Part shown: in pieces, positions 1 through 25,930 of the stretch
How the letters are laid out: each line of letters starts with the position of its first letter
How positions within the stretch are numbered: position 1 is the first letter of the stretch
From: a virus
Reading direction: 5' to 3' (one strand)
Virus record (IMG/VR): IMGVR_UViG_3300031857_001209
Span: 1 to 25,930 of that record
DNA length: 25,930 nucleotides
Program-made: the position numbers and the translations under genes
The notes under the pieces: model-generated
The model's input: only the letters and a program-made list of their open reading frames with translations
What the model was told of the DNA's origin: nothing
The model's database searches: none

Positions 1-52
1 CAGCACGGCGCAGCCTGTAGCGGCGCTGGCGTTCGGATGGGGGGTCAGGCAT
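1..52 (-). CDS. Partial hypothetical protein (N-terminus only)
   Basis: Only the first 17 codons are inside the window; the gene continues beyond base 1. The visible start is MPDPPSERQRRYRLRRA, rich in arginine. The start codon at 50-52 overlaps the stop of the upstream minus-strand gene in the 8-nt string ATGCCTGA. The same overlap and nearly the same N-terminus (MPDP) recur at 459-466. The tight overlap suggests translational coupling in a minus-strand operon. Function cannot be assigned. Confidence 0.55.
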   Translation of the reverse strand, partial: MPDPPSERQRRYRLRRA

Positions 53-239
53 CCCCTGCCACCAACCAAGGCACCTTCGGCCCCCAGCCATAGAGGGCCG
101 CAATGTGCTGCCAGGGGTGCAGCTCTAGCTTGTACGGGCCCTGGAAGTTTTTGATTTCGTAGACAGCAATTAGGACATTGCCGTTGCTGTCGGCGTTGGC
201 TTCGCAGGGTGGGGTAGTGGTGTTCCAAGGTGTCACCAT
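45..239 (-). CDS. Hypothetical 64-residue protein
   Basis: Small ORF beginning MVTPWNTTTPP. It has a central alternating stretch (LIAVYEIKNF) that looks like beta strands, and aromatic residues toward the C-terminus (WQHI, YGWG, PWLV). Its start at 237-239 overlaps the stop of the preceding gene by 7 nt, and its stop overlaps the next gene by 8 nt, so it sits inside a compact minus-strand operon. No signal peptide, membrane segment or known motif is visible. I do not recognise the family. Confidence 0.6.
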   Translation of the reverse strand: MVTPWNTTTPPCEANADSNGNVLIAVYEIKNFQGPYKLELHPWQHIAALYGWGPKVPWLVAGDA

Positions 240-466
240 TCCCCCTCCTGCAGGCAGGACAGCAGCTGAGCACCAGGGCCAGCCAGCTCTAGGCCAGTGC
301 GGATGGCATCAGCAGGGGTGCGGGCCATCACGGTGATGGTTCTCAGGGTTGTGGTGACGCGATAGGCGCGACGCCAGACCCGTTGCTCTGCCTCTCGCTG
401 CCAGCGGTCTAGGTCATGGGCGCGGCGGGTGGCGGCTTCGCGTTCGAGGGTTAGGGGGTCAGGCAT
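233..466 (-). CDS. Hypothetical 77-residue basic protein
   Basis: I start this gene at the ATG at 464-466 (MPDPLTLEREAATRRAH), because a longer open frame upstream only shadows the neighbouring gene, and this ATG overlaps that gene's stop as ATGCCTGA. The N-terminal half is an Arg/Glu-rich helix (residues about 5-35). The middle has beta-like segments (YRVTTTLRTITVMA). The C-terminal part contains an amphipathic helix (DAIRTGLELAG). Function unknown. It is probably translated together with the flanking minus-strand genes. Confidence 0.6.
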   Translation of the reverse strand: MPDPLTLEREAATRRAHDLDRWQREAEQRVWRRAYRVTTTLRTITVMARTPADAIRTGLELAGPGAQLLSCLQEGEW

Positions 467-794
467 AGTCGATCTCGACCATGGCGGGCCAGTTGGGCAT
501 GGAGGGGTCGCAGGCGTCTTCCAGGATGGGGCGCAGCACATCGGCTGGCACTTCGATGGAGCCGCCTTCGACGGCCCAGCGGTGGAGCCCGTTGCTGATG
601 GCGGTCTGCTCCAGCAGGTCGGCAACGGTGGGGACGAGATCTTCTGGGCCGAACACCCCGATCTGGATGGCCACTCGATCAGCGTGGCTCATGGCGTCAA
701 ATTCTTCGCGGCTCATCGCGCCTTGGCGATCTACAAATTCCTGCCACAGCTCAAAGCTGCTGGCAATTTCGGCGTAGGTGTGTTCGCGGGCCAT
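459..794 (-). CDS. Hypothetical 111-residue acidic protein
   Basis: Starts at the ATG at 792-794 (MAREHTYAEIASSF). An in-frame ATG at 869 would add 25 residues and overlap the upstream gene by 25 nt; neither start has a clear Shine-Dalgarno site, so the start is uncertain. The protein is mostly helical and acidic. It contains SREEFDAMSHADRVAIQIG, a pattern that resembles short phage accessory proteins I have seen but cannot name, and ends with SMPNWPAMVEIDYA. No catalytic motif is visible. It belongs to the minus-strand operon that continues left with 7-8 nt overlaps. Confidence 0.65.
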   Translation of the reverse strand: MAREHTYAEIASSFELWQEFVDRQGAMSREEFDAMSHADRVAIQIGVFGPEDLVPTVADLLEQTAISNGLHRWAVEGGSIEVPADVLRPILEDACDPSMPNWPAMVEIDYA

Positions 795-844
795 GGTGGT
801 GATGCAATGGGACAGTGCCGGGATGGGCTCCCGGCGGGCCGTGA

Positions 845-1003
845 TTAATCGCGTTCCAGTTCCTCCCATGGGTAGTTGGCGAGATCACCGGCCAGGTCCG
901 TGAGGTGCTCGTCGATGTCTCCGTAGATCTGAGAGATTCGCTCCCAGTTAGGGAGCGAGCGGAGTAGGGCCAGCGCCATAAGCGCTTGTGCGGTGTGATT
1001 CAT
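845..1003 (-). CDS. Hypothetical 52-residue protein, first gene of the minus-strand cluster
   Basis: A short ORF from ATG 1001-1003 to TAA 845-847, beginning MNHTAQALMALALLRSLPNW and ending NYPWEELERD. It is predicted to be two amphipathic helices. The first is hydrophobic (residues about 5-18) but too short and mixed to be a confident membrane span. It lies closest to the divergent intergenic region and is probably the first gene of the minus-strand transcript. Support is codon-like composition and position only. Function unknown. Confidence 0.5.
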   Translation of the reverse strand: MNHTAQALMALALLRSLPNWERISQIYGDIDEHLTDLAGDLANYPWEELERD

Positions 1004-1065
1004 TGCCAAAGTGCTGGTTTGGATTGCCCGGATTGCCGACTACTTGGCAGGCTCCGGGCGGGCCA

Positions 1066-1078
1066 GGGGTTAAACCCC
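1066..1078. repeat. Short inverted repeat, operator-like
   Basis: GGGGTT-A-AACCCC has 6-bp arms around one base. The arms are too close for an RNA hairpin, so a protein-binding DNA site is more plausible. It is a single occurrence. Confidence 0.35.
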
Positions 1079-1082
1079 GTGA

Positions 1083-1098
1083 GGAGGGTGTTCCCTCC
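1083..1098. repeat. GC-rich hairpin in the divergent region
   Basis: GGAGGG, loop TGTT, CCCTCC gives a perfect 6-bp stem with a tetraloop. There is no T-run on either side, so it is not a classical terminator. It lies about 90 bp upstream of the first plus-strand repeated element. Confidence 0.35.
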
Positions 1099-1176
1099 CC
1101 CATGCACACGATCTTAGCCACTGCGTAACGCCCCACCCCATCCCACCCCAGACAGTTCACATGCTGTAACCCGTAT

Positions 1177-1186
1177 CCTGATCAGG
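1177..1186. promoter_or_regulatory. Palindrome CCTGATCAGG beside the repeated element (copy 1)
   Basis: A perfect 10-bp palindrome ending 1 nt before CGGGAAAACT. The only other exact copy I found is at 9564-9573, also beside CGGGAAAACT at a divergent junction. A dimeric regulator site is a reasonable inference. Confidence 0.4.
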
Positions 1187-1187
1187 A

Positions 1188-1197
1188 CGGGAAAACT
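1188..1197 (+). promoter_or_regulatory. CGGGAAAACT element, copy 1
   Basis: Exact 10-mer, 20 nt upstream of the ATG at 1218. It heads the 1218-1960 gene pair in the divergent region. Confidence 0.75.
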
Positions 1198-1217
1198 GGG
1201 TCAGGCCTGCCCCACCT

Positions 1218-1451
1218 ATGCCCACACGCTCTCCCACCCTTCGCCTCTTGCAAGCCCTTGCGGTGTGCGTGCTTTTGCGCGATTCCGTGGGTGCCTGCCA
1301 GGGCCTCAGGATGATCAGCCAGGAATGCGATGACCGCGAGGGGGAATTCATCCTGCGCCAGCTCTGCCGCAACCTGACCCCGCAGGAGCGCTTCTGGCTG
1401 GGCTCCCTTCATGGTGACCGGGTGGGCCTCCAGCAACCTGAGGCGGCCTGA
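1218..1451 (+). CDS. Hypothetical 77-residue protein
   Basis: First plus-strand gene, 20 nt after a CGGGAAAACT element. It begins MPTRSPTLRLLQALAVCVLL, a short hydrophobic stretch that could be a helix or weak membrane segment. It has three cysteines (in AVCV, GACQ, ECDD) plus one in QLCRN, then a helix-rich, charged C-terminus. Its stop TGA overlaps the next ATG as ATGA, implying translational coupling with the 169-residue protein downstream. I recognise no family. Confidence 0.6.
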   Translation: MPTRSPTLRLLQALAVCVLLRDSVGACQGLRMISQECDDREGEFILRQLCRNLTPQERFWLGSLHGDRVGLQQPEAA

Positions 1452-1960
1452 TGACCCTGCCAACCCTGAACACCCTCTGGCGGCCCAACAGCGGCAGCGC
1501 CACGGTCAATGATCTGGCCCTGATCCGGATGCACATTGGCTGGCCCGCCAGCGACGGCAGCTTGACGGAGTTGATCCAACAGATGAACACCGTCGCCAAG
1601 CTCTCCCCCGCGAGCGTCACGCAGGTTCAGGGGTGGGTGGATGAGATCGGCACGCTTGAGGAAACCCAGGCCGATGAAGTGGACAGCGGCACGGCGCACC
1701 TGGGCAACGCCGAAGAATATGAGGGCCCCATCCCTGGCACGTCTCCCAACCGCGATGCACAGCTCAGCCAGGCCGGGAAGCTGACGTGGGATACCAGCCT
1801 GCTCAAAGCCCGTTATCGCTTCGGCAGTGGCGCCAGGGCCACGGCGCAGGGGCAGCGCGACGAGCGGATTGAACTGCTGATCAGCAGGATTGCGACCACC
1901 TTGAACGTGCAACGCATGGCCCGTGGTGGGGTTGGCGCGGGGATGTTGCAGAGGAGCTGA
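1451..1960 (+). CDS. Hypothetical 169-residue phage protein
   Basis: Coupled to the preceding gene by an ATGA overlap. The N-terminus is MTLPTLNTLWRPNSGSATV, followed by helical segments (SLTELIQQMNTVAKL; VTQVQGWVDEIGTLEETQAD), a polar loop (residues about 80-100) and a C-terminal amphipathic helix (DERIELLISRIATTLNVQRM). The mix of helices and loops and the position next to virion genes would fit a small structural or assembly protein, but there is no recognised motif. It is followed directly by the three-unit hairpin array. Confidence 0.65.
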   Translation: MTLPTLNTLWRPNSGSATVNDLALIRMHIGWPASDGSLTELIQQMNTVAKLSPASVTQVQGWVDEIGTLEETQADEVDSGTAHLGNAEEYEGPIPGTSPNRDAQLSQAGKLTWDTSLLKARYRFGSGARATAQGQRDERIELLISRIATTLNVQRMARGGVGAGMLQRS

Positions 1961-1961
1961 C

Positions 1962-2040
1962 TGTCAAGGATTCCTTGACGGTTGAGTTACCGAGGATTCC
2001 TCGGTAGCTGAACCATCCAGGATCTCCAGATAGTTGAGCT
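1962..2040 (+). repeat. Three tandem 26-bp hairpin repeats
   Basis: Three units share the core AGGATTCCT (AGGATCTCC in the third) at exactly 26-bp spacing: the AGG triplets are at 1967, 1993 and 2019. Each core is followed by a GNTGAR string (GTTGAG, GCTGAA, GTTGAG). Unit 1 folds as GTCAAGG-ATT-CCTTGAC (1963-1979). Unit 2 folds as TACCGAGG-ATT-CCTCGGTA (1988-2006). Arms differ between units 1 and 2 at three positions, each compensated on the opposite arm. Unit 3 keeps its outer pairs but has mismatches. 26 is not a multiple of 3, so this is not protein-coding repetition. There is no T-run. Confidence 0.8.
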
Positions 2041-2071
2041 GTTTACGAATTGTCATCATTGTTGCAAAACA

Positions 2072-2081
2072 CGGGAAAACT
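2072..2081 (+). promoter_or_regulatory. CGGGAAAACT element, copy 2
   Basis: Exact 10-mer, 26 nt upstream of the GTG at 2108. It is flanked by direct repeats TGTTGCAA at 2060-2067 and 2081-2088, the second sharing the last T of the element. Confidence 0.75.
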
Positions 2082-2107
2082 GTTGCAAGCACTCGCTTTC
2101 CTGACCC

Positions 2108-2977
2108 GTGACCGACTCCCCGCCAAGGCTTGTACGCCGCTCGCCGGAGTTGCTAGAGATACGGATTCCCATTGGCAAGACTGAACCCCATACCTTTTTG
2201 CTGGCGTCTGATATACACCTTGACAACCCAAAGTGCAGGCGGGACTTACTAAAGAAACATCTCAAGCAAGTGCAGGGCGTCAACGGTAACGCCCTTTTCT
2301 TTGGGGATGTGATGTGCCTGATGCAAGGCAAGAAGGATCGCCGTGGCTCAAAGGGCAGCATCAGGGCTGAGCACCTTGGGTCGAACTACTTCGATCTGGT
2401 GTTTGACGAGACCGCTGAATGGCTGTCGCCTTTCGCTTCAACCATCTTGATGATGTCTGATGGCAACCATGAGACCGCAGTGATCGGGAACCAGGAGATT
2501 GACCCGCTAGGCAATGTTGTGCGGTTGATGCGTGATCGCTACGGCTCCCCTGTTGAACACATGCGCTATCAGGGGTGGATCTGGTTCACGTTCTACCGGC
2601 CAGGGATCAGCAGGGAGCATGGAACTAGGCGGTGTACGTTGTTTTTCCATCATGGCGCCTGGGGAGGTGTTGTAAGTAAGGGCGTCCTCGGAGGAATGAG
2701 GTATAGCTCACTGGCGCCGGAATCTCAGATAATTGTTAACGGCCACAACCATGAGAGGACTATAGTTAGCCACCCCTGCTATCGGCTCAACAGCTCTGGA
2801 AAGCAGCGAATTTCCCAACGCTGGCATGTCCAGACAGGTTGCTACAAGGAGGAATTTGAGGAGGGCGCTGGCTGGGCAGTTGAGCGCATCGTGATGCCCA
2901 AGAGCCTGGGGGGCGTGTGGCTCAAGCTCAACCCAACGAACGAGGGTGTGGACATCAGCCTTGAGCCGGCGACTTGA
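2108..2977 (+). CDS. Calcineurin-like metallophosphoesterase
   Basis: A 289-residue protein with the full ordered set of metallophosphoesterase motifs: D-x-H in SDIHLD (D35, H37), GD in FFGDVM (D67), GNHE in SDGNHE (N120, H121), HH in FFHHG (H181, H182) and GHxH in NGHNHE (H213, H215). These residues bind two metal ions in the family, which hydrolyses phosphomono- or phosphodiesters; the substrate here cannot be read from sequence. No signal peptide or membrane span, so probably cytoplasmic. The GTG start is chosen because it is the first start after the element and the reading frame is clean. It lies alone between two CGGGAAAACT copies, so it may be its own unit. Phage relatives are commonly linked to nucleic-acid processing, but that is inference. 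Confidence 0.9.
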   Translation: MTDSPPRLVRRSPELLEIRIPIGKTEPHTFLLASDIHLDNPKCRRDLLKKHLKQVQGVNGNALFFGDVMCLMQGKKDRRGSKGSIRAEHLGSNYFDLVFDETAEWLSPFASTILMMSDGNHETAVIGNQEIDPLGNVVRLMRDRYGSPVEHMRYQGWIWFTFYRPGISREHGTRRCTLFFHHGAWGGVVSKGVLGGMRYSSLAPESQIIVNGHNHERTIVSHPCYRLNSSGKQRISQRWHVQTGCYKEEFEEGAGWAVERIVMPKSLGGVWLKLNPTNEGVDISLEPAT

Positions 2978-2983
2978 GGCCAG

Positions 2984-2993
2984 CGGGAAAACT
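2984..2993 (+). promoter_or_regulatory. CGGGAAAACT element, copy 3
   Basis: Exact 10-mer, 6 nt after the phosphoesterase stop and 21 nt before the ATG at 3015. It is followed by GAGGTAGTC and a C-rich leader. Confidence 0.75.
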
Positions 2994-3014
2994 GAGGTAG
3001 TCACCCCCAGACCC

Positions 3015-3143
3015 ATGCCCAAAGGTGGAATGCCCTACGGAGGCAGCAAGATGGCCCCCATGCCCAAGCCTGCCAAGGGCGGGAAGAAAGCTCCTGCTAA
3101 GGCTCCTGCTAAGGGCGGAAAGAAGGCCAAGCCGATGAAGTGA
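3015..3143 (+). CDS. Small Lys/Pro/Ala-rich basic protein (42 residues)
   Basis: Begins MPKGGMPYGGSKMAPM. The second half contains repeated KGGKKAPAKAPAKGGKK-type segments like histone H1 or HU tails. About a third of residues are lysine and none are acidic. An in-frame longer start at 2946 overlaps the phosphoesterase and the element, so I use 3015, which sits 21 nt after CGGGAAAACT. Likely binds nucleic acid or an acidic partner (inference). The next element starts directly after its stop. It could be a head-internal or DNA-condensing protein. Confidence 0.7.
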   Translation: MPKGGMPYGGSKMAPMPKPAKGGKKAPAKAPAKGGKKAKPMK

Positions 3144-3153
3144 CGGGAAAACT
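3144..3153 (+). promoter_or_regulatory. CGGGAAAACT element, copy 4
   Basis: Exact 10-mer that begins immediately after the TGA of the 42-residue gene and ends 28 nt before the ATG at 3182. It is followed by CAGGTAA and a leader containing ACCGCTACCCCCTACCCC. Confidence 0.75.
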
Positions 3154-3181
3154 CAGGTAACCGCTACCCCCTACCCCGACC

Positions 3182-3790
3182 ATGGCAAAAGGCAATAGGA
3201 CTTACAAGCGCGATTCACGCGGCAGGTTTGCCGGTGGTGGCGGGGGCGGTGGAAGCAGCAAGGGCGGTGGAAAAAGCAAGGGGTCATCCAAGGGGACCAG
3301 CACCAGGGCTAAGAACACAGCTCGCGCCAATGAGCTGAAAGCCAAGGGCACCGTCTCGCTTGGCGACAGGATTAAGGCCAAGGGCTTTTCAGGTGGCAAG
3401 GCGGCTCAGGCTCGGGCAGGCGGGCTCAAGAAGCGCGGCTTAGAGGCCGCTGAAAAGATGGCCAAGGGGGGATCCAAGGTCTCCACGGTGGGCAGGGGCG
3501 GCAGGGCGGCCAGGATGGCGGCTATCAGCAAGATCCGCAACAAAGGCCGCCAAGAAGCTGAAAAAGGAAATTCAGCTACTTCTAAAAAAGGAAGACTGCC
3601 TGGTGATGAATTGTTTAACTCTCTGTTTCGAGGTAAGGCGACCCGAAAACAGCGAGGAGCGAAGCCAGACTACGAACCAGGCAAAGGCCGCTATCTCAAA
3701 ATGCAAGACAGCAAGCGAACCCAGCAATCCGAAGCTAGTCGCCGTGTTCGCTACGGCGCAAGCCCATACATGAGCCAGGGTCGCCGCTGA
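3182..3790 (+). CDS. Very basic Gly/Lys/Arg-rich protein, 202 residues
   Basis: Starts MAKGNRTYKRDSRGRFAGGG followed by a poly-Gly/Ser/Lys stretch (residues about 17-40), then helices rich in Ala, Lys and Arg (KAAQARAGGLKKRGLEAAEK; GGRAARMAAISKIRNKGRQE). The C-terminus is charged and ends RRVRYGASPYMSQGRR. The motif RDSRGRFAGGG recurs at the N-terminus of the next gene, so the two are probably related. Strong positive charge suggests contact with DNA or with an acidic capsid surface. Its stop overlaps the next start (TGATGG), so the genes are coupled. No enzyme motif. Confidence 0.75.
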   Translation: MAKGNRTYKRDSRGRFAGGGGGGGSSKGGGKSKGSSKGTSTRAKNTARANELKAKGTVSLGDRIKAKGFSGGKAAQARAGGLKKRGLEAAEKMAKGGSKVSTVGRGGRAARMAAISKIRNKGRQEAEKGNSATSKKGRLPGDELFNSLFRGKATRKQRGAKPDYEPGKGRYLKMQDSKRTQQSEASRRVRYGASPYMSQGRR

Positions 3791-4365
3791 TGGCCCGCAT
3801 CTATCGCCGTGACAGTCGCGGACGCTTTGCCGGTGGCGGCGGGGCGTCAACGTCTGCACGGCGAGCGATCAGGTCAAAGACTGGCGCCTCTGTCTCGGCA
3901 GACCGGCTGAAGCGCAACGCGGCAACAGGAACGGCAAAGCCAAAGGGCACAATTTCGCGCCGTGCCTACAGCCGCTCGATTGACCAGTTCAGTCGCGAAA
4001 TGCGCAGCATGAAGGGCGCCAAGTCTGGCCCGATCGTCAAAAGGGTCAGCCCCACCCTGAAGCAGCAGGCAAGAGCGTTAGGTGTTGCCAGCAGGGGGGC
4101 AAGGAAGGCACCCACGGTGCTCAGGGACAACGTGTTTGCAACGTCTGCCCCACGCGGAACGATTCCCAAGAGGGATCCCGGCGCCGCTATTCCCAAGAGC
4201 ATGAAGCAGCGGCGAACTGCCTCGGGTGATGACAGCTTGATCAGAAAGCAGAAGAGATCAAAGAGCGATGCAGCAAGGTCAAGAGCGGCAAAGCTGACGC
4301 AGGTGAAGGCAAGAAAGACAGCGGGCCTAAAACCCCTTCCCAACAGAATCCGCCGCCCCATCTGA
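3790..4365 (+). CDS. Very basic protein, 191 residues, sister of the upstream gene
   Basis: Begins MARIYRRDSRGRFAGGGGAS, sharing YxRDSRGRFAGGG with the 202-residue protein immediately upstream. The rest is rich in Arg, Lys, Ser and Ala with few acidic residues (KRVSPTLKQQARALGVASRG; SKSDAARSRAAKLTQVKARK) and ends PLPNRIRRPI. It looks disordered or helical and nucleic-acid binding. Coupled to the upstream gene by a 1-nt overlap and followed 3 nt later by a neck-type gene, which places it in the virion-assembly block. The shared N-terminal tag could be a docking or packaging signal (inference). Confidence 0.75.
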   Translation: MARIYRRDSRGRFAGGGGASTSARRAIRSKTGASVSADRLKRNAATGTAKPKGTISRRAYSRSIDQFSREMRSMKGAKSGPIVKRVSPTLKQQARALGVASRGARKAPTVLRDNVFATSAPRGTIPKRDPGAAIPKSMKQRRTASGDDSLIRKQKRSKSDAARSRAAKLTQVKARKTAGLKPLPNRIRRPI

Positions 4366-4368
4366 TCC

Positions 4369-4839
4369 ATGCCCACCCCCTTTGCCCCCTTCGCAAACCT
4401 CCGCATGGTCTGGCTGCGGCCTACCGCCGCACGCACCAGCCTGCGCGAGGGCATGAGGGCCACCACAGAGCAGGTGGTCATCGAGGCCTTTGCAGAGCTG
4501 CAGGGGCCCTCAGGGGAGCAGGAGGCTGGCGCCCGTGCGATCGGTGCCGCCAGCGTGGAGGGCAACATCACGCGATGGGCTGTCGTTCCCTCAGGTGGCA
4601 CCTGGTTGCAGGCTGGCACCTCCTGGGCATGGAACACCACGGGCCTCAGGCCTGCGGGCCTCCCTCGCGGGGAGAAGTTGGAGGCCTTCATGGGCAAGCT
4701 CAGCATCCTGCCGGCCACCACTGAAGGCGAGCGTGGTTGGCTCACCCTGGCCACCCTCTCTGGGGTTGGCGGGATTGATGCCATCGTCGCCGCTGCTGCA
4801 GGAGACGAGTTCACAGGGACATTTGCCGCAGGGCGATGA
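4369..4839 (+). CDS. Putative head-tail joining (neck) protein, 156 residues
   Basis: Begins MPTPFAPFANLRMVWLRPTA. It has mixed alpha/beta character, with a middle region of Gly/Trp-containing strands (ITRWAVVPSGGTWLQAGTSW) and a C-terminus GGIDAIVAAAAGDEFTGTFA. I recognise no diagnostic motif. The assignment rests on position: it follows the basic-protein pair and overlaps by 4 nt (ATGA) a gene that looks like a tail-completion protein. Small head-completion proteins typically precede that family. Could equally be another minor virion protein. Confidence 0.5.
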   Translation: MPTPFAPFANLRMVWLRPTAARTSLREGMRATTEQVVIEAFAELQGPSGEQEAGARAIGAASVEGNITRWAVVPSGGTWLQAGTSWAWNTTGLRPAGLPRGEKLEAFMGKLSILPATTEGERGWLTLATLSGVGGIDAIVAAAAGDEFTGTFAAGR

Positions 4840-5306
4840 AGCTCACCGCTAGGACCAGTGTGAAGGTGAATTTGGATGTCTCAGCCACATCCCGCAAGGC
4901 CGCCGAGAGTGCCGCCAAGTTGGTCTTCCCTGAGCTGAACAGCGCCTTTCAAGATGCCCTTGGCTCAAAGGTGTGGAGCTGGCCCCGCACCACCATCCGC
5001 AGCAATGGCCAGGAGGTCGGCTCCCCTAGGAACATCGTGGACACCGGGATCCTCAAGGCCTCAAACAGCTTCCAGATCAGCGGCACCCTGGCCACCTTCA
5101 AATGGTCAGTGGATTATGCCGCCGCTGCTCACTACGGGGCCAACATCTACCCATGGGGCGACAAGAGTCGACCCAAGGTCAACCTGCCTGCTAGGCCCTG
5201 GACTTCCGCCGTGCTGGGAACGATCAACTACGGGGGCATCGAACCCTATGACTATCGTTCACAATTTAAGGCAGCCTTCATCAGCGCCTGGCGCCGTTCG
5301 TCCTGA
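4836..5306 (+). CDS. HK97 gp10-like head-tail joining / tail-completion protein
   Basis: 156 residues. The central pattern is characteristic: RNIVDTGILKASNSF, then WSVDYAAAAHYGANIYPWG, then LPARPWTSAVL. This matches the usual order of the HK97-gp10/tail-completion type: a 'DTG-L-S' strand, a 'Y-A-YG' strand and a 'PARP(F/W)' helix. The N-terminus MKLTARTSVKVNLDVSATSR is a strand-helix opening. Such proteins sit in the neck ring that joins the head and tail. It overlaps the previous gene by ATGA and the next by TGATG, so it is translated in series with the chaperone gene. Confidence 0.7.
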   Translation: MKLTARTSVKVNLDVSATSRKAAESAAKLVFPELNSAFQDALGSKVWSWPRTTIRSNGQEVGSPRNIVDTGILKASNSFQISGTLATFKWSVDYAAAAHYGANIYPWGDKSRPKVNLPARPWTSAVLGTINYGGIEPYDYRSQFKAAFISAWRRSS

Positions 5307-6100
5307 TGTTCGATCAGCTCCCTTGGGAAACACCGCCTCAGGCCATCAAGGACGCGCACGCTGAGATCAAGTGGAAGGAAGGGGTGCTGAGGATCCCGCG
5401 CCTTGGTTACCTCACCGTCGATGAGATGACCGACATTGCGAAGGTGGACCCCTCCAATAGTCCCTATCTGGTCACGATGACCAAGAGCAACGAACTAGCC
5501 GTTGCCTCTGAATTAAGCCCTCGATATTGCTACAGCATTCTCACCAGGCACTATGTCAAGAACCTAGGCGCAAGGGCTGATTTCACAGACGAGGAAGACG
5601 ACATAAGTATTAAGCACTCCCTGATCATTCGATCCTATTTGGATCAGATGAACACCAGGCAGAACCTAATCAACATCAGGGCTGCCACGATCATGGTGCA
5701 GCGTGTTGCGCCTCATTGGCAGGAAGAGAAGACCAGGAAGCTGCCAAAGGAATTGATTGCGCTTCTGTGTGAGGTTTATCAGGAAGAAGAGCGCGGGATG
5801 GATAAGCCCACCACGCCAGAGGAGGATATGAAGCTACTTGACGAGCAACTGGGAAAGCTGCGGCAGGTCGGCTTGATTGCAGCCGACCAAACTGGGTCCG
5901 GTGCTACTGGGAATGCAAGCGACTCTGGCCCGGTGCCCCCGAATTCAGCCGCGAACGCTTCGGGCGACTCCCCGGCGGCTACGTCCTCCAAGCGCTCGAA
6001 GCGGGTTACGAAAGCGAACGGCAGCGGCTTCACCACGAGGAACTCACCACCGCCCAGCTCGCCTGGTACCAGGCGGAAATCAACCGCAACCGCGACGTAA
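5306..6100 (+). CDS. Tail assembly chaperone, short (G-like) form
   Basis: Unshifted product, 264 residues. Residues 1-184 are a mostly helical acidic domain (WKEGVLRIPRLGYLTVDEM; SIKHSLIIRSYLDQMNTRQN; LPKELIALLCEVYQEEERGM). After the slippery site at codons 183-184 the zero frame continues for 80 residues of Ser/Thr/Pro/Gly-rich low-complexity sequence ending RRKSTATAT. In the lambda paradigm, G binds the tape measure protein and recruits tube subunits during tail assembly. The gene follows the neck gene and precedes the tail-tube gene. The low-complexity end overlaps a well-formed protein in the -1 frame, so most of that tail may be a by-product of overlap. Confidence 0.75.
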   Translation: MFDQLPWETPPQAIKDAHAEIKWKEGVLRIPRLGYLTVDEMTDIAKVDPSNSPYLVTMTKSNELAVASELSPRYCYSILTRHYVKNLGARADFTDEEDDISIKHSLIIRSYLDQMNTRQNLINIRAATIMVQRVAPHWQEEKTRKLPKELIALLCEVYQEEERGMDKPTTPEEDMKLLDEQLGKLRQVGLIAADQTGSGATGNASDSGPVPPNSAANASGDSPAATSSKRSKRVTKANGSGFTTRNSPPPSSPGTRRKSTATAT

Positions 6101-6528
6101 AGCACGAGCCGTTCAGCCTGTCTGAATTCTTCTTCTGGGCGGATGTCTCAGAGAAGGCCCGCCCACCGGCAGAGGCTGGTGCGGCCATGCTCGCGCTACT
6201 GGAGAAAGGCCTGCTGCCCAACTTCGCCTTCAACGGGCCATGGGTGCAGGATCTATCGGCGCAAGGCAAGGGCGCAACAGCTCCCCCGCGTCTCTGCTGG
6301 GCTGCAGAGGATGCCATCCTGCTGGCCCCTCATCGTGTGGATCAGGCGCACTGGGGTGGCTTCCTGATTGCCAAGGCCAGCGCAGCCGGGGCCATGCGGC
6401 AGTTTGCCTCGGAGGCCGGGGACGTGGTGACCCTGGCTATCCCTGCGGATGCGGTGCCAACAGCGACGTTTGCCGCCGCAAAAGCGGGTGCCGTTTTAGC
6501 CATCGAAGGGCGGGAAAACTCCAGATAA
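5306..6528 (+). CDS. Tail assembly chaperone, frameshifted (G-T-like) form
   Basis: Product of a -1 ribosomal frameshift: residues 1-184 in the zero frame (5306-5857), then base 5857 is re-read and translation continues 223 residues in the -1 frame to the TAA at 6526-6528, 407 residues total. The -1 frame is open from 5842. It has no ATG, GTG or TTG before 6187, yet it already encodes protein-like sequence by 5941 (PEFSRERFGRLPGGYVLQAL; EINRNRDVKHEPFSLSEFFF). So it must be reached by frameshifting or a rare start. The domain after 6187 (GPWVQDLSAQ; WAAEDAILLAPHRVDQAHWG) is longer than the lambda T part. The last codons contain the CGGGAAAACT element of the tube gene. Confidence 0.8.
5851..5888 (+). 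other. Programmed -1 frameshift signal (slippery site plus stem-loop)
   Basis: The heptamer G GGA AAG lies at 5851-5857 in exactly the X XXY YYZ phase, the same heptamer known from the lambda G/T gene. After an 8-nt spacer (5858-5865) comes a perfect 8-bp stem GGTCGGCT / AGCCGACC (5866-5873 with 5881-5888) and a 7-nt loop. Slippery site, spacer and stem match the canonical layout of -1 frameshift signals. Confidence 0.88.
6511..6520 (+). promoter_or_regulatory. CGGGAAAACT element, copy 5
   Basis: Exact 10-mer inside the last codons of the G-T reading frame (Arg-Glu-Asn-Ser), 28 nt before the tube ATG at 6549. Its position within coding sequence shows it does not need an intergenic gap. Confidence 0.75.
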
Positions 6529-6548
6529 GAACTCCCCGACCCCGCCCG

Positions 6549-7415
6549 ATGACCACCACCAACATCGACTACAGCGCAGCGCTGGACATCCAGCACTACA
6601 TCGTGCCCCTCAAGATGAGTGACATCACCCTTGAGGATGCGCAAACTGCAGCGGCTGGCGGTTCGGCTCTGACCAGCTGGTTGAATGCTGCCAACGCCAT
6701 CAGTGGTCAGCTTTCTGTCGCCGCGTCTGGCTCTGGCACAACCTTTCAGATGTTCGTGGCTGGCAACACGCTGAGCGTCACCAATGCAGCCCTCGCCACC
6801 AACGTGGTTACCCTGACCCTGAGCGCTGCAGCTGGCGCCCTGGTGGGCGAAAAGATCGCGGTCTCTGGTCTGACCTCCCCCTTCGCCGGCCTGAACGGGA
6901 CTCACACCATCACGGCGGTCACCACCACCTCCCCCTTCACTGTGAGCTACGCGCTGACAGCGACCAACATCAGCTCGGCCTCCGTCAGCGCTGGCAGCGT
7001 TGTCACCGGCGTCTATCCCCTTGATGGAACCGGCGCCCCAATCCAGCTGCTGAACGTCACCTCTGCGCCCCACAGCACGGAGACCTCGGATGAGACCGTG
7101 ATCACCCATGACCAGGTGACCAGGGGTTCTGCCATCACCGTGGGCGTGACTGACACTCACTCCTTCGCGTTCAGCGGTATGACCGCTCACAAGAACGTTG
7201 ACCACAAGGTCATGGAAGTTCTCAGGGAGCGGGCCACGGCCGAGCGGCTGGCGGTGAAGTATCTGCGGGTTGGCCCTGGTGGGACGGTTGAGAAAAAGCT
7301 GTGCTACGGCCGCTTCGCCAGCAAGAGCGAAGAGGGCGATGCTGGGGCCCTGGTGAAGTATTCGGCCACTCTGAACGTGCTGGGCACCGTGTTCACCATC
7401 CTCGACAACTCATAA
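6549..7415 (+). CDS. Putative major tail tube protein
   Basis: 288 residues; I start at ATG 6549 (MTTTNIDYSAALDIQHYIVP), 28 nt after the repeated element, because the longer frame to 6240 merely overlaps the chaperone gene. The protein is rich in Thr, Ser, Ala and Val with many beta strands. A segment at residues about 45-160 (NTLSVTNAALATNVVTLTLS; GLNGTHTITAVTTTSPFTVS) looks like an inserted Ig-like or beta-sandwich domain. The C-terminus (GDAGALVKYSATLNVLGTVF) resembles the closing strands of siphovirus tube proteins. Tube subunits stack as rings around the tape measure. Assignment is from fold-like pattern and context, not from an unmistakable motif. Confidence 0.65.
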   Translation: MTTTNIDYSAALDIQHYIVPLKMSDITLEDAQTAAAGGSALTSWLNAANAISGQLSVAASGSGTTFQMFVAGNTLSVTNAALATNVVTLTLSAAAGALVGEKIAVSGLTSPFAGLNGTHTITAVTTTSPFTVSYALTATNISSASVSAGSVVTGVYPLDGTGAPIQLLNVTSAPHSTETSDETVITHDQVTRGSAITVGVTDTHSFAFSGMTAHKNVDHKVMEVLRERATAERLAVKYLRVGPGGTVEKKLCYGRFASKSEEGDAGALVKYSATLNVLGTVFTILDNS

Positions 7416-7416
7416 G

Positions 7417-7596
7417 GTGGGGGGAGACGATGGCATCAGGGCCAGTGATGGCCAAGTGCATGTCGTCACCGCACAAGGACGGATCCTCTGGCGCATCTGC
7501 TCCGGGGGGTCTTGCCTTGTGCACCTCAATTTGCGCGTACTGATGGAGGCCTACCGCGACCTTCGCATCAGCCAGGGCAGGGGTGTTGACGAGTAG
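7417..7596 (+). CDS. Hypothetical 59-residue protein
   Basis: Opens with GTG 1 nt after the tube stop and reads to TAG 7594-7596. Protein-like segments include GQVHVVTAQGRILWRICSGG and LNLRVLMEAYRDLRISQGRG. The third codon positions are GC-rich as in neighbouring genes. The start is uncertain; a competing 37-residue frame begins at ATG 7430 after a strong GGGGGGAG site, and this upstream purine tract may also serve the GTG frame's ribosomes. It ends just before the inward-facing terminator. Function unknown. Confidence 0.45.
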   Translation: MGGDDGIRASDGQVHVVTAQGRILWRICSGGSCLVHLNLRVLMEAYRDLRISQGRGVDE

Positions 7597-7601
7597 GCAT
7601 G

Positions 7602-7634
7602 AAAAAGGGTCTGCAGCTCTCACCCCGCAGACCC
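7602..7634 (-). terminator. Intrinsic terminator for the minus-strand cassette
   Basis: An 8-bp stem GGGTCTGC / GCAGACCC (7607-7614 with 7627-7634), 12-nt loop, is preceded on the plus strand by AAAAA (7602-7606). On the minus strand this reads as a stem followed by TTTTT. It lies 45 bp beyond the last gene of the minus-strand cassette. Confidence 0.75.
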
Positions 7635-7679
7635 TACCCATTGCCGGTCCTAGTCCGAAAAGATCCTAGCCCATCCGAG

Positions 7680-8117
7680 TCAGGATACGGGCTCCTCAGG
7701 GGCAGGCTCTTCGGCAGGTGCCGCAGGCTCTTCGGAGATGGGCTCCTCAGCCACGGGCTCTTCCACTGCAGGCTCATCCACCACAGGGGCAGGTTCTTCT
7801 GCAGGGGGTGCCACGGGCTCCTCAGCTGGCGGGACGGGGATCACGCCATCGAGCAGCTCCAGCAGGGCCTCATCTTCCAGCAGATCAGCATCGGCCAGGG
7901 CCTGAAGCTCGCTGATCCTGATCTGAGCAGCAGCGGCTTCAGACTGAGCAGCCTCAGCAGCAGCCAGAGCGGCGGTGATGGTGCCAGCATCGGCAACATC
8001 ATTGGCCAGGGCCTCGGCAAGGGCTGCCTTGGTGGAGGCCAGTTCAGCCAGGATGCCAGCCTTTTCAGTGGCGAGATACTCAAGGACTTCCTTGAGTTTG
8101 GTAACGAGAGCAGACAT
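7680..8117 (-). CDS. Coiled-coil protein with Pro/Glu-rich tail, 145 residues
   Basis: From ATG 8115-8117 (MSALVTKLKEVLEYLATEKA). Residues about 7-90 are an Ala/Leu/Glu-rich coiled coil. Residues about 94-145 are a repetitive acidic Pro/Glu region (PAEEPVAPPAEEPAP and variants). In-frame upstream starts at 8195 (MDFLTFQFFKG) and a TTG at 8201 would add 26-28 residues; the upstream part overlaps an inverted repeat, so I prefer 8117. No membrane span or signal peptide. Last gene before the terminator. The extended PE tail suggests a spacer, as in some virion-associated or periplasm-spanning proteins, but function is unknown. Confidence 0.65.
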   Translation of the reverse strand: MSALVTKLKEVLEYLATEKAGILAELASTKAALAEALANDVADAGTITAALAAAEAAQSEAAAAQIRISELQALADADLLEDEALLELLDGVIPVPPAEEPVAPPAEEPAPVVDEPAVEEPVAEEPISEEPAAPAEEPAPEEPVS

Positions 8118-8265
8118 TGTTCGTGTAAAGGTAGTGATGGAACGATTCAGCTTTTCAAAGGAACCTTTGAAGAACTGGAAGGTAAGGAAATCCATGGGCA
8201 AACGATGCCAAGGCAGCAGGCCAAAGCATCGCCCCCAGGCTAGCCCGTGTCCTGATGTGGGCCAG
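8118..8265. promoter_or_regulatory. Gap between minus-strand genes with an inverted repeat
   Basis: 148 bases. Contains the inverted repeat TTCAAAGG-AA-CCTTTGAA (8154-8171), 37 bp upstream of the preferred ATG of the PE-tail gene. This may be an operator for separate expression of that gene. The 13-mer GCAGGCCAAAGCA (8216-8228) also appears at 23751-23763 upstream of the capsid gene. No convincing sigma-70 promoter was seen. Confidence 0.4.
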
Positions 8266-8574
8266 TTAAGAGGCGGTGATCTTGCGCTTCAGCCGTTGCA
8301 GAACCATCGCGGCATGGGTGCTTTCGCCCTCGCCCGTCAGCTCCTGCTCAATGGAGAGCAACACTTCCCGCTCATGGTCCAGCTTGCCCATTTCGTAGGC
8401 AGCCTTCAGCCGATCTTCTGCCTGCGCCATCGCTCGCTGGCTGGCCTCCTCGATAGCAGCGGCGGCCCTGGTGTGGGCCTGCTCAATGGCGGCAGCGCAT
8501 TGCGCCTCCATGGTGTCAATGCCCAGCTGAACCCGAACTAGGGCCACGTCCAGGGCCAGTGCATCCGTGCTCAA
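8266..8574 (-). CDS. Coiled-coil protein, 102 residues, TTG start
   Basis: I start at TTG 8572-8574 (MSTDALALDVALVRVQLGID). It overlaps the stop of the L,D-transpeptidase gene (TTGA) and follows GGAGG by 4 nt, the best ribosome-binding site in this cassette. The protein is a long Ala/Glu/Arg-rich helix (AQCAAAIEQAHTRAAAAIEE; MAQAEDRLKAAYEMGKLDHE) and ends LQRLKRKITAS. No membrane anchor, so it is not an obvious spanin. Directly downstream of a peptidoglycan-enzyme gene, it could be a partner or adaptor; that is only context. Confidence 0.65.
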   Translation of the reverse strand: MSTDALALDVALVRVQLGIDTMEAQCAAAIEQAHTRAAAAIEEASQRAMAQAEDRLKAAYEMGKLDHEREVLLSIEQELTGEGESTHAAMVLQRLKRKITAS

Positions 8575-9158
8575 TGGGCCTCCTGCAGCACTGAGACGTA
8601 GACATTGCCCAGCGGCAACAGGGGCAGGATGCGAGCCTGCAGATCCTGATTGTGGAGGCGGATGCAACCGAGGGTGGGATAGAGCGTTTGACGCGGTGCC
8701 CAGGCCCCTGGCCAGCCGCAGGCACTGCCGCCGCCGTGGATCATGATCCCGTCACGGTAGGGCTTGCTGCTGGGGCCCTCCTGCCCTTCCAGACCTTCCA
8801 GATCGAAGGAATACCAGCCATAGGCGCAGCGGTTGGCCGAGTGGTATTTGCTGGAGGGGTGGTCCTCGTGATCCCGGTAGATCCCGCCTTTGTTGATCCG
8901 GTAAAGGCCAGGGGGCGTGTCTGTGGCCGTGCGGTGCCATTCAGCCTCCCCACCCTGCCCACGGCAGAGACAAGGGATCGTCCATAGGGGCCGGCCGTCA
9001 TGGGTGAAAGCCCGCAGGGTTTCGTTCCCGTCATTGGCGATCAGGTGGTGATCGCCCGCCTTGAGGGCTGGCCGGATCTTGGGGCCAACCAACCCAGGCG
9101 GCCAGATCGGTGGGCCTGCTGTGGTGGTCTTGACAGGGGCCGATGGGGTGGAGGTCAT
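8571..9158 (-). CDS. L,D-transpeptidase (YkuD-type) domain protein
   Basis: 195 residues from ATG 9156-9158, which overlaps the upstream stop as ATGA. The YkuD signature is visible: GIMIHGGG (His141), a Gly/Trp-rich loop, then YPTLGCIRLHNQDL with the catalytic Cys165, Arg167 and His169. The enzyme family forms or hydrolyses 3-3 or related peptide bonds in peptidoglycan through an acyl-Cys intermediate. The N-terminus (MTSTPSAPVKTTTAGPPIWP) is Pro/Thr-rich and has no signal peptide, so access to the wall needs lysis or a virion location. The domain also contains TPPGLYRINKGG, typical of the family's strand near the substrate cleft. In phage this may act in lysis, wall penetration or host wall change (inference). 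Confidence 0.85.
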   Translation of the reverse strand: MTSTPSAPVKTTTAGPPIWPPGLVGPKIRPALKAGDHHLIANDGNETLRAFTHDGRPLWTIPCLCRGQGGEAEWHRTATDTPPGLYRINKGGIYRDHEDHPSSKYHSANRCAYGWYSFDLEGLEGQEGPSSKPYRDGIMIHGGGSACGWPGAWAPRQTLYPTLGCIRLHNQDLQARILPLLPLGNVYVSVLQEAH

Positions 9159-9328
9159 AGCTGCCATTCCGAGATGAATTGCCATCCGTCGCTTTTCAAT
9201 CTAGCCAGAGTCTTGGCTACATCTTCTGGGCGAACATCAACCACCAGGGGCCTGCCCTGCTGCCCTTCAGGTGGCTGCCAGGAGTCTGAGGGATCTTCAC
9301 AGATCAGGCGAACCAAACCGCAAGCCAT
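9155..9328 (-). CDS. Hypothetical 57-residue protein
   Basis: Reads from ATG 9326-9328 (MACGLVRLICEDPSDSWQPP) to TGA 9155-9157, which overlaps the transpeptidase start by 4 nt. Contains PLVVDVRPEDVAKTLARLKS and ends DGWQFISEWQL, a compact strand-helix-strand pattern. It begins 4 nt after the previous gene's stop. Length and overlaps support a real gene; no family recognised. Confidence 0.6.
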   Translation of the reverse strand: MACGLVRLICEDPSDSWQPPEGQQGRPLVVDVRPEDVAKTLARLKSDGWQFISEWQL

Positions 9329-9332
9329 GGCC

Positions 9333-9542
9333 TCAGAGCCCCCACTGCTGGCGCATCGCCCAGGCTGTGGCTGCTTTCTGACTCATCCACAGGTGTAGGA
9401 ATTGCTTAGAGAGATTCCGCAGGGTTGCTACGTCGGTGATGTCATCCAACAAGCGCATGTGGCGCTCCATCTCAAAGTGCTGCTCTGTTGTCAACGCCAT
9501 GGGCGCCGAGGATTGGCCGGTGATGGAGTCGGGTTCTGGCAT
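9333..9542 (-). CDS. Small helical protein, 69 residues, possibly NblA-like
   Basis: Starts at ATG 9540-9542 (MPEPDSITGQSSAPMALTTE); an in-frame ATG at 9500 gives 55 residues and is equally possible since neither has a clear Shine-Dalgarno site. The core LTTEQHFEMERHMRLLDD followed by LRNLSKQFLHLWMSQKAA and WAMRQQWGL is a two-helix hairpin. The opening 'LT-EQ-FE' and the size recall cyanobacterial small proteins such as NblA, the phycobilisome-degradation adaptor also carried by some freshwater cyanophages. I see no decisive residue, so this is a low-confidence suggestion. First gene of the minus-strand cassette. Confidence 0.6.
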   Translation of the reverse strand: MPEPDSITGQSSAPMALTTEQHFEMERHMRLLDDITDVATLRNLSKQFLHLWMSQKAATAWAMRQQWGL

Positions 9543-9563
9543 GGCACAGGGTCGGTGAAGCGC

Positions 9564-9573
9564 CCTGATCAGG
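9564..9573. promoter_or_regulatory. Palindrome CCTGATCAGG (copy 2) at the second divergent junction
   Basis: Perfect 10-bp palindrome in the 62-bp gap between the divergent genes at 9542 (minus) and 9605 (plus), 15 nt before CGGGAAAACT. Matches the layout at 1177-1197. Confidence 0.4.
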
Positions 9574-9588
9574 ATAGGCAGCGTGGGG

Positions 9589-9598
9589 CGGGAAAACT
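9589..9598 (+). promoter_or_regulatory. CGGGAAAACT element, copy 6
   Basis: Exact 10-mer, only 6 nt before the ATG at 9605. If this is a transcription start signal, the mRNA leader would be very short or absent. Confidence 0.75.
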
Positions 9599-9604
9599 GC
9601 ACAC

Positions 9605-10039
9605 ATGCCCCTCCCCACCACCACCATCGCCCTCTTCGACCTCCTGGCAGCCGACACCGTGCTGACCCCCCTGATGGGCATCCACACCCTCGCGGGAGGC
9701 GGCACCAGGAAGGCCCTGGCCCACTTCTTCCCGAAGGAAACCATCGAGGCCACCACGATTCCGAGCGGGGTTGAGGTCATCGTCTGGCGCTCGCCCATGG
9801 GCACTGCAGCGCAGCCAGCACAGACCGGAGAGGTCTATCAGAACCCCACGTTTCGCCTCACGGTGACGCAGTGGGAGCCGGCCAGCTCCGGGGCCTACAA
9901 CGTTCAAGCCGTGCTCAACCGCCTTCAGGCGCTCCTCCCTGGCAGCAACGCAGCCGACGTGACCATCGACGGGCTCACCACGGGGCTTAGCCAGCATGTC
10001 TTGACATGGACATGTCCCACCGCAGTGGTCAGGCTGTAG
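9605..10039 (+). CDS. Putative tail terminator protein, 144 residues
   Basis: Begins MPLPTTTIALFDLLAADTVL. It shows alternating strands (VEVIVWRSPMG; PTFRLTVTQWEP) followed by an amphipathic helix (YNVQAVLNRLQALLPG) and closing strands (HVLTWTCPTAVVRL). This order, a helix packed beside a central sheet and about 140 residues, fits siphovirus tail-terminator or tail-completion proteins that cap the tube. The position just upstream of the tape measure gene supports a tail role. No diagnostic motif, so another minor tail function is possible. Flanked by the repeated element upstream and an intrinsic terminator downstream, making it a single-gene unit. Confidence 0.55.
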   Translation: MPLPTTTIALFDLLAADTVLTPLMGIHTLAGGGTRKALAHFFPKETIEATTIPSGVEVIVWRSPMGTAAQPAQTGEVYQNPTFRLTVTQWEPASSGAYNVQAVLNRLQALLPGSNAADVTIDGLTTGLSQHVLTWTCPTAVVRL

Positions 10040-10068
10040 GCATAAAGTCCTAGGTGTTGGAGAGATGG

Positions 10069-10098
10069 CCCCGGTCTGGACGGAGATCGGGGTTTTTT
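10069..10098 (+). terminator. Rho-independent terminator before the tape measure gene
   Basis: Stem CCCCGGTCT / AGATCGGGG (10069-10077 with 10084-10092) has nine pairs including one G-U, a 6-nt loop GGACGG, and is followed by TTTTTT (10093-10098). Classic intrinsic terminator on the plus strand. Transcription of the tape measure must then restart or read through. Confidence 0.9.
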
Positions 10099-10106
10099 GT
10101 TGCTCA

Positions 10107-10116
10107 CGGGAAAACT
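10107..10116 (+). promoter_or_regulatory. CGGGAAAACT element, copy 7, just after a terminator
   Basis: Exact 10-mer 8 nt after the T-run of an intrinsic terminator and 26 nt before the GTG at 10143. This placement is the best argument in the window that the element marks a transcription start. Confidence 0.8.
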
Positions 10117-10142
10117 CCAATCAGTAGCGCGACGCGGGCCGG

Positions 10143-13100
10143 GTGGCAGATCTTCAGGTTTCGATTGCCTTACTCCTGGAGAACCAGGATGAGATCCGTC
10201 GCGCCCTGGAAGCAGAAGGTGGCAAGGCAGGTGAGGCCTTCCGCAACAGGCTGACGCCAGCGGCCAAGAAGGCATTTGATGAGATCACCAGTGCTGCGGA
10301 GAAGGCGGCTAAGGATGTAGGGGTTCGGTTCAACAGCACCAAGCTTCAGTTTGAGACGGCGAAGGGGGAAATCATCCCCTCGTCAGTCCTGGACAAGATC
10401 AGCCAGGGCGGCAGCAAGATCGCAGCAGCCTTTAAAGAGGCGCGAAACGGTGTTGATGTTTTCAAGTCTGCTGTCGTCAAAGGAGCAGGGGAGGCAGCGT
10501 CAAGCCTCAACATCCTGGAGTCTGCTGTCACGGGTGTTGCGGTCTCACTGACCAGCAAGCTCACCGATTCCGTCACCGCCGGATTGGGAGGCCTCAAGGG
10601 GCTGGTGGGCGGCTTCATGGAGCTGGATGGGGAGCTGCGCATGGCCGCTGCAGCTGCAGGGGAAACGGGGGGCTATGAGCGGCTTGGCTCGATTGTTGAG
10701 AAGGTGGGCATCGACGCCGCCGGCACCTCTAAGCAGGTAGCCGAGCTGGCCACCTCCCTGGTCCGGGCTGGCTTCAGTGTCAGCGAGGTTGAAAAGGCCC
10801 TGCCTGGTGTGGTTCGTGGGGCTGAGGCGACGGGGACGGGGTTTGAGCAGATGGGCGACATCATCGGCAGCACCTTGAGGGGTTTTGGGCTGGAGGCTGA
10901 TCAGGTCGGAAGGGTTACCGACGTGATGGTCAACCTGGCGAACAGCACAAACGCCAGCATCGAGGGCATGGCGTACACCTTTAGGGACACGGCGCCAATC
11001 GCCAAGGCCCTTGGGATCAGCCTTGAGGAAGTGGCCATGGCCACCGGCCTGATGGCAAACGCTGGCATTCAGGGGACCGTAGCCGGCACCGCCCTGAAGC
11101 ACTTCATGCAAAAGATCCAGCAGGCCGCAGGCGGTGCAACGCCTGAGGTGCTTGGACTGGCGCATGGGCAGGAGCGATTGGCCAAGGTGATGAAGATGCT
11201 CGGCGCTGAGGTGCTGGATACGTCAGGCAAGCTCCTGCCGATGGATGAAGTCCTGATCCGGCTGAAGGCTGGCATGGACAAGCTGAACGAGGGCGATCGT
11301 GTTCAGCTGACCAAGATTCTCTTTGGGGAGGACGCCGGCCCCTCGGTGCTGGCAATGCTGAACCAGACCGCAACGGAGATCAAGAAAGTCTCTGCGGACA
11401 TGCAAAACAGCGCGGGCGCCACTGATGTGGCCCGCAATGCCATGGCTGGCTTCGGCATGGAAATGCAGCAGCTGCAGGGCACGATTGACGCGATCGGCAC
11501 CGGAATTGGAAAGGTGATCGCCGCAGGCCTGAGGCCCTTCCTGCAGACCGCCAATGCCCTGGCCGGAGCTGTCTCCGGGATGCCCGAGCCAATTAAGACC
11601 ACCGGGGCGGCCCTGATCGCCATGGCAGGCGCTGCAACAGCGGCCAGCCTGGGCATCGCCGCACTGAATGTGGTCATGGGCACCACGGGATGGGCGGCCC
11701 TGCGCAAGGAAATCACGTCTGTTGCCGCTGTGCTCACCGGCCCTTGGGGTGCTGCAGCTGTGATGATCGCCGGGGCTGCTGCCTCTGCCGCTGTCCTGAC
11801 GGGCAACCTCCGGGAGACTGATCAGACCACCAAAACGATGGCGCAGACGGTCATCACCGCAGGGGCTGCGTTTGCCGCTTGGCGCTCAGCCGTGCCTGTG
11901 ACGATTGCGCTAGGGCAGGCCCTCTTGATTGTCACGAATCGCGCCAAGCTCGCCGGGGCCCTGACCCTGGCCCATGTGGCAGCAGCAAGGGGCATCGCAG
12001 CTGTAACCGCAGCCTATACGGCCCTGAAGGTTGTCAAGGATGCAATCATTAACCGCACAAAAATACAGCTAACCCTTGAGTCCCTGATTGCTGGCCTCAA
12101 GACTGGTGGGATTGCTGGGGCGGTCGTTACGGTTGCAGGAACAGCACTAGCCGCAGGAGCTGCCTACAAATTCATTGGCGATCAAATCAAGGTGGCCGGT
12201 GAAGAGACCACGGCCCTTTCCGATAAATCTAAAGAGCTGAAGGAGGAAATCGCTCAAGTCAGCAAGGAAATCGCCGAAGGCAAAAAGCTCAACATTGACA
12301 CCACAGATCTTGAGAAGCTGAAGGCGGTTAAGCTGGATGAGCTGCGCAAGATTGAAAATCCCTTAGACATTAAGCTCAACATTGAAAAGGTAGAAGCGCA
12401 GATTAAATCAATCGAGGAGCAACTTAAGAAGGTTGGCAAGGACGACTCTAGCGCAGGGGTTCTTAAAGCTCAGCTAGATGCTGCCAAGCAATACCAGGAA
12501 GTTCTAAAAGCTGCTGATGATGGCATTGGCAGCAAGAGCTTTGACAACCTGAGCGAGTCAGGGAAGCGGTTCGTTAGGGAGCTGGTGGAAGCAAGGAGCC
12601 AAGTTCAGGCCCTACGGAATGAACAGATCAAGCTAGATCCTGTGGTAGACAAAAAGAGGTGGGATGAGATTGAAACAAAAATTGCACAATTTGAGGAAGC
12701 GCCTATACTGCTTAAGGCCAAGATAGAGTTTGAAAAAGCAGGGCTTGAAAAGCAAAGAGCGGAACTAGAGGCTGACTTAGCAAGAGCGCAAAAGGGTGTG
12801 AGTAAAGGACGCGGAGAGCCTAATGATAATTTTGCAAAGAGAAAAGCAGAGAATGATCAACTGCAGGGAGACTTATCGCGTCAGCTTCTGGGGGTTAAAG
12901 TAAAGATTGCAGAGGTAGATAAGGCGTCCGCAGATGCTGCTGGAAAGCAAGTTGACGCCGCAAGAAATCAAGTTCAGACCGCTGAAGAGAAATATGACGC
13001 AGCAAAGAAAGCCGCAGACGCTGAAAACATAGGCGTAGGCAACCAGCAAAAGCAGATAGACAACGCGAATAAGTTAATGGGCTTGGATAAGGCAAGGCTA

Positions 13101-16064
13101 GAGACTATTCGCCAGATGGCGGATGCTTACCTGAATATGGCTCAAGCAATGGCTGGGCTGCAGCAGGCAAGGTTTGACGTCAGCAAGGCTCGGGTTGGCC
13201 GTCAAATCAGCGATGCGCAAGACGAGCTAAGCGCAATGAGGGACAGCAGCAATGCAGAGATCGACGCCTTACAAAGCAATAGCGATAAGGAGCTTGAGGC
13301 GGTTCAGGAGCAGGCGCGAATCAGGGACAAGATGTGGGAAAAGGATATGCAACGAGCAAAGGATTCAGGTGCCGGAGATAGTCAGATCAGCGCAATGGAA
13401 AGAAGACGGGCCGACGAGCGTGAGCGCACGGAAGAGCAGATAAGAACAATGAGGAAGAGATCTGAAGAGGAGATAAACGCAAAGCGCAAGGAAGCTGCAG
13501 AGGCCGCTAAGGCAAAGGAAGAGGAGATTAAGGCCCTTAAAGAGCGAGAGAAAGCGATTGAAAAAGAAGCCCTTGCGGCCTCCATGGAATCAGCAGCTAA
13601 GCGCTTTGAGATGGAGCGCAAAGCCCTAGAACTAAAGCAGTTAGCAACCAAGATGGAGCAAGAAGCAGCCGTGCGAACTGCGCAAAGGGCTGTTCTTGAC
13701 GACCAGCGCCAGCTGATTGACCTGAAGGCAAAACAGCAGGATCCCAATCTGACGCCACAGCAGAAAGCTGCCTACGGGGAAGCCATTGCACTGCAACAGG
13801 AATCACTTGCGCTGAGTGGTGCCCAAGTCGTCGCAGAAAAAGAACGACTCGGGCAGCTTGGGCAACAGTTTGCAATGGAAAGAGAGATGCTTGCCATCAA
13901 GCAAAACACTGAAGTTGAAGGCTTCAGGGCGCAAGCTGCTAAGGGGGGCTGGGAGGGAGACCTTTCACCGCAGCTTAAGCAACTTGACGACCAAAAGGGC
14001 AAGGTTGGACAGGTTGAGATGGCGTGGAAAGATGTGACAGCGCAAGCGGATCAGTTGCTGGGCGTTATCAATCAGCACAATAACGCCATTGATAGCGGCA
14101 TTAAAAAGCTAGGAGATCTGGGAAATGCCTACAAAGACGCAGCTGGAAAAGCTGCCGGTATTGGCGCTCCGGGCAGTGGCGGGGGCGGCGTACCCAGTGG
14201 AGAGACCGGAGGGCAGAAGGCTTTACCTGACAGCGGGGCACCGAGCGACAACCCTTCCCCTGCTGGCCCTGGTAGCGCAGCCGCCGCCGCTATACCTCCC
14301 GGCGGAAAACTATTGCCCCTTACGCTTGACGGTAAACAGCTCGTAGCTGATGCAAACGGTGTTTTCTTGACGATCGAAAGAGAGTATCGGGATATGCAGG
14401 GAAGATTGCTAGGCATAACAACGAATACATGGAGAGCCATAAGCGAGGAAGAGGCCCGAGCTATTGAGAGTGCGTCAGAGGCGCAACAGCGAGAATTCAA
14501 TAAGTTGGCCGAACAAGATGTGAACCTGAAGTCCACTGAGGCCGCAACCTATGATCTGGGCGTCTTTGATGATGCAGCAAAGCAGGCAGGCGTCAGCGTT
14601 GAAGACCTTGGGAGGCACCTTAAGGACGTTGGCTTTGTTGAGCTGAACGCCGGGGCCCTGGATGTTGACCAGCAGTCGATTGAAAGCCTGCAAAAGGCGC
14701 GTGACGAGCTGTTCGGCCCTGAGGCTCAGAAGCGTCTCTTCACCCCTGAGGGGATGAAGGACCTCCCTGATTTCAGCCTGAAGCCCACGGTGGACACCGC
14801 AGAGGCCGCCAAGGACATTGCCGCGTTTAAGGAGTCTGAGATTAGTCAACTAGAGGATCCAGTAACAATCCGAGTAAAAACAGATGCGCTACTCGGTAAT
14901 CCAAACCTAAGCGAGTTCAGAAAGGACGCCGAGGCGTACTTCCAAGGGCTGAACAATGGCGACAACCTTAGCAATGTTGATTCTGTAGACCTAGGTATCA
15001 ACTTCTCTGGTATGACGCCTGAGGAGGCAAAGAGCCGTGTTGATTCACTAGGCAGGGCCCTTGAAACAACAGACAAGGGAGACATCAGCGTAATGATCAA
15101 AGCTGACGCCCTCCTTGATGAGTCATCTCTGGCCGGATTTAAGGAGACGGCTAAAGAGAAGCTGTCAGGAGCAATCAATGACAACGTTTATGCGGTTGAA
15201 TTCACATCCACCGGCCTTGACCAGGTTCAGGCTGACTTCACAAACGCCGCAAACTCCATCGTCCCCTTCTCCAATCAGGTTGATCAGCTGGGCATGGATC
15301 TGCAGGCCCTGAACGGCGGCGGTGTTGACCCCTTCCAAGGTGCCGGCCAATCTTTGAGCGAGGCCGCCTATGGCGCGCAGGCCCTGGTGCAAGGGCTAGA
15401 GACGGCCAACCAAAGCGCTGCAGAGTTTGACACCACCCTGGCCGACAGCGCCAATGCGGATCAGATCCAGCAGGCCTACGACGCCCTCCAGCCCCCTGAC
15501 CTCAGCCAGGCCGTGAGTGAGCAAGGAAACCTTGCGCAGGGCACAGAGGGCACCATCCAGACCACCCAAGGCCTGGCAAGTAGCTGGGTGGATGTGACAG
15601 CGAGCATCAACGCAGCGGCCACCGCCCTGGCCAACTACAAATCTCAGGAGTCAGGCGGCAAGGCCAGGTTCGCGGGGGGTGATGTTCGCGGTGGCACTGC
15701 CTACACCGTCAACGAACTTGGCCAAGAATCCTTCCTCTCCAGCTCCGGGATGCTGAGCCTGATCAGAGCGCCGCAGTACGGCAAGTGGGTCGCGCCATCG
15801 AGGGGCCTTGTGATCCCTGCCAGCATGACCTCCAAGCTGGACGCGGCAGGGGCCTTTGATCGTGGCGGGCGCGGCCCCTCGCGGGTTACAGCCGCCTTTG
15901 CTGGACCCTCCCCAGGGCAGGGCAATCAGGTCGCCGCCTTGGGCCGCCTGCAGCGCTCCATTGACCGGCTGGAGAAGACCATGGGCTCCTATCGGGCGCC
16001 TGATGTCCATGTGAGCGTCCCTGGCAATGCAGGCCTTCTGCGCACCCTCCAGAGCATCCGATGA
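10143..16064 (+). CDS. Tail tape measure protein, 1973 residues
   Basis: GTG start 26 nt after the element. The N-terminal part contains the phage TMP core at residues about 177-327 (AGTSKQVAELATSLVRAGFS; NLANSTNASIEGMAYTFRDT; GLMANAGIQGTVAGTALKHF). Four hydrophobic Ala/Gly-rich segments follow at about 488-516, 532-553, 568-598 and 653-680, which are usual for TMPs that insert in the host membrane. Residues about 683-1330 form very long coiled coils with Lys/Glu/Gln runs. A Gly/Pro/Ser hinge lies near 1340-1390. The C-terminus (GGTAYTVNELGQESF; GLVIPASMTSKLD) is a common TMP ending. TMPs set tail length and guide DNA entry. Codons in the coiled-coil part are visibly more AT-rich than in the flanks. 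Overlaps the next gene by ATGA. Confidence 0.93.
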   Translation: MADLQVSIALLLENQDEIRRALEAEGGKAGEAFRNRLTPAAKKAFDEITSAAEKAAKDVGVRFNSTKLQFETAKGEIIPSSVLDKISQGGSKIAAAFKEARNGVDVFKSAVVKGAGEAASSLNILESAVTGVAVSLTSKLTDSVTAGLGGLKGLVGGFMELDGELRMAAAAAGETGGYERLGSIVEKVGIDAAGTSKQVAELATSLVRAGFSVSEVEKALPGVVRGAEATGTGFEQMGDIIGSTLRGFGLEADQVGRVTDVMVNLANSTNASIEGMAYTFRDTAPIAKALGISLEEVAMATGLMANAGIQGTVAGTALKHFMQKIQQAAGGATPEVLGLAHGQERLAKVMKMLGAEVLDTSGKLLPMDEVLIRLKAGMDKLNEGDRVQLTKILFGEDAGPSVLAMLNQTATEIKKVSADMQNSAGATDVARNAMAGFGMEMQQLQGTIDAIGTGIGKVIAAGLRPFLQTANALAGAVSGMPEPIKTTGAALIAMAGAATAASLGIAALNVVMGTTGWAALRKEITSVAAVLTGPWGAAAVMIAGAAASAAVLTGNLRETDQTTKTMAQTVITAGAAFAAWRSAVPVTIALGQALLIVTNRAKLAGALTLAHVAAARGIAAVTAAYTALKVVKDAIINRTKIQLTLESLIAGLKTGGIAGAVVTVAGTALAAGAAYKFIGDQIKVAGEETTALSDKSKELKEEIAQVSKEIAEGKKLNIDTTDLEKLKAVKLDELRKIENPLDIKLNIEKVEAQIKSIEEQLKKVGKDDSSAGVLKAQLDAAKQYQEVLKAADDGIGSKSFDNLSESGKRFVRELVEARSQVQALRNEQIKLDPVVDKKRWDEIETKIAQFEEAPILLKAKIEFEKAGLEKQRAELEADLARAQKGVSKGRGEPNDNFAKRKAENDQLQGDLSRQLLGVKVKIAEVDKASADAAGKQVDAARNQVQTAEEKYDAAKKAADAENIGVGNQQKQIDNANKLMGLDKARLETIRQMADAYLNMAQAMAGLQQARFDVSKARVGRQISDAQDELSAMRDSSNAEIDALQSNSDKELEAVQEQARIRDKMWEKDMQRAKDSGAGDSQISAMERRRADERERTEEQIRTMRKRSEEEINAKRKEAAEAAKAKEEEIKALKEREKAIEKEALAASMESAAKRFEMERKALELKQLATKMEQEAAVRTAQRAVLDDQRQLIDLKAKQQDPNLTPQQKAAYGEAIALQQESLALSGAQVVAEKERLGQLGQQFAMEREMLAIKQNTEVEGFRAQAAKGGWEGDLSPQLKQLDDQKGKVGQVEMAWKDVTAQADQLLGVINQHNNAIDSGIKKLGDLGNAYKDAAGKAAGIGAPGSGGGGVPSGETGGQKALPDSGAPSDNPSPAGPGSAAAAAIPPGGKLLPLTLDGKQLVADANGVFLTIEREYRDMQGRLLGITTNTWRAISEEEARAIESASEAQQREFNKLAEQDVNLKSTEAATYDLGVFDDAAKQAGVSVEDLGRHLKDVGFVELNAGALDVDQQSIESLQKARDELFGPEAQKRLFTPEGMKDLPDFSLKPTVDTAEAAKDIAAFKESEISQLEDPVTIRVKTDALLGNPNLSEFRKDAEAYFQGLNNGDNLSNVDSVDLGINFSGMTPEEAKSRVDSLGRALETTDKGDISVMIKADALLDESSLAGFKETAKEKLSGAINDNVYAVEFTSTGLDQVQADFTNAANSIVPFSNQVDQLGMDLQALNGGGVDPFQGAGQSLSEAAYGAQALVQGLETANQSAAEFDTTLADSANADQIQQAYDALQPPDLSQAVSEQGNLAQGTEGTIQTTQGLASSWVDVTASINAAATALANYKSQESGGKARFAGGDVRGGTAYTVNELGQESFLSSSGMLSLIRAPQYGKWVAPSRGLVIPASMTSKLDAAGAFDRGGRGPSRVTAAFAGPSPGQGNQVAALGRLQRSIDRLEKTMGSYRAPDVHVSVPGNAGLLRTLQSIR

Positions 16065-16816
16065 TCACGCTCACCTACGGCACCCACACCTACACCTTCC
16101 CCAACCTCGCGGATCACCCGGTTGGCTGGGAGGAGACGGAGACCACACGCGGCCGGGTGGCCAGGCAATGGGCCATCTCAGGCGTGGTGACGCGAGAGGA
16201 CGCCAAGAAAATTTCAGACATGTTCCGGGCCTGGCAAGCGGCAAGGATCGCGGACGGGGATCCCAACGAAACCGGCCTGGTGGGGGTGACGGCTGGCTTC
16301 ACCGGCGAGGCCCCAGGCTTTGCATGGACAACCGCCGTCCCGGTCTGGTTCAACGGTGCCCCACAGATCCAGATGGCCGGCGCCTTCTGCCGGGTGTCGC
16401 TGTCCGTGGTGGATGCTGCCGAGGCCCTGGCGGTCCTGCTAGCGCAGAAGGAAGACGAGGTGGAGGATGAGGACGTCCTTGAGCTGGGCACCATCACCTT
16501 TGGCAGTGCTGTGGTGAACCTGAGGGCCCGCCCTGATGGCTTCACGGACCTGCCGAGCATTGCACTGAACCCCAGCGGAAAGCACATTGTCACCGGCCCC
16601 CTGAAGCTCACCAAGACCTTGCGCATTGAGGGCTGGGTGGATGAAATCAATCTGCCCCTTTTAGAGGCATGGGCCGAAACCAATACGAACACAACCCCAG
16701 CCACCAACAGTTACTTTCTGACAGAATGGTCTGAGCCTGTGGCCGATAAGCGCGTGCAAAACGGGGTGATGGATATTTACTACGACGTGAACTTTACGGT
16801 GACCAAAATAAGATGA
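16061..16816 (+). CDS. Putative distal tail / minor tail protein, 251 residues
   Basis: Immediately follows the tape measure with an ATGA overlap. Begins MITLTYGTHTYTFPNLADHP, a beta-hairpin-like opening. The first half contains a helix (DAKKISDMFRAWQAARIADG) and strands; an acidic linker (EDEVEDEDVLELG) sits near residue 140. The second half has strands (GPLKLTKTLRIEGWVDEINL) and ends MDIYYDVNFTVTKIR. In siphoviruses the distal tail protein (Dit) usually occupies this slot and forms the hub between tube and tip. Two beta domains joined by a linker fit that, but no signature is decisive. Confidence 0.6.
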   Translation: MITLTYGTHTYTFPNLADHPVGWEETETTRGRVARQWAISGVVTREDAKKISDMFRAWQAARIADGDPNETGLVGVTAGFTGEAPGFAWTTAVPVWFNGAPQIQMAGAFCRVSLSVVDAAEALAVLLAQKEDEVEDEDVLELGTITFGSAVVNLRARPDGFTDLPSIALNPSGKHIVTGPLKLTKTLRIEGWVDEINLPLLEAWAETNTNTTPATNSYFLTEWSEPVADKRVQNGVMDIYYDVNFTVTKIR

Positions 16817-19800
16817 CGATTGACGCCCGCGCCTATACCTGGTGCAACCTTGGCCCTTTGAGTGAGGAGGGGGCTTCGATTGCTGAGGATCACGCCCAGG
16901 GCGCTGGGGTGTTGATGCTGAAAGGCACCGTCAATCTGAATGGTATTTTCAGGCCCACCAGTGGGGCTGTGGTCAGGCTGGCCTATAGCGATGGTCAAAC
17001 CTGGATTGCTCAATTTCCCCTGCGGCTGCGGGTGCTTTCGTGTTTCTCAGATCCGATCCGCAATAAGACCACCGTATCCGTGGGCTGTGATCTTGCCTTT
17101 TATGAAAACAGAAAAGAACCAGTCACCCTAGACACCAGAGATGAAAACGCAGGTGTTTCCGAGGCTCAATGGAGAGCGCAGACTCCTGCCATCTCTGGCT
17201 CTTGGTTAGTGGGAATGATCTTGTGCATTCTACGGATTCAGTACACAGGCACCATACCCCTAGCCAACTATTACACCAGGCAAGACTTTGACATGTCTGG
17301 TGGTTATGTAGAGGAACTGGGGAAGCTGTGCGCCAGTGAGGGCTACGTCTGCCGCATGAATGAAGCGGGCCTGGCGGAGTTTATTTCAAAGGATCAGCCC
17401 ACGGCTAGCAGTATCCTACTAACCCAAGACGACCTCATTGATCTAAACCCAGTCAACTCAGGCGAGCTGCCTGGTGATGCCGTTTATGCTAAATACAACA
17501 GCATCAGCCTGAAAGCTCCTGATTCAGATGAATCCGACGAAGATAAGCAAAAACGTGATTGGGAGCTTGAAACAACATCTGGGCAGATAGAAACATATAA
17601 GCACACATGGACAAAATACGAATACACCCCAACCGGAGTAACAAAACAACAAAAGGATTCATACGGTTACGATCGGTACAATGACGAAGGAGGGGAGATC
17701 ACGGGCGAAAAGTATCAGGCAAAAGGCTTTGAGCAAGAGCAGATTATCAATACTCAAGTCACAAGCAGCACAAGGACTACCTACGACAAAAAAGACCGTG
17801 CTATTAGAAGGGTTACGGAGTCAATAGGAACATGGGGAACCACGAAATCAGAAACATATTTTTTTTACAATGATGGCGCGGACGTTGAAGCCAACGGCAC
17901 AAGCAGTTCTGGACTTGACAACTGGACGGCTTTTACCTGTAGTTATTCCGCCGAGGGTGATCCGCTTGAATCAATTTCCGCCCGCCAGCAAGCGCAAAGG
18001 AATGAGAATAACGACAATGATGATGACGTAAAACAAGAGATTACCATTGAGTGGTCGCCTCTGGGTCCCATCCGACAGCAATTAGGGGTGCAAGCTCCTT
18101 TTGAGGTGGTCAAAAATGGAGGCTATTCAACAAGCGGGTCTTTTCCTAGTACGGCGGCAGGAACGGAATACAAATCCTCGGTAAGAAGAATTATTTATTA
18201 CAGGGATAAGGCAAGCGGAATTTCTAAGACAATTACAAGCACAAAGATTCCGTACATTCAGACTTTTGATGGTTCAGAATCCCTTTCTAGGGAGAGAGAC
18301 AAAAAGCAACCCTGGGAAAATCAAGACGACTGGCTAGGCCTTGCTACTTCACTAAGGGACGGTGGAACCGAGATCAGGATCCGCACTGAACGCGCGTTCG
18401 GCACTCAGCGACGCCCTAGCGCAGCCGAGCGGACCACCGAGTCAAACCAAAAGGCCCCAAACGTTGAACAGGAATCCCGCCTTGCCTGGGCCGTTGGCTC
18501 CGCCGCCAGCCAGACCGCTGTGGAGCTGTCCCCTCCCTATGCGCCGGATGATCGCGTGGTGGGCAGCGGCAGCAACTTCATCGTCATCCCCAGCGACGCA
18601 GCTCAGAAGGTGCTGCAATATGCCCGCCTTGAAAACCGCTATCTCTTCGGCCACCGCAACGGCGTTGGAATCCAGGTGCTCCCTGAGGCCCTCCCGCCTA
18701 AGCCTCTGAGCGTCGTCTACATCCGCCTCAAGGGTTGCACCGGGGCCTTCCTGGTCAACGGCAGGACATGGAACCTGGACCCCAGCGGCGCCACGGTGAC
18801 CTGTGATGCCCTGTTCTGGGGGGCGATTGATGGCACCGTGGGCAATGCCTGGTTCCCCCTGCCGCCAAACATCTCGGCCCTTCCAACCCCTGTCGCGATC
18901 ACCAACAACTCAAACCCTGTCCCGGCAAACGCCATCCCGATCCCAACCGGGTTCAACTTCAGCAACCCAGACCTCAACACCCTGTTTGGGGCCCTACCTG
19001 CGAACACCGCCCCGATCCCGCCGGCGACGATTGCCCCTGCGATCATCATCAAGCCTTATCGGGAAACCATCTTCTGCGGTGCCGGCAGCGGCTCAGGCGC
19101 CATTGCAGACCCTCAGTTCTGGATCGCTCAACCTGCTGGCGAATACCTGGCCGGCAGCGGCTCTGGCGTGCTGGCCACCGCAGTGGCGGCGCCCTCGACA
19201 TCGCTTGGGGCGCGGTGGACCAGCGGGACGACCTTCACGGCAGGAGCAGGCACTGCAGGGCCTGGCCATGGCGGTGGGGAGAGGTGGGCGTCTGGGTCGG
19301 TGTTTGTGGCTGGGGTGGGGAGTGATGGCCTGGTTAGGGCACCTGGGGCGAGCTGGACAAGCGCCACGGCCTTTACCGCAGGGGCGGCTGAGAGTGGCCT
19401 GGTGCTGGGCGCAGGGGCACGGTGGACCAGTGGCACGAGCTTCACCGCCGGGGCTGGCAGTGACGATCTGGAGCAGGCGCCTGGGGCAACGTGGACCAGT
19501 GCGTCGGTGTTCCTCGCCGGGGCTGGGGAGGACGGCAACGAGCAAGGGGCGGGTGCGGCCTGGAGCAGTGGATCAACCTTCACCGCAGGGGCAGGCGGCG
19601 TTGGAGATGTCACCGGCAACGGGGCGGCCTGGACGAGTGGGAGCACGTTTACGGCAGGAGCGGGAAGTGTTGTCGGGCCAACGGATCCCAACTTCTCAAC
19701 CGTCTCCCTTCTCCTGCACATGGACGGTGCAAACGGTTCAACCACATTCACTGACAGCAGCAGCAATGCACTACCCGTTACCGCCTATGGCAATGCTGCC

Positions 19801-20325
19801 ATCAGCACAGCCCAAGCCAAGTTTGCCCAGGCCGCATATTTTGACGGCGCAGGCGATTACTTAAGCATCCCACAGAGCAGCCTATTTCAATTTGCTGGCA
19901 ACTTCACTGTAGAGCTGTGGTACTACGAAACGTCTAGGGGTGACTATTCAACAGTGCTTGATATTGGCAACTTTGGCAATGTGGGAATCATGATCAGAAC
20001 GGGCAGTGCTAACCCTGGCCTGTTTGTGAACTTTAGCAGGATCAACCCTAGCGGGACTGCGATTGGATCTGTGAACACATGGAACCATGTTGCAATGGTT
20101 CGCAGTGGCACAACAATTACGGGCTACGTGAACGGAACAAGTGTTGGCACCCTTACTGATTCGTCCACAGTTGGCGCTTCAGCTGGTGAAAGTATCCACG
20201 TTGGAAATTCCGTAGATGCCTTCGGTAGATACTTCACCGGCTACGTTGATGAGTTGCGCATCAGTAAGTTTGCTCGCTATCTCTCTAGCTTCACCCCACC
20301 CACAGCCCCCTTCCCGAACAGCTAA
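16813..20325 (+). CDS. Tail tip / hub protein with 23-residue repeats and C-terminal LamG domain
   Basis: 1170 residues, coupled to the upstream gene by ATGA. Residues 1-240 look like a tail-hub region (YVEELGKLCASEGYVCRMNE; AGLAEFISKDQPTAS). Residues about 240-560 are hydrophilic, Asp/Glu/Lys/Thr-rich and more AT-rich in codons. Residues 799-959 hold seven tandem 23-residue repeats with consensus GA-W-S-(T/S)F-AGAG. Residues about 962-1170 form a LamG/concanavalin-type jelly roll (LLLHMDGANG; AAYFDGAGDYLSIP; FTVELWYYET; WNHVAMVRSG; GYVDELRISKFARYL), a fold that often binds glycans. The order hub-repeats-jelly roll suits a receptor-binding tip. The repeats also create long shadow frames on both strands. 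Confidence 0.8.
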   Translation: MTIDARAYTWCNLGPLSEEGASIAEDHAQGAGVLMLKGTVNLNGIFRPTSGAVVRLAYSDGQTWIAQFPLRLRVLSCFSDPIRNKTTVSVGCDLAFYENRKEPVTLDTRDENAGVSEAQWRAQTPAISGSWLVGMILCILRIQYTGTIPLANYYTRQDFDMSGGYVEELGKLCASEGYVCRMNEAGLAEFISKDQPTASSILLTQDDLIDLNPVNSGELPGDAVYAKYNSISLKAPDSDESDEDKQKRDWELETTSGQIETYKHTWTKYEYTPTGVTKQQKDSYGYDRYNDEGGEITGEKYQAKGFEQEQIINTQVTSSTRTTYDKKDRAIRRVTESIGTWGTTKSETYFFYNDGADVEANGTSSSGLDNWTAFTCSYSAEGDPLESISARQQAQRNENNDNDDDVKQEITIEWSPLGPIRQQLGVQAPFEVVKNGGYSTSGSFPSTAAGTEYKSSVRRIIYYRDKASGISKTITSTKIPYIQTFDGSESLSRERDKKQPWENQDDWLGLATSLRDGGTEIRIRTERAFGTQRRPSAAERTTESNQKAPNVEQESRLAWAVGSAASQTAVELSPPYAPDDRVVGSGSNFIVIPSDAAQKVLQYARLENRYLFGHRNGVGIQVLPEALPPKPLSVVYIRLKGCTGAFLVNGRTWNLDPSGATVTCDALFWGAIDGTVGNAWFPLPPNISALPTPVAITNNSNPVPANAIPIPTGFNFSNPDLNTLFGALPANTAPIPPATIAPAIIIKPYRETIFCGAGSGSGAIADPQFWIAQPAGEYLAGSGSGVLATAVAAPSTSLGARWTSGTTFTAGAGTAGPGHGGGERWASGSVFVAGVGSDGLVRAPGASWTSATAFTAGAAESGLVLGAGARWTSGTSFTAGAGSDDLEQAPGATWTSASVFLAGAGEDGNEQGAGAAWSSGSTFTAGAGGVGDVTGNGAAWTSGSTFTAGAGSVVGPTDPNFSTVSLLLHMDGANGSTTFTDSSSNALPVTAYGNAAISTAQAKFAQAAYFDGAGDYLSIPQSSLFQFAGNFTVELWYYETSRGDYSTVLDIGNFGNVGIMIRTGSANPGLFVNFSRINPSGTAIGSVNTWNHVAMVRSGTTITGYVNGTSVGTLTDSSTVGASAGESIHVGNSVDAFGRYFTGYVDELRISKFARYLSSFTPPTAPFPNS
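19207..19689 (+). repeat. Seven tandem 69-bp / 23-residue repeats in the tail-tip gene
   Basis: Units begin at 19207, 19276, 19345, 19414, 19483, 19552 and 19621, all exactly 69 bp. Core residues W4, S6, F10, A12 and G13 are kept (WTSGTTFTAGAG, WASGSVFVAGVG, WTSATAFTAGAA and variants), while the last eight residues vary. The seventh unit runs into the LamG domain. Confidence 0.9.
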
Positions 20326-20332
20326 GCCAAAC

Positions 20333-20342
20333 CGGGAAAACT
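20333..20342 (+). promoter_or_regulatory. CGGGAAAACT element, copy 8
   Basis: Exact 10-mer, 7 nt after the tail-tip stop and 26 nt before the ATG at 20369. Confidence 0.75.
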
Positions 20343-20368
20343 AAGAGGCAAGCGGCCCTTACGTTTTC

Positions 20369-20788
20369 ATGGCTGACATTATTTACGACAGCTTCCTGGC
20401 TGACGTGTTTGCAGGGAACTGCAATACCACGCACACCTATAAGGGGATGCTCGTCACCTCGGCCTACACCGAAAGCAGGACGGCCCACAGCAAGCGCTCC
20501 AGCGTCACAAATGAGGTGTCGGGCACCGGATACACCGCTGGCGGCAATGCTGTCACACTCTCAGTGGCAACCACCTCCACCGCCTGCACCCTGACCGTCG
20601 GCGCAGTCTCCTGGCCCTCCTCCACGATCACAGCCCGCAAGCTCGTCGTCTACCGATCCCGTGGTGGCGCATCCTCGGCTGATGAGCTGGTCTGCTGTGT
20701 GGACAATGGCGCCGATCTGGTCAGCTCCAACACCACGCTCAGCTTCGCTGCCAGCACCTGGGAAATCACGTTGCCTGCTGCTACTTAA
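20369..20788 (+). CDS. Putative small virion protein, 139 residues
   Basis: Begins MADIIYDSFLADVFAGNCNT. It has the pattern HTYKGMLVTSAY, then KRSSVTNEVSGTGYTAGGNA, then beta strands (VTLSVATTSTACTLTVGAVS; RKLVVYRSRGG; WEITLPAAT). The NEVSGTGYTAGG-type string is familiar from small beta-rich structural proteins of many tailed phages, usually annotated only as virion or tail-fibre-associated. It heads a plus-strand block that includes the next two virion-like genes. Exact role unknown. Confidence 0.6.
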   Translation: MADIIYDSFLADVFAGNCNTTHTYKGMLVTSAYTESRTAHSKRSSVTNEVSGTGYTAGGNAVTLSVATTSTACTLTVGAVSWPSSTITARKLVVYRSRGGASSADELVCCVDNGADLVSSNTTLSFAASTWEITLPAAT

Positions 20789-20828
20789 TTGGCCGCAGTA
20801 AAATAGACGAAACCCCTAGAGATAGCGC

Positions 20829-21275
20829 ATGGCCACCCCTCTAATTCAAACCCCCTACGAAGCCGAACGCCTATGGGCCAACAGCTATCAGGGCAAGAGG
20901 GCGCGGCTATGCCTGGCCAATAACACCGGCACGCTCACCGCAAGCTCCACCACAGCCCAATGGGACGCGGTAGAGCTGACGGGCAATGGCTACGCCCGTT
21001 ATGAGTGGACCATTCCTGCAGGGGCCTACAACACCACAAGCGAACGCTTTCAGGCCCCTGCGCAGCTCTGTGAGTTTCAGGCCTCTTCAGGCGGCACGGG
21101 CCTCAACTGGAATACGGCCTATCTGGTGGTTGGCACCATCTCAGGCAGCTCGACCACGTGGAACACAGGCGTCAGCTTCATCCTGAACGAGTCGCCCACC
21201 GTGGCCCTCTACCCCGGAGAGCCTAGGGGTTACAACATTCTCCTCTTTACAGATGGCTTCCTGGTGACATCGTGA
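20829..21275 (+). CDS. Putative virion protein, 148 residues
   Basis: Begins MATPLIQTPYEAERLWANSY. Mostly beta (RARLCLANNTGTLTASSTTA; GNGYARYEWTIPAGAYNTTS; TAYLVVGTISGSSTTWNTGV), ending GYNILLFTDGFLVTS, which looks like a tail-fibre or decoration protein. Separated by 40 nt from the previous gene without a repeated element; this gap holds AATAGACGAAACCCCTAGAG and no hairpin. The next gene starts 1 nt after its stop. Function unassigned. Confidence 0.55.
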   Translation: MATPLIQTPYEAERLWANSYQGKRARLCLANNTGTLTASSTTAQWDAVELTGNGYARYEWTIPAGAYNTTSERFQAPAQLCEFQASSGGTGLNWNTAYLVVGTISGSSTTWNTGVSFILNESPTVALYPGEPRGYNILLFTDGFLVTS

Positions 21276-21276
21276 T

Positions 21277-22650
21277 ATGTCAAACGTTCGCCTTAAGTTA
21301 CCGCCGAAACTTATAGAGTCTGCGCGTGCTTCGCAATATGCGAATCGGGAACGGCAGGGGGTGAAAGAAACAGAGGTAAAACTTAAGAAAAGGGCGAAGA
21401 GACAAGCAGAGGAGGAGGTCAAGAAAAAGCAGCTCGACAAGGACAAGCAGCCTGATGGGCGAAGGGTTGGGGGGCAACTTGAGCACGAGAAGAGAGAGCA
21501 GTACAAGATATGGACTAGGAGGAGGAAGAGGGGCGGGAATGGGTTCATCCTCGTGCCTGGCGGGCAGTACACGGACAATAAACTTTTACTTGAGGCAGAA
21601 CTTGATCAGGATACGATTGCTTTTACGGGGGATAATTTAATAGTTCCCTTTGCCCCATATTTCATGCCTAATAAAAAATTTAATATCACATCTAATACCT
21701 CTGGTCTGACAGGTATAACTACGAATTTAATGCTTGAGCCTGGCGTTTCTAGTGGGGAAGACAATTTCACCGAAAACCGGGGCTCAGAAGAAAGCCCAGA
21801 GATTATCCCATATACCTATAAAGGCAGTGCCTACCTATCTGCGCTATCTCATTATTCAATCACGCAAGGCCCCGTTACCGGCTACGACGGGGAAACCGAT
21901 AAATACATAACGGCAAGCACTCAAATTCCTTTTGAAGAGGCTGTATTTAACTGGACAGCTGACAAGACAACACAAGTAACCTATGAATTTATTCTTTACC
22001 TGGAATCAGGGACAAGAGAAGGCGAAACAAGGATTGAAAGTTTTCCGATCCCACCCGATGAAAATCCAGCAGACTCTGGAAGCATAGATCCGAAGGTTTA
22101 CGAGCGATCATACTTTAATGAAATGAGGATTAAGATTTTTCAGGGGCAGGGCTCATTTGACTATTTTGAATTTCAGATTCGCAATCACATAAAGACCTCC
22201 CCTTTCCTCAACTATTTTAATATCAACGAAAACTATTTTATAGACGTCTTTGACTCACCGCCTTCTACTGGTTCCGTGCCACCCGGAAGGCATCATATAG
22301 CCGTGGTCTACGAGCCAGTCGAAGGGTCTACGCAGGCGGTTCGCCGCATTTACTTGAATGGTAAACTTAAGAAGACATTTACCAGCACTTTTAACAGCAA
22401 TAAGGCTTATCACGGTGTCACGATTACTCACTCCGGCTACGAAACAGTGTTTGAAGAGAATGGAGAGTTTAAGAAGACTCCCGGCAACAGTCTTACGCCT
22501 GGTAGGTGGTACTGGGACGCTGAGTCTGTTGTTGTCACGTACTCCCCAAACGTGCCCAAGATCTGGCTTCAGTCCCTCCGTTTCACCCCGCAAGCCCTAT
22601 ACAAAGAAGACTTCACCCCCCCCACCACCATCACCGACCTAGCGGACTGA
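21277..22650 (+). CDS. Tail fibre-like protein with LamG-type C-terminus, 457 residues
   Basis: The first 85 residues are highly charged and probably helical (EVKLKKRAKRQAEEEVKKKQ). The middle (residues about 90-310) is beta-rich with many Asn, Tyr and Phe residues. The C-terminal part (about 310-457) has a jelly-roll pattern: GRHHIAVVYEPV, RRIYLNGKLKKTF, IWLQSLRFTPQALYKEDF, then TPPTTITDL. This parallels the LamG end of the 1170-residue tip protein (YVDELRISKF...FTPPTAPFP). Codons are far more AT-rich than in neighbouring genes, suggesting recent transfer. Likely a host-recognition fibre (inference). Starts 1 nt after the previous stop. Confidence 0.65.
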   Translation: MSNVRLKLPPKLIESARASQYANRERQGVKETEVKLKKRAKRQAEEEVKKKQLDKDKQPDGRRVGGQLEHEKREQYKIWTRRRKRGGNGFILVPGGQYTDNKLLLEAELDQDTIAFTGDNLIVPFAPYFMPNKKFNITSNTSGLTGITTNLMLEPGVSSGEDNFTENRGSEESPEIIPYTYKGSAYLSALSHYSITQGPVTGYDGETDKYITASTQIPFEEAVFNWTADKTTQVTYEFILYLESGTREGETRIESFPIPPDENPADSGSIDPKVYERSYFNEMRIKIFQGQGSFDYFEFQIRNHIKTSPFLNYFNINENYFIDVFDSPPSTGSVPPGRHHIAVVYEPVEGSTQAVRRIYLNGKLKKTFTSTFNSNKAYHGVTITHSGYETVFEENGEFKKTPGNSLTPGRWYWDAESVVVTYSPNVPKIWLQSLRFTPQALYKEDFTPPTTITDLAD

Positions 22651-22654
22651 CCCC

Positions 22655-22789
22655 ATGGATGACCAAAAACAAGCCCTCCCCCAACGCGCCCAGCTGATTG
22701 CCCTAGCCAACCGCCAGCGAAAGCTCAACAAAGAATCAGAAGAAAAGGTGATCAAAAAAGTGGTTCGCGAAGTGCTCAAGGACTCCTAA
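22655..22789 (+). CDS. Small charged helical protein, 44 residues
   Basis: ATG 4 nt after the fibre stop; reads MDDQKQALPQRAQLIALANR and ends KKVVREVLKDS. A single amphipathic helix rich in Lys, Glu and Gln. Position between a fibre gene and the scaffold gene and its tight spacing support a real gene. It could be a chaperone-like helper of the fibre, but nothing in the sequence proves it. Confidence 0.55.
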   Translation: MDDQKQALPQRAQLIALANRQRKLNKESEEKVIKKVVREVLKDS

Positions 22790-22800
22790 CCCCAGCAGGC

Positions 22801-22810
22801 CGGGAAAACT
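22801..22810 (+). promoter_or_regulatory. CGGGAAAACT element, copy 9
   Basis: Exact 10-mer, 11 nt after the 44-residue gene and 41 nt before the scaffold ATG at 22852, the longest spacing of the set. Confidence 0.75.
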
Positions 22811-22851
22811 TATAGGCAACTTGCACCGGCTGGGCGATCCACCGGCAACGC

Positions 22852-23655
22852 ATGAACATTCGACTTGCAGACCTGCTGAACCTCGGCGGCGCTGCTCAAT
22901 TCCCTTGGCTCCTCTCTGTTGACTCTGACCCCGCAGGAGAAGCTGATGGTGGCGGCGGTGACCCCCCGGCAGACGACGAGGATCTTGGTCAGGCTGGCCT
23001 CAAGACCCTTCGCGAAGAACGCGAGCAACGCAAGGCCCTGGAGCGAAAGCTGGCGCAGCTCGAAAGCCAGTTGAGCACCGTCAAGGATCTGAACCCTGAC
23101 ACCTACCGCGAGGCCCAGCGCAAGGCAGAAGAGCTGCAACGGCAACTCCTCGAAAGGGAGCAGCTCACAGCCTCTGAGAGGCAGCGCATGGAGGCCAAGG
23201 CACAGGAGCAGATCAGGAAGGCCAATCAACAGGCCGAAACCGAAAAGCTCAAGCGCATTGATCTGCAGGTGCGCACCCTGGCCCGTGGGGTGTTTTCTGC
23301 TGCAGAAGGCCGTGATGGGGCCGACAGCTCAGGCCTGAGCTTCTTCGATGCGTGGATGGAGTTTCAGGGCCGCCGCCATCTTCGGGTGGAGGATGCCACC
23401 GGGAAGCTCTATGTGGTTGATGGTGACGGCGATCGGATGAAGACTGCCGAGGGGCAGGACATGGATCCGGTTGCCTGGCTGAATCAACAGGCTGATAACT
23501 CCCCCGTGGTGGGCACCTTCTTTAAGCCCAAGGGCGGGGAAGGTTCTGGCGGCTTTGTTGGTGCCCGTGGCATCCGTGGCACCCAGACCCGATCGGTTGA
23601 GCAAGCGCGTCAACTGAAGGGATCAGCCCTGCTCTCAGAGCACTACGGGAGCTGA
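22852..23655 (+). CDS. Putative capsid scaffolding protein, 267 residues
   Basis: An acidic Gly/Asp-rich N-terminal region (residues about 25-47) precedes a long Glu/Lys/Arg/Gln coiled coil (about 48-137: LKTLREEREQRKALERKLAQ; REAQRKAEELQRQLLEREQL). The C-terminal half has a compact part (SFFDAWMEFQGRRHLRVEDA; GKLYVVDGDGDRM) and a Gly-rich flexible end (GGEGSGGFVGARGIRG). This architecture is typical of siphovirus scaffolds, which shape the procapsid and then leave. The gene lies directly upstream of the major capsid gene, the usual place. No protease motif is visible. Confidence 0.8.
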   Translation: MNIRLADLLNLGGAAQFPWLLSVDSDPAGEADGGGGDPPADDEDLGQAGLKTLREEREQRKALERKLAQLESQLSTVKDLNPDTYREAQRKAEELQRQLLEREQLTASERQRMEAKAQEQIRKANQQAETEKLKRIDLQVRTLARGVFSAAEGRDGADSSGLSFFDAWMEFQGRRHLRVEDATGKLYVVDGDGDRMKTAEGQDMDPVAWLNQQADNSPVVGTFFKPKGGEGSGGFVGARGIRGTQTRSVEQARQLKGSALLSEHYGS

Positions 23656-23666
23656 TCTAGGCGAAC

Positions 23667-23676
23667 CGGGAAAACT
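23667..23676 (+). promoter_or_regulatory. CGGGAAAACT element, copy 10
   Basis: Exact 10-mer, 11 nt after the scaffold stop. The nearest ATG (23697) is 20 nt downstream and opens a 33-residue ORF; the capsid GTG is at 23844. Confidence 0.75.
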
Positions 23677-23690
23677 TCAGGTGACCCCGC

Positions 23691-23780
23691 GGCGCGATGC
23701 CAATGGGTCACCGCACCGGGCGCGATGCCAGGGGCGTCGTCCACCCAGTAGCAGGCCAAAGCAGGCGCGGCGCGATGCCA
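23691..23780 (+). repeat. Three exact copies of GGCGCGATGCCA upstream of the capsid gene
   Basis: The 12-mer occurs at 23691-23702, 23719-23730 and 23769-23780, spacings 28 and 50 bp. These spacings are not multiples of 3, so the copies fall in different frames and are unlikely to be protein-coding repetition. They lie in the leader between the repeated element and the capsid start. Confidence 0.8.
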
Positions 23781-23798
23781 GCCACAGCCAACACCTAG
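23697..23798 (+). CDS. Possible 33-residue leader ORF before the capsid gene
   Basis: ATG 20 nt after the repeated element, matching the usual element-to-start spacing, reading MPMGHRTGRDARGVVHPVAG to TAG 23796-23798. Arg/Gly/Ala-rich, no motif. Its start lies inside the first GGCGCGATGCCA copy. It may be a translated leader or simply chance; support is weak. Confidence 0.25.
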   Translation: MPMGHRTGRDARGVVHPVAGQSRRGAMPATANT

Positions 23799-23843
23799 CG
23801 ATCTGGACCCCCCTACCGCTTACCCCCTTCGCGTTTTTATCCC

Positions 23844-24812
23844 GTGGCTTCTACGACTCTTTGGGAGCAGTTTGCGCTCCGCACCACTGCCGGTGCCTCT
23901 AATCTTGAACTGGGCGTTCGCGCCATCTTGAACACCGGCGAGCTGGCCCCCGTGATCCCCTGGGTTGATACCCAAGGCGGCGCCTATGTCTATGCGATGG
24001 ATGACGAGCTGCCTGATTCGCAGCCCCGTCTCTTCGACGAGGCTAACGACGACAGCCAAGGCTCCACCGTCACCGAGGCCGAGGTACTGAAGATCTATGG
24101 GAAGGACGTGAAAACGGACTCCAGCAAGATCGCCCTCTTTGGCCCCAACGCTCACGCTCGTCAGATCGAAGCTTCTGCCCGTGCCCTGCGTATGCGCATT
24201 GAGCGCGATTTCATCAAGGGCGACGCTGCCCTGAGCGCTGGCCGCGAGATGGATGGCCTTCGCAAGAAGATCACCACCGGCTCTTCCCAAGCCATCGCTA
24301 ACCACGCGACTGGTGCTGGCATGAGCTTCGCGGCTCTCGATGAGCTGATCGACTCTGTGGACGGCCCCAACAGTGAAAAGCGGCTGGTGATGGGCAAAAA
24401 GCTCGCGGTGCGTTTCGGTGCCGCAGCTCGCGCCACTGGTGTTTCCGGCACGGTCAACTTTGAGTTGAACGCCATCGGCCGGATGTCGATGTTCTACAAC
24501 GATGTGGAAATTATCCGCACCGACGTAGACAGCAAAAACGTCGCGATTCAGGGCTTTGATGAGGGCTCCAGCTCTAACACCACTTCGGTGTATTGCGTGT
24601 CCATGGGTGAAGGCTTGGTGTCTGGTGTTCAGGGCCCTTCCCTGGATATTGGCGGCAACCCACAGCCTGGCCTGGTGATCTACGACGTGGGCGAGTCGTT
24701 TGCGACCCCAACCCGCCTGACCCGGATCTCTTGGCACGCCGCCATGGTGGTTGAGAACAAGCGGGCCGCCGCTCGTCTCTACAACATCACCAACGCTGCG
24801 ATCACGGCCTGA
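23844..24812 (+). CDS. Major capsid protein (HK97-fold inferred)
   Basis: 322 residues from GTG 23844 (MASTTLWEQFALRTTAGASN). Features in order: an N-terminal arm, a strand pair (PWVDTQGGAYVYAMDDE), a long helix (ARQIEASARALRMRIERDFI), a segment GREMDGLRKKITTGSSQAIA, a helix (MSFAALDELIDSVDGPNSEK), KRLVMGKKLAVRFGAAARAT and beta strands near the end (YCVSMGEGLVSGVQGPSLDI). The 'DGL-ITTG ... LDELID-V ... LVM-K' order is common in capsid proteins of tailed phages. Direct succession to a scaffold gene supports the call. There is no Shine-Dalgarno site; the leader before the GTG is C/T-rich. Confidence 0.85.
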   Translation: MASTTLWEQFALRTTAGASNLELGVRAILNTGELAPVIPWVDTQGGAYVYAMDDELPDSQPRLFDEANDDSQGSTVTEAEVLKIYGKDVKTDSSKIALFGPNAHARQIEASARALRMRIERDFIKGDAALSAGREMDGLRKKITTGSSQAIANHATGAGMSFAALDELIDSVDGPNSEKRLVMGKKLAVRFGAAARATGVSGTVNFELNAIGRMSMFYNDVEIIRTDVDSKNVAIQGFDEGSSSNTTSVYCVSMGEGLVSGVQGPSLDIGGNPQPGLVIYDVGESFATPTRLTRISWHAAMVVENKRAAARLYNITNAAITA

Positions 24813-24852
24813 TTCCCTTACCTGTAAACCGCCCTTCATTCCCCTTTGAACC

Positions 24853-25347
24853 ATGCCTAAGGCCACTGGCTTAGCCCCCCGCAAGCCGTTCTTCATTGAT
24901 CGCGATTCCGTCCTCGTCGGCTCTGTCCGTGCCGGGGAAGGTGTCGCCGCTGAGTCGCGCACTGGCGCCGCTCGGATCATGCCTTTCAAGCTCAACACCT
25001 GCGACTTCTTCAAAGTGGTCGCTACTGGTGCCCTGAGCAATGCCGCTGGTGGTTACTTCATCGAAGTGGCCCACCTGGCTGATGGTGCTGCCATCGGCTC
25101 TGCCAACCCCACGGGGTATGTGCAGATCGGTGCAGTGAGCTTCAACGGCACCAGTCAAGCTGAAGTTGGCTTCACCGGTCAGCAAATCGAGGCCCTGGTC
25201 AAGGCTGCCGCGTCGCCCGCCATCACTGGTGACGTGCGCGTTGTGGCCCTGCGCTTGGTTGCTGGCACTGGCTCCGGCCAAGGCGGCAATGGCCTGGCTG
25301 CCCCAGCCAATGCCACTGGCGCCACGGTCCACATTCAGCGCGGTTGA
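24853..25347 (+). CDS. Putative capsid decoration / head accessory protein, 164 residues
   Basis: Begins MPKATGLAPRKPFFIDRDSV, with strands through the middle (RIMPFKLNTCDFFKVVATGA; GGYFIEVAHLADGAAIG; GYVQIGAVSFNGTSQAEVGF), one helix (GQQIEALVKAAASP) and a Gly-rich end. Located 40 nt after the capsid gene; the gap (TTCCCTTACCTGTAAACCGC and on) is pyrimidine-rich and carries no repeated element, so both genes are probably co-transcribed. Size and position fit a decoration or stabilising protein; no diagnostic motif. Confidence 0.6.
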   Translation: MPKATGLAPRKPFFIDRDSVLVGSVRAGEGVAAESRTGAARIMPFKLNTCDFFKVVATGALSNAAGGYFIEVAHLADGAAIGSANPTGYVQIGAVSFNGTSQAEVGFTGQQIEALVKAAASPAITGDVRVVALRLVAGTGSGQGGNGLAAPANATGATVHIQRG

Positions 25348-25358
25348 TCCGCAACCTG

Positions 25359-25382
25359 GGGGAGGTCTTCACGGGCCTCCCC
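25359..25382 (+). terminator. GC-rich stem-loop after the decoration gene
   Basis: GGGGAGG / CCTCCCC (25359-25365 with 25376-25382), 10-nt loop, 7-bp stem. It is followed by TTCACCTTT rather than a clean T-run, so it may attenuate transcription or protect mRNA ends. It precedes the next ATG by 21 nt. Confidence 0.4.
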
Positions 25383-25403
25383 TTCACCTTTGGAGCCCAC
25401 ACC

Positions 25404-25643
25404 ATGCTTGCCCTTTTCAGTTTCTCCGCAGGGATGACCCCAGAGCTGCGACAGGCCATCGTGCTGAGAGCCGCAGGGGTTGAACCTGAGCCGCCGGTTG
25501 AGCTGCAGCAAGAGCCGTTGCCCCCGAAGCCCAGCAAGCGCCGCGCCAAGCATCCTGACGGGAAGTTCGTGGCTGATGACCCGGCAACGCTTGAGGTTGA
25601 TGAGGCGTGGGTGGAGGAGGAAACCGGGAAAACTGAGGCATGA
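25404..25643 (+). CDS. Hypothetical 79-residue head-region protein
   Basis: ATG 25404 follows GGAG by 8 nt, a good ribosome-binding site, so I prefer it to an in-frame TTG at 25344 that overlaps the previous stop. Begins MLALFSFSAGMTPELRQAIV. A short helical N-terminal part leads to a Pro/Glu-rich segment (EPEPPVELQQEPLPPKPSKR), a basic stretch (KRRAKHPDG) and an acidic end (EVDEAWVEEETGKTEA). The last codons encode the eleventh repeated element, and the stop overlaps the next start as ATGA. Probably a small neck or head accessory protein; unproven. Confidence 0.55.
   Translation: MLALFSFSAGMTPELRQAIVLRAAGVEPEPPVELQQEPLPPKPSKRRAKHPDGKFVADDPATLEVDEAWVEEETGKTEA
25625..25634 (+). promoter_or_regulatory. 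CGGGAAAACT element, copy 11
   Basis: Exact 10-mer within the final codons of the 79-residue gene (Thr-Gly-Lys-Thr) and 5 nt before the ATG at 25640. The second copy with a very short distance to the start codon. Confidence 0.75.
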
Positions 25644-25930
25644 GCACACAGCCTGCTACTTACAACCTGCTGATTCCTCAAAGGGCCTCCCTTCGCGAAA
25701 CGATTCGCGTGCCCTATGACGGCACTGGGGCTCAGGTTTTTGCATCAGTCTGGGATAGCGAAAAGCGCCGCCGTAAATACCTGGATCTCGACGTAACTTG
25801 GATCAATAGACGTGAGGTGCTTAGCTCCTCAAGTGTAAGAGCTACTTTTCAACTTAGTGCAGCATGGGAGGATACTAGACAGATCACTAAAGATGGATAT
25901 TGGGACATGCTTTGGGTGTGGCCGGATGAG
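25640..25930 (+). CDS. Partial virion-type protein (N-terminal 97 residues)
   Basis: Begins MSTQPATYNLLIPQRASLRE and runs open to the window edge. The pattern is beta-sandwich-like: IPQRASLRETIRVPYDG, VFASVWDSEKRRRKYLDLDV, VRATFQLSAAWEDTRQIT, then GYWDMLWVWPDE. Phage proteins with an 'IPQGAT-L-L' opening and an Ig-like strand order are often fibre or appendage N-terminal domains, so a virion role is likely but the family is not certain. Its ATG overlaps the previous stop and lies 5 nt after an element. Confidence 0.6.
   Translation, partial: MSTQPATYNLLIPQRASLRETIRVPYDGTGAQVFASVWDSEKRRRKYLDLDVTWINRREVLSSSSVRATFQLSAAWEDTRQITKDGYWDMLWVWPDE

Follow-up and report, generated by a model that had tools for sequence, protein, structure and literature searches.

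The window, by which we mean the whole 25,930-nucleotide stretch of viral DNA analysed here (IMG/VR record IMGVR_UViG_3300031857_001209), carries a structural module in which a tape measure gene lies upstream of a head scaffolding protein gene (22852..23655, plus strand; phrog_206, E 9e-12) and a major capsid protein gene with a GTG start (23844..24812, plus strand; phrog_212, E 8e-41). The element CGGGAAAACT lies at 23667-23676 on the plus strand, and the 167-nt leader that a sequence-only reading of this DNA had described between the element and the capsid gene was confirmed. The element sits three bases 5' of the first of the hairpins described below. It occurs 11 times on the plus strand of the window (1188, 2072, 2984, 3144, 6511, 9589, 10107, 20333, 22801, 23667 and 25625) and never on the minus strand, mostly shortly before gene starts. 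In relatives G001, G008, G005 and G010 it occurs 12, 12, 15 and 3 times, always confined to a single strand, and there were zero copies in phage S-CRES3 and in phage PSS2 from 12 kb on. CGGGAAAACT looks like a candidate clade-specific promoter or processing signal. Elsewhere in the mainly plus-strand structural module the mechanical ORF list gave long minus-strand ORFs at 7680-8201, 8266-8667 and 8571-9185, all within 7680-9185.

The leader contains three exact copies of the 12-mer GGCGCGATGCCA (23691-23702, 23719-23730 and 23769-23780), as had been noted from the sequence. Zero further copies were found in the rest of the record, a 25.9-kb fragment, so within this fragment the 12-mer is not frequent at random positions. 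When the span 23667-23843 was dinucleotide-shuffled 5000 times, a 12-mer was present three times in none of the shuffles and twice in 14. Allowing two mismatches gave 5 copies window-wide against 4.4 expected; because such copies are not unusual across the window, the signal lies in the clustering of GGCGCGATGCCA. The repeats had also been described as lying in different frames, which is true of copy 2, alone in its frame, but not of copies 1 and 3, which are 78 nt apart and share one.

The same reading had proposed translational control or a small RNA, pointing to a 33-residue ORF and to a part of the leader that recurs at 8216-8228. The ORF exists, opened by an ATG at 23697 that is supplied by a conserved hairpin loop (GCGATG), but it is not conserved among the 18 relatives tabulated, in which the equivalent ATG opened frames of 16 to 123 residues, none of 33 and the nearest of 35 and 36. 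At most a short stretch was shared where the DNA is alike, the residues TGRDA recurring in L017, L022 and L027. With the 33-residue frame unconserved, a leader peptide or attenuator was rejected. The match at 8216-8228 is a real 13-mer, but in 390 of 2000 shuffles the leader had one or more 13-mers in common with the remainder of the window, and the real one was absent from the other 148 leaders collected in this work; we rejected it as a meaningful link because it is at chance level. A separate small RNA was unsupported as well: one terminator-like site was found in 22600-24000 (23273-23293), outside the leader, where shuffles gave 1.6. That the leader encodes a peptide or small RNA, for which the window does offer the 33-residue ORF, is consequently very hard to credit. 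The suggestion of translational control was only partly supported, since the ORF was unconserved and the second match was at chance level; what fits it, as judged from the sequences, is a conserved and covarying leader and the same hairpin near the scaffold start, which extends the feature beyond 23667-23843.

Read as RNA, GGCGCGATGCC forms a GGC-GCGAU-GCC hairpin, and each copy of GGCGCGATGCCA is a hairpin tip. Hairpin 1 (23680..23712, plus strand) consists of an outer stem GGTGACCC/GGGTCACC, an internal loop, an inner stem GGC/GCC and the loop GCGAT at 23694-23698. Hairpin 2 (23716..23732, plus strand) has the core GGC-GCGAT-GCC at 23719-23729 with its loop at 23722-23726, and a weak outer CC/GG pairing read by eye. 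Hairpin 3 (23764..23783, plus strand) reads GGC-GC-GGC[GCGAT]GCC-A-GCC with its loop at 23772-23776; it shows one double change and was formed in the minimum-energy fold of the window, which pairs the hairpin 2 segment otherwise. A capsid-protein search returned 20 close relatives, 63-88% identical, and all 20 carry such hairpins in capsid leaders of similar length. The outer stem round the first copy changes in a compensatory manner, being GGTGACCC/GGGTCACC in the window and GCAAGTGATC/GATCACTTGC in relative L015. Across the 16 distinct rows of the alignment of these leaders (A1), 97.2% of cells were paired and six pairs had double changes, and the covariation score was 0.229; shuffles gave 0.141, with none of 500 reaching the observed value, and sliding the structure gave no more than 0.112. 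Hairpin 1 covaries in these rows (helices 1 and 2). The hairpin 2 core can pair in all 21 leaders of A1, and its core pairs are almost invariant, so this hairpin adds little covariation evidence.

Overall folding energy was rejected as evidence for structure, since the whole leader did not differ significantly from shuffles in either the window (z -0.10) or relative L018 (z +0.81), and the case therefore rests on comparison rather than energy. We also rejected a bistable switch that would let the stretch separating two hairpins pair either way: the second pairing was no better than in shuffles, its mean score being 12.0 compared to 11.0 in shuffles for 41 leaders and 11.2 compared to 11.1 for 9 leaders of the window clade. 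A search of IMG/VR with two spaced 12-mers returned seven stretches and gave no lead: one (L005) is the contig of relative L018, and the other six look unrelated, four of them being near-copies of one region.

To cover more diverged relatives, searches with the capsid alignment and with the PSS2 and S-CRES3 capsids were combined with the earlier loci and the window, giving at least 149 leaders, from which 94 representatives were taken by requiring sufficient length and an overlap of less than half in 11-mers with any earlier leader. Loci L035-L054, whose contigs are those of L011-L030 again, were not counted, nor were L106/L141 (one contig), L128 and L195, in which the gene abuts the edge of the locus. 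Other contigs found twice were used in their better-framed copy; one was entered twice (L113, L166), with only L113 a representative. With no loop assumed, these leaders held 500 pentaloop hairpins with a stem of at least 4 bp, and the commonest loops were GCGAT (29), GAGAT (27), GTGAC (24), GTGAT (22), GAGAC (19) and GCGAC (10), the seventh having 6 counts. The top six are all six members of G[ACU]GA[CU]. While the stems change by compensatory substitution across the 94 leaders, the loop stays G[A/C/U]GA[C/U], hereafter GHGAY. GHGAY hairpins with a stem of at least 4 bp numbered 131, compared to a mean of 2.1 and a maximum of 5 in shuffles. When a 3-bp stem was allowed, 90 of the 94 leaders had at least one and 77 had at least two, compared to one in 22 leaders and two or more in none on the reverse strand. 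The four leaders without one belong to a Caulobacter phage (L034) and to three IMG/VR contigs (L096, L097 and L103).

The capsid hairpins lie mostly some 50-150 nt upstream of the start codon; in the S-CBS2-like group the two loops are near -98 and -59. Covariation was assessed with loops picked by position only. For the second capsid hairpin in 61 sequences (59 distinct), pairing reached 89.8% and the covariation score was 0.992, compared to 0.337 in shuffles and 0.07-0.27 when slid. Its first four stem pairs formed in 61, 60, 59 and 55 of the 61 sequences, falling to about 21-28 when slid. RNAalifold applied to 34 leaders recovered both hairpins and drew the loop as a triloop closed by G-C or G-U. 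As to the loop, the data fit both a pentaloop and an HGA triloop with G-C or G-U as its closing pair. Larger scans covered six records (S-CRES3, PSS2 from 12 kb on and four relative contigs); the remaining matches there were scattered, and in several records GHGAY matches were no more numerous than reversed-loop controls. The hairpins are conserved sense-strand features: they are strand-specific and have compensatory stems and a fixed loop, with the stem changes across relatives expected of a conserved, structured RNA family of the cis-regulatory kind.

A hairpin of the same kind lies just before the scaffold gene of the window (22826..22845, plus strand; CCGG-C-UGG[GCGAU]CCA-CCGG), ending 6 nt before the scaffold ATG at 22852. 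A scaffold ORF was found for 79 of the 94 representatives and none for 15. Around the 79 starts there were 69 GHGAY hairpins with a stem of at least 4 bp, compared to a mean of 0.94 and a maximum of 3 in shuffles, and 65 of the 79 had one between -150 and +120 of the start, compared to 2 for the reversed loop and 2 for the other strand. Positions were counted in 76 phages, the three outgroup scaffolds being excluded. With the search beginning at 8 nt, 68 of these had a loop ending 8-15 nt ahead of the start codon, most commonly at 14 nt (24/68), which places the scaffold hairpin at or near the ribosome-binding site, with the capsid hairpins farther upstream. Of these 79 scaffold leaders, seven, including three outgroups, were without the 5-mer before the start when it was sought wholly within 30 to 9 nt upstream. 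Covariation of the scaffold hairpin in 61 distinct sequences was 0.545 compared to 0.155 in shuffles and at most 0.180 when slid. Phage S-CBS2 has the hairpin CGGGT-GAGAC-GCCCG before the start of gp036 (L033 1014-1745), annotated 'host specific protein J'; gp036 is a candidate for the scaffold gene of that phage.

In 15 of the 76 phages the scaffold coding sequence itself held another hairpin, its stem at least 5 bp long (reversed-loop control, 0), its loop starting at +24 to +45 and at +27 in 10 of the 15. In L075, L077, L085, L088, L115, L116 and others, GHGAY hairpins with compensatory stems fall at about scaffold codons 9-16. With GHGAY hairpins inside the coding sequence, RNA structure may therefore constrain the N-terminal codons.

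These internal hairpins bear on two further explanations. The motif could act as DNA, either as a hairpin promoter of the phage N4 type or as a protein operator made of inverted repeats, and the N4 virion RNA polymerase promoters do resemble it in having a conserved loop and a variable stem. A hairpin inside the scaffold coding sequence cannot be the promoter of that same gene, and a duplex operator would be expected to conserve its arms rather than an asymmetric spacer. The T7-type RNA polymerase family PF00940 was found in 0 of 9 records, a weak point as the control gave no match anywhere. We regard a DNA-level element as highly improbable. The hairpins could otherwise work like nut or put sites, in antitermination of transcription or in RNA processing, with a modified polymerase or an RNase as their reader. 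The leaders do lie between two virion genes, several of them by eye have a terminator-like stem and T run ahead of the hairpins, and the annotation of S-CRES3 (L210) includes an RNase III and an SPT5-type elongation factor. Such an element would hardly be expected to recur where the scaffold gene starts and within its codons, the stems are too short for RNase III, and neither the window nor 20 chosen loci matched an Rfam 15 family at the gathering threshold. This explanation seems improbable to us, if less so than the DNA-level one. Three weak Rfam matches at 23600-23900 (E 0.48-1.5) were far below gathering and were rejected. The two S-CRES3 annotations, at L210 54-488 and 6945-7205, are possible partners of structured leaders.

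The hairpins extend to phages of other hosts. A search with the capsid of phage PaMx11 returned at least 80 loci; two were dropped with the gene at the locus edge (L249, L283) and three named phages were added, giving 81. The length and 11-mer rules applied to the first set left 58 representatives. Their capsid leaders held 60 GHGAY hairpins compared to a mean of 1.19 and a maximum of 4 in shuffles and 2 on the reverse strand. With a 4-bp stem, at least one was present in 46 of the 58 and at least two in 14, and 12 had none. Carriers include phages of Pseudomonas, Xanthomonas and Stenotrophomonas whose capsid genes are homologous. Among 39 PaMx11-like scaffold leaders the commonest pentaloop was GTGAT (23 of 263 hairpins), and by a hand count with no shuffle control 24 of the 39 had at least one GHGAY match and 15 had none. 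In PaMx11 and Ab18 the hairpins, read by eye, are just upstream of an AGGAG Shine-Dalgarno-like sequence. When genome contigs were searched with the PaMx11 capsid, five loci were returned, all titled MAG, and three of them had at least one GHGAY hairpin in the capsid leader. The named isolates that carry the motif are S-CRES2, S-CRES3, S-CBS2, PSS2, PaMx11 and Ab18, with DoCa5 and A1432 carrying it at the capsid gene. The scaffolds of the window, S-CRES3, PSS2 and PaMx11 all belong to phrog_206, and the capsids of the window, S-CRES3 and PaMx11 to phrog_212. The hairpins thus stand at set places relative to two start codons and are common to phages of distant hosts that have homologous capsid and scaffold genes.

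This distribution has gaps. The motif is not present wherever the protein family is: seven of nine non-cyanophage outgroups with homologous capsids were without a match (4-bp stem where tested). No match was found in homologous-capsid phages, one each, of Caulobacter, Brevundimonas, Rhizobium, Paenibacillus and Rhodococcus, nor in DSS3_MAL1 or nickie (Pseudomonas syringae). Streptomyces phage Rowa had one weak match at the scaffold start, with a 3-bp inner stem, and Erythrobacter phage XM05 (L214) had one scaffold match. Since homologous capsids exist without the hairpin, the proteins can do without it. The T7-like cyanophages P-SSP7 and Syn5 (Prochlorococcus, Synechococcus) had no hairpins at the capsid and head-assembly genes tested. 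The motif tracks one capsid/scaffold lineage across distant hosts and host phyla, patchily.

Could the hairpins simply recruit a general host factor, such as the ribosomal protein S1, a cold-shock-type protein or an RNase, and serve as enhancers or mRNA stabilisers of highly expressed virion genes with no feedback? The position of the capsid hairpins well upstream of the start, and not over it, would suit such a role. GNGAY is the consensus bound by the Lin28 cold-shock domain in the loops of pre-let-7 hairpins (PMC5311490). That pathway is one of animal microRNAs and the resemblance amounts to five letters, so by analogy we treat it as a lead to the kind of protein and not as a claim of family. 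Also in favour of a host factor, a cold-shock domain was matched in none of nine phage records, several of which are fragments. Against this, P-SSP7 and Syn5 had no such hairpins at the genes tested; the motif follows, if patchily, a single lineage of capsid and scaffold in hosts of different phyla; and a hairpin 8-15 nt before a start codon is an odd enhancer. We therefore consider a host factor unlikely, although it is the strongest of the competing explanations.

The reading we prefer, at a probability of roughly 0.6, is that the leader is a cis-acting RNA operator, and that an RNA-binding protein specific for the loop uses such hairpins to control translation of both the scaffold and the capsid mRNA. 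The fixed loop, changing stems, sense strand, occurrence in pairs and set distances from start codons together give the hairpins the look of an operator read by a protein. The capsid leader displays two to three GHGAY hairpins and the surroundings of the scaffold start codon one or two, and these would act as RNA, on the assumption that they are transcribed. A protein would recognise the loops, often as pairs, and its binding would alter how readily ribosomes reach the mRNA or how stable the mRNA is, with scaffold and coat synthesis set together as a result. As the scaffold hairpin occupies or borders the ribosome-binding position, it points to translation; the capsid hairpins are farther upstream, and recruitment, stability or co-operative covering are therefore all possible there.

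The binder could be encoded by the phage, most simply as unassembled scaffold or coat protein, giving feedback on assembly. This autogenous model was suggested by the two target genes and their common families (phrog_206/phrog_212). In its full form it would be the RNA regulon of one capsid lineage, in which a GHGAY loop code on scaffold and coat mRNAs is read by unassembled scaffold or HK97-fold coat protein and assembly meters synthesis; on sequence grounds we hold this tentatively, as a possible but not the probable case. The predicted scaffold model (mean pLDDT 76) has a coiled coil and a small mixed domain and gave no PDB match at E <=0.001. Two viral models matched its fold at E 0.001, one named scaffolding protein and one unnamed. 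The fold search on this predicted model gave no informative match to an RNA-binding domain in the scaffold.

Operators of this general kind are already known. The ssRNA phages MS2, PP7 and Qbeta resemble the proposed system in pairing a coat protein with a translational operator hairpin. They differ in having RNA genomes, an unrelated coat fold, replicase as the controlled gene and other loop or bulge rules. The scaffolding protein of P22, a tailed phage, is autoregulated post-transcriptionally, an assembly feedback on scaffold synthesis like that of the proposed model; we know of no RNA hairpin family of the GHGAY kind there. Lambda nut boxB and HK022 put are likewise short phage RNA hairpins with fixed loops, but they are found in early operons, whereas the hairpins here are near virion-gene start codons. 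Little, to our knowledge, has been explained of the way a tailed phage balances coat against scaffold protein.

By analogy, the closest working parallel in the literature consulted appears to be the gene 43 operator of T4 and RB69, an mRNA hairpin about 40 nt upstream of the start codon whose loop bases matter and which mediates autogenous repression (PMC3014915). The likeness lies in a phage mRNA hairpin upstream of a start codon with an important loop. There, a single hairpin with the loop UAAC controls a DNA polymerase gene and the protein is known, whereas here one to three hairpins with GHGAY loops are found at scaffold and capsid genes. The PSS2 genome paper discusses promoters and terminators, and the word hairpin is absent from its main text (PMC2784084). 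No description of these hairpins was found in the open-access papers searched, and an earlier description elsewhere is possible. Within the reach of that search, the GHGAY hairpins as a loop family, the pair of genes they target and how widely they occur are all new.

A compact, strongly conserved signal of RNA type thus sits at exactly the scaffold and coat genes, and because cultured, named isolates carry it, it can be mutated and its binder pulled down. As judged from the sequences, these data suggest that the hairpin family is an undescribed switch for the amount of shell protein made. Even with a host factor as the binder, a large group of phages would have its capsid and scaffold genes marked by an RNA code. 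If the hairpins are an autogenous operator, they would represent a new class of RNA-protein pair that links capsid assembly to translation, and if unassembled scaffold or coat protein reads the loops, this would be an autogenous RNA-binding role in tailed phages, conserved from cyanobacterial to gammaproteobacterial phages.
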